The notes: generated by a model from the letters alone, not told the origin. A stretch of 64,000 bases of DNA from Pelagibius sp. Alg239-R121 (GCF_947331435.1 NZ_CAMZOF010000002.1:186001-250000), one strand, 5' to 3'; shown: positions 1 through 64,000, counted from the stretch's first letter. Numbers and translations: made by a program.

Positions 1-16
1 TTCCGGCTGGTGTGAG

Positions 17-1042
17 TTACTTCACCAGGCCGAGCGTTTTCAGGAAAGCCGTGTGGCTGTCGACCAATGCGCGGGCTTCCGGTGTCTTGTCGGCCCAACC
101 CTGCCAGGCCTTCTGCGCGGCGGCGCGGAAGTCGGCGCGGTCTTCGGCTGACCAGTCATAGAGAGTCACGCCCTTGGCACGCATGGCGGCAGCGGCCTCG
201 TTGTTCTTCACTTCGAAGGTCAGCGCGGTCTGGAACGCCAGCTTCTGCATGGAAACCTCGATGATGCGCTGCAGGTCTTCCGGCAGGGCGTCCCAGGCAT
301 CCTTGCGGATCGCCAGGTGATCCGAAGGCATGGAGTGAAAACCCGGGTAGGTCGCATGCGACACCAGATCATAGAGACCGAGCCCGACGTTGTTGGCGAG
401 GCCCGAGGCATCCGCACCGTCGATGATGCCGGTCTCCAGCGCCGTGAAGATTTCGGTGAAATCCATCACGACCGGGCTGGCACCCAGCTCGGCAAAAATC
501 TCGGTTTCCAGACCCGGAGGCGAACGGAACTTCCAGTCCTTCAGATCCTCGGGTCCGGCAATCGGCTTGGACGAAGACATCGATTCCTGGCCGTAGATCC
601 ACCAGCCGATGAGCTGCATGTTGTATTCGTTATAGAGATTGTTGGCCGCTTTAAAACCGTCACCATGATAGAGCCAGGCGTACTGCTGCCAGGGCGTGTC
701 GTAACCGCCCATGATATCGCCGACGAACTGGAACGCGGGGTTTTTACCCGTCTGATAAGCGCCGCCGGTCATGTCGCCGTCGAGGATACCGCTGGCGGCC
801 GCATCGAAGGTTTCGACTGATTTCACCACAGAGGACGAGAAGAACATCTCTATATCAAGACGGCCACCGGACATGGTTTCCACGTCGTCGACGAACTGCT
901 GCGCGAGCTTGCCGGATACGGTTTCAGGTGCGTAGTGAGTCTGGATTCTGAGGGTGTGATCTGCAGCGGCTGCACTGAAGACAACACCGCAGGACAAAGC
1001 CAGGGTTGCCGCGGTTGCCGCGAGCTGATGGGCTAGTTTCAT
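17..1042 (-). CDS. TRAP transporter substrate-binding protein (DctP family)
   Basis: Periplasmic binding component of a tripartite ATP-independent transporter. The 341-aa product has a Sec signal peptide (residues 1-27, ending AAAADH) and the DctP fold pattern: an N-terminal TLRIQTHYAPETVSGK strand, and the central segment with SPPGLETEIFAELGASPV and the TALETGIIDGAD motif typical of the family. Family members bind carboxylates or related small solutes; the ligand cannot be read here. No DctQ or DctM genes lie to its right, so they should be to the left, past the window edge. Upstream are two perfect palindromes that probably serve as operators. The setting next to betaine genes suggests an amine- or carboxylate-related ligand (inference). 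Confidence 0.9.
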   Translation of the reverse strand: MKLAHQLAATAATLALSCGVVFSAAAADHTLRIQTHYAPETVSGKLAQQFVDDVETMSGGRLDIEMFFSSSVVKSVETFDAAASGILDGDMTGGAYQTGKNPAFQFVGDIMGGYDTPWQQYAWLYHGDGFKAANNLYNEYNMQLIGWWIYGQESMSSSKPIAGPEDLKDWKFRSPPGLETEIFAELGASPVVMDFTEIFTALETGIIDGADASGLANNVGLGLYDLVSHATYPGFHSMPSDHLAIRKDAWDALPEDLQRIIEVSMQKLAFQTALTFEVKNNEAAAAMRAKGVTLYDWSAEDRADFRAAAQKAWQGWADKTPEARALVDSHTAFLKTLGLVK

Positions 1043-1116
1043 GAGTTCCTCCCGAGAACTGTTTTGTTTTTTCCGATGAAAATTGCAGGCTTCAGGTCGG
1101 CTTGTTATTTTTTGAA

Positions 1117-1132
1117 TGCTAGCATGCTAGCA
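1117..1132. promoter_or_regulatory. Perfect 16-bp palindrome, putative operator
   Basis: TGCTAGCATGCTAGCA is its own reverse complement. It lies 75 bp upstream of the TRAP binding-protein start codon, a normal place for a repressor site. The protein that binds it is not identifiable from this window; it does not match the palindrome near the LacI gene. Confidence 0.5.
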
Positions 1133-1227
1133 AACAATCGGCAAGCCGTTTACCTATCGCACCGGCATCAGCGCCCCACCGTCGAACGCCTTACAACAGG
1201 TTGGGGGACGCTTCGCCGCAGCATGGT

Positions 1228-1241
1228 TGTTATCGATAACA
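1228..1241. promoter_or_regulatory. Perfect 14-bp palindrome, LacI-type operator candidate
   Basis: TGTTATCGATAACA is a perfect palindrome with a central CG, the usual form of LacI/GalR-family operators. It lies about 186 bp upstream of the TRAP start codon. Its half-site (TGTTATC) differs from that of the operator at 7643-7658 (TGTAACC), so a different LacI-family protein is more likely. Confidence 0.4.
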
Positions 1242-1361
1242 TAGTCAAGCTGACTGATGACACCGGCTCCCTTACCGACCTGCCCGGCAAGAGAGCGTGT
1301 TCAGATTTTTATTTATTCTTCAGTGCGTTAGTTTGTTTTTTCCTAACAAACTATCCGGCAC

Positions 1362-3758
1362 TTATGAACGTGGCCGCTGTTTCTGCGGATCGTAAAACGG
1401 CAGCGGCACCTGCTGCGCGGCGAGGCGCTTCAAGCGGCCGTCAAGCTGGCCGATTTCGAAGGCGGCCTGACGACTTTCTTCCGTCGAGGCCTCAAGAGCC
1501 TCGATGGCAATCCGCGCCATGGCGACCGGCTGTCCGAGTTGAGGCGAGCGGCAGGCACTGGTCACGGTGCCGACCTGGGTTCGTCCGCGAAAAACAGGAT
1601 CGCCGTGGTTCGGGCAATCCTGTCCGGTGATCACCAGGCCGACAAGCTGGCTGCGCGGTGAACCAGCGTTTCGCAAGAGGGCTTCCCGGCCGACGAATGC
1701 CCGCTCCTTTGTCTTTAAAGGCACCGCGAAGCCTGCCCCTGCCTCGAAGGGATCGGTATTTTCGTCGAACTCATGTCCGGCGGTCGGCAGGGCCGCCTCG
1801 ATCCGCAGCAGGTCGAGCGCCTCCAGGCCCATCGGGATCAGCCCCTGAGGCGCGCCCGCTTCCATGATGGCATCCCACACGGCCGCGGCATCCTCCGGCG
1901 CGGTGAAGACTTCATACCCCAGTTCGCCGGTGAAACCGCTGCGGGATACCAGAACCGCCGGCCCGTTGAAGTCGCCCACCCTGCCCACGAGAAAACGGAA
2001 CCACTTCAGTTCGTCCAGGCGCGGGTGTGCGTCGGTCGTCCATATCAGGGATTTCAGAATGTCCCGCGATTTGGGGCCCTGAACGGCGAGGTTGCAGAGG
2101 CTGGAGGTCGCCGTACGTACCCGCACATCCAGGCCAAGTGACTCCGCCAGCTCGCGCAGCCAGTTCGTGGCTTGCGCATCGCCCGCCATCCAGCGAAAGG
2201 AATGGGGCGACAAGCGGAACAGCGTGCCGTCGTCGAACATTGCGCCGGTCGAACGGCACATGGGGCTGTAGACGACCTGCCCCACCGAGACGCGCCGCAC
2301 GTCCCGGGTCAGTGCATGGTCCATCAGGGCCTCGGCACCCGGCCCGGTGATATCCACCTTACCGAGTTGCGACATGTCCTGTAGAGTGGCGGCTTCCCGG
2401 CATGCCCAGTATTCCGCGAGCACGCCGGATGCGGTGTAGCTGCCCGGGATCCAGAAATCCTTGGCCGCACGATAGTCGCGTGTCAGCTCGGAACTGCGGA
2501 CGTGAAACGGCGTTTCCTTGGTCATGACGGCATCGGAGTCCGGGGTTGCGCGGAAGGCGATCGATTTTCGAAACATCTCTGTCTCTCGATAAATGCGAAG
2601 CTGAACGTCGGTGGGGTCCCAGCCGTTGATCGGCGAGGTGTCGTCGGGACAGGCAGTGGAAACACAAACCAGATCCGTCAGGGCTTTCATCAGGACATAA
2701 TCGCCGGGCAGCGACCAGCTCTCGTCCGACCGGATCGCGTTGCCCATCTCGACCTGAGTGTTGAAAAAGTAGTTGACGGCCGGCCAGGCGCCGCGCGGTG
2801 CGACATCCCAGGGACGCATCGCCTCGGAGATATTGGTCGAACAGTTGATATGACCGGGAAAGCCCTTGTTTTCGTAAACCCGTGCCGTGCAGGCCAGCCC
2901 AAAAGTGTCATGGCGCCCGCAGCTGTCCTGCAGAATCTGGACCAGCGGCTGATTGTCCTGATCATAGAATTTATCGGTCATGCCGGGGTTCGGATAGGCC
3001 CGCCCGACCATGGTGCGTGTGACGGTCGAATCGATAAAGCGTTCCTGCCCCCGGTCGAGTGCGCGCCGCGAAAAAGCGATGAAATCGGAACACTGCCGGC
3101 CGGCGATATCGACGACCTGAATATACTCGCCGGCTTTCACCTCGTAGGCCCGGCCGCTGCGGCGCGGCACCAGCATATCGAGACGCGGTTCGGCCAAAAG
3201 CGGCGGTGGCCGCTCTGCGCTGTCATTTTCTGCGGAGCGGCGGCGGGCGATCCGGACCTGCAGGTCGCCCGGCTGCGGACCGTCGATGACGCGTTCCAGA
3301 GCCCCGGCCTCTTGAACCGGTGCCGCAATCGCCAGGATACAGCGCCGCCGGGCTTCGAAACCCAGGCAATCACCCGGGGCACTTTCGCCGCCCAGTCCGG
3401 CGAACGCCGATGTAAGCGCCGTCAGATCAAGTTGGCGCCGATGCATTACGTCAGAGAACTGAGCGGTCAAGGCTTCTCGAAGCGCCACCGCCGGAACAGT
3501 CCGGAGCGCATCCGGACTTCCGGGGTCGAGAGCCTCCTGATCCCAACGGCCATCCGGACCAAAGCTTGCGAGGTGAAACGCCTGGCCGCCTTCCAGGTCG
3601 ATCACGTCGGCCCTGTCCCCGGCATCGAGGTCGAGCATCAGAACCCCTCTGGCAGGAAGAAAGTAGCGTTCCCGATGAGAGGCAAAACTGTCAAAGCCAG
3701 GACGCCTGACCGCTGCGGTTTCGGCTGCGGTCAGCGAAGCTGGAAAGAGAACGGTCAT
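1362..3758 (-). CDS. DUF1989-GcvT fusion, probable folate-dependent demethylase
   Basis: A 798-aa protein in three parts. Residues about 20-180 look like a degenerate DUF1989 (urea carboxylase-associated) half, with AGDRADVIDLEGGQ. Residues about 200-420 form a complete DUF1989 domain (AGEYIQVVDIAGRQCSDF, FPGHINCSTNISEAM). Residues about 430-790 are a GcvT/aminomethyltransferase fold (GYEVF, IPMGLEALDLLRIEAALP, QVGTVTSACRSP). GcvT-family enzymes move a methyl or methylene group from an amine to tetrahydrofolate. The neighbouring betaine ABC transporter and the sox genes at the right edge suggest a methylated amine as substrate (inference). Start chosen at MTVLFP rather than 14 codons upstream because an AAGAGA sequence precedes it. 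It is cytoplasmic, with no signal peptide. Confidence 0.85.
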   Translation of the reverse strand: MTVLFPASLTAAETAAVRRPGFDSFASHRERYFLPARGVLMLDLDAGDRADVIDLEGGQAFHLASFGPDGRWDQEALDPGSPDALRTVPAVALREALTAQFSDVMHRRQLDLTALTSAFAGLGGESAPGDCLGFEARRRCILAIAAPVQEAGALERVIDGPQPGDLQVRIARRRSAENDSAERPPPLLAEPRLDMLVPRRSGRAYEVKAGEYIQVVDIAGRQCSDFIAFSRRALDRGQERFIDSTVTRTMVGRAYPNPGMTDKFYDQDNQPLVQILQDSCGRHDTFGLACTARVYENKGFPGHINCSTNISEAMRPWDVAPRGAWPAVNYFFNTQVEMGNAIRSDESWSLPGDYVLMKALTDLVCVSTACPDDTSPINGWDPTDVQLRIYRETEMFRKSIAFRATPDSDAVMTKETPFHVRSSELTRDYRAAKDFWIPGSYTASGVLAEYWACREAATLQDMSQLGKVDITGPGAEALMDHALTRDVRRVSVGQVVYSPMCRSTGAMFDDGTLFRLSPHSFRWMAGDAQATNWLRELAESLGLDVRVRTATSSLCNLAVQGPKSRDILKSLIWTTDAHPRLDELKWFRFLVGRVGDFNGPAVLVSRSGFTGELGYEVFTAPEDAAAVWDAIMEAGAPQGLIPMGLEALDLLRIEAALPTAGHEFDENTDPFEAGAGFAVPLKTKERAFVGREALLRNAGSPRSQLVGLVITGQDCPNHGDPVFRGRTQVGTVTSACRSPQLGQPVAMARIAIEALEASTEESRQAAFEIGQLDGRLKRLAAQQVPLPFYDPQKQRPRS

Positions 3759-3907
3759 CGGATCTCTTGCGCTCCAGAAAAAGGGGCCAGAAAGAATCAA
3801 AAAAGGCCGGAATGCGATCGGTCTTGACGGAACGGCTCAAAAACCTGAACCGCCCTCCACCCACTCGAACCAGCCGCTAAAGACTGCAAAACGAAATCGG
3901 GAAAAGT

Positions 3908-3956
3908 CCGCCCGGACGACACCGGCTGCCGGTTCGGCAGAGGTGCAGCCGGGCGG
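3908..3956 (-). terminator. Terminator-like hairpin after the ProX-type gene
   Basis: Outer arms CCGCCCGG and CCGGGCGG enclose an inner perfect hairpin CTGCCG-AAC-CGGCAG. Reading leftward the structure is followed by ACTTTTC. It lies just after the stop of the binding-protein gene and would end the proVWX-type operon before the fusion-enzyme gene. Confidence 0.5.
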
Positions 3957-3980
3957 GAGGCAAGTGGCTACAGGGAGACG

Positions 3981-4955
3981 TCAGCCGTTAATCCACTTGT
4001 CGACGATTTCAGGGTTTGCATCGATCCAGTCTTCCGCAACGTCCTGCGGATCGAGCTTGTCGCGGCCGACCTGCAGGATCCATTCATTGACCGTGGCAGG
4101 ATCCAGCGAAATGTTCTTCAGGAATTTCGCCACCTTCGGCGCACGATCGTAGAGCGATTTCGAAAAGGCCACCCAGACCTGCGCATCTTTGCTCGAGCAA
4201 TTGAAGGTGGAGGCTTCGAGCCAGTCTTCGCGGTCCTTGGGCTGATAGACTTCCATGCAACCATCCGTGTGCGCGGGTTCGTCGATCGGCACGATGTCAT
4301 AGGCCGCATGCAGCCATTCCGGTGTCCAGTAATAGAACAGCATGGCCTCTTTCTTCTTATATGCGCTGTCGAGCTGCGCCTTGAAGATGGCATCGTCGAT
4401 GCTCACGGCCTCCCACTTGTCGTCCAGGCCGTAGGAACGGAACTTGATCTGCCACATGTTGGTCGAGTTCCAGCCGGGTGCGCCGGGCCAGTACTCCGCC
4501 TTACCGTTCCCGTCCCGGTCGAAGAGTTCGACGACGTCGTCTCGATTAAGGTCCTCGATCGTTTTTACGCCGTATTCTTCCTGGACATATTTTGGGATGA
4601 AGATCTTCTGCGTGCCTTTGTAAGGCGTCGTGTTGTGATCCACCGTGCCTTTTTCGTCGATGTAGGTCGCCCACTTTTCACCCTGGTTGGGCATCCAGAC
4701 ATCCGTGTAGACGTCGAGGCCGCCATCGCCCTTGTCCATGCCGGCGAAGATGACGGCCGCTTCGGCCTTTTTCATTTCCGCCTTGCCGCCAAGGCGCAGC
4801 TCGATGACACCTTTCATGACATAACCGATGGCCCTTGCCCCGTCCCAGGACAGCTCGCCGATGGCGATGGTTTCATCGGCCATTGAAGGGCCGCCGATCA
4901 CCGCTGTCATCAGCGCGCCGGCAACGGTCGATTTCATCAAAGTCTTTATCTTCAT
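3981..4955 (-). CDS. proX: Glycine betaine/proline-type ABC substrate-binding protein (OpuAC family)
   Basis: Periplasmic binding protein of 324 aa with a signal peptide (MKIKTLMKSTVAGALMTA, cleavage near SMADE). The OpuAC pattern is seen in IAIGELSWDGARAIGYV, in DVWMPNQGEKWATYIDEKG and in the Trp/Tyr-rich YYWTPEWLHAAYD segment, which in this family supplies the aromatic box that binds trimethylammonium groups. Start taken at MKIKTL because a GGAG sequence lies 8 nt upstream. Last gene of a proV-proW-proX-type operon; 123 bp separate it from the permease gene. Ligand is probably glycine betaine or a relative; choline or DMSP cannot be excluded. Confidence 0.88.
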   Translation of the reverse strand: MKIKTLMKSTVAGALMTAVIGGPSMADETIAIGELSWDGARAIGYVMKGVIELRLGGKAEMKKAEAAVIFAGMDKGDGGLDVYTDVWMPNQGEKWATYIDEKGTVDHNTTPYKGTQKIFIPKYVQEEYGVKTIEDLNRDDVVELFDRDGNGKAEYWPGAPGWNSTNMWQIKFRSYGLDDKWEAVSIDDAIFKAQLDSAYKKKEAMLFYYWTPEWLHAAYDIVPIDEPAHTDGCMEVYQPKDREDWLEASTFNCSSKDAQVWVAFSKSLYDRAPKVAKFLKNISLDPATVNEWILQVGRDKLDPQDVAEDWIDANPEIVDKWING

Positions 4956-5078
4956 GCTCCCTACTCCCATATTTTTGGTTTAACGATTTGTCTTCACAGC
5001 GATTAATACAGTCGAGAGTCTGATCGTTTTTCGCTGTCTCGGCGGAACCCGTGACTCAGCCTCTCCATCAATCGCACT

Positions 5079-6554
5079 CTAAGTTTGGTCGGGCTTGCGC
5101 GCGCCTTGCACGATCCGGTCCATGATCATGGCGCAGAGCGCGATCGCCGCACCGGCCAGCAGTCCAAGACCGTGTTCGACGTGTTGCAAAGCAAAGAGCA
5201 CGTCTTCGCCCAATCCTTTGGCTGCGATCAGGGCGGCAACGACGACCATCGACAGGCTCATCATGATTGTCTGATTGATACCGGTCATGATCGAGGTCAC
5301 GGCCAGCGGCAGTTCGACCTTCCACAGCAGTTGCCGCGGGGTCGCGCCGAAGGCCAGCGCGGCTTCCTTGACGCTTTCGGGCACCTGCGTGATACCCAGC
5401 ACCGTCAAACGGACCATCGGCGGCAACGCGAAGATCACGGTTGCCAGAATGCCGGGCGGCTTGCCGACCCCAAAGAACGCGATGGCGGGGATCAGGTACA
5501 CGAAACTCGGCAGAGTCTGCATGATGTCCAGGACCGGCCGGATGAAGGCGTAGATCCGCGGCGACTTGGCACACCAGATGCCGATGGGCACACCGAGCAC
5601 GACACAGATCAGGGTCGCGGCGCCAACCAGCGACAGGGTCGACATGGACTTTTGCCAAAAGCCGAACATGCCCAGATAAAACAGCGCCAGCGCGGTGAAG
5701 ATCGCGACGTTCTTTCCGGCGGTCCGCCAGGCGATCAGGATCAGCAGGAATGCCATCACCGGCCACGGCGTCCCGACGAAGATCAATTCCAGCAGATTGA
5801 GCACGGCGCGAATACTGATCGTAATGGCATCGAACAGCGAAACGAAGGTAATGGTCAGCCAGTCAATAAAGTCGTTGATGCCGCCGGCAACCGGCTGCTG
5901 AAGGTTCTTTCCGATCGGAACCTCGCCGATGACCCAGCAATTGAAGCGGTCGGCAAATCCGGCCTCGTCGCCTTTGGCCATGGCTCGCCACATGCGCTTG
6001 CACTCACGCAGAGTGGGCGCCACCTGGGTCGCGCGGTAAATCAGCATCGGGCCGATCGCGAGGATCAGGGCAAGACCCAACTGCACCCGGCGCGCGGAAA
6101 TGCCCGCGTTGATCGCGCGATCGATGCGCCAGTTCTGGTATTGGCGGTAATAAAGCAGATCGGCAAAACGTGCAGTCAGCACCCGTCCGCAGACGAAAAC
6201 CGCCACCCCCCACAACAGATTGACGCTACCGGTCCCTTCGGATGCCGCGAACAGCCCGCGGGCCATCAGCATGATTCCGGAAACGTCCAGCAGCAGTGCG
6301 ATCCAGAAGTGGGTCCAGTTGCCGCGCCGTGCGCCCCAAAACGGGCCTGCCAACAGCGCCGAGCGGTTCACATGCGTTGCCGTCAGGCGGTTTTGCTGTA
6401 GCTGAACAAAGGTGCCGCTGTAGTAGTCGGTTTTCTCGGCGGCGAATTCCGTAACGAGCTTCTGTTCCTCGAGGCTCGGGCCACTGTCCTGCGCTTCGGC
6501 ACCGAGATCGGCAGTTGCCGGTGTATCAGTCATCGCGGGTGTATCAGTCATCAC
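5079..6554 (-). CDS. proW: Glycine betaine-type ABC transporter permease
   Basis: A 491-aa inner-membrane protein, much longer than typical ProW. Residues 1-230 form an extra N-terminal region with two or more hydrophobic segments (FWIALLLDVSGIMLMARGLF, GLALILAIGPMLIY) and a short periplasmic-looking stretch. The C-terminal ~250 residues are the standard binding-protein-dependent permease domain with the EAA loop (VPESVKEAALAFGATPRQLLWKVELP). The first residues contain a small tandem repeat (MTDTPA twice). It overlaps the ATPase gene by 4 nt (ATGA), so the two are translationally coupled. Confidence 0.88.
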   Translation of the reverse strand: MMTDTPAMTDTPATADLGAEAQDSGPSLEEQKLVTEFAAEKTDYYSGTFVQLQQNRLTATHVNRSALLAGPFWGARRGNWTHFWIALLLDVSGIMLMARGLFAASEGTGSVNLLWGVAVFVCGRVLTARFADLLYYRQYQNWRIDRAINAGISARRVQLGLALILAIGPMLIYRATQVAPTLRECKRMWRAMAKGDEAGFADRFNCWVIGEVPIGKNLQQPVAGGINDFIDWLTITFVSLFDAITISIRAVLNLLELIFVGTPWPVMAFLLILIAWRTAGKNVAIFTALALFYLGMFGFWQKSMSTLSLVGAATLICVVLGVPIGIWCAKSPRIYAFIRPVLDIMQTLPSFVYLIPAIAFFGVGKPPGILATVIFALPPMVRLTVLGITQVPESVKEAALAFGATPRQLLWKVELPLAVTSIMTGINQTIMMSLSMVVVAALIAAKGLGEDVLFALQHVEHGLGLLAGAAIALCAMIMDRIVQGARKPDQT

Positions 6555-7615
6555 GGCTCTCCCTGTATGCCGCGCAGCAATGCGGTTTTGGTCACCACGC
6601 CAACCGCGTTGCCGTCGTCTTTGATGAGGATCGGGTGCTCGCTGTCGACCGACAGATCGACCAGCGCATTCAGATCGGTTTCCGGATCCGCAACGGGACA
6701 GAGGCTCTCGTCCAGACCGTTACCGCCATTCGCTTTGTAGGCTTCGATCGGCTGCATGACCGTATGGGCGAACACAAGCTTGAGCCGGGAAATGCCGGCA
6801 ACGAAGTCCGCGACATAACCATCGGCGGGCTTGGTCACGATATCTTCCGGCGTGCCGATCTGCACGATGACCCCGTCCTTCATGATCGCGATGCGGCTGC
6901 CCATGCGGATCGCTTCGTCCAGATCATGGGTGATGAAGAGCGTGGTCTTGTGCATGACGTGTGACAACGCCAGGAACTCGTCCTGAAGCTGGCGGCGGAT
7001 CAGCGGGTCCAGCGCCGAAAAGGGTTCATCCATCAGCAGAATGTCGGGATCGGCGGCGAGCGCCCGCGCCAGGCCGACCCGCTGCTGCATGCCACCTGAC
7101 AGCTCCGAGGGATAGCGGTCGCCGTAACCTGTCAGATCGACTTTTGCGATGGTCTCTTCCGCCGCAATGCTGCGCTGATAGGAATCGACACCGCGCAGCT
7201 CCAGGGCAAAGCCGACATTGTCGCGCACCGTGCGGTGCGGCAGCAGTGCCATGTTCTGGAACACCATGCCGATGGTCTCGGCCCGCACCTGGCGCAGCTC
7301 TTCTTCGTTCAGGACATTCACGTCCCGTCCCTTGAGGAAAATCTCGCCGGCGGTAGGCTCGATCAGCCGGTTGATATGCCTGACCAAGGTCGACTTGCCG
7401 GAGCCCGACAGCCCCATGATGCAGAAGATCTCACCCTGCTCGACGGCAAAGGAGGCATCCGCCACCCCGACGACGCAGCCGAACTGCGCCAAGACTTCCG
7501 GTTTACCGAGATTGTCCCTGCGGATGGCCTCCAGTGCCTCCGCCGCACGCGATCCGAAAATCTTCCAGACCGACCGGACCTCAATGACCGGATCCCCTGT
7601 ACTTGCATTATTCAT
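6551..7615 (-). CDS. proV: Glycine betaine-type ABC transporter ATP-binding protein
   Basis: Cytoplasmic ATPase of 354 aa. Walker A is GLSGSGKST (about residues 68-76), the signature is LSGGMQQRVGLARAL, Walker B is ILLMDEPFSALD, and the switch His lies in LFITHDLDEA. A C-terminal extension of about 80 residues resembles a CBS module, as in ProV/OpuAA, which in those proteins senses ionic strength. First gene of the leftward operon. A perfect palindromic operator lies 28 bp upstream of its start, so repression by the divergent LacI-type protein is likely. Confidence 0.9.
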   Translation of the reverse strand: MNNASTGDPVIEVRSVWKIFGSRAAEALEAIRRDNLGKPEVLAQFGCVVGVADASFAVEQGEIFCIMGLSGSGKSTLVRHINRLIEPTAGEIFLKGRDVNVLNEEELRQVRAETIGMVFQNMALLPHRTVRDNVGFALELRGVDSYQRSIAAEETIAKVDLTGYGDRYPSELSGGMQQRVGLARALAADPDILLMDEPFSALDPLIRRQLQDEFLALSHVMHKTTLFITHDLDEAIRMGSRIAIMKDGVIVQIGTPEDIVTKPADGYVADFVAGISRLKLVFAHTVMQPIEAYKANGGNGLDESLCPVADPETDLNALVDLSVDSEHPILIKDDGNAVGVVTKTALLRGIQGEP

Positions 7616-7642
7616 TATGCCGCTACCCCGCGTTTCCGCTTA

Positions 7643-7658
7643 ATGTAACCGGTTACAT
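7643..7658. promoter_or_regulatory. Perfect 16-bp palindromic LacI-family operator
   Basis: ATGTAACCGGTTACAT is a perfect palindrome with the central CG typical of LacI/GalR operators. It lies between the divergent proV-type gene and the LacI-type regulator gene, 28 bp from the former and about 175 bp from the latter. It is the obvious binding site for that regulator and would control transporter expression, perhaps also the regulator itself. Confidence 0.75.
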
Positions 7659-7833
7659 AAAACATAAACCCAAATTATCGTCGAGTGCAAGCCACTTTCT
7701 GTGGCGCGGGAGTCATCGGGCCGCAATGCTGCTTGGTATGTCTTCGCTTCGGCGATAAGCTTCCCCGGCACACACGGGCGATTCCGCGTGCAGACCGGCG
7801 ATTGGAGAGCAGTTTGATGTTGGAACGGACGGC

Positions 7834-8883
7834 GTGGTCAAACAGGTAATCGGTGTGAACCGCCGCACGACGGGCAGCGTCGGCGTGCGCCAGGTCGCCA
7901 AGGCCGCCGGTGTCTCCACGGCCACCGTCTCGCGTGCCCTCAATCAGCCGCATCAGGTTTCCGAGGAGCTGCGCAAGCACGTGACCTCGGTGGCTGCCGA
8001 GCTCAACTACATCCCCGACCCCGCCGCGCGCGCCTTGTCATCACAGAAGACCTTCAGGATCGGCGCCCTGATCCCCACCATCGCCAACTCCATCTATTCA
8101 CGCTTCATCGAAGCCCTTCAGCGACGCCTGCGCGAGTCGGGCTATAGCCTCGTGATCGCCAACTACGATTTCGACGAGGCCCTGGAGATGGAAGAAGCCC
8201 GTGCCCTGGTCGAGTCAGGAATAGACGCACTGATCCTCGCCGGAGAACATCGTACGCCGGATCTTTACGAGCTGCTGGCAACACGCAGAATTCCCTATCT
8301 GCTGATCTCCATTTATCTCCCCGACAGCCCCCACCGCTGCGTGGGCTACGACAACCGCGCCGGCGCCGAAACCATGGCGCGTCACATCCTGGAGCTGGGC
8401 CATCGGGAGATCGGAGTGATAGAGGGCCCCTCCGGCGTCAGCGACCGTGCGAGACTCCGTACGCGCGGGATCAGGGATGCGCTGAATGCTTTTGACCTGG
8501 AGCTTCCAGCGCACCGTCTGACGAGCCGCAGCTTCTCCGTCCGCAACGGCCGCGAAGGCCTGTCCCAGCTGCTCGATGGGGCACCGGAAATCACGGCAGT
8601 GATTTGCGGCAACGACGTGCTGGCCATCGGCGCACTGATGGAGGCGCAGTCCCGCGGACTGAACGTCCCCGAAGATCTCTCGATCTGCGGATTTGACGGA
8701 CTGGATATCGCGCAGGAAATGGTCCCGCAGATTGCCACCATGCACGTACCCACCGCCCAGATGGGCCTGAAGGCTGCCGAGTCCCTGGTCACCATGCTGT
8801 CGGGCGAAGAAGCGCCACACGCAGTCCTCATCGAAACCAGGCTGGTTCCTGGCGGCTCGACGGCACCGCCAAAAAAACCGTAA
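7834..8883 (+). CDS. LacI family transcriptional regulator
   Basis: DNA-binding regulator of 349 aa. The N-terminal LacI helix-turn-helix is clear (VRQVAKAAGVSTATVSRALN, about residues 17-36), followed by the hinge region PAARALSSQKTFRIGALIP and a periplasmic-binding-protein-like sensor domain ending with the VPTAQMGLKAAESL segment. The start is GTG, with a GGAACGGAC stretch upstream; no in-frame ATG gives a better start. It is divergent from the betaine transporter operon, with a perfect operator in the intergenic region. Its inducer is probably a transporter substrate or breakdown product (inference). Confidence 0.9.
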   Translation: MVKQVIGVNRRTTGSVGVRQVAKAAGVSTATVSRALNQPHQVSEELRKHVTSVAAELNYIPDPAARALSSQKTFRIGALIPTIANSIYSRFIEALQRRLRESGYSLVIANYDFDEALEMEEARALVESGIDALILAGEHRTPDLYELLATRRIPYLLISIYLPDSPHRCVGYDNRAGAETMARHILELGHREIGVIEGPSGVSDRARLRTRGIRDALNAFDLELPAHRLTSRSFSVRNGREGLSQLLDGAPEITAVICGNDVLAIGALMEAQSRGLNVPEDLSICGFDGLDIAQEMVPQIATMHVPTAQMGLKAAESLVTMLSGEEAPHAVLIETRLVPGGSTAPPKKP

Positions 8884-9017
8884 CACGCCGCATCGCTCAG
8901 ATCGCGCTCAAAGCCCGCCGGTCTATGGCGCTTACACCAGAGAGCGTGGATAGAAATATGATGATTTGCTGGGGCAAGGTTTCTCGCGCTAATCGGTCAT
9001 TCAAAGGGAGACGTCAC

Positions 9018-9458
9018 ATGTCCATCAAAGGCGAAACTGTCTGCACAGGTCGATGCTACTGCGGCGCGCGAACATTCACCACGACTCAGGCGCCGCAAAC
9101 CGTCGCCTACTGCCACTGCGACGACTGCCGGCGTGCGACGGGCGGACCAGTCGCCGCGTTTGCGGCATTCGAGGAACAGGCGGTGACATTTACACCGGAC
9201 GAAGGCCGCAAGGCGGCCGTCAATCCCGGCGTAACACGCACGTTCTGCGCCGACTGCGGCTCTTCGCTGACCGGGCGCTACGATTATCTCCCCGGACAGG
9301 TTTACATCTCGCTGGGCGTTGTCGATCAGGCCGACGACTTCGCGCCAAGAATTCACACCCATGAGTCGGAGCGGCTGACGTGGCTTCACATCGACGATGA
9401 CCTGGAGCGGGTTGCGACCTCGGGGCGTGCAACCATCGCCGACCCCTCGAAGCAATGA
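9018..9458 (+). CDS. GFA family protein (CENP-V/glutathione-dependent formaldehyde-activating fold)
   Basis: A 146-aa zinc-binding protein. The three cysteine clusters of the family are present: CRYCGA-like CYCGAR near the N-terminus, CHCDDCRR, and CADCGSS. Start set at the ATG at 9018 because AAGGGAG lies 7 nt upstream. Gfa itself was described as helping glutathione react with formaldehyde, but most family members have no proven role. Demethylation of methylated amines releases formaldehyde, so a link to the adjacent betaine genes is possible but unproven. Confidence 0.82.
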   Translation: MSIKGETVCTGRCYCGARTFTTTQAPQTVAYCHCDDCRRATGGPVAAFAAFEEQAVTFTPDEGRKAAVNPGVTRTFCADCGSSLTGRYDYLPGQVYISLGVVDQADDFAPRIHTHESERLTWLHIDDDLERVATSGRATIADPSKQ

Positions 9459-9782
9459 CTGCAGTCCTTATGCCAAGGCGCGTCAATATCCGATTTGGAC
9501 GCCTCCCTTTTGACGGCGCCGCCGGATCCCGGCGAGGCCGGCAAAGACGACTTCACGCAACAGCTTTGGTTTCGAGGCAGCATAGAACCTAAGCGGTCAC
9601 TTCCGGAATCGCTATCGCCGTCCTCAAACAGCCTTTCGGAAAAATCTGAGAGGGACCCGGCGCGCAAGTCCGCTGCACTTTGAACCAATGACGGCAGTGG
9701 GGGCCGGAGTTGTCGTCGCTTCAGAAATGCTGAACGTCAGCTCCCCGCGTAGGTGTGTCGATGGTTCGAGATTAAGAGAAAT
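9459..9782. other. Intergenic stretch with one dispersed-repeat copy
   Basis: No gene is supported here. The stretch carries a copy of the dispersed intergenic repeat at 9666-9700 and otherwise shows nothing recognisable. Confidence 0.5.
9666..9700 (+). repeat. Dispersed intergenic repeat, module 2
   Basis: Reads AAGTCCGCTGCACTTTGAAC then CAATGACGGCAGTGG. Closely matches copies at 49211, 51733 and 55587 that share the core TTGAACCAATGACGGC. Confidence 0.7.
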
Positions 9783-10340
9783 TCATTTCACATAAGCCCA
9801 GATCTGTCTTGCAGACTCAGGAGCTGACACACGGGTGTTGTCAATTCGCAAGTAGTTGGGGTGTTCAATCTCGCCTTGGCTGGAATTGAGGCGATATTCG
9901 TCGCTCATATTGAGCACATTGTTATCCGACCAAGCGAGGTCTCTTTTGGAAGGCTTATGCTTCAGTCTGTTCTCAGTTCGGTTTCTCTTGAGCCTTTCGT
10001 CAAGGCTTGCTTCTAGCTCGATCCAAAAAACCTCGTGCCCTTTTTTCGCAAACTTGTCAGCGACACCTTCAATGTACTCACGCTCTCCAGCCTCACCAAA
10101 TGCCCAAACATATGTGAAAATGTATCCGGGCCCGCAGTCCTCGGAGAAGGCCTCGAAAAATTCATGCCGCAGCCTTTGAACCAACCTGCGGCCTTGGCGA
10201 CTGCCGTAGCTGAAGAACGGCGCAACCATTTCGATCGTCATGTGATTATGAAAAAGCTTATAGCCGGAGAGCTTTTCCAGTTCTTGACCTACAGTCATTT
10301 TACCGACCGCTGGTGGGCCAACTATGATGACCAGCTTCAT
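9783..10340 (-). CDS. P-loop NTPase, shikimate/adenylate kinase-like
   Basis: A 185-aa cytoplasmic protein that opens with a Walker A P-loop (VIIVGPPAVGKMTVG, residues 4-18) and a HNHMTIE segment seen in AAA-type kinase-like proteins of unknown substrate. A second basic region (DERLKRNRTENRLKH) could be the lid. These small proteins are often annotated as AAA family ATPase or nucleoside/shikimate kinase-like; no substrate can be assigned. It lies downstream of the VOC gene on the same strand, with a possible tiny ORF in between. Confidence 0.7.
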   Translation of the reverse strand: MKLVIIVGPPAVGKMTVGQELEKLSGYKLFHNHMTIEMVAPFFSYGSRQGRRLVQRLRHEFFEAFSEDCGPGYIFTYVWAFGEAGEREYIEGVADKFAKKGHEVFWIELEASLDERLKRNRTENRLKHKPSKRDLAWSDNNVLNMSDEYRLNSSQGEIEHPNYLRIDNTRVSAPESARQIWAYVK

Positions 10341-10534
10341 ATTCGCAAACCTACAAAATCATTCTGTGTATTCAGATTATTTTGCTGCAACGCCCTCTTA
10401 AACCTCTCAAATCCTTCCCGGCCTGTCGTCAGAGCGGCCTTTGTTGCCGTTTCGGATGGTTGAACCGATTTCTTCTTTGCCCAGCCTTTAAGGCTGTTCC
10501 AATTCCAAAATATTTCCTTCTGGATCCCGCACAT
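10337..10534 (-). CDS. Possible small hypothetical protein
   Basis: A 65-codon reading frame between the VOC gene and the kinase-like gene. It overlaps the end of the VOC gene and its stop overlaps the next start (ATGA), which would fit translational coupling. Its second half reads like a protein (SETATKAALTTGREGFERF), but no family is recognised and the start is uncertain. Confidence 0.25.
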   Translation of the reverse strand: MCGIQKEIFWNWNSLKGWAKKKSVQPSETATKAALTTGREGFERFKRALQQNNLNTQNDFVGLRI

Positions 10535-10919
10535 AGACCACTAGAAGTGGGCTGTTCAAAGTTCCGAAGTCAGTGACTTCACCCTGCGATTTTCCGCCCG
10601 CCTTGATTATCTCTGCAACTGTCGCTTCGATGTCGCTCACCTCAAATGCGAGATGTCCGAAACCGGGTTCGTTCACCCTTGGCTCCGGTCGATCCAGGGT
10701 GTTCTTGTATTCGAGTATCTCTAAAAATGGCCCCTCGTCGTCAGGTAGACGCAGCCAAACCGAGTAGATGTGCGTGTTTGGCAGGCCGTTGCCTCTCGAA
10801 ACTTTCTCGCCGGAAAGCGTCGTTGGTGGCCGTCTGTCCACGTAACCAAACACAGTTTTATAGAATGCGGAAAGGACATCGGCATCGCGTGCCGCTACAC
10901 TAACGTGCAATAGTTTCAT
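10488..10919 (-). CDS. VOC family (glyoxalase/bleomycin resistance-like) protein
   Basis: A 143-aa single VOC protein with paired beta-alpha-beta modules. Metal-ligand-like positions are H5 (KLLHVSVAARD), the GHLAFEV segment and the C-terminal DPEGNILELEQ. Start taken at MKLLHV, since GGGGAG lies 8 nt upstream; a longer in-frame start lacks this. The substrate is unknown; the family includes glyoxalase I, dioxygenases and drug-binding proteins. Confidence 0.8.
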   Translation of the reverse strand: MKLLHVSVAARDADVLSAFYKTVFGYVDRRPPTTLSGEKVSRGNGLPNTHIYSVWLRLPDDEGPFLEILEYKNTLDRPEPRVNEPGFGHLAFEVSDIEATVAEIIKAGGKSQGEVTDFGTLNSPLLVVYVRDPEGNILELEQP

Positions 10920-11108
10920 GCTGACGGCTCCCCATCTCTCCACATTTTGCATGTGAATTCTTGAGCCCTCAACGGCAAATGCAGCCATTACAAAAATTGG
11001 TCATTTTGAGCTCTGACCGGTCATTCGCTATGCATCTGCCGGAGGCCGGCAACGCGGACGAAGGGGTCATTGCACTGTTCCGTTCAGATGACCGCTTTTC
11101 GACAGAAC

Positions 11109-11136
11109 TTGATATGCAGTAAAATTACTGCATAAT
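11109..11136 (+). promoter_or_regulatory. Promoter with embedded ArsR-type operator
   Basis: A -35 box TTGATA (11109-11114) and a -10 box CATAAT (11131-11136) are 16 bp apart. The spacer and its edges hold a perfect 9-bp inverted repeat, ATGCAGTAA-AA-TTACTGCAT (11114-11133). The regulator gene starts 10 nt downstream at 11146, so autorepression by blocking RNA polymerase is the simplest reading, and the transcript would be nearly leaderless. Confidence 0.7.
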
Positions 11137-11145
11137 AAGCGAACA

Positions 11146-11454
11146 GTGAAAGACGATCAACTCGACCTCATTTTCAAAGCTCTTTCTGACAGCACTCGCC
11201 GTCGCATCATCGACCGTTTGAGCCAGCAACCCGGTCAGTCATTGTTCGAGGTGTGCGCCGCATCAGTTGCGGAGAATGGCGTTGCCTTTTCCCGTCAAAC
11301 GGTTTCCCAGCATCTCGACGTTTTAGAGAAAGCCGGCTTGATCAAGACATCATGGAAGGGACGCACGAAAGCACATTCGTTGAGCATCAACGAAGATCAT
11401 ATCGCGGCTGCTTCATGGATCAAAAAATACAAACAAAACGGAGCTAAAACATGA
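11146..11454 (+). CDS. ArsR family winged-helix regulator
   Basis: A 102-aa regulator. The N-terminal KALSDSTRRRIIDRLSQQ and the recognition helix FSRQTVSQHLDVLEKAGL are typical of ArsR/SmtB proteins of the kind paired with SRPBCC or VOC genes. Cysteine metal sites of classic ArsR are not evident, so the signal is probably not a metal. It starts with GTG and overlaps the following VOC gene by 4 nt (ATGA). The promoter upstream contains a 9-bp inverted repeat, its likely operator. Confidence 0.85.
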   Translation: MKDDQLDLIFKALSDSTRRRIIDRLSQQPGQSLFEVCAASVAENGVAFSRQTVSQHLDVLEKAGLIKTSWKGRTKAHSLSINEDHIAAASWIKKYKQNGAKT

Positions 11455-11852
11455 AAATCTATATAACTAGCGTCTTTGTCGATGACCAAGACAAAGCAGA
11501 GAAATTCTACACTGATGTTCTCGGTTTCAAGGTGAAGAACAATGTTCCTTTAGGGGAAAGTCGTTGGTTGACTGTCGTGTCTGACGAAGACCCTGAAGGA
11601 ACGGAATTGCTACTTGAGCCAAGCACGCATCCTGCTGTTAAGCCTTACAAAGATGCACTGGTTTCCGATGGCATTCCGGCGCACTCATTTCAGGTAAAGA
11701 ACCTTGATGCGGAGCGGAAAAGACTGGTCGAGCAGGACGTAGAGTTTGTTCTTGAGCCGATGGATGCAGGGCCGGTTCGCATGGCGGTTTTCGATGACAC
11801 TTGCGGGAATCTTATTCAGCTGATCGAGATGAAAGACGCCGCTCCAGCGTGA
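11451..11852 (+). CDS. VOC family protein, partner of the ArsR regulator
   Basis: A 133-aa VOC/glyoxalase-fold protein: MKIYITSVFVDDQDKAEKFYTDVLGF at the N-terminus and GNLIQLIEM at the C-terminus. ArsR-VOC two-gene operons with a 4-nt overlap are a common arrangement; the VOC member usually detoxifies or binds the compound that releases the repressor, but that compound is not known here. A weak hairpin (AAGCC-AGCATA-GGCTT, 11862-11877) follows and may end the transcript. Confidence 0.85.
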   Translation: MKIYITSVFVDDQDKAEKFYTDVLGFKVKNNVPLGESRWLTVVSDEDPEGTELLLEPSTHPAVKPYKDALVSDGIPAHSFQVKNLDAERKRLVEQDVEFVLEPMDAGPVRMAVFDDTCGNLIQLIEMKDAAPA

Positions 11853-11873
11853 TCTTCGCAGAAGCCAGCATAG

Positions 11874-11921
11874 GCTTGTTGATGGCAAAGGCTTGACATC
11901 CAACAAGCGGTGTGAGGATAT
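11874..11921 (+). promoter_or_regulatory. Candidate promoter of the amide/urea operon
   Basis: A consensus -35 box TTGACA (11893-11898) is followed 17 bp later by a poor -10 (GGATAT, 11916-11921). An 8-bp inverted repeat GCTTGTTG (11874-11881) and CAACAAGC (11901-11908) brackets the -35 and could be an operator. Start of transcription here would give a leader of about 140 nt. Confidence 0.45.
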
Positions 11922-11927
11922 GTAGCT

Positions 11928-12001
11928 GTGCGACGAAGCACGCAAAATTATCAAGCGACTCAGCTGGACATGTATTCCTGTTTGGGTCGTTTTGCGTTTT
12001 T
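11928..12001 (+). promoter_or_regulatory. Leader with mutually exclusive hairpins, putative ANTAR-controlled attenuator
   Basis: Hairpin 1 is GTGC-GACGAA-GCAC (11928-11941), with a six-base loop. A competing long-range stem pairs ACGCAAAA (11940-11947) with TTTTGCGT (11990-11997), extended by CGAC/GTCG, and is followed by a T run: a rho-independent terminator shape. The two share bases 11940-11941, so they cannot form together completely. The last gene of the operon encodes an ANTAR (AmiR-type) antiterminator, which acts on such leaders. The hexaloop does not show the A1/G4 rule reported for ANTAR targets, so the match is imperfect. Confidence 0.4.
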
Positions 12002-12071
12002 GAAGCACAAAATTCCTGAAAATCCGGTCTAGGTGTCCAGTCTGATTCAAAAACAGGCGGGAACACCTCAC

Positions 12072-13280
12072 ATGAAAAACTTCTTTCGAACGCTCGGTTT
12101 GACCACTGCTGTTGCGCTCACTGCAACCGTTGCTCAAGCCGAAACTAAAGTCGGTGCTATCTTTGATCTCACCGGTGGACTCAATATCTATGGCATTCAG
12201 CAGAACAACGCGCTGAACCTTGCTATCGAAGCCGTCAATGCAGCCGGCGGCGTCAATGGCGAACCGGTCACGGTGGTCGGCTATGACGCCCAGTCAGAAC
12301 TTGCCAAATATACCCAGTTCGCTCAGACCTCTGTTCTGCGTGACGGCATTTCCGCGATGTTTGCCGGTCTCACCAGTTCATCCCGCGAAGCCATTCGACC
12401 GATCTTCCGCAAAGCGAAAATCCCTTACTTCTATTCTTCGCTTTATGAAGGCGGTGCCTGCGATAAGCAGACCTTTGTAACGGGGTCTTCTGCTTCACAG
12501 CAGCTCAACGTCCTGATCAAATGGGCCGTCGAGAACTATGGCAAGAAGATCTATATCATGGCGCCGGACTACAATTTCGGAACCATATCCGGTCATTGGA
12601 TCCACGAATTTGCCAAGCAGAACGGGGCTGAGGTTGTCGGTGAAGACTATCTCGCCCTCTCGGTCACTGACTACGCGCCGACCATCCAAAAAATTCAGGC
12701 TGAAAAACCCGATGTGGTTATCGCGCTTCCAGTCGGCGCCAACCAGACAGGCTTCCTGGAGCAGTTCGCGGCGGCCGGTTTAAAAGACACTATCGGAATG
12801 GTTTCCACAAACTATGGTTCAGGTAACCAACAGGTTGTTGTGTCTCCGCAAGCAGGTGAAGGCCTTATTTCGGCTATGGGATATTTCCCGTCCGTGGAGA
12901 GCGAGGCGAACACCAAGTTCAAGTCCGCCTGGGAAGCCAGGTACGGCACCGACACACCGATCGTGGCAGGCGCTGTCGATGTATGGAACGCTGTTCATAT
13001 CTGGGCGGCGGCCGCAAACAAAGCCGGGTCATCCGAACCCGACGAGGTGATTGCTGCTCTGGAAAGTGGTCTGACCTTTGACGCACCGAACGGCAAAGTC
13101 ACTCTGGAGCCAGGCTCGCACCACCTGCGTCAGGACATTTACATCGCAAAGGGCGACAACAATCATGGCTTCGAGATTGTTCAAACCTTTGCCGGCTCTG
13201 CACCGACCTATGAAAACGAGAAGTGCAACCTGATCGATAATCCAGATCTCGCCGAACACTTTTCTCCCGAAGAGCACTAA
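12072..13280 (+). CDS. Urea/short-chain amide ABC transporter substrate-binding protein
   Basis: Periplasmic type I binding protein of 402 aa, with signal peptide (KNFFRTLGLTTAVALTATVAQA). The segments VGAIFDLTGGLNIYGIQQNNALNLAIEAVN and PYFYSSLYEGGACDKQ place it in the UrtA/FmdD/AmiC group of Peripla_BP_5/6 proteins. Start chosen at MKNFF, since the preceding 13 codons lack a signal-peptide-like start. First gene of an operon with permeases, ATPases, an amidase and AmiC/AmiR-like regulators, so the ligand is probably an amide or urea-type compound (inference). Confidence 0.87.
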   Translation: MKNFFRTLGLTTAVALTATVAQAETKVGAIFDLTGGLNIYGIQQNNALNLAIEAVNAAGGVNGEPVTVVGYDAQSELAKYTQFAQTSVLRDGISAMFAGLTSSSREAIRPIFRKAKIPYFYSSLYEGGACDKQTFVTGSSASQQLNVLIKWAVENYGKKIYIMAPDYNFGTISGHWIHEFAKQNGAEVVGEDYLALSVTDYAPTIQKIQAEKPDVVIALPVGANQTGFLEQFAAAGLKDTIGMVSTNYGSGNQQVVVSPQAGEGLISAMGYFPSVESEANTKFKSAWEARYGTDTPIVAGAVDVWNAVHIWAAAANKAGSSEPDEVIAALESGLTFDAPNGKVTLEPGSHHLRQDIYIAKGDNNHGFEIVQTFAGSAPTYENEKCNLIDNPDLAEHFSPEEH

Positions 13281-13290
13281 GAACCACCTG

Positions 13291-13316
13291 ACGCGCCTGT
13301 CAACAGACAGGCGTGT
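13291..13316 (+). terminator. Intercistronic hairpin after the binding-protein gene
   Basis: ACGCGCCTGT and ACAGGCGTGT pair over 10 bp around a CAACAG loop, followed by a short T-rich run. It lies between the binding-protein and first permease genes; such stems partly terminate transcription or protect the upstream mRNA so that binding protein exceeds permease. Confidence 0.6.
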
Positions 13317-13334
13317 TCTTTTCCGGAGGAAAGC

Positions 13335-14201
13335 ATGGAACTTGATTATCTGGTGACAGTCCTTCTGTCGTCACTCTCCAGCGCGTCCATATTGCTGATC
13401 GCAACCCTGGGACTTGCGGTCGTTTATGGACTCATGGGCGTCATCAATCTCGCCCATGGGGAATTCCTGATGGTCGGGGCTTACTCTGCCCTCACCGCGA
13501 CACAGATCGGCATTCCTTATCCGTTGGCCATTCCCGTGGCCGTTGTCACGACCATGCTGATTGGCGCAATAGTCGAGCTGCTCATCATACGGCGATTATA
13601 CGGACGATTGTTTGACACCATGCTCGCGACATGGGGTCTCGGCATGGTGTTCAACCAGGCCGCCGTTTTGCTCTTCGGGACCGTTTCCCCAGGCATCGGC
13701 ATGCCGCAATACAACTTCAAAATCGGCGGCTACAGCCTCGCCGCCTATTCGATTGCCATGATCCTGGTTGCTGCGGTCATGCTCGCGTTTGTTTATCTTC
13801 TGATGACGAAAACCGTCTATGGCATGAAAGCCCGTGCCTCGATCCAAGAGCCAAAAATGGCTCAGGCGATTGGCATCGACTCCTCGCGGGTCAATACACT
13901 CACATTTGCGATCGGGTGTGGTCTGGCGGGTTTCGCAGGGGCGATCCTTTTGCCCATTATCCCAGCCACACCGTCCATGGGCCTCTTCTTCGCCGTTAAA
14001 GGTTTCCTCACAGTTGTGGTTGCCGGCCCCGTCGCTTTGACCGGCAGCGCCTTGACAGCCCTTGGCCTTGGTGGTGGCGCATCAGTGACAGCCAGTTTCA
14101 TGACGTCCGTTGTCGGTGACGTCTTCTTTTTCCTCGTAACCGCTCTCCTTCTGTGGCTGTACCCGATGGGTATCTCCGCCAGATGGCGCCGTAAGCTCTA
14201 G
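13335..14201 (+). CDS. Branched-chain/urea-type ABC permease (LivH/UrtB family)
   Basis: Inner-membrane permease of 288 aa with about eight hydrophobic segments. The family pattern is visible in ATLGLAVVYGLMGVINLAHGEFLMVGAY and in the cytoplasmic EAA-like loop MKARASIQEPKMAQAIGID. A GGAGG sequence precedes the ATG. It lies 12 nt upstream of the next gene. Together with the fused protein downstream it would form the membrane heterodimer. Confidence 0.88.
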   Translation: MELDYLVTVLLSSLSSASILLIATLGLAVVYGLMGVINLAHGEFLMVGAYSALTATQIGIPYPLAIPVAVVTTMLIGAIVELLIIRRLYGRLFDTMLATWGLGMVFNQAAVLLFGTVSPGIGMPQYNFKIGGYSLAAYSIAMILVAAVMLAFVYLLMTKTVYGMKARASIQEPKMAQAIGIDSSRVNTLTFAIGCGLAGFAGAILLPIIPATPSMGLFFAVKGFLTVVVAGPVALTGSALTALGLGGGASVTASFMTSVVGDVFFFLVTALLLWLYPMGISARWRRKL

Positions 14202-14213
14202 GAGTGCTGCTGG

Positions 14214-16025
14214 ATGCTTGAAAGACTCTACTATTCATCAGGACTGGTGTTCCCGGCAATTGCAACCGCCATTGCCCTGGCGGTCTCCCATTCGCTTGAT
14301 CCATACCTGGCCTTTGTCGCCACTTCCTGGATCATTTTTGGTCTCCTCGGACTGAGCCTCGACATCATTTGGGGTCGCGGCGGATTGCTCAGCCTCGCTC
14401 AAACGGCCTTCTATGGACTGGGCGGATATTTTGGCGCGGTCATTGCCATCAACATGGCATCGGAATGGGGCATGACACTGGTCTGGGCGGTGCCCTCGGG
14501 CGCTCTGTTCGGAGCTGTCGTCGCGGCAGCACTTGGCTACATTATCTTCTTCGCTCGAATGGGCGAGCTGCAATCTACAATTCTCTCCTATACCTTCACA
14601 CTTCTTTTGTGGGCGGTTACACAAAGCTTCAAGATCGACATTGGCAAGGCCGCCATCGGTGGAGACAACGGGCTTTCAAATATTCCGGGAATTGTTCTGG
14701 GATTTGGATCAAAAGCTGAATCACTCGACCCCAATCAAACATTTGCCACCGTTGTGGCAATCTCGGCGGTCATCTATTTCTTTACCCGTTGGCTGATGCG
14801 CAGCAATTTCGGAAAGGTCGTCGATTGTATCCGCATCGATGTCGAAAAGACCGAACTGCTCGGATACGACATTCGTAAAATTCAGGTAATGAATTTTGCG
14901 TATTCAGGAGCCGTTGCAGGTGTAGCCGGCGCTCTCTTTGCGCTGTGGGCAAATTATCTCAATCCATCACTCTTTTCTGTGCCCGAGGCCCTACTCGTCC
15001 CAATCTATGTTCTTGTCGGAGGACTGGGGACACTGGCCGGGCCATTCCTAGGAGCGCTTGCCATAGGCGCTTTGTCATTCTGGCTTGGCGGCGGTGCTGC
15101 GAGTGGACAGACCACACTCATCCTCGGTGCCATTCTGATTCTGCTGGTGCTCTTCCTGCAAAACGGAATCCTTGGGGCTCTCGGTCAATTCTGGCGGCAA
15201 TTCATACCGGATCCAAACGACGCGGCACGCCATGCCGGTGCCGTGAAGATAGATACGGAAGTTCTGGAGACTATTCTCACAGATGCTGCTGAACAGGCAG
15301 GCCCCGCCAAGGAACTCGACAGCAATAATCTCTTCAAGCGCTTTGGAGGTGTCATTCCGGTCAATGATGTCAGTCGCGAATTCGCGCCAGGTAAACCCTA
15401 CGCATTGATCGGTCCGAATGGAGCGGGAAAAAGCTCATACCTCAAGACATGTGTCGGGCTTTACCGCCCTGAGGGCGGAAGCATCAAACTTGGCAATGAT
15501 GACGTTACGAAAGCTCCGATATTCGAGCGCGTGCGCAAGGGCATGGGTGTCAAAAACCAAAAGCCTCAGGTCTTCGGTGAAAACACCGTCGAACAGAACC
15601 TGTGGTCCGCCGCTTATGCACGAACCAAAGAGGGGCAGCAGGCAACAGCAATCAGCCAAAAAGTTCTGGGCATGCTGGGCCTTGAGGAGCAGGCCAACGC
15701 ACAAGCCTCTGCTTTGTCTCACGGCCAACAGCAATGGTTGGACATCGGTATGGTCCTCTGCCTGGCACCCCGCGTTGTCCTTCTGGATGAACCCGCAGCA
15801 GGCATGACCAATGAAGAGACCCGCGAGCTCTCATTGCTGGTTCGCACTCTCGCAAAACACACAACGGTTGTTGTGGTCGAACACGACATGGAATTCGTCA
15901 GGACGCTTGAAGGCCACGTTACCGTCCTTCATCAAGGCAAACTGTTCGCGGAGGGAGATATAGAAACACTCCGCGCCAATGACGCCGTCCTCGATATCTA
16001 TCTGGGGAGGCGCGAGCATGTTTAA
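14214..16025 (+). CDS. Fused LivM/UrtC-type permease and LivG/UrtD-type ATPase
   Basis: A 603-aa natural fusion of two transporter subunits normally made separately. Residues 1-330 are a LivM-type permease with about ten membrane segments (GLSLDIIWGRGGLLSLAQTAFYGLGGY). After a hydrophilic linker (RHAGAVKIDTEVLETILTDAAEQ), residues about 365-603 are an ABC ATPase: Walker A GPNGAGKSS near residue 400, signature LSHGQQQWLDIGMVL, Walker B VVLLDEPAAGM, switch His in VVVEHDMEFV. UrtC and UrtD together are about the same length, so nothing is missing. It overlaps the next gene by 8 nt. Confidence 0.9.
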   Translation: MLERLYYSSGLVFPAIATAIALAVSHSLDPYLAFVATSWIIFGLLGLSLDIIWGRGGLLSLAQTAFYGLGGYFGAVIAINMASEWGMTLVWAVPSGALFGAVVAAALGYIIFFARMGELQSTILSYTFTLLLWAVTQSFKIDIGKAAIGGDNGLSNIPGIVLGFGSKAESLDPNQTFATVVAISAVIYFFTRWLMRSNFGKVVDCIRIDVEKTELLGYDIRKIQVMNFAYSGAVAGVAGALFALWANYLNPSLFSVPEALLVPIYVLVGGLGTLAGPFLGALAIGALSFWLGGGAASGQTTLILGAILILLVLFLQNGILGALGQFWRQFIPDPNDAARHAGAVKIDTEVLETILTDAAEQAGPAKELDSNNLFKRFGGVIPVNDVSREFAPGKPYALIGPNGAGKSSYLKTCVGLYRPEGGSIKLGNDDVTKAPIFERVRKGMGVKNQKPQVFGENTVEQNLWSAAYARTKEGQQATAISQKVLGMLGLEEQANAQASALSHGQQQWLDIGMVLCLAPRVVLLDEPAAGMTNEETRELSLLVRTLAKHTTVVVVEHDMEFVRTLEGHVTVLHQGKLFAEGDIETLRANDAVLDIYLGRREHV

Positions 16026-16716
16026 GGTTACGAATGCGACAGGTGGCTATGGTAAAACCACCATCATCCGGGATGTCACACTTGAAGTGAAGGCAAGCGA
16101 AATCGTTGCCCTGCTCGGTCGTAATGGTGTCGGCAAATCGACCCTTATGCGGTACGCAACCGGCCTCATACTGGCAAAAAAAGGCAGCGTAGAAATAGCC
16201 GGCGCGCGCGCGCCGGCAGCTCCCGCCAAGAGGGCAAGGTTGGGGCTTGGCTACGTACCTCAGGGCCGATTTGTATTTCCCAGAATGACGGTCACGGAAA
16301 ACATCGCCGTTGCCGCCGCTTCGAACGGCTTTGATGCAAAAGAAACCGTCAAAAAGATGTTGGCGGATTTTCCGCTTCTGGGTCCCAAGGCGAATGATCT
16401 GGCTGGCGGCTTGTCTGGCGGGCAGCAACAGGTTCTGGCACTTGCCCGAGCCTTGGCGATCAAGCCGAAAATTCTACTCCTTGATGAACCGACCGAAGGG
16501 GTTCAGCCCTCCATCATTGATGAGATTGCAGGCGTTCTAAAGCGCATCAATCAGGAAAGCGAAATTGCGATTCTGGTAGCCGAGCAAAATCTTGATTTCT
16601 GCCTGTCTATCGCAGAGCGGGCCTACGTGATGGAGAAGGGCAGCATTTATCTCGAGACGGATCGGGAGAGTCTCAGCAGGGACAAAGAACTCCAACAGGA
16701 ACTATTGGGAGTGTGA
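16018..16716 (+). CDS. ABC ATPase, LivF/UrtE type
   Basis: Cytoplasmic ATPase of 232 aa. Walker A GRNGVGKST, signature LSGGQQQVLALARAL, Walker B ILLLDEPTEGVQP (the EGVQP/EGIQP form is characteristic of UrtE). Start at MFKVTNATGGYG, which overlaps the fused permease-ATPase gene by 8 nt and has GGGGAGG upstream. It completes the transporter's ATPase pair. Confidence 0.9.
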   Translation: MFKVTNATGGYGKTTIIRDVTLEVKASEIVALLGRNGVGKSTLMRYATGLILAKKGSVEIAGARAPAAPAKRARLGLGYVPQGRFVFPRMTVTENIAVAAASNGFDAKETVKKMLADFPLLGPKANDLAGGLSGGQQQVLALARALAIKPKILLLDEPTEGVQPSIIDEIAGVLKRINQESEIAILVAEQNLDFCLSIAERAYVMEKGSIYLETDRESLSRDKELQQELLGV

Positions 16717-16718
16717 TT

Positions 16719-16871
16719 ATGACTGATCGAGCCGAACTGACTGACGATCAGAATGATCGCATCGATGCCACACTAAAACGCATACGGGCAGGACTTAAAC
16801 GGGGCGTCCCGTCACCCGATGAGGAGCCGGCACATATTTTTAAACCGGAGGCGGTCAATGAAAAGAAGTGA
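16719..16871 (+). CDS. 50-aa GatC/AtzG-like small subunit of the amidase
   Basis: A very short gene not obvious by length alone. ATG at 16719 has GGGAG 7 nt upstream, starts 2 nt after the ATPase stop, and its stop lies 14 nt inside the amidase gene, giving tight coupling on both sides. The product is acidic/basic and helical in look (residues 10-28 DQNDRIDATLKRIRAGLKR), ending EEPAHIFKPEAV. Small GatC-like proteins such as AtzG (DUF4089-type), encoded just before amidase-signature enzymes, stabilise them and end in a similar Pro-rich tail. It is shorter than AtzG (68 aa). Assignment rests on position and tail, not on a search. Confidence 0.6.
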   Translation: MTDRAELTDDQNDRIDATLKRIRAGLKRGVPSPDEEPAHIFKPEAVNEKK

Positions 16872-18219
16872 AAGCCTTTCGGAGCAAGTCGCCGCGCTCG
16901 CCGATGGATCGCAAACAGCATCCTTCCTGGCCGAACGATCCCTCGAGCGCGCAAAGAAAAACGCTGGTTTGAATGCATTTGCGGCCCTCGACGAACGGAC
17001 TGTCCTGGCGCAGGCCGAAGCCGCGACCCAAAGACGCAGCAGCGGCAAAACGCTCAGTCCCATCGACGGAGTGCCGATTGCCGTTAAGGACAACTATCTG
17101 ACAAAAGACTACCCGACGACGGCCTGTTCAAACGCGGCACCTCTTGAACCAAGTGGCACAGATGCAACGCTTGTGGCGAATTTGCGTGCGGCCGGTGCAG
17201 TTATCTTCGCCAAGACCAACATGCACGAATGGGCCTACGGCGCGACCAACGACACATCCACGATAGGCGTCACGCGCAACCCTCATAATCTTGATCATAT
17301 TACAGGGGGCAGCAGCGGCGGGTCTGGAGCGGCCGTTGCTGCAGGTATTGTTGCGGCGGCCCTCGGAAGCGATACCGGTGGATCGGTTCGCATCCCGTCT
17401 TCTGCCTGTGGCATTTACGGTTTCAAACCCAGCTACGGACGCGCCTCGCGAAACGGTGTCCTGCCACTCAGCTGGTCTCTGGATGCCCCAGGCCCGATGA
17501 CTGCTGCTTTAGAGGATATCGGGCATCTCCTTCCGTTCTTTTTAGGGGCAGACCCAAAAGACAACTCGACCTTCAATGCTGCGCCGTTTGGCCAGATTTC
17601 GTTTGAGGGCAAGCCGAAACTTCTAAGTCTGACAGGTAAGGGTCTGGAGCGGTCGGATGAGGTTGATGCTGCCATCAGGAGCGCTCTTTCTACCCTCGAT
17701 GCCGCTATCACAGAAGCTCAACTCGCTAACGTCACAGGTTATTTTGCGGCGTGGGAAGCCATCCTCCATTGCGAAGCAACCGCCTATCACAATGCGCTGC
17801 TTGCCAAAAACCCGGAAGGATTTACATCTGTCACCAGAGCACATCTCGAAGCAGGGCGGCGTCTAACCGGAGTCGAGTTTCTGGAAGCACAAAAATTGCG
17901 AACGCATCTGCTGAAGGTTATGCTCAACGAGTTACCTGACTGGGACGCGCTGGTATTGCCGACGCTGCCCGTCCCGGCACCGCCTCATGGACAGGACAAG
18001 CAAAAATTTGGTGGTCGAAGTGTAACCACACAGGACAGCATGACCTGGTTCTGCTGGATTGGGAACTTGGCGGGATTACCGTGTCTGACCATCCCGGTGG
18101 GTAAATCGTCTAAGGGTCTGCCGATCGGCATGATGCTCATGGGCAAACCAGGGTGTGATGAGAAACTCTTGGCGATCGCGCGCAATATTGATCAAAGTAT
18201 AAATGGTGGTGAGGCCTAA
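16858..18219 (+). CDS. Amidase signature family enzyme
   Basis: Cytoplasmic hydrolase of 453 aa. The Ser-cisSer-Lys triad is readable: Lys in [10 protein letters not shown] (near residue 76), cis-Ser in [16 protein letters not shown] (near 152), nucleophile Ser in [16 protein letters not shown] (near 176). Family members cleave amide bonds of small amides, carboxybiuret or Gln-tRNA. ATG at 16858 has GGAGG 6 nt upstream. Preceded by a GatC/AtzG-like ORF and placed between an amide/urea-type transporter and AmiC/AmiR-like regulators, so it likely degrades the imported amide. AtzE-type activity on a carboxyurea-like compound is one option. Confidence 0.9.
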
Positions 18220-19356
18220 ATGGGGAGTGAGCCAGTTAAAATCGGCGTTTTGTTTTCACAGACAGGTCCAATGGCGGTTACGGAAAATGCTCATCTTCAG
18301 GGCATCCTCCTGGCCTGTGAAGAAATAAACGCCACCGGTGGACTCAGCGGTTCCAAGATCGAACCCGTCATATTGAACCCGGAGGGTGACGACCGAAGAT
18401 ATACGGAGCTGGCAGCAGAGCTTTTGCTTAAGCACCGAGTAAACAGCATTTTTGGGTGTTGCTTGTCGACCAGCCGGAAAGCCGTTCTGCCGATCATTGA
18501 GCGATACAATGGAGTGCTCTTTTACCCTTCCGTCTATGAGGGCTTCGAATATTCGCCAAACGTGATTTATGGCGGCGCAGTTCCCAACCAGATGATCTTG
18601 CCGCTTCTTGACTATGTTTTCAAAAATCACGGGAACAGAATCGCTCTCGTTGGATCAGACACGCTCTATGCCCGCGAGATCAATCGAATCGTCATGGAGT
18701 TTCTTTCCAGCAGCGGTGGAACCGTTGTGGGTGAAACCTATCTCCCATTCGGGACCGGCAAGATTCGAATGGAAACCGAGTTAAAAAACATTGGGTCGGA
18801 ACAAGTCGACGTCATCCTCTCGACCGTTGTTGGCGAGGACAGCGTCAATCTCTATTCCGCCTATGCGAGTGTGTTTCCTCAGGATCGCAATCTTCCGATC
18901 GCCTCGTTAACAACAACTGAATCGGAACTGGCGAAGATGCCTGCTGAGGCGCGGGCAGGACATCTTTCAGTCGCGTCCTATTTTGGCTCGGTCGGCTCGC
19001 CTCAGAACCAAAAATTTGTTGCAGCCTTCAAAAGCCGTTTTGGAGATAACGCGGTTCCGGGTGTGTACAGCGAGGTTTGCTATTCCCTCGTCCACTTCTT
19101 CGCCAATGCCGCCGGGCTTTCCGACACGACAGATTCTGACACTGTTCTCGAAGCGCTTTCAGGAGCGGTATTCAAAGGGCCTGGTGGTGATCTGTCTATC
19201 GATATCGATACAAACCATTTCAATCTAAGACCACTTATCGGAAGGTCTTGCGAAGATGGTACGTTCGAAATCGTCTCCAAGAATCCAAGCGTGGTCCGAG
19301 CAGACCCATACCTGGTCGCCTATGATCGTTCAGTCAGCGGACAGTTAGCCGTATGA
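18220..19356 (+). CDS. amiC: AmiC-like cytoplasmic amide sensor
   Basis: A 378-aa periplasmic-binding-protein fold without a signal peptide (VKIGVLFSQTGPMAVTENAHLQG from residue 6), related to the operon's own secreted binding protein. LFYPSVYEGFEYSPNVIYGGAVPNQ is the family's hinge region. In Pseudomonas, AmiC holds the antiterminator AmiR inactive until an amide binds. Here the gene follows the amidase stop directly (TAAATG) and overlaps the ANTAR gene by 4 nt, the same amiC-amiR order. Ligand specificity is unknown. Confidence 0.85.
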   Translation: MGSEPVKIGVLFSQTGPMAVTENAHLQGILLACEEINATGGLSGSKIEPVILNPEGDDRRYTELAAELLLKHRVNSIFGCCLSTSRKAVLPIIERYNGVLFYPSVYEGFEYSPNVIYGGAVPNQMILPLLDYVFKNHGNRIALVGSDTLYAREINRIVMEFLSSSGGTVVGETYLPFGTGKIRMETELKNIGSEQVDVILSTVVGEDSVNLYSAYASVFPQDRNLPIASLTTTESELAKMPAEARAGHLSVASYFGSVGSPQNQKFVAAFKSRFGDNAVPGVYSEVCYSLVHFFANAAGLSDTTDSDTVLEALSGAVFKGPGGDLSIDIDTNHFNLRPLIGRSCEDGTFEIVSKNPSVVRADPYLVAYDRSVSGQLAV

Positions 19357-19952
19357 ACGAAGACATGCCGGTAAGAGATCAGAACCTGCTTCGCCGCCTG
19401 CGACGAATGCGAGTGTTAGTTATTCATCCTGACGACCAAGAGCGCTCCCTGCTGCTTGCTCAGCTCAAGCGTATTGGATGTCAGGTAGAAAGTCTGTGGC
19501 CAGCACCTGAAAGCCTACCGGATCACGTCGATGTTGTACTGTTCCTGCTCACCCCTCTGAGTGACAATAAAAACCTGTCCTGGCTTGCGGGAGAAAATGC
19601 GATTGCCAGGATTGCAATCATTGCATTCGAAACACCAGAAGTTCTCTCTGAGCTTGAACGCCTGAATGTACATGGTGTTCTTTCCAAACCAATCCGGGTG
19701 TTTGGCGTACTGGCGGCGCTTACCACTGCAATCGGCCTGGCTCGGCATGAGTCACGCCTTAAACGCCGCATTCAATCGCTTGACGACACGCTAAAAGCCA
19801 GACGCAAAATCGAACAGGCTGTAGCGATTTTGTCCAAGACTAGAGAGATCAGCGAAGAAGAGGCCTACAAGCGGCTAAGGGATAAGTCCCAAAACTCGAA
19901 AACGCCCATCTCTGCTATTGCGGACGCTATCATCGCATCGAGCGATATCTAG
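19353..19952 (+). CDS. amiR: AmiR-like ANTAR-domain transcription antiterminator
   Basis: A 199-aa protein with an N-terminal pseudo-receiver (residues about 18-125, RVLVIHPDDQERSLLLAQLKRIGCQVE, phosphoacceptor pattern absent as in AmiR) and a C-terminal coiled coil plus ANTAR three-helix domain (RRKIEQAVAILSKTREISEEEAYKRLRDKS). ANTAR proteins bind paired RNA hairpins and stop premature termination. It overlaps the AmiC-like gene by 4 nt. The operon leader at 11928-12001 is its likely target. Confidence 0.87.
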   Translation: MNEDMPVRDQNLLRRLRRMRVLVIHPDDQERSLLLAQLKRIGCQVESLWPAPESLPDHVDVVLFLLTPLSDNKNLSWLAGENAIARIAIIAFETPEVLSELERLNVHGVLSKPIRVFGVLAALTTAIGLARHESRLKRRIQSLDDTLKARRKIEQAVAILSKTREISEEEAYKRLRDKSQNSKTPISAIADAIIASSDI

Positions 19953-20096
19953 GGAAAGCGGCTGCTTCTCCTTGAATGGTCTATTTTTCGTGCGGCATCG
20001 GGCGAATGTCCCACGAAGACTCGATCCGGTCATTTCCTGCACCGCGACATCTCACCAGAAGGCTGGATCCAGAGTGTCGAGAACGGCCCGAAGCCG

Positions 20097-20123
20097 TCAG
20101 CCGCACTGCCGGAAGCTGTCATT
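20097..20123 (+). repeat. Short intergenic repeat, copy A
   Basis: TCAGCCGCACTGCCGGAAGC TGTCATT resembles GCAGCCGCATTCCCGAAAGC TGTCATT at 20831-20857. The surrounding 50 bp also show weaker similarity. It belongs to the gene-free stretch 19953-20233, which otherwise shows nothing. Confidence 0.5.
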
Positions 20124-20233
20124 CGCCGCACTCGCGAACCAGAGGCACGAGCGGAGGTCCGGATGGCGGACAAAGCAGCCATTGAAGCTCAATGCGATTT
20201 TCTGCAATCTAACTAAGCTTTAGAGGACAGGGA

Positions 20234-20710
20234 ATGGATCAACTTCATATCCGAGCAGGTACATCCGATGATGTTGAAGCGATCCTTCGCGTGCATTCCA
20301 GTTCAGTTTTGGGCCTTGGACAACTCTCGTACAACAACGAAGAATGCCAAAGTTGGGCTTTTGGACTTGAGGTAAGCCAATACCGGGATGCGATGACAAC
20401 AGGGGGAGAGACCTATCTGGTCGCTTTAAATGCCGGAAAATTAGTCGGTTTCTGCTCCTATAAGGAAAACGAAATCGTCGGCCTCTACGTCGATCCGTCC
20501 ACCAGTCGTAAAGGCGTAGGGTCTCTACTGATACGCGCCGCTGAAGCTGGAATTGCCTCTGCCCGCCCAGTAACGATCACTCTGAATTCCGCATTGTCAG
20601 CGTTGGAATTCTACAAGTCGCATGGATACAGAGCTGAAGGGACGCGCCTTTGGAAGACGCGCGGCGGGCTTGAAATTGAAGTCTGTAAAATGGCAAAGGA
20701 GCTCGCCTGA
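20234..20710 (+). CDS. GNAT family N-acetyltransferase
   Basis: A 158-aa single-domain acetyltransferase. The acetyl-CoA-binding motif is VGLYVDPSTSRKGVGSLLIRAAE (R/Q-x-x-G-x-G/A form: RKGVGS), followed by ITLNSALSALEFYKSHGY typical of GNATs. AGGGA precedes the ATG. Substrate unknown. Stands alone between two repeat-bearing gaps. Confidence 0.85.
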   Translation: MDQLHIRAGTSDDVEAILRVHSSSVLGLGQLSYNNEECQSWAFGLEVSQYRDAMTTGGETYLVALNAGKLVGFCSYKENEIVGLYVDPSTSRKGVGSLLIRAAEAGIASARPVTITLNSALSALEFYKSHGYRAEGTRLWKTRGGLEIEVCKMAKELA

Positions 20711-21070
20711 GGCCTTGGGTGACTTGGTAGGTTTGGGCTCAATGCTGTCATGCGGCGGTGCCGCAAGCCCTCTATTAGGGGATCATCGATCACGGTCCAA
20801 TCCTGCCGTTCACACCAGGACTCGGATTTTGCAGCCGCATTCCCGAAAGCTGTCATTGGTGAGAACCAAGTCCGACATGGGCTTCAGATACTGGCCATAT
20901 GAAATGAAGTTATTGCTGATCCGGTAGAGAGACAGAGTCTCCCGATCTGGGTCGGTCAAAGATAGCTGGAATTTATCAGTCATTGGGCCCATGTGCCACA
21001 GGCACACCTTACCAAGAAGATGGATCGCGCGGTGTTCTGGTATACCCTGGCGAATAGAGGACGGGCGGAT
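20711..21070. other. Intergenic stretch with repeat copy B
   Basis: No gene is supported. A repeat copy lies at 20831-20857 (partner of 20097-20123). Any longer N-terminal form of the following gene would start inside the last 80 bp. Confidence 0.4.
20831..20857 (+). repeat. Short intergenic repeat, copy B
   Basis: Partner of the copy at 20097-20123; 22 or so of 27 positions agree by eye. Confidence 0.5.
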
Positions 21071-21805
21071 ATGTTTGTGAAACCGACAGGTAAAACAGCG
21101 TTTTTCGGGAGCCTGGCGGTCGTTGCCTTCGGCGGTTTGGCATTTGCCGCCTATTCGATTTTGTCCGATCCTTTCGATACCGGCAAACCACTCACTGCGC
21201 CGGCAGAAAACGCCTCTCAAATCCTGCTCGTTGATGGTGATTTTCAGATAGACCCACTTGCCGATGGATGGGCCCACCGCACCTTTTTCGGCGTCACCCC
21301 AACCAGTTATTCCATCGAGACAGTCGAAGAACGCCGCGTCTTGCAGTGCAAGACCAATAACAGCGGGTCGATTCTTGCGCGGCACACTCGCATTGACGTT
21401 AGCGCCTTTCCAATCCTGAGCTGGGCCTGGAAAGTCGTGCGCCCCATCGAAAAAAACATAGATGAAAACACCAAAGAAGGCGACGACCATCCAGCACGGT
21501 TTTTTCTAAAGTTTGAAGATGATGGCGGTAAAGCTCGCGCCGCCGAGATCATTTGGAGCAATAAAAAATACGCACCTGGTGAATTCAAGATTATTGGCGA
21601 CTTCTATCATTATGTGGCCAACGGCCTGCCCGGGAACACGGGAGTTTGGCACGATCAGCGCGTTGACCTATTGCAGCTGTATAAAGACATTGGCGGACAG
21701 GAAGCGGCGCCGCATCTGACGGTTTTGGGATTCTTTTGCGATAGTGATAACACCGGTGGTGAAAGCCTCGCTTATTTTGACAAAATCACTCTATCAAGCA
21801 GGTAA
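21071..21805 (+). CDS. DUF3047 domain protein
   Basis: A 244-aa exported or membrane-anchored protein. A hydrophobic N-terminus (TAFFGSLAVVAFGGLAFAAYSIL) leads to a DUF3047 domain recognisable by LSWAWKVVRPIE, HPARFFLKFEDDG and the C-terminal LTVLGFFCDSDNTGGESLAYFDKI. The domain's function is unknown; it has a jelly-roll-like look. The ATG at 21071 is favoured by a GAGGACGGGCGG stretch, but an in-frame ATG at 21020 is possible. Confidence 0.75.
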   Translation: MFVKPTGKTAFFGSLAVVAFGGLAFAAYSILSDPFDTGKPLTAPAENASQILLVDGDFQIDPLADGWAHRTFFGVTPTSYSIETVEERRVLQCKTNNSGSILARHTRIDVSAFPILSWAWKVVRPIEKNIDENTKEGDDHPARFFLKFEDDGGKARAAEIIWSNKKYAPGEFKIIGDFYHYVANGLPGNTGVWHDQRVDLLQLYKDIGGQEAAPHLTVLGFFCDSDNTGGESLAYFDKITLSSR

Positions 21806-21876
21806 TGCACAGGCTTGCTGCTTGAAGGCCAGATAACGCCGGTGCGGGAGAACGCGGCCTCTCAACGACAAGCTTT

Positions 21877-22377
21877 TCAGGTTGTTTGCGAAGTGAATGC
21901 GACAGAGGTCCAGTCCATGCCGTTTACCGTGAGCTGGTGTATTTCCTGATCAGATACCGGGATTGTCGCAGGCCAGAAGCCAGCCGCAGGCACGTTGCCG
22001 TCAAACCACGTTATCTCCCATTCGCCCGCATGCATATCCAGGATTGAACCGAACGCTGCCCGCCCCACCCCTTTTCTTTGATATGGCCGAAGCACACAGA
22101 ATTCTGCCATGTACCAACAAGGGCTTCTTTCCCTTATCGTGCAATGCCTTGTGACCAGAGCGAAGCCCGCGATTTCGCCGTTGAGATGGAAGAGATACGG
22201 GTGCTCCCAGCATTCTTCCAGAATGTCATGTTCATAATGCCCAGTGGCATTGACCGATGTCCCGAAATGAAGGGCCATGTCGTAGAGATACAATTGGATG
22301 AGGTTTCCGAAGAGGGGTTTCTCGGACGCATCCGCAGCGATCACTTTCAAGTTTTCCGGCTCAGGCCTCCTAGACAT
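21877..22377 (-). CDS. GNAT family N-acetyltransferase
   Basis: A 166-aa acetyltransferase-like protein. The acetyl-CoA loop is FCVLRPYQRKGVGRAAFGSILD (QRKGVG), preceded by the IAGFALVTRH strand. The first residues (EPENLKVIAADASEKPLFGNLIQLYLYD) are seen in GNATs annotated as predicted acetyltransferases. Start may be 5 codons further upstream. No operon partner. Confidence 0.8.
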   Translation of the reverse strand: MSRRPEPENLKVIAADASEKPLFGNLIQLYLYDMALHFGTSVNATGHYEHDILEECWEHPYLFHLNGEIAGFALVTRHCTIRERSPCWYMAEFCVLRPYQRKGVGRAAFGSILDMHAGEWEITWFDGNVPAAGFWPATIPVSDQEIHQLTVNGMDWTSVAFTSQTT

Positions 22378-22505
22378 GGAATATCCGATCAAAAGTCGAA
22401 GTTCGCGAAACTAGCGAGATGCCGTTCTGCGAACAATAGGCGTGAGGGCGGTCTATCGATTGGCACCATTGAAGACGCCCCGGTCAGTGGGGACCCGAGC
22501 CCGGG

Positions 22506-23564
22506 TTAGTTTGTCTCATCGAGCCAGGCTCGGAACCGGCGCGTTCGCAGCTGTTCGGTATTCGCGTACCAACCGCTATCCTGAATAAGTGACCTGCCGC
22601 CATGCTGGGGCGCGTTTGGCAGATAGGCGCGCATCGGCACACCCGTGTCGGGGTTGAGTCCGATCCTGTCGAATGCGGAACGCCGGGTCGGACCATAGGG
22701 AATGTGCGTGGCGAGACGCGCCATGCTGGAGGGCTGCGCCGCATGAGTCAGGAAGGCGCGCGCCGCATCCGGTGCATCGGACGACGCGGCGATGGCCCAG
22801 ACCTCTATCCCGATAATGCGACCATCCCAGACAATATCGATGGGCGCGCGGCCGCGCTGCGCCATATCGAAGAAGCGGCCATTGTAACCGGCCGCCATGA
22901 CGGCACGGCCCTCGGCCAGCATTTCGGCAGGTTCGGCCGGATCCTGCCACCAAAGGATATCGTCACGGATACTATCAAGCCGCCGAAAGGCCAGCTTGAG
23001 GCCGCGATCGGTGCTGAGCAGTCCGTAAACCTGTTCGGGCGGCACGCCTTCGGCCATCAATGCCCATTCGAGGATGCCGTCAGGGCTGCGCTGAATTGCG
23101 CGCGGGCCTGGGAAGCGGGCAATGTCGAAGAAATCCTCGATGCGAGTGGGTTTCACCCCCGGGAAAGCACGGTCGCTAAATGCCATGACCCGTGCATAGG
23201 CATTTTGCGGCACGGCGCAGCGGTCGGGGCCGAACGGAGTGAAATCCGCCAACGCGTCGGGCGTGAAAAGCGAATTTGGCTGGAGTTCGAGCAGCAGACC
23301 GCGCGCGCAGGCGACACGCGCTTGATCGTCCAGCATGTCGATCACATCCCAGCCTTCGTTGGGGCCACGCTCGGCCAGGGCGGCCCAGGTTCCGTCGTAC
23401 TGTATGACTTGAACCTCCATGCCGGTCTGGTCTGCGAAGGGGCTGATGACGGCCTGTTGTTGCGCCGCCTCGTAAGCACCGCCCCATGACACGACAGTAA
23501 GATCTTCTGCCGCAGCCGGTGCGGCAAAGAGTGACGAGAAAAGGAGTAGTTCAGACAGACGCAT
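22506..23564 (-). CDS. Orphan ABC-type extracellular binding protein, polyamine-like
   Basis: Periplasmic binding protein of 352 aa with a signal peptide (MRLSELLLFSSLFAAPAAAE). LTVVSWGGAYEAAQQQAVISPF is the PotD/YdcS-type start; DILWWQDPAEPAEMLAEGRAVMAAGYNGRF is the matching lobe-2 segment. ATG at 23564 has GGAAAGAAG upstream and overlaps the end of the CLC gene by 14 nt. No permease or ATPase follows, so it is an orphan binding protein co-expressed with a chloride-channel-type protein. Its role is unclear; it could feed a transporter encoded elsewhere. Confidence 0.8.
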   Translation of the reverse strand: MRLSELLLFSSLFAAPAAAEDLTVVSWGGAYEAAQQQAVISPFADQTGMEVQVIQYDGTWAALAERGPNEGWDVIDMLDDQARVACARGLLLELQPNSLFTPDALADFTPFGPDRCAVPQNAYARVMAFSDRAFPGVKPTRIEDFFDIARFPGPRAIQRSPDGILEWALMAEGVPPEQVYGLLSTDRGLKLAFRRLDSIRDDILWWQDPAEPAEMLAEGRAVMAAGYNGRFFDMAQRGRAPIDIVWDGRIIGIEVWAIAASSDAPDAARAFLTHAAQPSSMARLATHIPYGPTRRSAFDRIGLNPDTGVPMRAYLPNAPQHGGRSLIQDSGWYANTEQLRTRRFRAWLDETN

Positions 23565-25284
23565 TTTCTTCTTTCCGCAAGCGGCCCGCTTCATCCAGCC
23601 AGACCGAGACCAAATCGGCCTCGGACACCGCACCGAGATATTGACCGCCTTCACGCGACACGACCGGGACGGCGTCGCCGACAAATCCGCGCAGGCTTTG
23701 CATCGCCTCGGCCAGGTCGGTGCCGTCGTCGAATACCAGCTTGGCAGGAACAACGCTTTGATCCACACGGGTGACGCCTTGATGGGGGCCGGATGTGAAC
23801 ACGCCCAGAAGCTTACTCTCCAGGTCGAGAACGAACGCCTCCCGCCACCCCCGCTCTTCAAGGCGTTTGGCTACGACTTCCGGGGCTTCCTCTGCGGTTG
23901 CGGTCACAGCCTCCGCCTTGAGGTAATCGACAACCTTCAAGGCCGTGAGATGCGCATGATCGCGGCCCAGCGAGAAATCAATGCCGCGCCTGGCGAGTTG
24001 TACGTCAAACAGTGACCGTCCGAATATCCGATGCGAAACGAAGTTGGAAAAGACCACCGCGACCATGGCGGCAATGGTCACATCGTAGTTCCGTGTCAGT
24101 TCGAACACGATCAGTATGCAGGTCAAAGGCGCCCCGATGACGGCACTGGCGAAGGCCATCATGCCGCTGATCGCATAGATCGCTGCGCCTGAACTGGGGA
24201 CGCCTGCCACCCCAGAGGCCAGCGTCCAGAAAAACACGCCGATCAGACTGCCGATCAGGAGCGACGGGCTGAACGCGCCCCCTGAAAAGCCTGCTCCGAT
24301 ACAGACAGCGGTCAGCATGATCTTGGCGATGATGAGGACAATCACTTCGCCCAATCCAAAGGCGCCGTCGATCGTGGCAAAGCGAAGTGTCGAGGTTCCG
24401 ATACCGAGCACATCCGGCAAAGCCAATGCTGTCAGGCCGACCGCCAGACCCGCCGACGCCGTGCGCAGCTCGGGCCGCTTGATCGTAGCTGCGAACGCGG
24501 GCCCGACAGCAAGCAGAAGCCGCATGAATGCAATGGCAGCCACTGCCACAAGAAGGCCAAGGAGGGCGACGAGGGCGAACTCGTAACCATGCGCTACGCC
24601 CGGAAACTCGATGCGGAAAAGGGCGGGACGTTCGAAAACCACATTCGCGATAACGTAACCTGTCACGGATGCGACTGTCACCGGCGCAAAGGCACGGGTC
24701 GCATAGTGGCGCAAGACCACTTCATGCGCGAAAAGAACACCGGCTATTGGGGCATTGAAGGCCGTCGAGATCGCCGCGGCCACGCCGCAACTGACCGCAA
24801 TGCTGGCAAGGTTCGGCACACCCAGTTGCAGCCGATGTGCAAAATTTCCGAAGAGAGCACCGAGATAGACCATCGGTCCGTACTGCCCCACCGACGCACC
24901 GGCGCCAAGCGAGAGTGCGGCGGTCCCAGTCGAGATCAGTCCGCTACGAAGATCCGGAAGTGGCCTGTGGAACTGAACCGCCTCGATAACGTCCGGCGGG
25001 CCGAGCGGCCGCCCGGCAGGTGACAGATGCCGATGGATCAGCCCCACGATCAGCCCGCCCAGAGTTGGAACGAGAACCGTTGCAAGGGCCACCAGCCACG
25101 GCATGCTTTCCCATTGCACGCGCGATTTGGGCGCGACCAGAAATGCGCTGTTGAGAATCGAAACCAGTTCTAAAAGTGCGATAGCGGCCAGTGATGCCGC
25201 ACTCCCTACAACGAGCGCAATGCCGGTCAGAACAAGCATGCGCACAAAGGGAGGAGCTGATTTGCTTTGCGTTCTCGGGGGCAT
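23551..25284 (-). CDS. CLC family chloride channel/transporter with C-terminal CBS pair
   Basis: Membrane protein of 577 aa. Residues 1-430 carry the CLC pattern: LGAGASVGQYGPMVYLG (the GREGP region, residues 128-141) and GAGFSGGAFSPSLLIGSLIG (the GxFxP region). The gating/proton glutamate of GREGP is replaced by Tyr135, so the usual Cl-/H+ antiport gate is absent. Residues about 450-570 form two CBS motifs (TATAEEAPEVVAKRLEERGWREAFVLD and a second). It overlaps the binding-protein gene downstream. Confidence 0.88.
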   Translation of the reverse strand: MPPRTQSKSAPPFVRMLVLTGIALVVGSAASLAAIALLELVSILNSAFLVAPKSRVQWESMPWLVALATVLVPTLGGLIVGLIHRHLSPAGRPLGPPDVIEAVQFHRPLPDLRSGLISTGTAALSLGAGASVGQYGPMVYLGALFGNFAHRLQLGVPNLASIAVSCGVAAAISTAFNAPIAGVLFAHEVVLRHYATRAFAPVTVASVTGYVIANVVFERPALFRIEFPGVAHGYEFALVALLGLLVAVAAIAFMRLLLAVGPAFAATIKRPELRTASAGLAVGLTALALPDVLGIGTSTLRFATIDGAFGLGEVIVLIIAKIMLTAVCIGAGFSGGAFSPSLLIGSLIGVFFWTLASGVAGVPSSGAAIYAISGMMAFASAVIGAPLTCILIVFELTRNYDVTIAAMVAVVFSNFVSHRIFGRSLFDVQLARRGIDFSLGRDHAHLTALKVVDYLKAEAVTATAEEAPEVVAKRLEERGWREAFVLDLESKLLGVFTSGPHQGVTRVDQSVVPAKLVFDDGTDLAEAMQSLRGFVGDAVPVVSREGGQYLGAVSEADLVSVWLDEAGRLRKEENASV

Positions 25285-25503
25285 CTACGAGATCATCGGC
25301 GTTATTCCTCGGTTACGCAATAACCCAGGTTCGTGCGGTAAATGCGGATCGGATTGAATCAGCAGTGCAGCACAAACCGGTCGTCCGAGAGACAGCCGAA
25401 CGGAACGACCGAACGCGGGCAGCTCGAAAAACGGCTGCTATCTCGCTGGCACCCTGACGTTGTGTTTGTGCCGCCAGAGGATATCGTCATGACGGGGACA
25501 CCT

Positions 25504-27198
25504 CTATGGGTGGAACCAAAAGGCGCTATCGGCAAACTTTTCGGCGTTCCACCATCCGGTTGTACCGGCACTGTAGTTGAAGTTCCGCGATCCTGCCTGG
25601 CTTTGCAGCGGCGCCGTGACTTCCGAGAGCCTGTTACGCCGGGCGGCATGTTTATCTGTCTCGGGCACCACTATCGAGACATGGCCAGACCGGCCCTCGT
25701 TCTTACGCCGGGCAATGATCAAGGCAACAGCACCCTGGTTCGCGTTGTCCTGCACATCCGTCAGCGACGATGCACGCCGCCAGCCGAACGAGGCGCCGTG
25801 ATCATCCAGCCACCGGAAGATGTCATTGGCCCGCATCTCTCGCAGCGTCGAGCCATAGCGGGGTTTGACCTTCTCCCCCTTTGCAATCTCGATCACCGCA
25901 CGCTCCGTCCACCAGACACGTGGCAGATAGACGCCCGCCAAAGCGCAGTAATCGTGTGCATAGATATTGCAGAACGTGGTGTTCGAGCGGGGTTGGTACC
26001 GCTTGTGCGAGGCCTTCTGCGGATTGAGGTAGGAAATGATTTGCGCCAGATCTTTGCGCAACTCCTCGGGCGTGCCGCCCGTCCGCGACGGCATCCCCGA
26101 TTCCCTGACCGTAAACGCATTCGCGGACTGCGTCCGCTTGGTGACGGAACTGGCCTTGCGCGGCACATGCGCCTCCGGGATGTCCCCGGTCGCCAGGGGC
26201 GGCGGCGCGACGACAGCCGCACTGGAGGTCTTCTTCAGGTGCTTGGCGGAACTGAAGCCGCGGAAGACATTGCCGTTGAGTTCGGCTTCGATCTCGATGA
26301 AGCCGTTGACGGACTTGCCGGTGAAGGCGCGGACCGGGTGATCATCAGGCAGATGGGCGACAATGTTCTTGGTCGTCGGACTGCTGATCTTGGCCTCGCT
26401 GCGCATCCGCAGATGGCTTGTCTGGTTCACATCGACCTTCATCTTCGGACCGGTCGCGATCTTTTGCGCTGGCGGATTGACGACCGCATTTCCGTTACCT
26501 GTCGGCGCGCCAAGGGAAGAACCGTCGGGGTTCGGGATCGACCGGGCGATGGCAATGTAGTCGCGAATGTGCTCGCCGTAAAACTTGGACCCATCGAAAT
26601 GGCCCTGCTTTAATCCCCGCGAGGACCGATACCGCCCGGTGTTATAGGTTATGGCGATCGTCGTGAACTCCAGATCGGTGATCGAGGAGCGATTGTGTAG
26701 TTTGCGTTTCCGGGCCGACGATGTCAGCTCTTCCATCGCCTTACCCAATGACTGCTTGAAATTCTCGTAGCGCTTGTTGAGGAAATAACCCGGATCGACC
26801 TTGAAGAACTGCAAGTCGTACTGAAACACGCCGTAGCCGTGGCAAAACTTGTTCTTTCGATTCTTGGCAAACCCATATCCCGGCACATGCTGGGACATTG
26901 CCAGCAACGCCGCCCGGGCAATATCGAACATCTTATCCCCGTCCTTGACGGCAACCAGATGAGCCTTCGTCTTGGGGAACGCACTTCTGTTCGGCGCATC
27001 CAACGTATCGCCGCAACATAGCCGGACGATCTCGCTCTTGCGCAGCCCCTTCTTTCGCATCGGCGACCACAGGCTTCCGGTTTCTTGCGTCGCAATAGCG
27101 ATCAGCATGTCTGGATCGAAGATCGTATTCTTCGTCGCTGCGGCAATTTCGTTGTAAAATGTTTTCTTGAACCATTGAATATCGGACTTGCTGGCCAT
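25504..27198 (-). CDS. Multidomain lysozyme-like protein with SH3 and C-terminal NlpC/CHAP-like region
   Basis: A 564-aa protein without a clear signal peptide. Residues about 5-210 resemble a lysozyme/transglycosylase domain (DPDMLIAIATQETGSLWSP, with a putative catalytic Glu, and GYGVFQYDLQFFKVDP). Residues about 255-345 look like a bacterial SH3 domain (LRMRSEAKISSPTTKNIVAHLP). Residues about 390-564 hold TTFCNIYAHDYCALAG and RSGHVSIVVPE, spaced Cys and His that suit an NlpC/P60- or CHAP-type peptidase. ATG at 27198 has GGGG 8 nt upstream. Possible roles: cell-wall hydrolase, secreted effector or prophage endolysin; no phage genes are adjacent. Confidence 0.6.
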   Translation of the reverse strand: MASKSDIQWFKKTFYNEIAAATKNTIFDPDMLIAIATQETGSLWSPMRKKGLRKSEIVRLCCGDTLDAPNRSAFPKTKAHLVAVKDGDKMFDIARAALLAMSQHVPGYGFAKNRKNKFCHGYGVFQYDLQFFKVDPGYFLNKRYENFKQSLGKAMEELTSSARKRKLHNRSSITDLEFTTIAITYNTGRYRSSRGLKQGHFDGSKFYGEHIRDYIAIARSIPNPDGSSLGAPTGNGNAVVNPPAQKIATGPKMKVDVNQTSHLRMRSEAKISSPTTKNIVAHLPDDHPVRAFTGKSVNGFIEIEAELNGNVFRGFSSAKHLKKTSSAAVVAPPPLATGDIPEAHVPRKASSVTKRTQSANAFTVRESGMPSRTGGTPEELRKDLAQIISYLNPQKASHKRYQPRSNTTFCNIYAHDYCALAGVYLPRVWWTERAVIEIAKGEKVKPRYGSTLREMRANDIFRWLDDHGASFGWRRASSLTDVQDNANQGAVALIIARRKNEGRSGHVSIVVPETDKHAARRNRLSEVTAPLQSQAGSRNFNYSAGTTGWWNAEKFADSAFWFHP

Positions 27199-27472
27199 GT
27201 CGTTTACCCCAGGAAAAATTCGCCGAACGTCAAGTTTACCATAACCGCCGCTGCCCGCGGCGAAGAGTTCGTTTCCGGCCAATCAATCGCAATTACCCAC
27301 CCGCTTTGAAACGGGTCTGACAGGAATGGTGTACCCTATTTCGGGATAAGGGGTGACGCTGGCGAGGCGTTCTCGGTCGGATCGAACGGGGTTTCGACTT
27401 CCTTGGCGAGCATTTCAAGCGCAGAGGGTTAAGAGCAGCCAAAGCCGCGGTTAGGAGTTTCGCCCGCCACGC

Positions 27473-27523
27473 GGCCCGGTTTTATGAGTGGCCCGGTTTT
27501 ATGAGCGGCGCGGTTTTATCAAG
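27473..27523 (+). repeat. Three tandem copies of a 17-bp unit
   Basis: Units are GGCCCGGTTTTATGAGT, GGCCCGGTTTTATGAGC and GGCGCGGTTTTATCAAG. The last unit runs into the terminator stem at 27521. Likely replication slippage; a variable-number tandem repeat. Confidence 0.85.
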
Positions 27524-27548
27524 GGAGGTGAAGCAGGCCACCTCCCTT
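27521..27548 (-). terminator. Hairpin terminator for the BCCT gene
   Basis: AAGGGAGGTG and CACCTCCCTT form a perfect 10-bp stem around an 8-nt loop, 20 nt beyond the stop of the leftward BCCT gene. The downstream T run in that direction is poor (GATAAAA), so efficiency is uncertain; it may act on both strands. Confidence 0.6.
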
Positions 27549-27567
27549 TTGAAATGACGAAGGCGCT

Positions 27568-29403
27568 TTAATCGATCGGCGACGCGCTAGGTGCAGGGAT
27601 TAAATCACGGTACTTGTCACGCAAGTGATCGCGATACAGTGCTTTTCCCAACGCAATCATCATCAGTCCCAAAATCATGGCAAACGGCAAAGCGCCGATG
27701 ATCATCGCGTTTCTTATCGCCTCCATCGGATTGTTTTCACCGGCTGCGAGCAACAGCGTGCCAAGCACGGCAGTCAGAATGACGCCCCAGACGATACGGT
27801 GCTTAATGCCCGTTTCCTGGTCTCCGCCGGACATGATCGTATTCATCACAAGAATACCGGAGTCAGCCGAGGTAACCAGGAAGGTCAGAACCAGGACAAC
27901 GCACATCACATACAGCGCGGACAACAGTCCGCCGTCCAAAATGTATGCCAAGGTGACGAAAAGCTTGTTGGTGTTAGACGCGCCGATGATCGCGCCTTCA
28001 GCAACACCACTGAGTTCCAGATCAATCGCCGTGGCCCCGAGGATCGTCATCCAGGCAAAGCAAACCAGCGATGGCGCAATAACACACCCAATGACAAACT
28101 CTCGAATTGTGCGCCCTTTTGAAATCCGGGCAAGAAACAGCCCGACGAAAGGTGCGTAAGCGACCATCCATGCCCAATAGAATGTTGTCCATCCCGCCTG
28201 CCATGCGAACTGCCGGCCCTCATTGCCGGCCTCATAAGCCGCTGTAAGAGTCGCTTCATCGAGCGCCGCGGCATCACCGCTCAGCCCGGATACAAATCCT
28301 TCATAGCTCCCCCAGGCGTTGGTCGCTCCACCAATAAGATCCCCCGCCAGAGGCTGCGCAGCCAGTGGCAGTGCAGCGGTGAAATCAGCCTCGTTCAGTG
28401 GGAAATAAGCGTTAAAGGACAGTGATATGAAGTGCAGAATATAGTCGGCCAGAGCGACTCCGTATGTTGTCATTGCAAAGAAAAACGAGCCGAATATCAC
28501 AAAAACCAACAACAGAACCATCGACAGAACCAGGTTGAGGTTTGACAAGTACTTAACCCCACGGCCCACACCCGACACGGCAGAGATGATTGACAGGGCC
28601 ATGATCAGTATCAAACCTGCAATCAAGCCTGCAGCGCTGGGTGTTGGTGCCTCACCACCAAGATTCATAATCCATTCAACGTTGGTGATCGCGTACACGC
28701 CGTTGAGAAACTGGCTGACACCAAATCCGATGGTCACGGAGACCGCAAGAATCGTCGCCACGACGCCAAGCGTGTCGATTACATGTCCAAAGAGACCATT
28801 TGCATGCCGCCCGATGAGCGGTGTCAGAGCACTTCTCAGCGTCAAGGGCATCCCGCGTGTGTATGAACAATACGCCATCGCCAAACCTGCGATGACAAAC
28901 ACGCCCCATGTGTGAAAGCCGTAATGTGCAAAGGTAAATATATAGGCGGGCCGGATGGCCTCTTTGGAATTTGCGTCGACGTTCTGGGCCAGGACTTCAG
29001 GATTCGACGCCCACAGCCCCAAGGGTTCGGCGGTGGCGAAGACCATTAGTCCCACACCCAAACCTGCGCCGAACATCATTGCGAACCAGGAGAAATTCGA
29101 AAATTCCGGTTTTTCCCCCGGCCGCCCCATCACGCGCCCTCCCGTTGAGGGGATAACTGCAATGGCAATCAGGAAGACTGCGAAACATCCAAAGAGGACG
29201 ATGTAAAAGGCGTTAAAGCTCTCGAGAAGCTCCCATTTGAAACTGTCTAGAATGCTGTTCGCGGATTTCGGCCAGAGCAGTGCCCAAAGCACCAGAACGA
29301 CCATGATGCATTTGCTGCCCAGCGCAATCGGAAGGCTGTAATTTTCGTAAAACCCGGCCGGCGCCTTCTTGATTACGACATCAGTAAAAGGTGGCTTTAT
29401 CAT
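27568..29403 (-). CDS. BCCT family transporter (betaine/carnitine/choline)
   Basis: Inner-membrane secondary transporter of 611 aa with about twelve helices. Family landmarks: FSWFAMMFGAGLGVGLMVFATAEPLGLW (the G-x-G-x-G-x sodium-site helix), FAHYGFHTWGVFVIAGLAMAY, and WQAGWTTFYWAWMVAYAPFVGLFLARISKGRT with the aromatic substrate box. ATG at 29403 is preceded by GGGGGAACAG. A divergent XRE-type regulator follows at 29539, and its control is likely. This is the third betaine-type uptake system suggested by the window. Confidence 0.92.
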   Translation of the reverse strand: MIKPPFTDVVIKKAPAGFYENYSLPIALGSKCIMVVLVLWALLWPKSANSILDSFKWELLESFNAFYIVLFGCFAVFLIAIAVIPSTGGRVMGRPGEKPEFSNFSWFAMMFGAGLGVGLMVFATAEPLGLWASNPEVLAQNVDANSKEAIRPAYIFTFAHYGFHTWGVFVIAGLAMAYCSYTRGMPLTLRSALTPLIGRHANGLFGHVIDTLGVVATILAVSVTIGFGVSQFLNGVYAITNVEWIMNLGGEAPTPSAAGLIAGLILIMALSIISAVSGVGRGVKYLSNLNLVLSMVLLLVFVIFGSFFFAMTTYGVALADYILHFISLSFNAYFPLNEADFTAALPLAAQPLAGDLIGGATNAWGSYEGFVSGLSGDAAALDEATLTAAYEAGNEGRQFAWQAGWTTFYWAWMVAYAPFVGLFLARISKGRTIREFVIGCVIAPSLVCFAWMTILGATAIDLELSGVAEGAIIGASNTNKLFVTLAYILDGGLLSALYVMCVVLVLTFLVTSADSGILVMNTIMSGGDQETGIKHRIVWGVILTAVLGTLLLAAGENNPMEAIRNAMIIGALPFAMILGLMMIALGKALYRDHLRDKYRDLIPAPSASPID

Positions 29404-29538
29404 CTGTTCCCCCATCCACAGCAATGTGTTCAATGATGAGAGTCACCACAAACCGCCACCTCCTCATATTTCTCAGCTTTGCACACTTGTAACCATTTGT
29501 ACGCGGGTTAGTATAAACATGCGAAATGCGGAGGGGTT

Positions 29539-30333
29539 ATGTCGGAAAGTTTTTCGAATAATTTGCGAAGTCTGTGCTCTGAACGGGTCAGCATCGCACA
29601 GGTCTGCAGGGAAATCGGATTCAACCGTCAGCAATTTAACCGTTATCTCAACGGTGGCGGTATGCCGTCGGCCCATAATCTGCGCCGAATTTCTCAGTAC
29701 TTTGGGGTGAGCGTAGAAACACTCGTTGCAGATAAAAATCAGTTTTCTGCTGAAATGGACAACCTGGAATTCGACGATTCCAGGCGAACGCGTCATTCCC
29801 TGGATTACGTTTTCGAAGGCCAAGCCCGGCATTTGCGGAGATACCTCGGGTTCTTCCATGGGCATTTTCGGACTCCCACCTGGGGAGAAAACATCATCCG
29901 AACCTTGGTATGGCTGCGGGAAGACAAAGGCAAAGTTCTCAGCCATACCTTCGAACGCGCTTACAGCGAGGACGGAAGCGTCCGGCAAAAAACGCGGCTT
30001 TTAGGACAGGTCGCATATCAGGGAAACCGAATTTATCTTATTGAAAACGCGAATAGCGAAGATGGCTTTATCTCCAGCACAATCATGTTTCCCGCCCATC
30101 GGCAGCAGATAAATCTGCTCCAGGGACTGACCATGGGTGTCGCAACACGCCCGCGCCTTACGCCCTACGCATCGCCAATTATCTGGAAAAGGATTCCAGA
30201 GCGGATTTCAGCACGCCGAAGCCTCGAACAAACGGGGATCTTTCCTAAAACCAGCACGGCCGTGGATCCTGTCATTCGCAATCGCTTAATCGAACTGGCT
30301 TACCCGAATGAGTTTGTTGCCCAGATCGGATGA
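29539..30333 (+). CDS. XRE-type helix-turn-helix regulator, divergent from BCCT
   Basis: A 264-aa protein. The N-terminal HTH (ERVSIAQVCREIGFNRQQFNRYLNGGGMPSAHNLRRISQYFGVSVETLV, residues about 15-62) is Cro/C1-like. The remaining 200 residues (DYVFEGQARHLRRYLGFFHGHFRTP) form an unassigned sensor-like domain. The 135-bp gap shared with the BCCT gene is the likely operator region. Confidence 0.75.
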   Translation: MSESFSNNLRSLCSERVSIAQVCREIGFNRQQFNRYLNGGGMPSAHNLRRISQYFGVSVETLVADKNQFSAEMDNLEFDDSRRTRHSLDYVFEGQARHLRRYLGFFHGHFRTPTWGENIIRTLVWLREDKGKVLSHTFERAYSEDGSVRQKTRLLGQVAYQGNRIYLIENANSEDGFISSTIMFPAHRQQINLLQGLTMGVATRPRLTPYASPIIWKRIPERISARRSLEQTGIFPKTSTAVDPVIRNRLIELAYPNEFVAQIG

Positions 30334-30671
30334 GCTGCCACTTGCCTGCCGGGGGTGGAGACACTTGCAACGCTGCGCAGGCGGTGACAGTGGCGGTGCC
30401 GGTCGTCATTCCGGGCTTTGTTTTTTTTCAGTACGTTTCGAAGAAGCCGTTACCTGATCCCAGTGCAGCATCGCGTTTTCCTGGGCTAACCCGGTAAATA
30501 ACCTCAACCTAGGGCCGGCAGTGCGGACAAATCCGGCATTTACTTTCAGGGACCGAGTTTCTGGAGGCTGCGCGCAACCAGACTTTCAGGATGCTGCACG
30601 AGGGTTGGAAGCCTGAGAGAAAGCGGGTGCGCTAGGCAGACAGGCGTGAGCCCGCTTTCCCCGAATTCTTG
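30334..30671. other. Intergenic stretch with a repeat scrap
   Basis: No gene supported. It includes a short match to the end of the dispersed repeat (CGGCAGTGCGGACAAA, 30516-30531). Confidence 0.4.
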
Positions 30672-31520
30672 TTAGTTGCTGATTTCCTGAACCTTCATGA
30701 CCAGCTCATTCCAGTTGCGTTGATTTTCGATGTCATGTTCCAGACCCTGCTCATCGGCGATCGTGAAGCGCTTGATGGCTGGGGTTTTGCTGGTGGCCTG
30801 ATAGAGCCAGTAGGCCTCCGCTTTCAACGCCTCATCGATGGGCTTGTCGATGGACTCGTAGACCATCTGTTTGCAGGCGTTGATGGACTCGGCGGGGAAC
30901 TGGGCGATCCGTTGGGCCAGTGCATCAACGTAGGAACCGATTTCGTCCGGTTCCAGAGCTTTATTGATCGTGCCCATGCGCTCGGCATCGTCGGCGTCGT
31001 AGTCCTGCGCGCTCAGGATGATCTCGAGCGCGCGGCCGAGGCCGGTTTGACGCGCCATGCGTGAGGCGCCGCCGCCGCAGGGTAGGATGCCCATGCCCAC
31101 TTCCATTTGCATGAACTTGAACTTGCCCCGCGCGGCAAAGCGCATGTCGAGGGCCAGTGCCAGTTCGTGCCCACCGCCGCGTGCAAAGCCTTCGAGCTTG
31201 GCGATGGTCGCCTGCGGCACTTTGCTGAGGCGTTCGCACACCGATTGCAGGTCGAGCAGCCGCGCATCTTGGCGCGATACGGCTTGGGTGGACATGTCCT
31301 TGAGCAGTTCGGTGTCGTAGTGGCAGACCCAGATCTCGGGATTGGCGGATTGGAAAACGACGACCTTGGTGTCGCGGTCCCGTTCCAGGCGCATGGCAAG
31401 GCTGTTGAGGTCGGCCAGCATCTCCTGGCCCTGTACGTTTACGGATCCGAAATTGAAGGTCACCGTCGCGATGGCGTTTTCGACCGTCACATCGAAGGTT
31501 TGGAAGTTCTCGTATTTCAT
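30672..31520 (-). CDS. Enoyl-CoA hydratase/isomerase (crotonase) family protein
   Basis: A 282-aa crotonase-fold protein. The oxyanion-hole segment GFARGGGHELALALDMRFAARG and the MEVGMGILPCGGGASRM segment match the family. The usual PEV/PE stretch is changed to QMEV. The C-terminal KTPAIKRFTIADEQGLEHDIENQRNW is unlike typical hydratases and recalls crotonases of uncharacterised hydrolase type. Last gene of a four-gene operon (89 bp after the SDR gene). Substrate unknown. Confidence 0.85.
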   Translation of the reverse strand: MKYENFQTFDVTVENAIATVTFNFGSVNVQGQEMLADLNSLAMRLERDRDTKVVVFQSANPEIWVCHYDTELLKDMSTQAVSRQDARLLDLQSVCERLSKVPQATIAKLEGFARGGGHELALALDMRFAARGKFKFMQMEVGMGILPCGGGASRMARQTGLGRALEIILSAQDYDADDAERMGTINKALEPDEIGSYVDALAQRIAQFPAESINACKQMVYESIDKPIDEALKAEAYWLYQATSKTPAIKRFTIADEQGLEHDIENQRNWNELVMKVQEISN

Positions 31521-31609
31521 CGGGCAGTTCTTTCTTGGGCCTCGGAATCACGGATGAGAGGCGTTGGGGTTAAGCGGTTTGGGTTTGCGGAGGCAGAGCG
31601 CCGCGGGGG

Positions 31610-32398
31610 TCAGCCGTGCTGGCGCACTAAGGTCTTGATCGTCTCAACAACCTCCGCTGCAGGTGCGGCATTAAGAGCGGCGGAATGTGGGTTTGCGAAG
31701 GTTCCGCTGTCATTGTCGAAAAAGGCGCCGGACGCATCCGCAAACCGGGGGCCGAGCGCGGCTTCGATCAGGATGTCGGCGCCGATGCTCAGGTCGTTGC
31801 CCGCCACGCCAAAGCCTTCTTTCACCATCTTGGACGCAAGCAGCGATCCGGGATTCACAGCGATCATGGCGGGACCGTCCGGGAGCGCCTTGGCCCATTC
31901 ACGGGTCCAGATCGTGATGGCGAGCTTGCTTTGCGCGTAGGCATCCATATCGGACAGGTGCCCTTTGCCCAGCATCGCATTCAGGTTCACCGGCGCTTGT
32001 GCCGCGGAGGACAGGTTCACCACACGGCCATCCTTCGGGATGATCGGCAACAGCAGGTCCGTGAGCAGGTATGGCGCGAGCGTGTTGACGACAAAGCGGA
32101 TATCGAGCCCGCTTTCGAGCACCGGCCGGGGGGTTTTCAACACGCCGGCATTGTTGATCAGCACGTCCAGCCTGTCGTATCTGGCGCAGATCTCCGAGGC
32201 GAGCGATTTCACCGCTGACAGGTCGGACAGATCCGCGTTGAACGCCTCGACGGTGCCGCCGATATCTGCAGCGGCGGTCTCCAGCTTTTCCGCGCTGCGG
32301 CCGTGCAGCAGAATGCGATGCCCGGCAGCGGCAAGCTGTTTTGCGGTGAGCAGGCCGATCCCGTCGGTGGAGCCTGTGATGAGGATGGTCTTGGTCAT
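31610..32398 (-). CDS. Short-chain dehydrogenase/reductase
   Basis: A 262-aa Rossmann-fold oxidoreductase. Cofactor motif TGSTDGIG (residues 8-15), NNAG at about 85, catalytic Ser in NLSSAAQ and YAQSK (Tyr-x-x-x-Lys). ARG in LLHGRS after beta2 suggests NADP preference (inference). 12 nt downstream of the LLM oxidoreductase gene, same operon. Confidence 0.9.
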   Translation of the reverse strand: MTKTILITGSTDGIGLLTAKQLAAAGHRILLHGRSAEKLETAAADIGGTVEAFNADLSDLSAVKSLASEICARYDRLDVLINNAGVLKTPRPVLESGLDIRFVVNTLAPYLLTDLLLPIIPKDGRVVNLSSAAQAPVNLNAMLGKGHLSDMDAYAQSKLAITIWTREWAKALPDGPAMIAVNPGSLLASKMVKEGFGVAGNDLSIGADILIEAALGPRFADASGAFFDNDSGTFANPHSAALNAAPAAEVVETIKTLVRQHG

Positions 32399-32410
32399 AT
32401 GATCGGTCCT

Positions 32411-33376
32411 TTAGGCAAAGTCGGGCAGCAGATCATCCGCCAGCCGCTTGAGCGTGGTGTCGATTGAGGTTTGATTGAAACGGAGGTTGAGGGCGACGTG
32501 GTTCACGCCCAGCGTTTCGATCTCGCGCAGGTAGCGGCGCAGGAATCCACTGCCGGATTGAAAGCCCAGATGGATGGGCTGCGCGGTCGCCTCTGCGTCG
32601 TCGAGCAGGTCGGCATAGAGCGACTGCATCACCGGCTTGCCCGGCTGGCCCGAAGCCACAAGCCGTGCGCGGTAGTCAGCGATCACGCGCCCCTGAGAGG
32701 CAGCGTCCCGTGGGTAGGTCATCCAGCCATCCCCGTTCTGCGCAACCCAATCGGGCGCTTGCTGGCTCCCACCTGTGATCAACAGAGGCAGACGTTCCCC
32801 CGTGGGTTTTGGCAAAAGATCGATACCGCCCGACAAGCTGCCCTGCGCGCTTTGGTGGAGCGGATATGGCGCGCCAACCGCCCGGATGTACTCCACGCTG
32901 TCGCGGAACCGCGCGCCGCGATCCGGGTAGCTCTGCGCCATCGCCGGATATTCCTCGGGCCGGTCCCCCGACGCCACACCCATCAGCAGCCGTCCGCCCG
33001 ACAGCACATCCGCCGTCGCAGCAGCCTTGGCCACGTGCGCCGGATGTCGCAAGGGCAGGATGATGCTGGCCGTGCCAAGCGCAATGCGTTCCGTCACGCA
33101 GGCAAGCGCACCCAGATAGACGAAGGGATCAAAAATCTGCCCGGCATCGCCGAAACTTGGCACGTTAAAAGGCACATCCCGCAGCCAGAGCGCGGAAAAC
33201 CCCAGATGCTCGGCCAGTCGTGCAGCCTTGAGATGGCCCTTCATCGTGGGTTCCGCTCCGACCACGTAAGCCTCAAGCGGCAGCACCAGCCCCAGGCTCA
33301 GCCGGCCCGGCTGAAAGACCCGATTGTAGGCCGTGTTGAGCCGGGGAAAGCTAGCAGTCTGCGTGTTGTCCAGCAT
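32411..33376 (-). CDS. LLM class flavin-dependent oxidoreductase
   Basis: A 321-aa luciferase-like monooxygenase with the TIM-barrel pattern: LAEHLGFSALWLRDVPFN, ERIALGTASIILPLRHPAHVAKAAATADVLSGGRLLMGVASGDRPEE, and LITGGSQQAPDWVAQNGDGWM. Such enzymes use FMNH2 or F420. Six nucleotides separate it from the upstream CmcJ-like gene. Confidence 0.9.
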   Translation of the reverse strand: MLDNTQTASFPRLNTAYNRVFQPGRLSLGLVLPLEAYVVGAEPTMKGHLKAARLAEHLGFSALWLRDVPFNVPSFGDAGQIFDPFVYLGALACVTERIALGTASIILPLRHPAHVAKAAATADVLSGGRLLMGVASGDRPEEYPAMAQSYPDRGARFRDSVEYIRAVGAPYPLHQSAQGSLSGGIDLLPKPTGERLPLLITGGSQQAPDWVAQNGDGWMTYPRDAASQGRVIADYRARLVASGQPGKPVMQSLYADLLDDAEATAQPIHLGFQSGSGFLRRYLREIETLGVNHVALNLRFNQTSIDTTLKRLADDLLPDFA

Positions 33377-33382
33377 GGTCGG

Positions 33383-34159
33383 TCAGTACCGCACCAAAGT
33401 GCGGCTCTCGATACTCTTGCGAATCACCGTCACGCTCGGGTCCTCGACCATATCCAGCGCACTATGCGCGATCGAAGGCAGACCGCGATTATCGTAGATG
33501 TTGAAGAGCACCACCTCATCCGGTGTCATCTTGGATTGGTACAGCCATTCGTGATGGGGATTACCCGCAAGCCCCATGATCTGGCCCTTGCGATCCGGAT
33601 AGATCAGATCGAGCAGGATCCAGTCCGCGGGATCAACGCTCGACGGGCGCACAAAGCCAAGAGGCGCGCTGTTGATCCTATGCTCGACAGGCCGCCATAC
33701 ATTGATGAAGGCGTAATGTCCGTCTCTCCACTCCGCTGCCCTGTCAGTGCCCAGAAGATCAACAAGGCGCTGCTTCGCCCCGTCTTCACTGTAGTCGCTG
33801 TGCACATTGCGCGCCGGTTTCCGCGTGGCATCCGGGTTATCCACGCGCACTGTATGGTCAAAGACGACGACCTCGCGTGCACCCAGCCTGTCCGTCAGAA
33901 GCTGCGTGAGTTCATGGTCATAGGTCTCACTCCTGCCTTCCCCGGAAAAGTCCTCAACCGCACTCCAGACGGTGGCAAACTCCACGGCGTCTGTCGCGAA
34001 GCGCACCCGATCCACGGACGACCGTATATCGGTCAACTGCACCTGTGTCGGAGCGAGTTCCGGCGAAATCAGATTGCCGACGATACCGCCTGCGTCGAGC
34101 TCAAAGGCTTGCCGTTCGTCTTTATGGACATGGTAGTTGACCGTGGCGGTGCGTGCCAT
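33383..34159 (-). CDS. CmcJ/NvfI-type oxidoreductase (GA4-desaturase-like)
   Basis: A 258-aa protein of the family that includes CmcJ, NvfI and GA4 desaturase. Typical segments: VVVFDHTVR, NVHSDYSEDGAKQR (H-x-D metal ligands), FINVWRPVEH and the C-terminal GLPSIAHSALD (second His). Family members are Fe(II)/oxoglutarate-like oxygenases or accessory hydroxylases. Start at MARTATV since AGGAGA lies 8-9 nt upstream. First gene of the leftward operon CmcJ-LLM-SDR-crotonase, divergent from a LysR gene. Confidence 0.82.
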   Translation of the reverse strand: MARTATVNYHVHKDERQAFELDAGGIVGNLISPELAPTQVQLTDIRSSVDRVRFATDAVEFATVWSAVEDFSGEGRSETYDHELTQLLTDRLGAREVVVFDHTVRVDNPDATRKPARNVHSDYSEDGAKQRLVDLLGTDRAAEWRDGHYAFINVWRPVEHRINSAPLGFVRPSSVDPADWILLDLIYPDRKGQIMGLAGNPHHEWLYQSKMTPDEVVLFNIYDNRGLPSIAHSALDMVEDPSVTVIRKSIESRTLVRY

Positions 34160-34267
34160 CGAAGCACTCTCCTGTGATCTGTGCCTTCCGCTGCCCATGG
34201 ATATGACTTCTGGCCAAAAGTGAATAAACAGCCTAATTTCGTATTCATAATTCGGAGAATGAATATA

Positions 34268-35179
34268 ATGAGTGTTGACACTGACGGGTTACGCCTGTTC
34301 ATTCTGGCTGCCGAGTTGCTGAACATCAGCGCAGCCGGGCGCCGGTTGGCTATGGCCCCGGCCGTGTCCAGCGCGAAACTTGCCAAGCTCGAACACAGCG
34401 TGGGCGCAGAGCTCTTGCATCGCACAACACGCAAAGTTTCGCTCTCCGTGGAAGGGGCCGACTTCCTGCCCTTCGCGCGCGAGATGATCGCCCAGGAAGA
34501 GGCGGCATTCGCCGCTCTGGGCAAAGGATCGGCCCATGTCAGTGGAACGCTGCGATTTACCGCGCCCAGCACCTTTGCACAGCTCTATATCGCACCGATC
34601 CTGCCGAATTTCCTGGACCGGCACCCGGATCTCACGCTGGACCTGCGATTGTCCGACGTACAGTTCGACCTGATCGAAGGCAGCTATGACCTCGCCCTGC
34701 GAAACGCGCCGCTGCTCGATACCAGTCTGAAAGGGCGCAAGCTGGCAGATGACAAGCGCATCCTGTGCGCCGCCCCCGCCTACCTTGACGCGCATGGCAC
34801 ACCCGAAACACCGTCCGATCTGACCGGTCACAAACTCATCGCCTTTCAACACCTTGGCCCGCGGCCACTGAAAACCGCGCAAGGCGCTGTCGCGGCATTC
34901 GACCCCGGGGCGGCGAAGAGCCAGTTGATTATGGATGACGGGCTGAGCCAGAAGCGTGCGACCCTGGCCGGCGCGGGCATCTCTTTGAATGCGCTGTGGA
35001 GTATTCAGGAAGAACTTGCATCGGGACAGCTCAAACGCGTCCTGCCCGAATACGAAGGAGCCGAGGACAACGTCCTGTGGCTCATCTACCCCAAATCCAA
35101 CGTACTGTCGCCCAAGGTCCGGGTGTTCATCGACTTCCTGATCACCGAGATCGGGAAGAGCCCGCGATGGGAACTCTAG
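34268..35179 (+). CDS. LysR family regulator of the adjacent oxidoreductase operon
   Basis: A 303-aa LysR protein. HTH FILAAELLNISAAGRRLAMAPAVSSAKLAKLEHSVGAELLHRTTRKVSL, then the substrate-binding domain (GTLRFTAPSTFAQLYIAPILPNFL). ATG at 34268 has GGAGA about 9 nt upstream; ATG 9 nt earlier is the alternative. Divergent from the CmcJ-LLM-SDR-crotonase operon with a 108-bp shared gap, the normal layout for a LysR activator. Confidence 0.9.
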   Translation: MSVDTDGLRLFILAAELLNISAAGRRLAMAPAVSSAKLAKLEHSVGAELLHRTTRKVSLSVEGADFLPFAREMIAQEEAAFAALGKGSAHVSGTLRFTAPSTFAQLYIAPILPNFLDRHPDLTLDLRLSDVQFDLIEGSYDLALRNAPLLDTSLKGRKLADDKRILCAAPAYLDAHGTPETPSDLTGHKLIAFQHLGPRPLKTAQGAVAAFDPGAAKSQLIMDDGLSQKRATLAGAGISLNALWSIQEELASGQLKRVLPEYEGAEDNVLWLIYPKSNVLSPKVRVFIDFLITEIGKSPRWEL

Positions 35180-35210
35180 CGCGTCACGAGATCACGTGAC
35201 ACCGCAACAC

Positions 35211-35238
35211 CGGACGTTCGCTGCACCCTGACGAACGA
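35211..35238 (+). repeat. Dispersed intergenic repeat, module 1
   Basis: CGGACGTTCGCTGCACCCTG ACGAACGA; matches copies at 37252 and 49163. Confidence 0.7.
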
Positions 35239-35429
35239 CCGATTCTGGCCGACTCCGGGCCTTCTTTCACTGCCTCAGAGATCGGAGTCTTCGCGACCGC
35301 CGCGACGGGCAGGAGTTGACCCGAAGCGGCCAGTCGGTTGAAGCTAGGCGGAGGATTTCCCGGCCTGCATGGAAACTCTTACGATTGGAATCTCATCACC
35401 TTTTGCTAAAGCTTGCCGCCGATCACGGT

Positions 35430-35774
35430 TCAAGCGTGAGCATCGATGCTGTCGGTTGGTGCTTGAGACCGGTCCTTCATGCTGTAGTCACGGGATATGT
35501 CGGCAACACGCATTCGATAGTTGTCAAACACCGACTTGCGGCTGCCCTGTTGAATACGCCGGTGTTCCGCGACGTTTCGCCAAGCTGTCACGGCTGCCTC
35601 GTCCCGCCAATAGGACAGTGCAACGAACTTTCCGGGCTCGACCACGCTTTCAAAGCGCTCGATGGAGATGAAGCCATCGAAACCCTCGACGAGGGCCATC
35701 ATGCTTTGACCCATATCCAGATAGGTTTGCCCCTTGTCAGGTTTGGGCCACGATTCGAAAATCACGACGATCAT
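35430..35774 (-). CDS. ABM-domain (antibiotic biosynthesis monooxygenase-like) protein
   Basis: A 114-aa ferredoxin-like dimeric alpha-beta barrel protein: IVVIFESWPKPDKGQTYL, GFISIERFES, and FVALSYWRDEAAVTAWRNVAEHR are the family's core. Members are cofactorless monooxygenases, haem-degrading enzymes or stress proteins. It overlaps the upstream ABM-type gene by 4 nt, so the two are made together; a GntR regulator is divergent from the pair. Confidence 0.85.
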   Translation of the reverse strand: MIVVIFESWPKPDKGQTYLDMGQSMMALVEGFDGFISIERFESVVEPGKFVALSYWRDEAAVTAWRNVAEHRRIQQGSRKSVFDNYRMRVADISRDYSMKDRSQAPTDSIDAHA

Positions 35775-36403
35775 GACGAGTATCCTTTCAGCGTCGAATT
35801 GATGGCTGGAAAATACTGGGGCGCCTCGGTGCGCTCGAACATCCCATAATCCCGCGAAACCAGCGTCAGCATGGCACTTGTGACGGAAGGATTTTCCATA
35901 GCTGTCGCGAGGGCAACCTTGCCGTGATCTAATGAACTCGCGTCTTCGACCGAGAGATAGCTGCCGTCAACGGTCACGCTTTGAAATGCCTCGCCGTTCG
36001 CTTCGACTGGTTTACCTTTTGAAGCGACGATTGTGAGATATCTCGGCTCGGTCGATTCCACATCGGCATAGGCACCTTCGGTGGTCCACGTTTCCACTTC
36101 CGCATCCGGTCGTGCCATCGTCAGGACATGTGATATCCGAAGGCGATAGTCTTTAAAATGAGTGTTCCGGCCAGCCGATTGTGAGCCGTGATGCTTCGGA
36201 TCACTCCGCCACTTCGCGAGGGAAGCTTCGTCCCTCCAATGTGAGTGGGATAGGATCACGTTTGGTCGAGAGAGAGACTTGAAGCGCTCAATGAACAGGA
36301 GCCCCTTATGCTCCTGGAGTAGAGGTCGCAACTTGTCCGCGTGCCTGAAATAATGGGCTTCATGCCCGGCTCGGGGTTCCAGCTCAAAAAGCAGAGCGTG
36401 CAT
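35771..36403 (-). CDS. ABM-domain protein with extra C-terminal domain
   Basis: A 210-aa protein. The first ~95 residues are an ABM domain (ALLFELEPRAGHEAHYFRHADKLRPLL, GLLFIERFKSLSRPNVILSHSHWRDEASLAKWRSDPKHH). The remaining ~100 residues (RYLTIVASKGKPVEANGEAFQS) look like a diverged second copy or an unknown domain. The 4-nt overlap with the next ABM gene implies a joint complex or sequential reaction. Confidence 0.8.
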   Translation of the reverse strand: MHALLFELEPRAGHEAHYFRHADKLRPLLQEHKGLLFIERFKSLSRPNVILSHSHWRDEASLAKWRSDPKHHGSQSAGRNTHFKDYRLRISHVLTMARPDAEVETWTTEGAYADVESTEPRYLTIVASKGKPVEANGEAFQSVTVDGSYLSVEDASSLDHGKVALATAMENPSVTSAMLTLVSRDYGMFERTEAPQYFPAINSTLKGYSS

Positions 36404-36541
36404 ATCCTGACCTCTTTGAGTGCTCCACAGAGTGATCCTGCAACGACCGAGAGAACAGCTTCCATGCTCACGGCCAGTTGTGTCCGGAACATGAGTTCGT
36501 GTTATATTGGTCTACAAATTGGTCTGATTGAAGGCAAAGAG

Positions 36542-37288
36542 ATGAAATCATCAAGTGCGCTCATTCAGCTCCGTAGCTTACTCGACAGTGACGAGGTGGC
36601 CATTGGAGAAAAGCTGCCCACAGAACGGGAGTTGGCACGGCGCTTATGCTGTAGTCGGGAAACCGTTCGTCGTGCGCTATCGACGCTCGAAGGCGAGAAC
36701 AAGCTCTGGCGACACGTAGGTCAAGGCACGTTCCGTGGACCCAGGCCTGGTAGTGCACCACTTCGAGAGAACTTCCTGGTTCACGCAACTTCGGTCGAAG
36801 AGTTTGTGACGGCCCGATACTTGATCGAGCCGGTCGTTGCGGGAGAAGCTGCAAGGCGTGCAACAAAGGCAGATGTGAAGAGACTGAATGAATGCGTCGC
36901 AGCGGGTCGGGTCGGTCGTGATCGGTTCGAGTGTCAGAAGGCAGACGATGTATTCCATCGTACAATTGCAGAGGTGGCAAAAAACGCGGTGCTTTTTTCG
37001 ATTCTGAACTTCCTATCCGACGCTCGGCGGCGTTCGACATGGCAGACACAATGGGATCGGACATACCGCCACCTAGGCATCGAAATGTTCAAACAGCAGC
37101 ACAGCGATCAGCACCAACGTATCGTTGCCGCCATCGCAGGGAGAAATCCGGAGGGCGCGAACGACGCAATGCAATCGCACCTGAGTACGATTATTGCAGC
37201 CCTTCAGGCAGCGCCCGGTTCTCCTCAGTTCTCGGAGCTTGGTCAGGAAACCAGACGTTCGCTGCACCCTGACGAAAGAGCAGAATGA
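36542..37288 (+). CDS. GntR family regulator with FCD domain
   Basis: A 248-aa FadR-type regulator. The winged-helix half is GEKLPTERELARRLCCSRETVRRALSTLEGENKLWR; the C-terminal FCD domain shows TARYLIEPVVAGEAARRA, DDVFHRTIAEVAKNAVL and HSDQHQRIVAAIAGR, whose His/Asp residues usually bind a metal. Start at MKSSSA; AAAGAG is upstream. The final residues (RRSLHPDERAE) are encoded by a dispersed intergenic repeat, so the original C-terminus may have been replaced. Divergent from the two ABM genes. Confidence 0.85.
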   Translation: MKSSSALIQLRSLLDSDEVAIGEKLPTERELARRLCCSRETVRRALSTLEGENKLWRHVGQGTFRGPRPGSAPLRENFLVHATSVEEFVTARYLIEPVVAGEAARRATKADVKRLNECVAAGRVGRDRFECQKADDVFHRTIAEVAKNAVLFSILNFLSDARRRSTWQTQWDRTYRHLGIEMFKQQHSDQHQRIVAAIAGRNPEGANDAMQSHLSTIIAALQAAPGSPQFSELGQETRRSLHPDERAE

Positions 37289-37292
37289 GCTC
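37252..37292 (+). repeat. Dispersed repeat module 1 inside the end of a GntR gene
   Basis: CAGACGTTCGCTGCACCCTG ACGAAAGAGCAGAATGAGCT, nearly the same as 49163-49204. It overlaps the last 12 codons and the stop of the GntR gene. Confidence 0.75.
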
Positions 37293-37983
37293 CTTCCGGA
37301 CCTTCGCTGCAATCAGAACGAACGACCGCTCCAGACCCTACCGACCGCTTGTTCCATCCCTGAATCCTTCCCTGTTTCCTGTACCCCCCTGCTCAAAGCG
37401 CAACGCCGCCACAAGTCAACGATACTGCGGGTTACAGCGAATTCGTAGCCGCCACACAATTGGGTTTGTGGCGGCAAAAAGTACCAAAAACCCCAGCGTT
37501 TCTGCGGGTTGTGGCGTGTGGCGGCAAGGATTCGGGGATTTGGTGGAATTTGGGCCGGACATTGAGGCCACAGACCAGGACGGGAACGTCTACCGCTATA
37601 ACCCGCTGGCGCAAGATCCGGAACCGGCACGACGACCGGAATAACGGATCACAGCCAGCAGCACAGCCGCCCTCCGGAGCGGTTTCTTGTTAGCGAGGAC
37701 CATCATTGGATTGAAGGGTTGAAGCGCTTGCTCACCTGACCTGCTCCCCGATGTTCCCTCATTCATAACGAGAGTCTGCGGGTTTGGTTTTCATGTTCTT
37801 CGTCGTGGGTTTGGGCAAGCGCGCCGGGCACGGTGCCCTCAAATTGCTCAAGCGTTCGGCGCGCGTCATCGCAAACCAGCACGATGCAAATGGTGTATCA
37901 CGCGAGATCAGGAATCGGCTGAGCAGCCGGGAGCCTTTCTCGCGCATCGGACGGACAGAACCGCTTACGGAGAAAACGCCATA
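37293..37983. other. Gene-poor stretch
   Basis: No intact gene is convincing. A frame ending near 37644 has a protein-like tail (GFGDLVEFGPDIEATDQDGN) and may be the remnant of a decayed gene on the plus strand. Confidence 0.35.
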
Positions 37984-38014
37984 GCAAAAACGGCGGCCTC
38001 AACGGACCGCCGTT
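37984..38014 (-). terminator. Rho-independent terminator of the PEP-CTERM gene
   Basis: Reading leftward: AACGGCGG, 10-nt loop, CCGCCGTT, then TTTTGC. Lies 25 nt past the stop of the gene at 38039. Confidence 0.8.
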
Positions 38015-38038
38015 CATTCAGAATACTATCTGATGGAC

Positions 38039-38572
38039 TTAACTCGCCCGCTTGCGCCGCGCAACGGCGATTCCGGCAAGACCCAGGCCCAGCAGAGCGA
38101 GCGTGCCGGGTTCAGGAACGCTGACGCTGCTACTGTGTGGTGTCACAATTTCAATCGAAGCAAGAAGCCCCCCAACAAAGGGTTCTCCAGCAAACGACGA
38201 AAACGTCACGCTATCCTCGGTGAAACTCACACTACCGATCCCCGGGTTCGGGTTCAAAACAACATTGACGATCTCTCCGACCTCTCCAACCCAGTCCAGG
38301 TCGGTTAAAATATAGTCTACATTAGCCCTTAAAGGGCCACCTCCATCGGTAACGACAATATCAATACGTGACGCGCTTACATCCACGATGAGGCTGCCGA
38401 AATCGAATTCAACCCCGGCACCTACGGTTTCTGTTATCGGGCTACCAAAAGTGGCACCGTTAATTGTAATCTCCAGCGTCACGTCGTCGCCAATGAGAGT
38501 TGCGCTTGCGCTGTTAGTGAAGGAAAAGAACAGTGCGCTTACGATAGCCACTGCGATTTTACCGAGTTTCAT
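38039..38572 (-). CDS. PEP-CTERM sorting domain protein
   Basis: A 177-aa secreted protein. Signal peptide MKLGKIAVAIVSALFFSFTN, cleavage near SASATL; beta-rich mature part; C-terminal PEP-CTERM signal with VPEPGTLALLGLGLAGIAVA and a basic end RRKRAS. Exosortase recognises the PEP motif and processes such proteins for the exopolysaccharide-rich surface. The exosortase is not in this window. Start at MKLGK since GGGAA is about 7 nt upstream. A strong terminator follows. Confidence 0.88.
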   Translation of the reverse strand: MKLGKIAVAIVSALFFSFTNSASATLIGDDVTLEITINGATFGSPITETVGAGVEFDFGSLIVDVSASRIDIVVTDGGGPLRANVDYILTDLDWVGEVGEIVNVVLNPNPGIGSVSFTEDSVTFSSFAGEPFVGGLLASIEIVTPHSSSVSVPEPGTLALLGLGLAGIAVARRKRAS

Positions 38573-39275
38573 AGCCGTTCCCAATGTTAGAGCTTATTGC
38601 CTCGCCTGTAACAGATGTCCTATCTGCTCAGTAGGAGCAAAATTTTGCAAACACCATGCCAACGTTGGAAATCCGCCAGTTTCCACTCAACAACCATGGG
38701 CCGCACCACGCAACTGTAAATAGCGTCGACAGAAATTCTCTCAAAAATTGTATAATTGGCAGCAGCCTGGACATAAAAATTATACTTTTAAATGCCTTAA
38801 CTCACATTTTCGACTGTAAATTCCGCCGACAAAAGAGTGGCTTCAGTGTCGATCGAGATTACAGGCTTACTGCACTGACCTGCTCACCTAAATTCGTCGT
38901 GCAATTGGGTCAAGAGTGTCGGACGTGCACTCACGGGCCTTGGTCATGGCCTAGTCAACCCAAAAGGGACGCGGATGTCGGTGGGTAGCTGCGCCACCCC
39001 ATGACCATTTACTTTTTCTGCGAGTTGGTTCCGCTGCATGAGTGAGCGGACGGTGGGGAAAACGCCAACCAACGAACCGGTTACCGTGGAAAAAGGTTGT
39101 TGACCTTTCCCGCCTGACGTCGAGCCTACCGTACCCAGTTTTCCCGGTTAAAGTCCGCCTTCCGATGGGTAGAAGAGCGGCTGGACGGCTTAAAACGAAC
39201 AATCTTCCCCCACCACCTACGATCGTGCTTCAATATCGTCTGCGATGATAGGTAATTTCGTTGGGGAAGATAAAT
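38573..39275. other. Long intergenic gap
   Basis: About 700 bp with no supported gene. It is AT-richer near 38640-38900 and must hold the PEP-CTERM gene's promoter; nothing else stands out. Confidence 0.35.
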
Positions 39276-39789
39276 ATGCGAGTAGTTTTGCCCTTTTACC
39301 GCCTTCGGCATGGCGTTAATCGTCTTGGGTGCGTGCGCCCAGAAACCGGCGTCGGACCAGCAGCCTGATACGGCAAGCACCGCTACAGAAACCTCCGCCA
39401 AGACTGGCACAGACTGGTTCCATGAAGAGCTGATGGCGAAAATTTTAAAGCAAAAAATTATCTCAGTTGGAATTGGGTCGAATCACAAGAAAGGCGATCC
39501 AAATCCTTATCGCGAAGGTATGCGTGGCTCTGCCCACAAAGCGCTATCGGCTTGCTTGGTTTAGGATCTGGAGAATGTATCCGTGACATATAAGCGAGCA
39601 CACATGGGAGGAGGCTCGGATCAGTCCAATGCCGAATTCGTGGCCTTGAGAAACTGTCGGAATAAGAAGCGGCAATTTCAGTATGAATGTACTTGCCAGC
39701 TAATTGACAGTGACGATGAAAACGTGCTTGAGGTGCCGGCAGACTTCCTTGCGAAGTATCAGAAGAAGTTTTCGGCAAGATCAAACTGA
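39276..39789 (+). pseudogene. Decayed lipoprotein gene (frameshift plus in-frame TAG)
   Basis: ATG at 39276 opens a reading frame whose first residues (MRVVLPF) fit a signal peptide. Dropping one T from the CCCTTTTACC run near 39290-39297 joins it to the next frame to give MRVVLPFTAFGMALIVLGAC, a textbook lipoprotein signal with a lipobox. That frame then meets a TAG at 39562, after which the same frame continues for about 75 codons (GGGSDQSNAEFVALRNCRNK). Both halves read as one Cys-containing protein. The family is not recognised. Two lesions suggest real decay rather than sequencing error. Confidence 0.55.
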
Positions 39790-39807
39790 TAGAGCGAGCG
39801 CGTTAAC

Positions 39808-40326
39808 TTGAGGGTTCTGCGAGTTATCCCCGTCCTAGTTGCTCTGCTGTTTGCCCTCCCCGCACAAGCCCAAACAGTCACCGGCCCAGCCACGGTCATT
39901 GACGGCGACACACTGGAAGTCCGCGACGAGCGGATCCGCATCATCGGCATAGACGCTTGTGAGAGCCGCCAGAAAGCCAGCCTGAATGGCCAGGAGTGGC
40001 CCTGCGGCATAATGGCGACCGCCTGGATGGTTCTCGGCAAGGTGACGCGCTGTGTGGCCAGCAAGCGGGACCGCTACAAGCGACTATTGGCTGTCTGCAG
40101 GGTGGATGGCGAGGATTTGGGCGCCGGCATCATCCGCGACGGTCTGGCTGTGGCCTACCGGTATAGGGGCAATGCGCCGAACCCGGAGTATCTGCCGATC
40201 GAGGCTGAAGCCAAAAGACGAGTAGAGGGCTGTGGGGGAGTGAGTTTAAGATGCCTTGGGAGTGGCGGAAGCGGAAGTAGCTACTTCGTCACTTTAATGC
40301 TGAATCCGGTGTCGAGGAGGGGTTAG
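39808..40326 (+). CDS. Staphylococcal nuclease-like protein, C-terminus frameshifted
   Basis: A secreted SNase-fold nuclease of 172 codons, TTG start, signal peptide RVIPVLVALLFALPAQAQ. Catalytic stretch VIDGDTLEVRDERIRIIGIDACES and RDRYKRLLAVCRVDGEDLG are intact. After AEAKRRVEG the frame runs into low-complexity GGVSLRCLGSGGSGSS. The next frame (40227-40280) instead reads GLWGSEFKMPWEWRKRK and stops, which is the usual ending of this family, so a 1-nt deletion just before 40227 is likely. The core may still fold, but the tail is abnormal. Confidence 0.75.
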   Translation: MRVLRVIPVLVALLFALPAQAQTVTGPATVIDGDTLEVRDERIRIIGIDACESRQKASLNGQEWPCGIMATAWMVLGKVTRCVASKRDRYKRLLAVCRVDGEDLGAGIIRDGLAVAYRYRGNAPNPEYLPIEAEAKRRVEGCGGVSLRCLGSGGSGSSYFVTLMLNPVSRRG

Positions 40327-40595
40327 CAGCTGAATTTCTCGTGCAGCTTCTCCAGCGTGGCAATATCAGCCTTAATGGCGTCAAGGAGTAAACGCTTTTC
40401 TTTTGGGCCTGCGTTTTCAACGCTTGGAAGACTGGCGTGGCTTCGAGTGCCGGTAAGTTCTCGATTAATCCACTCGCACTGGGATTCTCGTTGTTCAGAC
40501 GTTGCATCAGTAGGCTGCCCGCGAGGCCCCGGATTTGGCTCCGAGGCGCAGCTAGACATCAACAGCCCTATCGCCAACAACAAAACTACCCGCAT
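40323..40595 (-). CDS. Small lipoprotein of unknown function
   Basis: A 90-aa protein with a lipoprotein signal (MRVVLLLAIGLLMSSC, lipobox LMSSC) and a helical C-terminus (KEKRLLLDAIKADIATLEKLHEKF). AGGA precedes the ATG. Convergent with the nuclease gene, overlapping it by 4 nt. The signal start MRVVL is also seen in the decayed lipoprotein nearby, suggesting related origin. Confidence 0.65.
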   Translation of the reverse strand: MRVVLLLAIGLLMSSCASEPNPGPRGQPTDATSEQRESQCEWINRELTGTRSHASLPSVENAGPKEKRLLLDAIKADIATLEKLHEKFSC

Positions 40596-40799
40596 CCATT
40601 CCTCGCTTCCTCCAGGCAGGTTACAAGCTATGCTGCCGGCTTCCTGCCTCCCCCGCGAGAAACACTGGCACGGAATTCAATGTGGGGCAATTGGGTTGGA
40701 GAGTGGAATACAATGGTGTGTGAACTGGTAAAGGACATACCATAAGGCGAGACAGAGTGCGCCTAGTTCTTGCTATTTTCCGAAACCAACAACGAGCGT

Positions 40800-41576
40800 T
40801 CAAACTCCGAAGTTCTTTTTGAACCTCCGCGAAGTTGTTCCGAGCAGAACCATACAAGCAACACCAAACCCAAAGAGGATTAACGAGCCAGGTTCGGGGA
40901 GCCTTCTCAATCGCTTTGGTTGGCCTCCTTCATTATGCTCTAAGAAAACTCTCAATCTAATCGTATCGTCAGGATCGTCTAGGACATCCCGAAGAGTTCG
41001 CTTGTTCCTATCGAATGCCGACCACATCCAGTCAACATGTGGTCTCTCACCGGGTCCTGGGTGAACCCCACTTCTCGTCATAATCCCGCGATTCAAACGT
41101 GCGGCCGGTAAGTCCAGTGCGTCACCAAGATCTTCATAGGCCGGAACACTCCCTGGTACTGGATTTTGCCCTGTACCGCGCTTGCCAATTGTTAGTTCTG
41201 GCCCTTTCTCAGATTCGCCGGGATGTGGGGCGGTGATGTGTTGGCCAAAAATTTCAACTATCGAATATGAGAACGGTTTTACGTTAAATTCATCAAAAGG
41301 AGTTCGCGTTAAAAGGATTTTCGTCGTCCAAAAATTGTTAGGAGAAGTGGCAACAATTTCGAAGGTCTCAAGGTCCGAACCCGGTCCTGAAGATTCCCAC
41401 TGACCGGTAACGAGATCACCTTCCAGAACAGCTTCGGCCTGAAGCGGAGTTTCTAATGTGAAAGTGTATGATATTGGAACGGCACTCGTTGGAGCTGCTC
41501 CAAGCGATAAGACGGCAAATTTCGCCGCAGCAACCATCAAAAATGTGGATCGTGAAGAGCCATTTAAGCCAAGCAT
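40800..41576 (-). CDS. PEP-CTERM sorting domain protein
   Basis: A 258-aa secreted protein: N-terminal hydrophobic segment (FLMVAAAKFAVLSLGAAPTSA), beta-rich middle, then PEPGSLILFGFGVACMVLLG and a basic tail RRFKK, the PEP-CTERM signal. ATG at 41576 has AGGAG upstream. Second such protein within 3 kb. Confidence 0.85.
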   Translation of the reverse strand: MLGLNGSSRSTFLMVAAAKFAVLSLGAAPTSAVPISYTFTLETPLQAEAVLEGDLVTGQWESSGPGSDLETFEIVATSPNNFWTTKILLTRTPFDEFNVKPFSYSIVEIFGQHITAPHPGESEKGPELTIGKRGTGQNPVPGSVPAYEDLGDALDLPAARLNRGIMTRSGVHPGPGERPHVDWMWSAFDRNKRTLRDVLDDPDDTIRLRVFLEHNEGGQPKRLRRLPEPGSLILFGFGVACMVLLGTTSRRFKKNFGV

Positions 41577-41789
41577 TTTGTTCTCCTGTAAGAGACACGC
41601 TCAACCATTCAAATGTAAACCAACAAATAAACAACTTATGGTAACTTGTCTATGTTTATTTTCTCTCTAATGAATGAAGGTGAGCGAGCGACATATGCGC
41701 TTTTATAGCACTGATTACCTGAGGCTTAATCTGTGTCTGCTTAGCAATGCAAATGGCAGGAGTTCGCCGACCTGGGCGACTGAGCGAAG

Positions 41790-42242
41790 TTAGGGGTATC
41801 GCGCGTTAATCTCGCGGGCTTTGCTGTTACGCGCACTGATAAGAAGAGGCAGTCCGGACCAATCCGACAGAAGCAACGCCGAGGTTGCAGCCTGCCTGAG
41901 ATGAATGCGGTCTCGGATGAAAATAGCGTGTTCTTTGCTCACAGCCTCAGAGAATTTTAGTACGCTATTGGCTCCCATATCCTCCGTCCAGTCGTCGAGC
42001 ATTTCGCGTGTCATCTTAAAGTCAGGATCAGCGCCCGGACCTCTGTAACTAAGACAGCAGAACTCATCTACATCCCATGCCGCGACAATCGCGCCTTTCA
42101 CTGCCTGTAGGACAATGCTGTCTTTACGTGTCACGTTATGGTTCCAAGTTGCCTTCCAGACCAAGATAGCGCTACCCATGAGCACTGCAACGACCAGCAG
42201 CAGCCATCCTGCCTTCCGAGCTGTCCCCGAATCTATTGTCAC
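41790..42242 (-). CDS. Hypothetical single-pass membrane protein
   Basis: A 150-aa protein with one N-terminal membrane segment (AGWLLLVVAVLMGSAILVW) and a soluble part with two Cys (DEFCCLSYRG). GTG start at 42242 chosen because a perfect AGGAGG lies 8-9 nt upstream; the upstream codons look non-coding. The end of the protein (HLRQAATSALLLSDWSGLPLLI) is hydrophobic-amphipathic. No family recognised. Confidence 0.65.
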   Translation of the reverse strand: MTIDSGTARKAGWLLLVVAVLMGSAILVWKATWNHNVTRKDSIVLQAVKGAIVAAWDVDEFCCLSYRGPGADPDFKMTREMLDDWTEDMGANSVLKFSEAVSKEHAIFIRDRIHLRQAATSALLLSDWSGLPLLISARNSKAREINARYP

Positions 42243-42358
42243 GCCGTGTCCCTCCTGGATTCCTCGCAAGGGCCGCAGAGTTGAGAGCGAGGGACGATTA
42301 GTCAATCTCGAATTGTCAATACAGATACCCAAAGAAGAATGAATAAATTCAAATCAGC

Positions 42359-42404
42359 CTCCCCAATCCCGCTGCGATCGTCCAGCCATAGCTCGATCGA
42401 TTGC
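42359..42404 (+). repeat. 46-bp block duplicated at 43859-43904
   Basis: CTCCCCAATCCCGCTGCG... and the partner CTCCCCGATCCCGCTGCG... agree at roughly 38 of 46 positions by eye. This copy lies right after the stop of the leftward gene at 42405. Confidence 0.55.
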
Positions 42405-42821
42405 CTATAAGTCTCCAGCGATCACCAGACGATTATGATGTGTATCGAAAATGCACCAATTTTCTGTTTCATCGACTAGCAAATACTCGAAGAACCATTG
42501 CTCGCCAATTACGTAAAGGACATCGGAAAGCGGGCCTTTAAAAACCGGCCAAGGTTCTGGCTCGTCATCGGAAACGATCAGAGAGACCACGGGATTTGGC
42601 CCAGCTAATTCGATGATGGTGCCGAAAGCGCCGCTGTCACCATAGTCGATCGTTCGGGCGGCAACCGAGAGGCTCCCCCACCACCAAATGCAATCACGGT
42701 CCCTGACATATTTCTGCGCAATGCTGTCGACTAGAGCTTGAGCCTTGGCACTTTCTAGTTCTTTTACAGCGGGCAATGTTTCAACCGTGGCTCTGAGATT
42801 GGCGAGTAGCTCAGTATCCAT
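42405..42821 (-). CDS. Hypothetical protein, immunity-protein-like
   Basis: A 138-aa acidic soluble protein (IWWWGSLSVAARTIDYGD, SLIVSDDEPEPWPVFKG, EYLLVDETENWCIFDTHHNRL). Acidity, Trp content and isolation next to small unknown genes and IS scraps recall SMI1/SUKH-type immunity proteins, but no motif proves it. No toxin gene is visible next to it. Confidence 0.6.
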   Translation of the reverse strand: MDTELLANLRATVETLPAVKELESAKAQALVDSIAQKYVRDRDCIWWWGSLSVAARTIDYGDSGAFGTIIELAGPNPVVSLIVSDDEPEPWPVFKGPLSDVLYVIGEQWFFEYLLVDETENWCIFDTHHNRLVIAGDL

Positions 42822-43104
42822 CCTGCCATCCCATTCCCACGCAACTCCGCGAATTAAAGGTTATCTCGCAATAGCGTGCTGCCTCACTGGCCTTGAAGAG
42901 ACTGATTGGCTGGTACGTGACGTGGAAAGTTGCATGGGGCATCAGCTAATCGTTGTAGCCTTTTTCAAACACGAGAACGGTGTCAATAGCAGCATGCGGA
43001 TCATCGGATGATGACGCAGACCAAATGGCAATGCCAAGTTCGTAAGATGTAATGGTGTCAGGCTCGACCTCATCTGAAGTATGCGACAAATCCCATGACT
43101 CCGA

Positions 43105-43569
43105 TCACGAACTAGCGAGCCCATTCAAGAGTTCAACCATATCTGCCTTAAACTTCGCGACATCAAAGTTTTTAACTTTCTTTGGCAGTTTATCAAAATT
43201 TGATAGTCCCTCAATCAGCTCGGCCGCGATTAAACTTAGGGATTGTATATCAGATGATTGAACAAACAGTTCGTAGCTGGCTTCGTCGAATTTTACGCTA
43301 TAGCTAAAGTGATTATGTATATCTTCGACGGGTTCGCCCATAATAGTTTCGACCTTCCGCCTGGAACTATACTGTGGTTTCCTTTTTTCTGAGAACTTTT
43401 CGAATCCAGGCTGATCCCTTTCACATATAAATCCGATCGTAATGTTCTTTATGTCAGGTCCGTAATCCCTGTCTTTGAAATAATTCTTCAGACAACTCTC
43501 CGCCTTTACAATCAAGCGCACTTTGCTTTCGGCTTCTATATCCGAATATATCCCAATCCCCACGTCCAT
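43105..43569 (-). CDS. Hypothetical protein, immunity-protein-like
   Basis: A 154-aa soluble acidic protein (VGIGIYSDIEAESKVRLIVK, EPVEDIHNHFSYSVKFDEASYELFVQSSD). AGGTGA precedes the ATG. Unrecognised. Resembles stand-alone immunity proteins in composition only. An IS66 remnant lies just beyond it. Confidence 0.6.
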   Translation of the reverse strand: MDVGIGIYSDIEAESKVRLIVKAESCLKNYFKDRDYGPDIKNITIGFICERDQPGFEKFSEKRKPQYSSRRKVETIMGEPVEDIHNHFSYSVKFDEASYELFVQSSDIQSLSLIAAELIEGLSNFDKLPKKVKNFDVAKFKADMVELLNGLASS

Positions 43570-43711
43570 AACTTATTCACCTGAAAATTTTAATTCCTGG
43601 AGGCAACATCTGATTTCTAAGTGCATATCCATAAATCTTATATTTTTCGTGAGCGTTCGGCGCGGACGCTCTATTGAATTGTGCGCATAGAGTTTAGGCT
43701 GTCGTTCGCGC

Positions 43712-43840
43712 TTAATGCCACGGCAGGAGTTCGTCGATCCTGTTGATCTTACGATCTGCGATGCGGCTGAGAACGTCAGTGAACCAGGCCTCTGGATCGA
43801 CACCGTTGAGGTTCGCGGTTTCGATCTGACTATCGACATT
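43712..43840 (-). pseudogene. IS66 family transposase, C-terminal scrap
   Basis: The minus strand reads [20 protein letters not shown] then [17 protein letters not shown] and stops. This is the standard C-terminal end of IS66 TnpC (NGVDPxAWLxDVLxR...RIDELLPW). Nothing else of the element remains on either side. Confidence 0.8.
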
Positions 43841-43858
43841 GACAGATCTAAGTACTCT

Positions 43859-43904
43859 CTCCCCGATCCCGCTGCGCCCATCCAGCCAGAACTCGATCGC
43901 CTTC
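43859..43904 (+). repeat. 46-bp block duplicated at 42359-42404
   Basis: Partner of the copy 1.5 kb to the left, in the same orientation. It lies between the IS66 scrap and the end of the membrane-protein gene at 43997. Confidence 0.55.
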
Positions 43905-43996
43905 AGACCGTAGCCGCGGAGAAGCTTGTCGTACTTCAGGGAAGCCGATATGCTGCATGGCCTCCAATTGATAGGGATGCTACTTCATATTCATTG

Positions 43997-44602
43997 CTAC
44001 CAGATATCCTTGTAGACCCAAACGTTGTCAAAGACCTTTCGGCAAAGATGGCTTGGAATGTAGTCGCGAGGGCATTTATCCGTTTCAACCACCGCATAGC
44101 CCCAGTGCTTGGATAAGGCGCCACCGTAATAGATTTCAACCGAGTCTTCTGAAACGTTGATCCTTGGAGGATATTCACTCAAAGAAAGCTCCTGAGAAAA
44201 CCTCTCCCTAAGTGCTGCAACACTCGCTGTCTTGCGAGATTCTTCTGCCATTTCCAAAAGCCGGTCGCGATCCAACTTCGAGTAAACCGCTTCATGCATG
44301 CCGTCCAGAAAAGTGGGGAATGGAAAATAGAAAACGCCCACGACCAAGGCAATAATAAGGCTCTGTCGCCCCAATATACGCAGTGTTGGTTTTGTCTTTT
44401 TGACGAACAATAATAAACTCAGGAAATATACAACGAACAGGATCGATGAAAGCAAAATAATTGGCACAACTATAATTGGATAGAACCAGGAGTTTGCGAA
44501 GCTGAGGCCTTCGAAATAGGCTCCCACCCGTATCACCACCGCGCATACAAGGGCGATTAGCCCAGAGATCATGGCGACCTTATTCATGAACGGTTTGTCC
44601 AT
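43997..44602 (-). CDS. Hypothetical three-helix membrane protein
   Basis: A 201-aa protein with three hydrophobic segments (MISGLIALVCAVVIRVGAYF; FYPIIVVPIILLSSILFVVYFLSLLLF; QSLIIALVVGVFYF) then a soluble tail of about 100 residues with two Cys (ETDKCPRDYIPSHLCRKV). The tail is probably periplasmic, with a disulphide. No family recognised. Confidence 0.65.
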   Translation of the reverse strand: MDKPFMNKVAMISGLIALVCAVVIRVGAYFEGLSFANSWFYPIIVVPIILLSSILFVVYFLSLLLFVKKTKPTLRILGRQSLIIALVVGVFYFPFPTFLDGMHEAVYSKLDRDRLLEMAEESRKTASVAALRERFSQELSLSEYPPRINVSEDSVEIYYGGALSKHWGYAVVETDKCPRDYIPSHLCRKVFDNVWVYKDIW

Positions 44603-44798
44603 CAGACAATACTTAATCCGACATATCCCAGATAAAGTTTTTCAAGCATTGAGGATGGCATGGTCAGCCCCCTTTCTCCACGCTTGATGCTCAACTTCAC
44701 AACCTCTCCTTAAACCGCACGTCAGCATCACCGCCGTTCTCCGCGATGAACTAGATGCCAGCTGCTCGCGTTCGTCCTTGACCATCAACCATCCCGGA

Positions 44799-44921
44799 TC
44801 ACATAACCGTCCAAGGCATCTGCACATCGAAGGCGATCGCCAGCAACATGCCCATGCTTAGGATCACCAGGGCTGTAAACACCGTGTCCCGCCAGAAGTA
44901 GTGCTTACGTCGTTTGCTCAT
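44799..44921 (-). CDS. Possible 40-aa single-helix membrane protein
   Basis: A short frame read as MSKRRKHYFWRDTVFTALVI then LSMGMLLAIAFDVQMPWTVM. It has a basic N-terminus, one membrane helix and a GAGGG sequence 7 nt before the ATG, the usual marks of a real small protein. No family recognised. Confidence 0.4.
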   Translation of the reverse strand: MSKRRKHYFWRDTVFTALVILSMGMLLAIAFDVQMPWTVM

Positions 44922-45510
44922 GAATCGGCCCTCTGTTCACCGTTCGCGCTTCGCTATCCGCACATCTACAAGTACAGATTGTAGCATCTCGGTGATTCCG
45001 ATACCAAGGCCGTCCGGAGATAACTGTTCATTGCGGCAAGAGGCAACTTCGGCGAATGGCCTAAAGCAGACTTTCGCTTCTGGGGCATCAAAAGTCGGCA
45101 GTGCGGACGAAGCGGGCATCGACCTCGAGGGCTCTAATGTCCGCTTTTGCCCCCAAGCGGTCATGCGGTTGCAGCGGCCCGACTTCGGCTATGCGCTAAC
45201 TTCCGGACATTATGGGGCGCCGACGCCCATGTCCGTTTCTGAATGCAGAACAGACAAATGTTGGGAAGGCAGGACTTCGGGGAGGAGCCAAGAGTAGAAG
45301 AATTCATATAACTTCGACGCTCGCATCAATTAACACCAACGACTGAGTGAAACTATTTGGGACCAAAGTACAAACGTGAGGCGCCTTGACTCAATTGCCT
45401 GATTCTTTCACCCTGTAAGGCTTGCTGGTCCGCTTCGGTGGGAAATGCGCTGAGTTTTTCTTCCTCTATTTCAAACTCTTACAACAGTTACTAATTTTTA
45501 GGAGCGCCTC
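44922..45510. other. Gap with a degenerate repeat
   Basis: No gene is supported. A degenerate form of the dispersed repeat lies around 45090-45120 (GTCGGCAGTGCGGACGAAGC). The promoter of the cytochrome c gene should be near the right end, where the DNA is AT-rich. Confidence 0.4.
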
Positions 45511-45837
45511 TTGTTGAGATTTTCCGGCACACTATTGGTTTTAACAGCGTTAATCTCTCCTCAAACTGCGTACAGTGCTGACAAGGCATTGGGGGAAACC
45601 AGATATAAGGAATCTTGTATTAACTGCCACGGACCAGCCGGAAAAGGCGTAGCCAGTTATCCAAAAGTTTCTGGCAAAGAGATTTCATATACGACTGCCA
45701 AATTAGAGGCCTACAGAAAAGGCATAGAACAAGGCTCAAACTCGTTCCTCATGATTCCGATGGCCAAGCCATTGACTGATGAGGAAATTGCAAATTTGGC
45801 GGCGTATTTGAAAGATGCGAAGTACGTTGTTGAATAG
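45511..45837 (+). CDS. Class I cytochrome c, small periplasmic
   Basis: A 108-aa haem protein. Signal peptide (LRFSGTLLVLTALISPQTAYSA), haem-binding CINCH, distal Met candidate in FLMIPMAKPLTDEEIANLAAYL. TTG start preceded by AGGAG. The gene ends 10 nt before the sugar-dehydrogenase start, so the cytochrome is the natural electron acceptor of that enzyme. Confidence 0.88.
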   Translation: MLRFSGTLLVLTALISPQTAYSADKALGETRYKESCINCHGPAGKGVASYPKVSGKEISYTTAKLEAYRKGIEQGSNSFLMIPMAKPLTDEEIANLAAYLKDAKYVVE

Positions 45838-45847
45838 GGAGCGAAAA

Positions 45848-47173
45848 ATGAAAAAAATATCTAGTAGTTTTTTATCGGGAGTCATGGCGTCTGCTTTGAT
45901 TTTCGGCGTGCCTTTGGCTGCTCAGGCCGACGGTCACGAAGGCGCCATGGACGTACCCAAGATCAAAGCTGAGGTTGTGTTGAAAGGACTGGAGAATCCT
46001 TGGGACATGGCTTTCTTGCCGGACGGCACCATGTTCTTCACTGAAAAATGCAAAGGTCTCTCGGTAAGAACCACTGATGGAACCGTAAATGCATTGTATG
46101 GAGTGAAGGGTTCCACGGGCTACGCCGATGTCGGCGATGACCTTTTTTGTGAAGCACAAGCAGGTGTGCTTGGCGTGGTTCCGGACAGGCATTTCGCGAA
46201 GAACCGCATCCTTTACCTCTACTCATCTTCGATGAAGTATCGCGGCGATGGCTGCAAAACCAACTTTGAAAAATGCGACGGCAACATTGTCATGAGGTTC
46301 AAGGTCAGCGATGACCTCAAGAGCGTCTCTGACCGGACGGATATCGTAACTGATATTCAGTATAAACCCTTCAAGTCCAATCAGCCTTTTGGTGATCCGG
46401 GCGCTCACAATGGCGGCAGACTCCGCGTTGGGCCTGGAGGCTATCTTTGGGTAGCTGGTGGCGACCGTCACAGAGGAGTTTGTCCTCAGGATGGACAGCT
46501 ACTGTGTGGTAAGGTTCTGCGGATCGATATGGACGGGAATGCTCACCCGGACAACAATCCTCCCGAAGGCTTTGACAAGCGCATTTACACCTATGGTCAC
46601 AGAAACGTTCAGGGCATAGATTTCCGCCCAAGCGACGGCAAAGCCTTCACGGCTGAACATGGCCCGTGGCATAACGATGAAATCACTGCTCTTGTTAATG
46701 GCGGCAATGCCGGTTGGGACCCCGCGCAGAACAGAGGCGGCAGAGGTGAGTGCCCGGACGAATACTGCGGCTACGAGCCAAATCAGAAAGAGGGAATGGA
46801 TCCCGCGGTGCGTGCTGCGTACACCCCGATGAGCGACACACGCTTCAAAGACTTGATGCCGGCTTCATGGAACAATAATGGCTTCTCCCAAGGAACCGGC
46901 TCTGCCGCTTTCCTCAAAGGCGGCAACTGGGGTATCTACGAGGGCCGCTTGGCGGTCGGCATCATGGGTATCGGTTTTGGTGGCACACCACCAGGCTCGA
47001 GAATTGACATGATCAGCATGACTCCTGATGGCTTGGGCATCAATGGCATCACGCGGATGCCTCTCGGCTTCTCGAAGAGATTTCGTGGTCTGGTCATGGG
47101 GCCGGATAACGCGCTTTACGTTTCTGTTGATGCAGGCGAAATCTACAGAGTGACAGCGGAAAGCATGAAGTAA
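45848..47173 (+). CDS. PQQ-dependent sugar dehydrogenase family protein
   Basis: A periplasmic beta-propeller of 441 aa. Signal peptide KKISSSFLSGVMASALIFGVPLAAQA. GLENPWDMAFLPDGTMFFTEK, DPGAHNGGRLRVGPGGYLWVAGGD, YGHRNVQGIDFRPSDGKAFTAEHGPWHNDEI are typical of soluble glucose/aldose sugar dehydrogenases; the conserved His in AHNGG and HRN fit the PQQ/catalytic sites. AGGGAG lies upstream of ATG 45848. Many members oxidise aldoses or unknown alcohols. Paired with a cytochrome c and followed by a strong terminator. Confidence 0.88.
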   Translation: MKKISSSFLSGVMASALIFGVPLAAQADGHEGAMDVPKIKAEVVLKGLENPWDMAFLPDGTMFFTEKCKGLSVRTTDGTVNALYGVKGSTGYADVGDDLFCEAQAGVLGVVPDRHFAKNRILYLYSSSMKYRGDGCKTNFEKCDGNIVMRFKVSDDLKSVSDRTDIVTDIQYKPFKSNQPFGDPGAHNGGRLRVGPGGYLWVAGGDRHRGVCPQDGQLLCGKVLRIDMDGNAHPDNNPPEGFDKRIYTYGHRNVQGIDFRPSDGKAFTAEHGPWHNDEITALVNGGNAGWDPAQNRGGRGECPDEYCGYEPNQKEGMDPAVRAAYTPMSDTRFKDLMPASWNNNGFSQGTGSAAFLKGGNWGIYEGRLAVGIMGIGFGGTPPGSRIDMISMTPDGLGINGITRMPLGFSKRFRGLVMGPDNALYVSVDAGEIYRVTAESMK

Positions 47174-47187
47174 TTCTGCAAAATGAG

Positions 47188-47221
47188 CACCCGCGTCACA
47201 GAAGTGGCGCGGGTGTTTTTT
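47188..47221 (+). terminator. Strong rho-independent terminator
   Basis: CACCCGCG and CGCGGGTG form the stem, extended by CAC/GTG around an AGAA loop, followed by TTTTTT. Lies 15 nt after the sugar dehydrogenase stop. Confidence 0.93.
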
Positions 47222-47387
47222 CGAGCAAGTTTCGTGCGAAACCTCGGTGTTGAAGGCTCAGCTGCTAGAGCAAAATGCGTCTAATCGGCCTCGAAATTCA
47301 TTGCCTCTCGATCAGCAACCTGCTGATCTCGAACACAAATTTTGAGATGATACGATTCAATAAAACCGCATTTCGCTATAAAACATT

Positions 47388-47798
47388 TTATTGATCGCAC
47401 AAGATTTCTGAAAGGCGCTCCGTCGCGGAGTCCGTCGGTATTTGACGCTTTGGCTTTTCCGTCATGTCAGTGTTCATCGCAGGACTTTTCCAGTGCTTAT
47501 CTGAGAAAAAAGTATTCTGCAATATTCTCTCCGTACGCTCAGAGCAGTCGATTTCCAATAGGCTTTGATAACTCGAGGCCCCCATGACGGACGTTTTGTA
47601 ACGGACCCTACTCCAAGCTCTATGTAAATTTTCGATCCTTTTCACGCGTGAAGTATCAAAAAAATAGACATCGCCATTCAATTCCTGGGAGTACATGCGC
47701 CACGCGCCTTCTCCATCGCCAGTAGCCGAAGCTTCACTCGCCACGATGGCTGTTAGCGCAAAGTAGATCAAAAACGCTGTTGTCTTATTTCGGATCAT
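47388..47798 (-). CDS. Surface-adhesin E-like secreted protein
   Basis: A 136-aa exported protein with a signal peptide (IRNKTTAFLIYFALTAIVASEASA). The mature part has W-R-x-Y...GDVYFFDTSRVKR and RAWSRVRYKTS...SYQSLLEIDCSERTERIL, the pattern of small surface-adhesin-E-like domain proteins. Function unknown. Start at 47798 overlaps the end of a broken frame upstream by 14 nt. Confidence 0.7.
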   Translation of the reverse strand: MIRNKTTAFLIYFALTAIVASEASATGDGEGAWRMYSQELNGDVYFFDTSRVKRIENLHRAWSRVRYKTSVMGASSYQSLLEIDCSERTERILQNTFFSDKHWKSPAMNTDMTEKPKRQIPTDSATERLSEILCDQ

Positions 47799-48068
47799 CA
47801 CGAAGAAACTTCGAAAAGTCTTGGTTAGGTGGGCGCCAAAAAATTTGTGGTGTTTCAACAGCACGAAGTTGCATGCCGTCGGGTACAACATCCCATCGAA
47901 CAAGGTCCAAATTGCGAGCCGCAAGCTTCTCGAACCTGTGCCCCACCTTCTCCGATCAAGGCATTCTGCAATAGGAAAGGGCTTCGGTAACGCCGGCCTG
48001 TGTCTGAAAACTTGATCCAGTTCCTTGTTTATAATCTGCTCAAGGGACTGCCATTGTAAAGCTTCCAT
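47785..48068 (-). pseudogene. Possible frameshifted small gene
   Basis: Two minus-strand frames join into one protein-like read: EALQWQSLEQIINKELDQVF ... PKPFPIAECLD, then in the next frame KVGHRFEKLAARNLDLVRWD ... FWRPPNQDFSKFLRDDPK and a stop. The switch would be near CTTGATCGGAGAAG (about 47965). A lost or gained base is the simplest account, but coincidence is possible. No family recognised. Confidence 0.35.
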
Positions 48069-48222
48069 CCTGTGCACCACACAGCGGTACGGTATAAGGG
48101 ATTAGCGGTTTCATGTTGAGTGTCTACGGCTGTGCGGACGTTCCTGCCGTTAGTTCATTGGCAACTTTGCGGAAATCAGCTGCCCGTCCCGCCCGGTCCG
48201 AGACAGATTGCGCCGATGGCCT

Positions 48223-49011
48223 CTATCTGCCCTCCCGAGCGATAGCAGTATCCGCTTCCACCACCGGATCATTGAAGGTCCAACGTGGAACGGTGCGTAG
48301 ACGGCCGAGGTCGGCAAAGGCATCTGAAAATTCAGCATCCTCTGGGAGTTCTTTCCGAAGTGCGCCCTCGAACTCCTTTCCAAACCCTTCAAATCCGTTG
48401 GGATCTAGCTCGCACAGGTGAATCTGGTTCCATTCAATCTTCAGCTCTGGCGCATGATAGAGGACTGCTGCCGTCTCCATCGCTCTGAACGTCCCGAACC
48501 TGTTTTCCCGCACAAGTTTTGTGGCGGCAGGTCCACAATACTCTCGCATGGCATCTCTGTATTCACCGAGATATTCCGGCTGTACCTGGAGAAATTCCAG
48601 TGATGCCCGACGGTCAGGTCGTCCGCCTGAGCCCTGCCAGTCGCACGGCAGAATGAATGACGAGGGAGTGGTAAGAAGAAGCTCAGCGCGCAACAGGTCT
48701 ATCCCCTCTGATTGCGGACCAACGACAAGTTCGAAAATCGCGTTGGTTGGTACTATGTCGCGAAAGTAGCTCAGTTCAAGATGACTCCACACCTGCGCGT
48801 CCGACGTGCTTTGAAAGACCGTGCGGTGCCGGTACAGCGCACGTCCAAGGCATGTTTCGCCGAAGTTTGCGAAATTGGCGGCGCTGTCTTTCAACAGGGA
48901 TTCCGCAGCGGAGGCAGGTGCCTGTATCGTCCGGGCAAGCACCACGAGCCGGTCTTCGGGTTCGATCAGGGCCAAAGGCACGTCGTCAGAAAAATGGTCA
49001 TTCTCATCCAT
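48223..49011 (-). CDS. Hypothetical protein
   Basis: A 262-aa soluble acidic protein (VPLALIEPEDRLVVLARTIQ, FEYLGEYRDAMREYCGPAATKLV-type core, LKIEWNQIHLCELDPNGFEG). ABM-like spacing (EYRDAMREYCGPAA) hints at a dimeric alpha-beta barrel of the EthD/NIPSNAP sort, but this is weak. Start at MDENDHF with GAGATC upstream. Stand-alone gene flanked by repeats. Confidence 0.6.
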   Translation of the reverse strand: MDENDHFSDDVPLALIEPEDRLVVLARTIQAPASAAESLLKDSAANFANFGETCLGRALYRHRTVFQSTSDAQVWSHLELSYFRDIVPTNAIFELVVGPQSEGIDLLRAELLLTTPSSFILPCDWQGSGGRPDRRASLEFLQVQPEYLGEYRDAMREYCGPAATKLVRENRFGTFRAMETAAVLYHAPELKIEWNQIHLCELDPNGFEGFGKEFEGALRKELPEDAEFSDAFADLGRLRTVPRWTFNDPVVEADTAIAREGR

Positions 49012-49162
49012 TTGATCTCTTTCTGAATGTGTTTGGGTCCACGGCAAGTCGAAAGCTATCTCAGGGACAGCTTTCGAAATGCTAGATCAAACAATTTGTC
49101 CTCACGTTACGCATTGGAACCGGCAGAAGTCCACATTCCGCATTTAAAGACGAGCAGAATCA

Positions 49163-49204
49163 CCGGACGTTCGCTGCACCCTGACGAATGAGCAGAATGA
49201 GCTC
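49163..49204 (+). repeat. Dispersed intergenic repeat, module 1
   Basis: CCGGACGTTCGCTGCACCCT GACGAATGAGCAGAATGAGC TC; nearly identical to 37252-37292 and directly followed by module 2. Confidence 0.75.
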
Positions 49205-49210
49205 AGAGCG

Positions 49211-49250
49211 TAAGTTCGTTGCACCTTGAACCAATGACGGCAGTGCGGAC
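49211..49250 (+). repeat. Dispersed intergenic repeat, module 2
   Basis: TAAGTTCGTTGCACCTTGAA CCAATGACGGCAGTGCGGAC; best-preserved copy, used here as the reference. Confidence 0.8.
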
Positions 49251-49312
49251 TAAGCAGAGAACTGGATCAACCTGATCCCTGTCCGCTAATGACCCTAAGC
49301 GGAAGTGGGTCG

Positions 49313-49669
49313 CTATAGATTCTGTGCAACAATATTTGCCGCCAGGTCCTGAAGGTCACGGCGCAGATTAGCTTCCTCGTCTTCTAAGAACTTTTCCTTT
49401 GAGACCATGTTGCCCGTCATCGTTATCGCTAAGTCAGTCATCGAAACAACGTAAACATCCTCCTGTGGCTTGCAGGCTGTAACGATGATCTCAGTCGCAT
49501 TCTCGACCTCAATCTCGTCGCCACGGCCGTTCGCTGATAAGATTTCTACCTGATTGTGGACACAGACTTTGTATTGTTCGTTTTCAGCGCCTGCCTTGGT
49601 AAGCGCTTGTCCCAGACCGCAGCCAGTCACAAGAGACAAGGGCAGAACGGCTGCAATTTTCCATATCAT
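49313..49669 (-). CDS. Small lipoprotein of unknown function
   Basis: A 118-aa protein with a lipoprotein signal (MIWKIAAVLPLSLVTGC, lipobox LVTGC), two further Cys (VCVHNQ, TACKPQ) and a helical end (KFLEDEEANLRRDLQDLAANIVAQ). Probably an outer-membrane or inner-membrane lipoprotein. No family recognised. Confidence 0.7.
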   Translation of the reverse strand: MIWKIAAVLPLSLVTGCGLGQALTKAGAENEQYKVCVHNQVEILSANGRGDEIEVENATEIIVTACKPQEDVYVVSMTDLAITMTGNMVSKEKFLEDEEANLRRDLQDLAANIVAQNL

Positions 49670-49818
49670 GAAAGGTTTTCCTTTCTACAGAAGAGAGCCC
49701 TAATAGGCGTACGGGGATTGAAAGTTTGGGTATCGACGGAGGGATGTCCTGCCGCGCCGAGCCCGGCGCCATCTATGTCGACCACTTAAAGAAATCTGCT
49801 AATGCGTCGGTGTCTCTT

Positions 49819-50526
49819 CTAGGCTTCTGTTCGATGCCGGATCATCGATATCTGCGATCTGGTTTCGGAAAGAGATCGGTTTGAGGCGTGTGGTTTCGCG
49901 AAAAACAGACGGATCAACGCTTCCGCCGCCAATAGGTTGAGAACCCAACAAAAAACCATAAAGCAGTCTCTTAAAAATCCCGCGGGCTCGAAACCAAATA
50001 TGGCGATCCACGTCACCCCAAGTAACGCTTGCGTTGAGGCGCCCTGACCGATGGCATAGGCCCTAATCATCGAAACAGCGTGAGTTCTATAACGACCCGT
50101 CCTGACAGCAATAACGGCCCATCCCAGCAGTCCCAACATTGCGATACTAAGAACAATGCGCGTAGAAAACAGGAGGCTGCCCTGCAGGGCCTCGGGGAAG
50201 GCAAAACTCATTGTCATCCACAATCCACTGCTTGCCGACAACAATCCGCCAACTACCGTAATGCGACCAATTACGCGATGCAGTATCGGTCGGCGGCGGC
50301 GCATACTTGGCAGAAACTGTAACGCGCCTGCGATGCAGAACAGGAAACTGCCTGAGACATGGATAATAATTGACCAGGGATCAGAGAGGGCGCGTGGATT
50401 TCCGGGCAGCACAGAAGGGCCGCCCACAAGTTCAGCAAACCGAAGCAAGCCCCCGAATGCGGGGACTGACGAGAACAGAACAATCAGACAGAGTGTGGTC
50501 CATTCGCGTGCTGTCAAAACACTCAT
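49819..50526 (-). CDS. DUF2306 family membrane protein
   Basis: A 235-aa protein with about six hydrophobic segments. PWSIIIHVSGSFLFCIAGALQFLPSMRRRRPILHRVIGRITVVGGLLSASSGLWM is the DUF2306 core, with conserved His residues (HVSG, LHRVIGR, THAVSMIRAYA). Function unknown; the His pattern recalls haem-binding membrane proteins. Divergent from the LysR gene at 50742, which may regulate it. Confidence 0.8.
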   Translation of the reverse strand: MSVLTAREWTTLCLIVLFSSVPAFGGLLRFAELVGGPSVLPGNPRALSDPWSIIIHVSGSFLFCIAGALQFLPSMRRRRPILHRVIGRITVVGGLLSASSGLWMTMSFAFPEALQGSLLFSTRIVLSIAMLGLLGWAVIAVRTGRYRTHAVSMIRAYAIGQGASTQALLGVTWIAIFGFEPAGFLRDCFMVFCWVLNLLAAEALIRLFFAKPHASNRSLSETRSQISMIRHRTEA

Positions 50527-50741
50527 TTTGCGCCCTCTAACTTGACCCTAGTTCGAAATCAATCTTCGTTGGTAGCGGCATGTCATCATCGGGCTGACCT
50601 ACTCGATTGGCGCCTGTTGACCCCCTAATATCAAATGGTTAGCGCGTATTCGGCGGCATTCGCTGAGGAGATGAGAGTTTTTATATATTCAAAACCAAAT
50701 AAGTAATTGCCTAAATTCACATATCTGATATTCATTTTTGA

Positions 50742-51644
50742 ATGAGAAGCCGAAACTCCGCATTCGATTGGTCGCAAGCGCAAGCCTTTCTTGCCACCGC
50801 TGAGACGGGATCGTTTTCCGGCGCCGCAGAACGTCTGGGATTGTCTCAACCGACCGTGGGACGGCATGTCGCTGCCCTCGAGAGCGATCTCGGTCTGTTG
50901 CTATTCGATCGAGTCGGGAAATCCCTCACGATAAATGACAAGGGTCTTGCTCTGCTAACGCATGTGAAAGCGATGAAGGAAGCGGCGGACCTGGTTAGTC
51001 TATCGGCATTGGGGCAGGATCAGAGAGTTGCAGGTCCTGTCAGCGTCACCGCAAGTGATGCTTTTTGTGCCTACCTGTTACCACCAATCATCGAGCGCAT
51101 ACGGCTTGCCTATCCCGAGATACAAGTGGAGATCGTGTCATCCAACGACGTGCAAGACTTGAGGCGGCGCGAGGCGGATATAGCAATTCGCAACGTCCAG
51201 CCCAAACACCCTGACCTCTATGCCAAGCGTGTACGGACCACAAAAGCCTATCTCTACGGAGCAAGCTCCTATCTCGACGTAATAGGCCGTCCGGCAACAC
51301 TTGAGGATATTAGCGACCGAACGACCTTTATTGGAGATGCCACTGGGCGTGTCTTTCAGATGTTGAGCGCGATGAACGGTGCCATAACGTCAAAGCAATT
51401 CAGCATCATTAGTAACAGTGGGGTGGCATTGTGGGAGTTGGTCAAACGAGGGCAAGGTCTCGCCGTTATGTTCGAAGATCTCGCGGAAATCACACCTGAG
51501 GTCGAGGCTGTTCTGCAAAACGAAGTCTTTGCCGATGTTCCGGTCTGGCTTGTCACTCATGGGGAGCTCAAAACCAGTGCCAGGATACGCGCTATCTTCG
51601 ATATCTTATCAGAGGAGCTTACCGCCACGACATTAGACGGATAG
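50742..51644 (+). CDS. LysR family regulator
   Basis: A 300-aa LysR protein: HTH WSQAQAFLATAETGSFSGAAERLGLSQPTVGRHVAALESDLGLLLFDRVGKSL, then the effector domain (GPVSVTASDAFCAYLLPPIIERI, DIAIRNVQP). Of the small AmpR/GcvA-like type. Divergent from the DUF2306 gene with a 215-bp gap. Confidence 0.88.
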   Translation: MRSRNSAFDWSQAQAFLATAETGSFSGAAERLGLSQPTVGRHVAALESDLGLLLFDRVGKSLTINDKGLALLTHVKAMKEAADLVSLSALGQDQRVAGPVSVTASDAFCAYLLPPIIERIRLAYPEIQVEIVSSNDVQDLRRREADIAIRNVQPKHPDLYAKRVRTTKAYLYGASSYLDVIGRPATLEDISDRTTFIGDATGRVFQMLSAMNGAITSKQFSIISNSGVALWELVKRGQGLAVMFEDLAEITPEVEAVLQNEVFADVPVWLVTHGELKTSARIRAIFDILSEELTATTLDG

Positions 51645-51732
51645 CTGCAACGAGTGTGGTACTTTGTCCGCTTATGGCTGACAATCGACACTAGGTAGCC
51701 TTTTTAAAAACGTCTGAAAAGGGCTCAGGGTC

Positions 51733-51775
51733 GAAGTTCGTTGCACCTTGAACCAATGACGGCTGTGCGGACAAA
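51733..51775 (+). repeat. Dispersed intergenic repeat, module 2
   Basis: GAAGTTCGTTGCACCTTGAA CCAATGACGGCTGTGCGGAC AAA; one mismatch to the 49211 copy over the core. Confidence 0.8.
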
Positions 51776-51848
51776 GTTGCCATTTGGCGGCTTTACTCCA
51801 ATGGCAACTGTAGGCACGAAGCTATGACTTCAGTTCTCAAGCCCTGCG

Positions 51849-52739
51849 TCAGGTTGAACGTGCAATTTTTGTTACTCCGCGTAAGTTGCTCGCGAACATA
51901 CTGAGTATGATTGCGGTTACGTGTGCAATGTTGGGTGCGTCTTCATTTGAACGGTGCAAAGAGATTGCGACATCCGACAAAGCCGGTAACCCAACCCGCC
52001 CGTCTACTATTCGCAGAGTGTCGGGGATGCACGATGCTTCCATCACACCCAACATGGGGCTGCTGATTAGCGCATTTTCAATCAACCCGACACTCCGGGT
52101 CGAATAGGCCACACGCCATTCTCTGTCTATCTGCTTCAAGGCATCCAGTGCGATTTCCCGACTTACACAATTCGGGGGCCACAAAGCCAGTGACAGCACC
52201 GCATCAGGGTCATTGATGTAGCCCGGCGATGCAACCCAGTGAAGCGGTTCGTAACACATTACCTGTCCTGAAACCGCGTTGGGTGTGTGAACAGCAATGG
52301 CGATATCTAAATCTCCACTGTCAAGCATCCGCAGCAGATCAGGCGTATTTTCACAGACAACCTGGATGTGAAGCTGTGGGTGTTCCGCCTCGATTGTGGA
52401 CAATATCCTTGGTAACACCAAGGTCGCGTAGTCGTCCGGAGCCCCAATGCGAACGCGCCCCTTGGCTTCAGGGCGTCGAATTTGAGAGAGCGCGGCATCG
52501 TTCGCCAAAAGAATACGGTTCGCATAAACCTGCAAAGCCTCACCTGTCGGAGTGATCGAAACGGATTGTCGGTTTCTGTCAAACAGTGGCCGGCCGACAA
52601 TCTCTTCCAGGCGTTTGATCTGTAAGCTTACAGCGGATTGCGTCCGCGAAACCGACTGAGCCGCTTTCGTAAAGTTCAAGTGGGCTGCAACAGCCACAAA
52701 CGACCTCAGTAAATCAATCTCCAGATCACGCGTCATCAC
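51849..52739 (-). CDS. LysR family regulator of the aldolase operon
   Basis: A 296-aa LysR protein: HTH LLRSFVAVAAHLNFTKAAQSVSRTQSAVSLQIKRLEEIVGRPLFDRNRQSVS, then a sensor domain (GRVRIGAPDDYATLVLPRIL). Start may be the first or second Met. Only about 25 bp separate it from the earliest possible start of the divergent aldolase gene, so either the promoters overlap or the aldolase starts further in. Confidence 0.9.
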   Translation of the reverse strand: MMTRDLEIDLLRSFVAVAAHLNFTKAAQSVSRTQSAVSLQIKRLEEIVGRPLFDRNRQSVSITPTGEALQVYANRILLANDAALSQIRRPEAKGRVRIGAPDDYATLVLPRILSTIEAEHPQLHIQVVCENTPDLLRMLDSGDLDIAIAVHTPNAVSGQVMCYEPLHWVASPGYINDPDAVLSLALWPPNCVSREIALDALKQIDREWRVAYSTRSVGLIENALISSPMLGVMEASCIPDTLRIVDGRVGLPALSDVAISLHRSNEDAPNIAHVTAIILSMFASNLRGVTKIARST

Positions 52740-52763
52740 TCGTTATTTCCATTGTTAATTAAT

Positions 52764-53603
52764 ATGAAAAGTATAATTCGTTTTAAGAATAACGAAAAGA
52801 GCGATAGTGCTTCTCTGCAAGTGAGTGCGGTGACCGAACACCCTGCTCGGAATTACCGACTTTACGTGTGCGGGACCGGGGATAATGAATTGAACGAGAC
52901 GGCATTGAGAGAGGATCTTGCGGCGACCCATCGAGTTTTCGCGATAGAGGGTCTTAGCGAGGGAACCTGGACACACTTCAGTTGCAGGCTTGAAGCAGAC
53001 GATCGTTACTTGGTCACGCCCGGTAACACACATTTTTCAATGGTGAGCGCCAGCTCTCTGCTTTTGTACAGCAAAGACGGGCAGTTACTTTCTGGAAGCG
53101 GCGAGGCAAATCATGACGCGGTGCCAATCCACCTTCCGATCTACGAAAGGCGCCCGGACATTGGCTGTATTCTTCACTTTCACTCTCCCTATGCGACGGC
53201 TTTGACGGTTCTCAAAGCAACCTGCTTCGACACCAGGCTAAGTCAAACGGCAGCCTACTTTCATGGGAAAGTTGCCTATCTCGAACGCTATGCGGTCCCA
53301 AGAAACAGTACTGACGAAGGGATAGAGATGGCCGAAGCCCTGGGGCTGCGGAAGGTGCTCTTCATGAAGAACCACGGGGTGCTGATCGCTGCGTCTTCTT
53401 TGGCTGACGCTTCAGTCTCAGCTTATCAACTGGAAAGAGCCTGTCAGGTTCAGCTTTTGTCGATGGCAACCGGCGTTAAAACCGAACCCATGGATACAGC
53501 GTACGCGGAGCTTCTTGCCGGAGAGGAGTGCAATGGAGAGCCGGGTTACCTGGACGGCATGAAACGACTTTTGGACGCAACGCAACCGGACTTCAGGGAA
53601 TAG
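52764..53603 (+). CDS. Class II aldolase/adducin family protein
   Basis: A class II aldolase of up to 279 aa. Zn-binding HFHSPY and the distal His in FMKNHGVL, plus LSEGTWTHFSCRL and HFSMVSASSLLLY, match the fuculose aldolase/adducin fold. The first 45 residues (KSIIRFKNNEKSD...) do not look like the family, so the real start may be a GTG or TTG near 52866-52890, where GGGGAT precedes a TTG. First gene of an operon; 4 nt separate it from the aminotransferase gene. Confidence 0.82.
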   Translation: MKSIIRFKNNEKSDSASLQVSAVTEHPARNYRLYVCGTGDNELNETALREDLAATHRVFAIEGLSEGTWTHFSCRLEADDRYLVTPGNTHFSMVSASSLLLYSKDGQLLSGSGEANHDAVPIHLPIYERRPDIGCILHFHSPYATALTVLKATCFDTRLSQTAAYFHGKVAYLERYAVPRNSTDEGIEMAEALGLRKVLFMKNHGVLIAASSLADASVSAYQLERACQVQLLSMATGVKTEPMDTAYAELLAGEECNGEPGYLDGMKRLLDATQPDFRE

Positions 53604-53607
53604 GGCA

Positions 53608-54810
53608 ATGGACATGAAGGATTTGGAAAAAATTCGCAAAGATACATCGGCTTGCGCCGACGTTTTGTTCCTATGCTCAGCCGGATCAAGCCTCGTGCCC
53701 GAACCGGTATTGCAGGCACAAACCGACTTTCTGAAGTTGGAAGCCAAAGTCGGTGGGTACCGTGCCGCAGAGATGGAAGCGGAACGTATCGAACATTGCT
53801 ATGACGCGCTTGCGCAGTTGTTGAACTGTGGTCGTGACGAGATTGCCCTCACTGAGAACGCAACTGTTTCATGGAATATGGTTTTCCACGGGCTAGGACT
53901 AAAGCCCGGCGACCGAATTCTGACGGCACAGTCAGAGTATGCCAGTAACTACATATCATTCCTTCAGCTCCGGCATCGGCTTGGAATCGAGATCGTCCCC
54001 GTACCAAGCATCGAAACGGGTGAGCTCTGTGTTGAATCACTCAACGCGTTGATAGACGAGAGGGTGAAGCTGATAGCTGTTACCCATGTCCCTTCAAATG
54101 GTGGCTTGGTCAATCCGGCAAAAGAAATAGGTAAGGTCGCTCGCGCCGCCGGCATCCCTTACTTGCTCGATGCCTGCCAGTCCGTCGGTCAGTTAAACAT
54201 CGATGTGGAAGACATCGGTTGTGACTTTTTGTCCGCCTCTGGCCGCAAATTCCTGCGCGGCCCTCGCGGTACCGGGTTCCTCTATGTACGCGGCTCTATG
54301 CTCGACAGGATCGACCCGCCTTTCCTGGACATGCGCGGCGCTGAATGGGTGGAACCTGATCGTTTTGAGATGGTGAGCAATGCCAGACGCTTCGAAAACT
54401 GGGAATTCAATTACGCAGCGGTGATCGGATTGGGCGTCGCGACCGATTATGCACTGTCTGTGGGGTTGGACAGAATTGAACCCAGAACGCGCCGGCTGGC
54501 AGCCGAGTTGCGGCAACAGCTCTCATCTTTAGACGGTATTTCCGTTCATGATATGGGCGCGAGCCCTTGCGGCATCGTGACCTTTAGCCACGCGTCTGTG
54601 GGAACAGACGAGATCGCCGCTCAGTTGACCAAGAGAAACATCATGATCTCAATCTCACCAAACAAGAGCACGGGGCTGGATAAAGTGCGGCGGAGCATGC
54701 CGGCCATGATCAGAGCTTCCCCTCATTACTTTAACACTGGTGCCGAATTAACCCGGTTTAGCCGGGAGCTCGGCGTCATTGTGGGCAACCGAAAAGATCG
54801 AAGGAACTGA
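53608..54810 (+). CDS. Class V aminotransferase (PLP-dependent)
   Basis: A 400-aa PLP enzyme of the cysteine-desulfurase/serine-glyoxylate aminotransferase fold. Schiff-base Lys in DFLSASGRKFLRGPRGTGFLYVR; PLP-contact ENATVSWNMVFHGLGLKPGDRI, VTHVPSNGGLVNP, LLDACQSVGQL (Asp-x-x-Gln). The desulfurase active Cys loop is not evident, so a lyase, epimerase or aminotransferase role is likelier. Second gene of the operon. Confidence 0.88.
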   Translation: MDMKDLEKIRKDTSACADVLFLCSAGSSLVPEPVLQAQTDFLKLEAKVGGYRAAEMEAERIEHCYDALAQLLNCGRDEIALTENATVSWNMVFHGLGLKPGDRILTAQSEYASNYISFLQLRHRLGIEIVPVPSIETGELCVESLNALIDERVKLIAVTHVPSNGGLVNPAKEIGKVARAAGIPYLLDACQSVGQLNIDVEDIGCDFLSASGRKFLRGPRGTGFLYVRGSMLDRIDPPFLDMRGAEWVEPDRFEMVSNARRFENWEFNYAAVIGLGVATDYALSVGLDRIEPRTRRLAAELRQQLSSLDGISVHDMGASPCGIVTFSHASVGTDEIAAQLTKRNIMISISPNKSTGLDKVRRSMPAMIRASPHYFNTGAELTRFSRELGVIVGNRKDRRN

Positions 54811-54849
54811 GGACTTGGTAATCGGGCTTCAGGGGACAGGGACATAGAA

Positions 54850-55557
54850 ATGAACGATTTGGAAAAACTACTCCATTACGCCAAACCAACGACCCTGACC
54901 TTTGATTGCTACGGGACACTTGTGGACTGGGAAGTTGGCGCAGCAAAGGCACTGCGTGATATTTACGGTTACCCGACCGAGCTCGTTTCAGAAAATGCGC
55001 TGGTTGACATGTTTCTGGCTTTGGATGCTGTCGAAATCCGCAAGAACATATTTCCCTACAGCGACGTTTTGAAGAATGTGGCTGATCAAATCGCCGAGCG
55101 GTTACTGGGGCATGCGGACCCCGAACTCAGCGCCGCATTTCCTAATTCGCTGCCCACCTGGCCAGTCTTCGCCGAGGCAAATGAAGCGCTCAAGCAGTTG
55201 GCGAAACACTTTCGACTGGCAATCATCTCCAATGTTGATGATGACCTTCTTTTTGGGACACTACAGAGCTTTGACGTTGTGTTTGACGAGGTGATTACGT
55301 CTCAACAGATCCAATGCTACAAGCCAGACGCCCCGATATTCGAACAAGCGATCTGCCGGTTGGACGAATCACCGGCCAGTATCATCCACGTAGCTGAAGG
55401 TCTCTGTGAAGCTCGCCCCGCGAGAAAACTGGGTATGCGCAGTATCTGGGTCAAGCGATCAGTTCGATCCGACGATGGAAGCGGCGCAACGCCTAACGCA
55501 ACCTCACATAACCTCGTTGAATTGGTGGATGCCGCACAGCGAACATTCGCTGCTTAG
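54850..55557 (+). CDS. HAD-type haloacid dehalogenase-like hydrolase
   Basis: A 235-aa HAD protein. Motif I TFDCYGTLVDWE (nucleophile Asp in DCYGT), motif II IISNVDDD, motif III near CYKPDAPIFEQA with Lys, motif IV (IIHVAEGLCEARPARKLG) lacks the usual D/E-D pair form. Best match is the type II haloacid dehalogenase group, which is broad; a phosphatase role is possible. Third gene of the operon; the sequence tail is followed by a dispersed repeat. Confidence 0.88.
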   Translation: MNDLEKLLHYAKPTTLTFDCYGTLVDWEVGAAKALRDIYGYPTELVSENALVDMFLALDAVEIRKNIFPYSDVLKNVADQIAERLLGHADPELSAAFPNSLPTWPVFAEANEALKQLAKHFRLAIISNVDDDLLFGTLQSFDVVFDEVITSQQIQCYKPDAPIFEQAICRLDESPASIIHVAEGLCEARPARKLGMRSIWVKRSVRSDDGSGATPNATSHNLVELVDAAQRTFAA

Positions 55558-55586
55558 CAGGAAACCTGTAGTTTGTGCTCAGAACC

Positions 55587-55630
55587 GAAGTTCGTTGCAC
55601 TTTGAACCAATAACGGCAGCGCGGACAAAG
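55587..55630 (+). repeat. Dispersed intergenic repeat, module 2
   Basis: GAAGTTCGTTGCACTTTGAA CCAATAACGGCAGCGCGGAC AAAG; two to three mismatches to the reference copy. Between the HAD gene and the PurA homologue. Confidence 0.8.
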
Positions 55631-55754
55631 TGGCCGATGAATGCAGCCTTTCGAACGCCCGTTGTTGGAATAGTGCCAAGGCATCACATTGAAGCAGTCA
55701 CCGATTCCCTAATCGTTGCCCCGCATTGGAGTACTCCTGATCTCGGATGGCGTC

Positions 55755-57014
55755 TTACACCTGTCGCCTTAAGGCTAAATCGGGCCAGAGAACATTGGTG
55801 GTTTTCCTCGTCGGGCCGGAGGCAGTCAGCACAATCGGCAATCCTGTACGCGTTTCCAGCTCAGCCGCTATTGATTTCGTTACGACTTGGTATTCTTGAC
55901 CGTTCCGAAAGAACGTCGCCGCCTTCGGTATCTGATCGAGACAGGTCACTCCGATACCGGCTCTGACCTGGATGTCAGTTCCGTCTGCCAGAGAGACGTC
56001 TTTCTTGAGTGTCTCTTTCAGCAAGTCCAAATCCAAAGGCGCTTCCCGGATCCCGCCTTGCCAGTCATTGCTGACATTGGTCGGGTCATTGATGTCCGCC
56101 CAGTCGATCTTCCCGGGTCCAGCGGCGCCCACCGCCTCGTTGGGCAAGGGGCCTGCACCATGCCGCGTTGCATAAGCGCGCGTGACGTAGGTCGCCTTGA
56201 TCGTCTGAATGTCAGCCTCCTTTGCGATGGCCAGCATGTTCCGGATCCCGGTGTGGGCCCTGGTGACATGCGGAAAGACGCCGAAGTCCATATCCAACTG
56301 AAGCCCCTGCGCGCCCTCGAAGAGAACGACATCGCGAGAGATAAGCTCTGCATCAGGGAGGATTTCGACTGTTTGAGTAAAGCCGCGGCAGTCGGCCAGG
56401 AAGGCACTGATCAGTTCCGCACGTCCGGTCAGAATTTCCGCGAGAGGGCTTTTCTCCGGATTTATGCCAAGGATCTCCAGGCGCCTCGGAACCCATTCGT
56501 CCCGAATGTTTTCCAGCTTTTCACGCAGATCCTTGTGCCAGAGATCGGCTGCGCACAGGCGCCAGCCCTTTTCCTGGCGCTCAATTGTCTCGCCGATTCC
56601 CAGCCCGCAGGAACCGTGGCGCTCCCCGGCACGCTTGATCTCGAGCGCTTGGTTGATCGCCATATCCCACGGGGTCGTGACCGCTGCCCGAGGGTCGATA
56701 GTGATCCTGTAGGGCCTCACATCCAAGTTCTCCAGATCGCCGATCTCTTTCTGCATGACCATGGGGTGCGCGATGAAAAACTGCGACAGGTGCGTCGCGG
56801 CCGCCACAAAGCTTCCCGAACCGATATGATGGAAAACGTGCCGTCCGCCTTCCGGGCGTTCCACGCCGTGCCCGGCTTGCGCGCCGCCGTTGGAGCGGAC
56901 CACGGTCACCTCGCGCCCTCCATCGACAAGGCGCGAAGCAATAGCGTCTACCGTCAGTCCCTTTCCTTCATCGCCCCAATTGGCGCCAATGACGGCATAG
57001 GCTTCTTTCGACAT
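55755..57014 (-). CDS. Divergent adenylosuccinate synthetase (PurA) homologue
   Basis: A 419-aa PurA-fold protein. GANWGDEGKGLTVD (residues 10-23) keeps the catalytic Asp15 and P-loop glycines but has Leu20 where the family has Lys. VVRSNGGAQAGHGVERPEGGRHVFHHIGSGSF corresponds to the NNAGHTV...HLIPSG stretch, with the active His kept. VLFEGAQGLQLDMDFGVFPHVT and YVTRAYATRHGAGPLPNE are further landmarks. Strong divergence and association with a VWA gene on an island suggest a second, specialised enzyme rather than the housekeeping one. PurZ-like 2-aminoadenine synthesis is possible but unproven. Start at MSKEAYAV (AGGA 9 nt upstream). Confidence 0.85.
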   Translation of the reverse strand: MSKEAYAVIGANWGDEGKGLTVDAIASRLVDGGREVTVVRSNGGAQAGHGVERPEGGRHVFHHIGSGSFVAAATHLSQFFIAHPMVMQKEIGDLENLDVRPYRITIDPRAAVTTPWDMAINQALEIKRAGERHGSCGLGIGETIERQEKGWRLCAADLWHKDLREKLENIRDEWVPRRLEILGINPEKSPLAEILTGRAELISAFLADCRGFTQTVEILPDAELISRDVVLFEGAQGLQLDMDFGVFPHVTRAHTGIRNMLAIAKEADIQTIKATYVTRAYATRHGAGPLPNEAVGAAGPGKIDWADINDPTNVSNDWQGGIREAPLDLDLLKETLKKDVSLADGTDIQVRAGIGVTCLDQIPKAATFFRNGQEYQVVTKSIAAELETRTGLPIVLTASGPTRKTTNVLWPDLALRRQV

Positions 57015-57063
57015 TTGCTTGGTCCTTTTGTCAGGAGGCACGTCGCTGGATAGTGCTCGAATT

Positions 57064-57984
57064 TCAGTCGAGGAACCGGAGTCCAGCGGTTTGACCAGCC
57101 GGTGCCGGCACGCCCTTGAGTGCGTTCGCGACAACCATTGCAGTCGAACCCGACCAGCTGGCCGCCACGTCCGCCGCGCGTGCGCCTTCGTTCACCTGGA
57201 TGAGTGAGACGACCATTTCAGCAAGAGCATCGACGTTATCCAGCTGAATTGTCCGTTCGGGGAGCAGAGCCCTCCAGCTCTTGAGGACATCGTCCAGTCC
57301 ACGGCTTGCGTAGCCTTCGTTAACGAGAACGATGTGGTAAACCTCCCAATTCCGCTGCGCCATTGTCATGATCTCACGGGCGGAGAGATCGCGCTCGACG
57401 GGGATGTTGAGGAACCTTTTGATTTGGTCCTTTGTCGCTCCATCGAGGACCGGCTCGTCGCCGATGGTGAAGAGGTATCCTTTTCGGCGGCGTTTTTCAA
57501 AGGCGTCTGCCGAGACCTTCATGGCCGCGAAAAGGTGCGCGAGCATGTAGGATTCACCCTGGTTGCCGCCGCCGCCGCCTTCCAACCACAGTTCGCGGGC
57601 TTGTTGCGCAACACGTATGTCAGCTTCGAACTGAGTCACCTGGAGCGGCGCCCGATCACAGTAGGCATCTCCTATGGCCATCATCATGACGTGGGGGTCG
57701 GTGACGGGTTTGCGGTCGCAGATCTCGGTCGCGAGGGTGTTGAGCCCGTCCCGCATCAGCTGCTCGGCGACCATTCCCATCGATCCGGTCACGTCGCCGG
57801 CCAGGATGATCGGCGTGGACTGTGGATTATCATCGCTGTCGCGGCTTTCGCGAAGCGAGATTTTGGCAGGGTCGTAATCGTCCTTCATCGCATTCGAAGT
57901 GAAGATTGCTCTGCGGCTTCTGCCGGAGATCGTGGTCGCGCTGTAGTTGGCCCATGCGCTGGCATCCCATCTTCCGTTTCCCAT
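57064..57984 (-). CDS. VWA domain-containing protein
   Basis: A 306-aa cytoplasmic protein with a von Willebrand A fold: MIDAS motif D64-V-T66-G-S68 (ILAGDVTGSMGM) and downstream KGYLFTIGDEPVLDG, with an acidic MIDAS partner. The N-terminal MGNGRWDASAWANYSATT is seen in phage- and island-encoded VWA proteins. ATG at 57984 has GAGGAG 8 nt upstream. It lies 49 bp upstream of the PurA homologue, on the same strand, and follows a kinase-like remnant, a layout like the TerY-phosphatase-kinase triads of stress and conflict systems (inference). Confidence 0.8.
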   Translation of the reverse strand: MGNGRWDASAWANYSATTISGRSRRAIFTSNAMKDDYDPAKISLRESRDSDDNPQSTPIILAGDVTGSMGMVAEQLMRDGLNTLATEICDRKPVTDPHVMMMAIGDAYCDRAPLQVTQFEADIRVAQQARELWLEGGGGGNQGESYMLAHLFAAMKVSADAFEKRRRKGYLFTIGDEPVLDGATKDQIKRFLNIPVERDLSAREIMTMAQRNWEVYHIVLVNEGYASRGLDDVLKSWRALLPERTIQLDNVDALAEMVVSLIQVNEGARAADVAASWSGSTAMVVANALKGVPAPAGQTAGLRFLD

Positions 57985-58014
57985 TTTGATCTCCTCTGGT
58001 TTGGTGTGTGTGAG

Positions 58015-58045
58015 ATTATAATAATTAGCAATATGCAATTTGCAA
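58015..58045 (-). promoter_or_regulatory. Promoter with three 7-bp direct repeats, upstream of the VWA gene
   Basis: Reading leftward, TTGCAAA-TTGCATA-TTGCTAA (58045 to 58025) are three directly adjacent heptads, followed 4 nt later by a perfect -10 box TATAAT (58020-58015). Spaced direct repeats just upstream of a -10 suggest a regulator contacting one DNA turn's phase, or a UP-like element. Confidence 0.5.
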
Positions 58046-58148
58046 GTTACAATTTATAAGATAACCAAAACTCCTGTAAGAACCTGTAATCACTACGAAA
58101 ATGGGAACAGACAAAAGAGCGTATTTCGCCATTAACCGAGATTACGCT

Positions 58149-58749
58149 TTACGCGACGCGATAAACGTCCGCCACTTGGACTGGGTATTGAACGAATCTG
58201 CGTCCGCCCCAACCCTTCTCCAAGGCCGCGCACCACTGAGCGTAATCGTCGACCGCACTCCCTGCAGATGGGCAGTTGATCCAGGTCGAAATTATCGCCG
58301 GCAAGGCGAAGACGGCGCCGTTCGTTCCCGTCGGATCTCCAAGCGCCTCCCGCAGGGTCTTGCGAACCAGTTCTCTGTCGCAGTCGGTGTCAACCGTCTC
58401 GTTCGTGAGGGAGAGTCGCGGCAAAAGTCCAAGAGTTCGTTCAGGCAGAGCAACCGGGTGCTGGCCCACCTTCGTGGCGAAGGCCCATCCCGCAGCCAGA
58501 CGGACTGCGTGCGTTTCGGGGTCAATCAGAATATTCTCCGGCGAGATTGCACCATGAACCAAACCGGCATACTCCAGCCAAGCGCATATGTTCATGAGGC
58601 CGGAACAGAGCCATGCGGCATGGACGTCCGGCATGCTTCCCTCACTTGCAAGCAGGTCTGAGAGAAGGATCTCTCCGGGCCCCTTCCGGACAATGACAAG
58701 AAGGTCTCCATTTTCCAACTCTTCCGACTTCATCACGCGAGGCAGGAAA
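58149..58749 (-). pseudogene. Truncated protein kinase-like protein, inactive-looking
   Basis: The last ~195 residues of a kinase-fold protein. VHGAISPENILIDPETHAVRLA aligns to the HRDLKPENILL catalytic loop, but the catalytic Asp is Ala (HGA) and the DFG is lost (AAGWAFA), so it is a pseudokinase. Its N-terminus is cut at the left end of the IS6 element (58750); the open frame continues for 30 codons into IS sequence (TAIVCKNATKP). Upstream of and co-oriented with the VWA gene. Confidence 0.65.
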
Positions 58750-59572
58750 GGCTTTGTCGCATTTTTGCACACGATTGCGGTAAACCAAGTGGCCACTCCT
58801 TGACTACGCTGACAGCTGGGCAAACTGACGAAACGGACAGACCTCACTCCTGAATTGGCCCTTCCGGATCATGTTAGCAACTTCGATTCCGTCGATGGTT
58901 GCAGCTGCTGTCAGAAATGGCTTGAACCCCAGCATCGGACGGACCTGCCGCTTGATGAATCGGTGACTCTGCTCGACGACGTTGTCGAGATATTTTGATC
59001 GGTAAATTTGGATCGAAATCGGACAGGCGAACCGTGCTAAGATCCGGTTCACCCCGCGGATACCTGCTTGGTTGGCACCGCTTTTGTCGATCGCAATCTT
59101 CTCGGGAAGTACATTTGATTCTAGAGCTTTGGTAAAGAGCCTGATGGCCGCTGCTTCATTCCGACGCTTGGTCAACATGAAATCAAGGGTTCTGCAAAAC
59201 TTATCGACGGCACGATAGAGGTAAACTCACTCGCCGCGGACCCGAACATAAGTCTCATCCATGCGCCAAGACCGGCTTGCGGAGAATTTTCTTCTATGCG
59301 CCTCAGTCGCAATTGGAGACGCGCACTTCACTACCCATCTATTCAGTGTCGCATGATCTACCACAACGCCACGCTCGGCCATTGTCTCCTCAAAATCACA
59401 GTACGGCACCGTGTAACGGACGTAGAAGTAGACCGCAAAGAGGATCACATCTTTCGGAAGTTGGTGGCCTTTGCGCGAGATCATAATCTGAGTCTCACTT
59501 TATGGAAAAAACGCTTGAGACTCACTCATGCAATTTCACACATTCAATGGCTCAAAGCTTGCGACAGACCCC
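58750..59572 (-). mobile_element. IS6 family insertion sequence, complete, 823 bp
   Basis: Ends are GGCTTTGTCGCA (58750-58761) and, inverted, GGGTCTGTCGCA (59561-59572): 10 of 12 match. The 823-bp length equals that of typical IS6/IS26-type elements and a transposase fills it. The flanking octamers GCAGGAAA and CCATAGAC are different, so no target duplication remains. Confidence 0.85.
58804..59484 (-). pseudogene. IS6 family transposase, nonsense-mutated
   Basis: The N-terminal part (residues 1-85) reads ISRKGHQLPKDVILFAVYFY and ends at SRSWRMDETYVRVRGE; then TGA (59227-59229) and, in the same frame, VYLYRAVDKFCRTLDFMLTK ... DKSGANQAG ... DNVVEQSHRFIK ... LDGIEVANMIRKGQ. The family has Trp (TGG) at the TGA position (GEWVYLYR), so one base change kills it. 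DDE residues (MDETY, DKSGAN, VEQSHRF) are otherwise kept. Confidence 0.85.
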
Positions 59573-59900
59573 CATAGACCTCATCGGTAAAGTCCTGAGT
59601 GGTCGGCGGCAACATCTGATAGGAATCAAGCTGATGGCTAAGATCGATCCCCCAGGACATGCCGATTTGCTCCAGATCATAATCCGAATAGCGCCGGTAA
59701 ATTCCAGATCGGATGTCATCGATGATCTGATTAGTCTCTGCGAGACGGGGCAGGATCGGCTTTTCAGCTTCGGTTCGGGAAGCCGTGTCCAAGGACACTT
59801 TCCACTCTCGTTTTCCCACGACACCACAGCAATCCTCAGGGACAACCCGGCAAATATAATAGATACCCAATTTTTGCTCGAACGGCTTGGACATAGTCAT
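59573..59900 (-). pseudogene. Tyrosine recombinase (integrase), N-terminal fragment
   Basis: GIYYICRVVPEDCCGVVGKR and EWKVSLDTASRTEAEKPILP are the DUF6538-type start of phage/island tyrosine recombinases (YYYRRRVPADL...GKREIKRSLGT). The gene starts 86 nt beyond the 3' end of tRNA-Arg and reads away from it, the standard layout for a tRNA-targeted integrase. The IS6 right end at 59572 removes all catalytic parts (no R-H-R-Y). Confidence 0.8.
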
Positions 59901-59986
59901 TTTTGTACCATCCTTTGTACCAGCGCCGAAACGAAAAACGCTGAAATTACAAAGAGTTCAGTACAATCAATGGCTTGAAAAGGAAA

Positions 59987-60063
59987 TGGCGCGCCCGTAG
60001 GGATTCGAACCCCAAACCTCCTGATTCGTAGTCAGGTGCTCTATCCAGTTGAGCTACGGGCAC
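59987..60063 (-). tRNA. tRNA-Arg(ACG)
   Basis: 77 nt including CCA. Acceptor GTGCCCG/CGGGCGC, D-arm GCTC-AACTGGATA-GAGC, anticodon stem-loop CCTGA-CTACGAA-TCAGG with anticodon ACG, T-loop TTCGAAT, discriminator G, CCA encoded (59987-59989). The truncated integrase next to its 3' end marks it as an island attachment site. Confidence 0.95.
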
Positions 60064-60573
60064 GCCGGGCAACCGAAGTTGCAGCTTCTTGGTGAAGCGG
60101 GGCGGACACTACTTTAAGCCCGGCGTCGGTGCAAGCCCCAGAATGACAGAAAATTTACGCTCCCTTTTGGAGCCTGTTCGGAAGCTTAAAACCAGCCATT
60201 TCTGGTGATCTGACCCTCGATTGATAACCTCTGGCAGCCTGTCCGCAGCTGCATTTTAATTTAGAGAATTCGGATCCCTATTTGAGGTTTCATCCATAGG
60301 TTTCCAACCCGCAGGAATCCAGCCCCCGAGTCAGAGCGCATCGGCAAACGCGATTTTAGTGAACGAAAATTCTAATGCTGTCGATCAAGGCCTGTTTCCC
60401 GGTTATTCTGTCCCTTCGGCGCTCGCGTGGAACAGGACGCGGGAGCCTTTATTGTATATGGAGAGATAGCAACCAGACGCCGTAAACATCGGCGCCGCCC
60501 GGATCTCTGTCCAGGCTTCAGGTTGCTGCCAAAGGGGCGCGATCATAGCGCCGAAAGTCGGGAATTCGTTAAG
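60064..60573. other. Intergenic gap between tRNA-Arg and the sox operon
   Basis: About 510 bp. No gene is convincing; a longer in-frame start for the next gene exists at 60427 but reads like non-coding DNA (basic, no homology). It must hold the sox promoter; no clear operator palindrome seen. Confidence 0.45.
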
Positions 60574-61836
60574 ATGGGCAACTATTCGGTTTTCTCCCTG
60601 GTCAAAAACGCCATGACCGGCCACCAGGGCTGGCAGCGCGCCTGGCGCTCGCCGGCACCCAAGCCCGAGTACGACGTGATTATCGTCGGCGGCGGCGGGC
60701 ACGGCCTGGCAACCGCCTATTATCTGGCCAAAGAGCATGGCATCACCAATGTGGCGGTCATCGAAAAAGGCTGGCTTGGCGGCGGCAATGTCGGGCGCAA
60801 CACTACTATCGTTCGCTCGAACTACATGCTGCCGTCCAACACCCGCTTTTACGAGTGGAGCATGAAACTCTGGGAAGGCCTGTCGCAGGACCTGAACTAC
60901 AATGTCATGTTCTCCTCCCGCGGAGTCGTAAATCTGGCCCATACACCGGCCCAGATCGACGCCTTCTCACGCCGCGGCAACTCCATGCGCCTGCAGGGAG
61001 TCGACGCTGAACTGCTTGATCGGGATCAGGTGGCGCGCATGGTGCCGGGCCTTGACGTATCCGCGAACGCGCGCTTCCCCATCCTTGGCGGCCTTTGCCA
61101 GCCGCGCGGCGGTACCGCCCGGCACGACGCGGTGGCCTGGGGCTATGCCCGGGGCGCCAGCGACCGCGGGGTCGATATCATCGAGCAGTGCGAAACCACC
61201 GGCTTTCTGTTCGACAATACCGGTCGGGTTACCGGTGTTCAGACGTCACGCGGCGAAATCCGCGCCAAGAAGGTTGCCGTCGCGGTGGCCGGCAATACCG
61301 GTGCCGTCATGCGCACCGCGGGGGTCGAAACTCTTCCGATCGAAAGCCACGTTCTCCAGGCCTTCGTCTCCGAACCCTTGAAACCGCTGATCGACACGGT
61401 CGTGACTTTCGGGGCCGGGCACCTCTATATCTCGCAGTCTGACAAGGGTGGCCTGGTCTTCGGTGGCGATATCGACGGCTACAACTCCTACGCCCAACGC
61501 GGCAATCTGCCGATCATCGAGCACGTTGCTGCAGAAGCCTTGGCCATGTTCCCGAACCTGAGCCGCCTGCGCCTATTAAGGCACTGGGGCGGCATCATGG
61601 ACATGTCCATGGACGGCAGTCCGATCATCACGACCGGCCCCTTGGATGGCCTTTATCTCAATGCGGGCTGGTGTTACGGCGGCTTTAAGGCGACCCCGGC
61701 GTCCGGTTGGTGCTTCGCCTGGACCATCGCAAAGGACGAGCCGCATGCCTTCAATGCGGACTTCACTTTGGAGCGCTTCCACCACGGCCGGGTCATCGAT
61801 GAACGCGGTGCGGGCCCCACTCCGCGCCTGCACTGA
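60574..61836 (+). CDS. soxB: Sarcosine oxidase beta subunit
   Basis: FAD-dependent oxidoreductase of 420 aa, the catalytic subunit of heterotetrameric sarcosine oxidase. N-terminal FAD site DVIIVGGGGHGLATAYYLAKEHG; covalent-flavin/active region GRNTTIVRSNYMLPSN; C-terminal GGIMDMSMDGSPIITTGPLDGLYLNAGWCYGGFKATPASG. Sarcosine is oxidised and the methyl group passed to tetrahydrofolate in the alpha subunit. Start at MGNYSVF (typical SoxB start). Order soxB-soxD-soxA, with soxG expected to the right of the window. Confidence 0.93.
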   Translation: MGNYSVFSLVKNAMTGHQGWQRAWRSPAPKPEYDVIIVGGGGHGLATAYYLAKEHGITNVAVIEKGWLGGGNVGRNTTIVRSNYMLPSNTRFYEWSMKLWEGLSQDLNYNVMFSSRGVVNLAHTPAQIDAFSRRGNSMRLQGVDAELLDRDQVARMVPGLDVSANARFPILGGLCQPRGGTARHDAVAWGYARGASDRGVDIIEQCETTGFLFDNTGRVTGVQTSRGEIRAKKVAVAVAGNTGAVMRTAGVETLPIESHVLQAFVSEPLKPLIDTVVTFGAGHLYISQSDKGGLVFGGDIDGYNSYAQRGNLPIIEHVAAEALAMFPNLSRLRLLRHWGGIMDMSMDGSPIITTGPLDGLYLNAGWCYGGFKATPASGWCFAWTIAKDEPHAFNADFTLERFHHGRVIDERGAGPTPRLH

Positions 61837-61882
61837 CCGCAACAGATGGTTTTAGCAATTATCGTATCTTGAGGATTCTTCT

Positions 61883-62191
61883 ATGCGTATTCCTTGCCCC
61901 TGCTGCGGCGAACGCGATCTGGGTGAATTCACCTACGGCGGCGACGCGACAATATCCCGCCCGGCCATGGACGAGACCGATCTCAACCTTTGGAATCACT
62001 TCGTCTATAACCGCGAAAATCCGCGTGGCCCGCACCTGGAGTACTGGCAGCACACCGGCGGCTGCCGTGCCTGGTTCAAGCTCCAGCGCAATGTCCTGAC
62101 TCATGAGGTCGGTGCATCCGAACTGGTCGGCCCCTGGGCGGCCGCGTCGCCGGACGACGAAACGACCGGCCAGCGGGAGATTGCGGAATGA
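61883..62191 (+). CDS. soxD: Sarcosine oxidase delta subunit
   Basis: A 102-aa zinc-binding subunit: MRIPCPCCGERDLGEFTYGG supplies the Cys ligands, then WNHFVYNRENPRGPHLEYWQHTGGCRAWFKLQRNVLTHEV, the SoxD hallmark. Overlaps soxA by 4 nt. Confidence 0.93.
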   Translation: MRIPCPCCGERDLGEFTYGGDATISRPAMDETDLNLWNHFVYNRENPRGPHLEYWQHTGGCRAWFKLQRNVLTHEVGASELVGPWAAASPDDETTGQREIAE

Positions 62192-64000
62192 GCGGTTATC
62201 GTCTTAACAGCGGCGGTCTTGTCGACCGCACAAAACGCCTGAATTTCACTTTCGACGGTAAGAGTTACAGCGGTTTCGAAGGTGATACCCTGGCCTCCGC
62301 CCTGCTGGCCAACGGCGTCTCCCTCTTCGGGCGCAGTTTCAAGTACCACCGTCCGCGCGGCGTCTATTCCGCTGGTCCCGAAGAACCCAACGCCCTGGTC
62401 ACGCTGAGGAGCGGCGGACGCGCCGAACCCAACACCAAGGCGACGGTGATCGAGTTGTATGAGGGCCTGGAAGCTCAAAGTCAGAATTGTTGGCCCAGCC
62501 TTGAACACGACTTGCTGAGCATCAACCAGCTTGGCGGGCCGATGCTGGTCGCCGGCTTCTACTACAAAACATTCATGGGGCCGACCCGCAAAGCCTGGAT
62601 GTTCTACGAGCATTTCATCCGCAAGGCCGCGGGCCTGGGAGCGGCCGCGAAGGAAGCCGATCCGGACCGCTACGAAAAATCCAATCTCTTCTGTGATGTG
62701 CTGGTCGTTGGTGCCGGGCCATCGGGTCTCGCCGCTGCCCTCACCGCAGCGCGTTCAGGCGCACGTGTGGTGCTGGCCGACGAAAACCCCGAGGCGGGCG
62801 GCGCCCTGCTCGGGGAGAGCCAGGATACCATCGACGGTCAGCCTGCACAGGATTGGGTCGCCAAAACACTCGCCGAGCTGACCGCCCTACCCGACGTCAC
62901 CTTCATGCCGCGCACGACCGTCTACGGCTACTACGATCATAACATCCTGGGTGCCGTCGAGCGGGTCGCGGATCATCTTGCGACACCGGTTAATCACCAG
63001 CCACGCCAGAAGCACTGGACCATTCGCTGCGCCTCGGTCGTCATTGCAACAGGCGCTATCGAGCGGCCGATTGTCTTCGACGGCAACGATACGCCCGGGG
63101 TCATGCTGGCGGATGCGACACGCCGCTTCGCGCAACGCCAAGGCGTTGCCGTGGGACGGCAGGCCGTGGTCTTCACCAACAACGACTCGGCCTATCGCGC
63201 AGCCTTGGATCTCAAAGATGCCGGGGTCGATATCGCCGCAATTGTCGATCCACGCAACACCATCCCGGACGCCCTCACAGAAGCAGTTCAGACTCGCGGC
63301 ATCCGGCTGCTGAGCGGTCATGTCGTGACCGGCGCTAAGGGCGGAAAAAGGCTCAAGACGGTTGAGGTCGCAACTTTCGATGCCGGAAGCCAAAGCGTCG
63401 GCGAATCGAAGGAGTGGATTGCAGCCGATACGCTCGCTGTGTCCGGCGGCTGGACGCCGACAATTCACCTGGCAAGCCAAGCAGGGGACAAGCCGGTCTT
63501 CGATGATAAGATTGCCTCCTTCGTGCCGGGCAAAGCCTTGCAGGCTTGGCGCGCTGTCGGGGCCTGCAACGGAGATTTCGGTCTTGCCGATTGCCTCTCG
63601 GCAGGCAGTAAGGCCGGGGCCGGGGCTGTGGAAGACGCCGGCTTTACTTCCGAAGCCACGCCGACACCCGACGTCGCCGTCCCCGCGCACGCGGGCAGCG
63701 GCGGATCGCTTTATCCGATCTGGGAAATCAGCCGGCCCAGCGGACCAAAGGGCAAAAAATTCGTCGATCTGCAGCACGACGTGACGGCGGAAGACGTCCG
63801 GCTGGCGCAGCGTGAAGGCTTTGAATCCGTCGAGCACCTGAAACGCTACACCACGCTCGGCATGGCTGCCGACCAGGGCAAAACCTCCAATGTGAACGGT
63901 CTCGCGCTGATGGCCGCCGCCCTGGAGCGCTCGATCCCCGAGGTCGGCACGACACGCTTCCGCCCGCCCTACACGCCGGTCACCCTGGGTGCCCTGGGGG
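62188..64000 (+). CDS. soxA: Sarcosine oxidase alpha subunit, cut by the window end
   Basis: Starts at ATG 62188 (ATGA overlap with soxD) and runs open to the window edge, so only ~604 codons of about 1000 are seen. GFEGDTLASALLANGV, then GPTRKAWMFYEHFIRKAAGLG, NAD-type site DVLVVGAGPSGLAAALTAARSGARVVLADENPEAGG and ATGAIERPIVFDGND are characteristic of SoxA. The C-terminal GcvT-like folate domain lies past the edge. Confidence 0.93.
   Translation, partial: MSGYRLNSGGLVDRTKRLNFTFDGKSYSGFEGDTLASALLANGVSLFGRSFKYHRPRGVYSAGPEEPNALVTLRSGGRAEPNTKATVIELYEGLEAQSQNCWPSLEHDLLSINQLGGPMLVAGFYYKTFMGPTRKAWMFYEHFIRKAAGLGAAAKEADPDRYEKSNLFCDVLVVGAGPSGLAAALTAARSGARVVLADENPEAGGALLGESQDTIDGQPAQDWVAKTLAELTALPDVTFMPRTTVYGYYDHNILGAVERVADHLATPVNHQPRQKHWTIRCASVVIATGAIERPIVFDGNDTPGVMLADATRRFAQRQGVAVGRQAVVFTNNDSAYRAALDLKDAGVDIAAIVDPRNTIPDALTEAVQTRGIRLLSGHVVTGAKGGKRLKTVEVATFDAGSQSVGESKEWIAADTLAVSGGWTPTIHLASQAGDKPVFDDKIASFVPGKALQAWRAVGACNGDFGLADCLSAGSKAGAGAVEDAGFTSEATPTPDVAVPAHAGSGGSLYPIWEISRPSGPKGKKFVDLQHDVTAEDVRLAQREGFESVEHLKRYTTLGMAADQGKTSNVNGLALMAAALERSIPEVGTTRFRPPYTPVTLGALG

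Follow-up and report, generated by a model that had tools for sequence, protein, structure and literature searches.

Among published ideas, the closest to the locus described here is that of the NrtR/vWA systems centred on an ADP-ribosylglycohydrolase (ARG), which have been proposed to reverse the ADP-ribosylation of host proteins. These systems combine a Nudix and wHTH regulator, a vWA protein, and a chaperone-like partner (PMC9503650, section 3.8). A second point of reference is adenylosuccinate synthetase, PurA, in which Arg303 touches both the O2' of IMP and the aspartate (PMC8342488). Phages encode homologues of this enzyme; 481 have been counted, 147 of which are PurZ, and every one of the 147 carries serine at position 13 (PMC12884076). 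Two further assemblies enter the comparison, namely the TerY-P triad of VWA protein, kinase, and phosphatase, and the phage NAD+ salvage genes nadV and nadM.

We analysed a window of 64,000 nucleotides from Pelagibius sp. Alg239-R121 (GCF_947331435.1, NZ_CAMZOF010000002.1:186001-250000). A first-pass annotation had placed a divergent PurA homologue, a VWA protein, and a pseudokinase in tandem on one strand, close to an island boundary at a tRNA-Arg gene. Both the arrangement and the tRNA gene were confirmed. All three genes are encoded on the minus strand, the kinase-like one first, then VWA, then the PurA-like one, and the tRNA-Arg gene (ACG, detected with ARAGORN) was found at 59987–60063 (–). 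Beside it, and outside the cassette, stands an integrase remnant (59544–59900, –; PF20172, 35 bits) with the N-terminal domain DUF6538, which we take to be a frequent N-terminal part of tyrosine recombinases. That annotation did not include the J-domain, the NrtR regulator, the truncation by an insertion sequence (IS), the occurrence in phages, or the neighbouring NAD-salvage genes, all of which are described below.

We hold with near certainty that the trio goes back to a mobile cassette, of which the chromosome retains a remnant broken by an IS; the core of the cassette consists of the VWA protein and the PurA-superfamily enzyme. When IMG/VR was scanned with a VWA alignment, 491 relatives were obtained, and in the best 80 of these loci, fetched by VWA alone, the PurA-like gene was present in 77. 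The reverse scan with PurA likewise returned the VWA gene in 77/80 viral loci. Mutual prediction of this strength in both directions is far beyond chance. The two scans overlap in many contigs; after pooling, with approximate de-duplication by hand, 116 of 121 viral contigs contained both genes. In tblastn searches of phage records, 226 matched the PurA-like gene and 206 the VWA gene. The hosts agreed closely (189 and 188 records, respectively, for Mycobacterium, 10 each for Rhizobium, and 6 each for Vibrio), and the adjacency of the two genes was read directly in three records. The carriers comprise the mycobacteriophages of cluster C1 (about 190), phages of Rhizobium and Vibrio, scattered bacterial genomes, and plasmids from Rhizobium, Agrobacterium, Acetobacter, Methylorubrum, Rhodococcus, Tsukamurella, and Variovorax. 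The pairing thus recurs in phages, plasmids, and bacteria, and the earlier proposal that the three genes form a real module, as opposed to a coincidental neighbourhood, is borne out. Of the two observations named beforehand as speaking against it, a place of the PurA homologue inside the ordinary PurA clade and a lack of co-occurrence elsewhere, neither was made. Cellular genomes with the cassette were few (3/385 in the class, 6/398 in the phylum, and 3/248 and 4/229 in two further samples), a sporadic spread as would be expected of mobile DNA. A single-protein VWA search of genome contigs gave 2 loci only, compared with the 491 of the alignment-based viral scan. Public databases have long treated the three neighbouring genes separately, and the cassette genes are named there either "hypothetical protein" or "2-aminooxy adenylosuccinate synthetase". 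The first-pass annotation had not recognized the trio, with its PurA-family third partner, as a described system, and we found no description of it in the open-access full text. We conclude that the cassette is real, widespread, and undescribed, and that the window carries a split copy.

The PurA-like gene (55755–57014, –; ATG at 57014) encodes a predicted GTP-dependent ligase of 419 amino acids that matched the Pfam family Adenylsucc_synt (PF00709) with 154.8 bits (E = 3.8e-45; gathering score 27) and PHROG 1211 with E = 2.5e-56. Its divergence from ordinary PurA was clear. A housekeeping copy resides elsewhere in the same genome (contig G000:C3) and reached 591 bits, where the window copy reached 153 bits. 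In a quick tree without mixture model, 54 cassette proteins formed one clade (SH-aLRT 98), apart from which branched both housekeeping PurA (n = 14, SH-aLRT 100) and PurZ (n = 2, SH-aLRT 100). Scores of 126 and 124.9 bits were far below the PurA equivalog cut-offs of NCBIfam/TIGR (395.55 and 402). Active-site residues were then counted in 91 cassette proteins. Asp13, Lys16, and His41, the positions singled out earlier for comparison with PurA and PurZ, were kept in 91/91, as was Gln224, and Asp333 was retained in 90/91. The cassette enzyme shares with PurA the fold, the GDEGKG loop with Asp13 and Lys16, and the residues His41, Gln224, Thr239, and Asp333.

The substrate sites, in contrast, differ from those of PurA. 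In the E. coli enzyme, the 5'-phosphate of IMP is presumably held by Asn38, Thr129, and Arg143, and the aspartate, as we assume, by the loop 299–303, which includes Thr301. Among the 91 cassette proteins, Thr301 was absent and invariably replaced by Gln, Asn38 was retained in four and exchanged for Gln in 87, and Thr129 was retained in five and exchanged for Cys or Val in 86. Lys331 had become Cys or His in 86, and Arg131 and Arg143 were lost. The combination typical of the PurA equivalog, an aspartate loop TxTGR together with Asn38, Thr129, and Arg143, was not found in the cassette proteins. As the catalytic residues are kept while the IMP-phosphate and aspartate sites are altered, the activation chemistry appears to be retained and both substrates may differ. 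Judged from these residues, the chance that the enzyme is a ligase acting on a substrate other than IMP falls a little short of even.

The VWA gene (57064–57984, –; ATG at 57984) encodes a protein of 306 amino acids whose sole family match was PHROG 2971, a family of unknown function (E = 6e-45). Although the Pfam VWA model gave no match, the clear MIDAS motif noticed at first reading stands: the protein carries DVTGSMG, with Asp64 and Ser68 invariant in the alignments, and its AlphaFold2 model (pLDDT 89.5) matched integrin I-like/MIDAS domains at Z 15.7. The alignments and the model together place it among VWA/MIDAS proteins by both the DxS/TxS MIDAS and the VWA fold.

The third gene, for which a pseudokinase had been proposed, is kinase-like, but it is not whole. 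The window retains only the C-terminal ~200 residues (58149–58749, –), which matched the "kinase" family PHROG 3043 with E = 7e-8; neither the J-domain nor the complete N-lobe is left. An intact gene is present in a close relative, a Kiloniellaceae MAG (L014) whose VWA protein is 88% identical. It encodes 339 amino acids including an HPD J-domain motif, and the window fragment is 75% identical to residues 129–336 of this protein. In the window, kinase homology begins at 58749, flush with an IS6/IS240-type terminal repeat at 58750–58770 (+; GGCTTTGTCGCATTTTTGCAC), and an intact pseudokinase was accordingly rejected for this locus. The repeat resembles what we take to be the ends of IS6-family elements, and IS240 transposase fragments follow, one at 58804–59178 (–; PF13610 DDE_Tnp_IS240, 62.3 bits) and an N-terminal one at 59227–59484 (–; from the ORF listing, with a weak match to PF03050 of 21.3 bits, below the cut-off) that probably stems from the same decayed IS. 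No copy of the J-domain part was detected elsewhere in the genome, which retains residues 134–338 only. With dN/dS values against the intact relative of 0.12 for the kinase remnant, 0.08 for VWA, and 0.22 for PurA, there was no strong sign of long decay.

Across the family, the HPD motif was found by a simple motif search in 67 of 75 full-length proteins, and in 36 aligned members His was conserved in 36, Pro in 34, and Asp in 35. The catalytic Asp of the HRD motif was found by motif search in none of the 75, and GW replaced DFG in 34 of the 36. The AlphaFold2 model (pLDDT 92.8) places helices 24–37 and 48–63 on either side of HPD; its best Foldseek match was the human DNAJB1-PRKACA (J-PKAc) chimera, and comparison with kinases gave Z ~19. 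Pfam DnaJ scores of 19–23 bits stayed under the cut-off of 27.8. From the alignments and the model, the intact protein is thus predicted to be a J-domain fused to a pseudokinase, of ~340 residues. The cassette is often headed by this protein. Among the 121 viral contigs, 51 contained it and 21 contained "znr", an unrelated family of ~220–300 amino acids; the two were never found together. The genes upstream of the cassettes L001 and L002, initially considered as kinases, belong to this "znr" family, which replaces the J-domain/pseudokinase gene there. Since the kinase-like protein occurs in only ~40% of viral cassettes and is therefore missing from more than half, it is not essential everywhere.

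In bacteria, the cassette is usually accompanied by an adjacent gene for an NrtR-type repressor. Of 21 further bacterial cassettes read, 15 adjoin such a gene (L004–L008, L014, L016, L020–L023, L315, and L318–L320; the match is weak in the actinobacterial ones), and six lack it. In four of the regulators, the NrtR winged helix (PF21906) was matched with 62.6–68.8 bits (cut-off 27), and Nudix and winged helix were both present. They resemble the ADP-ribose-responsive NrtR model of NCBIfam, yet remain under its equivalog cut-off (161 vs 400 bits). Nudix matches in the viral loci were rejected as NrtR; they are weak matches to NadM-type genes. An NrtR gene that shares 86% identity with its L014 counterpart survives intact in the genome under study, on a different contig (G000:C11). 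Read by eye, the sequence after this gene opens with a start "MKMTA", which resembles the "MSMTA" of the kinase-like protein, and continues into IS remnants. A regulator stranded in this way points to an operon that has most likely been split by IS activity. In L014, TTGCAA heptad repeats occupy the two gaps between the genes (5 hits, 0.41 expected, 0/200 shuffles). The repeat also occurs beside the stranded NrtR gene (L326) and, as an operator-like element (ACTTGCAAATTGCATATTGC, 58028–58047, –), upstream of the VWA gene in the window, where the repeat count taken alone was not above chance.

In the phages, genes of NAD salvage recur beside the cassette. NadV or NadM was encoded within 5 kb in 16 of the 121 viral contigs and in none of 80 nrdD control loci (p = 2e-4), the control phages being of other lineages; the 80 control loci were obtained with an alignment, as a single-protein search had given 8. 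The order NadM-znr-VWA-PurA-NadV was recurrent, often among the cassettes with NAD genes. Most viral cassettes, however, lack any NAD gene within 5 kb, and in the reverse direction the cassette appeared at only 1/80 NadV loci, so that the link is one-sided and, given the other lineages of the control phages, suggestive. Only a minority of the phages thus have NadV or NadM next to the cassette; the two are separate enzymes, and most NadV loci lack the cassette. We consider it an even chance, by gene neighbourhood, that the cassette is tied to NAD or ADP-ribose.

These observations are compatible with the following scheme. NrtR would repress the operon and release it when a metabolite derived from NAD, for example ADP-ribose, rises. 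The J-domain/pseudokinase protein would act as an adaptor and not as a kinase, recruiting DnaK (Hsp70). A second adaptor would be the MIDAS VWA protein, with a peptide or protein client as its ligand, and the two would serve the PurA-class enzyme. This enzyme keeps the residues needed to activate a 6-oxopurine with GTP, and its altered IMP-5'-phosphate and aspartate pockets suggest a hypoxanthine-type purine other than free IMP as substrate. Candidates are a purine in a dinucleotide, a di- or triphosphate, or a macromolecule, and the added amine may be other than aspartate. In phages, the cassette may operate alongside NAD salvage and serve counter-defence or a metabolic takeover. That the cassette as a whole couples Hsp70 to a GTP-dependent PurA-class ligase for an unusual purine, with a tie to NAD metabolism, is a tentative proposal derived from sequence, for which the chances are about one in three. 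A bolder version has about the same chances: a novel type of nucleotide-conjugating system in which the GTP-dependent PurA-fold ligase would modify the purine ring of a nucleotide that either derives from NAD or ADP-ribose or is bound to a macromolecule, with delivery by the Hsp70-recruiting J-domain/pseudokinase and the MIDAS VWA adaptor, an NrtR switch in bacteria, and use by phages beside NAD salvage.

Several other explanations have to be weighed. It is unlikely that the cassette serves purine salvage or pool repair, with the enzyme re-aminating inosine nucleotides (IMP, dIMP, or the ITP and dITP that arise from deaminating defences of the RADAR type) and the VWA and J-domain/pseudokinase proteins only regulating or stabilizing it. 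Every catalytic residue needed to activate a 6-oxopurine is retained, nucleotide-metabolism genes are common in phages, and the altered 5'-phosphate pocket could take a di- or triphosphate. The changes at Asn38, Thr129, and Thr301, however, speak against plain IMP and aspartate, the hosts already own PurA, no adenylosuccinate-lyase gene was among the recurrent partners (recurrent ORF clusters, 97 loci), and NrtR and the two adaptor proteins would be left unexplained. We have stronger doubts about a variant of the ARG-centred systems, in which the PurA-like enzyme would replace the ADP-ribosylglycohydrolase, with an additional chaperone in the J-domain protein. The removal of ADP-ribose is foreign to PurA chemistry, an ARG gene was not among the recurrent ORF clusters (by cluster reading of 97 loci), and most cassette members reside in phages, not in hosts; the likeness lies in the shared logic of an NrtR-type regulator with a vWA partner and in the chaperone theme brought in by the J-domain, which is here joined to a pseudokinase.

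A role of the PurA-like protein as a sensor or scaffold that binds GTP without catalysis would agree with altered substrate pockets beside a preserved GTP-site Asp333, but the invariance of Asp13, Lys16, His41, and Gln224 across very divergent members suggests catalysis and makes this reading improbable. The first-pass annotation had suggested PurZ-like base modification as an output, that is, a PurZ-like or N6-succinyl purine entering phage DNA. PurZ is itself a phage-borne PurA homologue and shares the PHROG label of the cassette enzyme ("2-aminooxy adenylosuccinate synthetase", also used by RefSeq), but both PurZ controls have Ser at position 13 where 91/91 cassette proteins have Asp, which rules out PurZ identity despite the database name. 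The cassette enzyme reached only 37.4 bits against the NCBIfam PurZ cut-off of 300, keeps Asp333, and belongs to another clade with other gene neighbours. No Z-pathway gene was among the recurrent ORF clusters, and the enzyme is also encoded by itself on plasmids and chromosomes of bacteria; base modification is thus a very improbable output. A TerY-P-like phospho-signalling module of VWA protein, kinase, and phosphatase, as suggested by the kinase fold adjoining VWA, was dropped as exceedingly improbable, because the kinase site is dead (HRD Asp 0/75, GW for DFG), the kinase-like protein is confined to a minority of viral cassettes, no PP2C-type phosphatase was seen as a fourth gene among the recurrent ORF clusters (by cluster reading of the 97 loci), and the cassette has a J-domain pseudokinase and a PurA-like enzyme instead.

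The reading we prefer, albeit tentatively, remains that of a chaperone-coupled PurA-class ligase with an unusual purine substrate. Several hundred phages, including the ~190 well-studied C1 mycobacteriophages, hold the cassette under missing or misleading names. With the catalytic core kept and the pockets remodelled in every member examined, the enzyme is predicted to carry out an unknown reaction that is directly assayable, and the NrtR regulator and the NAD-salvage neighbours offer a concrete entry point to the function of the cassette. If the proposal is true, the J-domain/pseudokinase fusion together with the VWA protein would be a new route for bringing the host chaperone to a phage enzyme.

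The PurA-like proteins of the cassettes in three of the compared loci, NC_070967.1 (L001), OR413349.1 (L002), and NC_021349.1 (L003), bear the RefSeq/PHROG name '2-aminooxy adenylosuccinate synthetase'. Asp13 is present in all three, and these proteins are not PurZ. The name itself looks like an erroneously propagated annotation.

Upstream of the VWA gene, a family of approximately 220–300 aa, labelled 'znr', stands in place of the J-domain/pseudokinase protein (J-kinase) in 21 viral contigs, with members at L001:7777-8568, L002:5261-5974, L055:4065-4973, and L178:2758-3432. A weak match to the Top1 zinc-ribbon was observed in one member, and the family had no PHROG match. In one phage group (L038, L040, L041, L063, and L082), the VWA and PurA-like genes are not adjacent but are separated by head-closure and tail-sheath-stabiliser genes, which come after the VWA gene. 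In a Rhodobacteraceae MAG, the cassette is followed immediately downstream by a gene (L016:8335-10674) whose 779-aa product carries a methyltransferase domain at its N-terminus.

The Rhodovulum plasmid pRSMBA (L008) contains both NrtR and J-kinase genes, but a PurA-like gene was not found at this locus, and its cassette is probably truncated. Its VWA ORF (5743-7035) is annotated as 'TonB-dependent receptor'. On the Methylorubrum extorquens AM1 megaplasmid (L316, 5258-7191), where an intact PurA-like ORF adjoins a VWA gene reduced to a partial ORF, the cassette is probably in decay.
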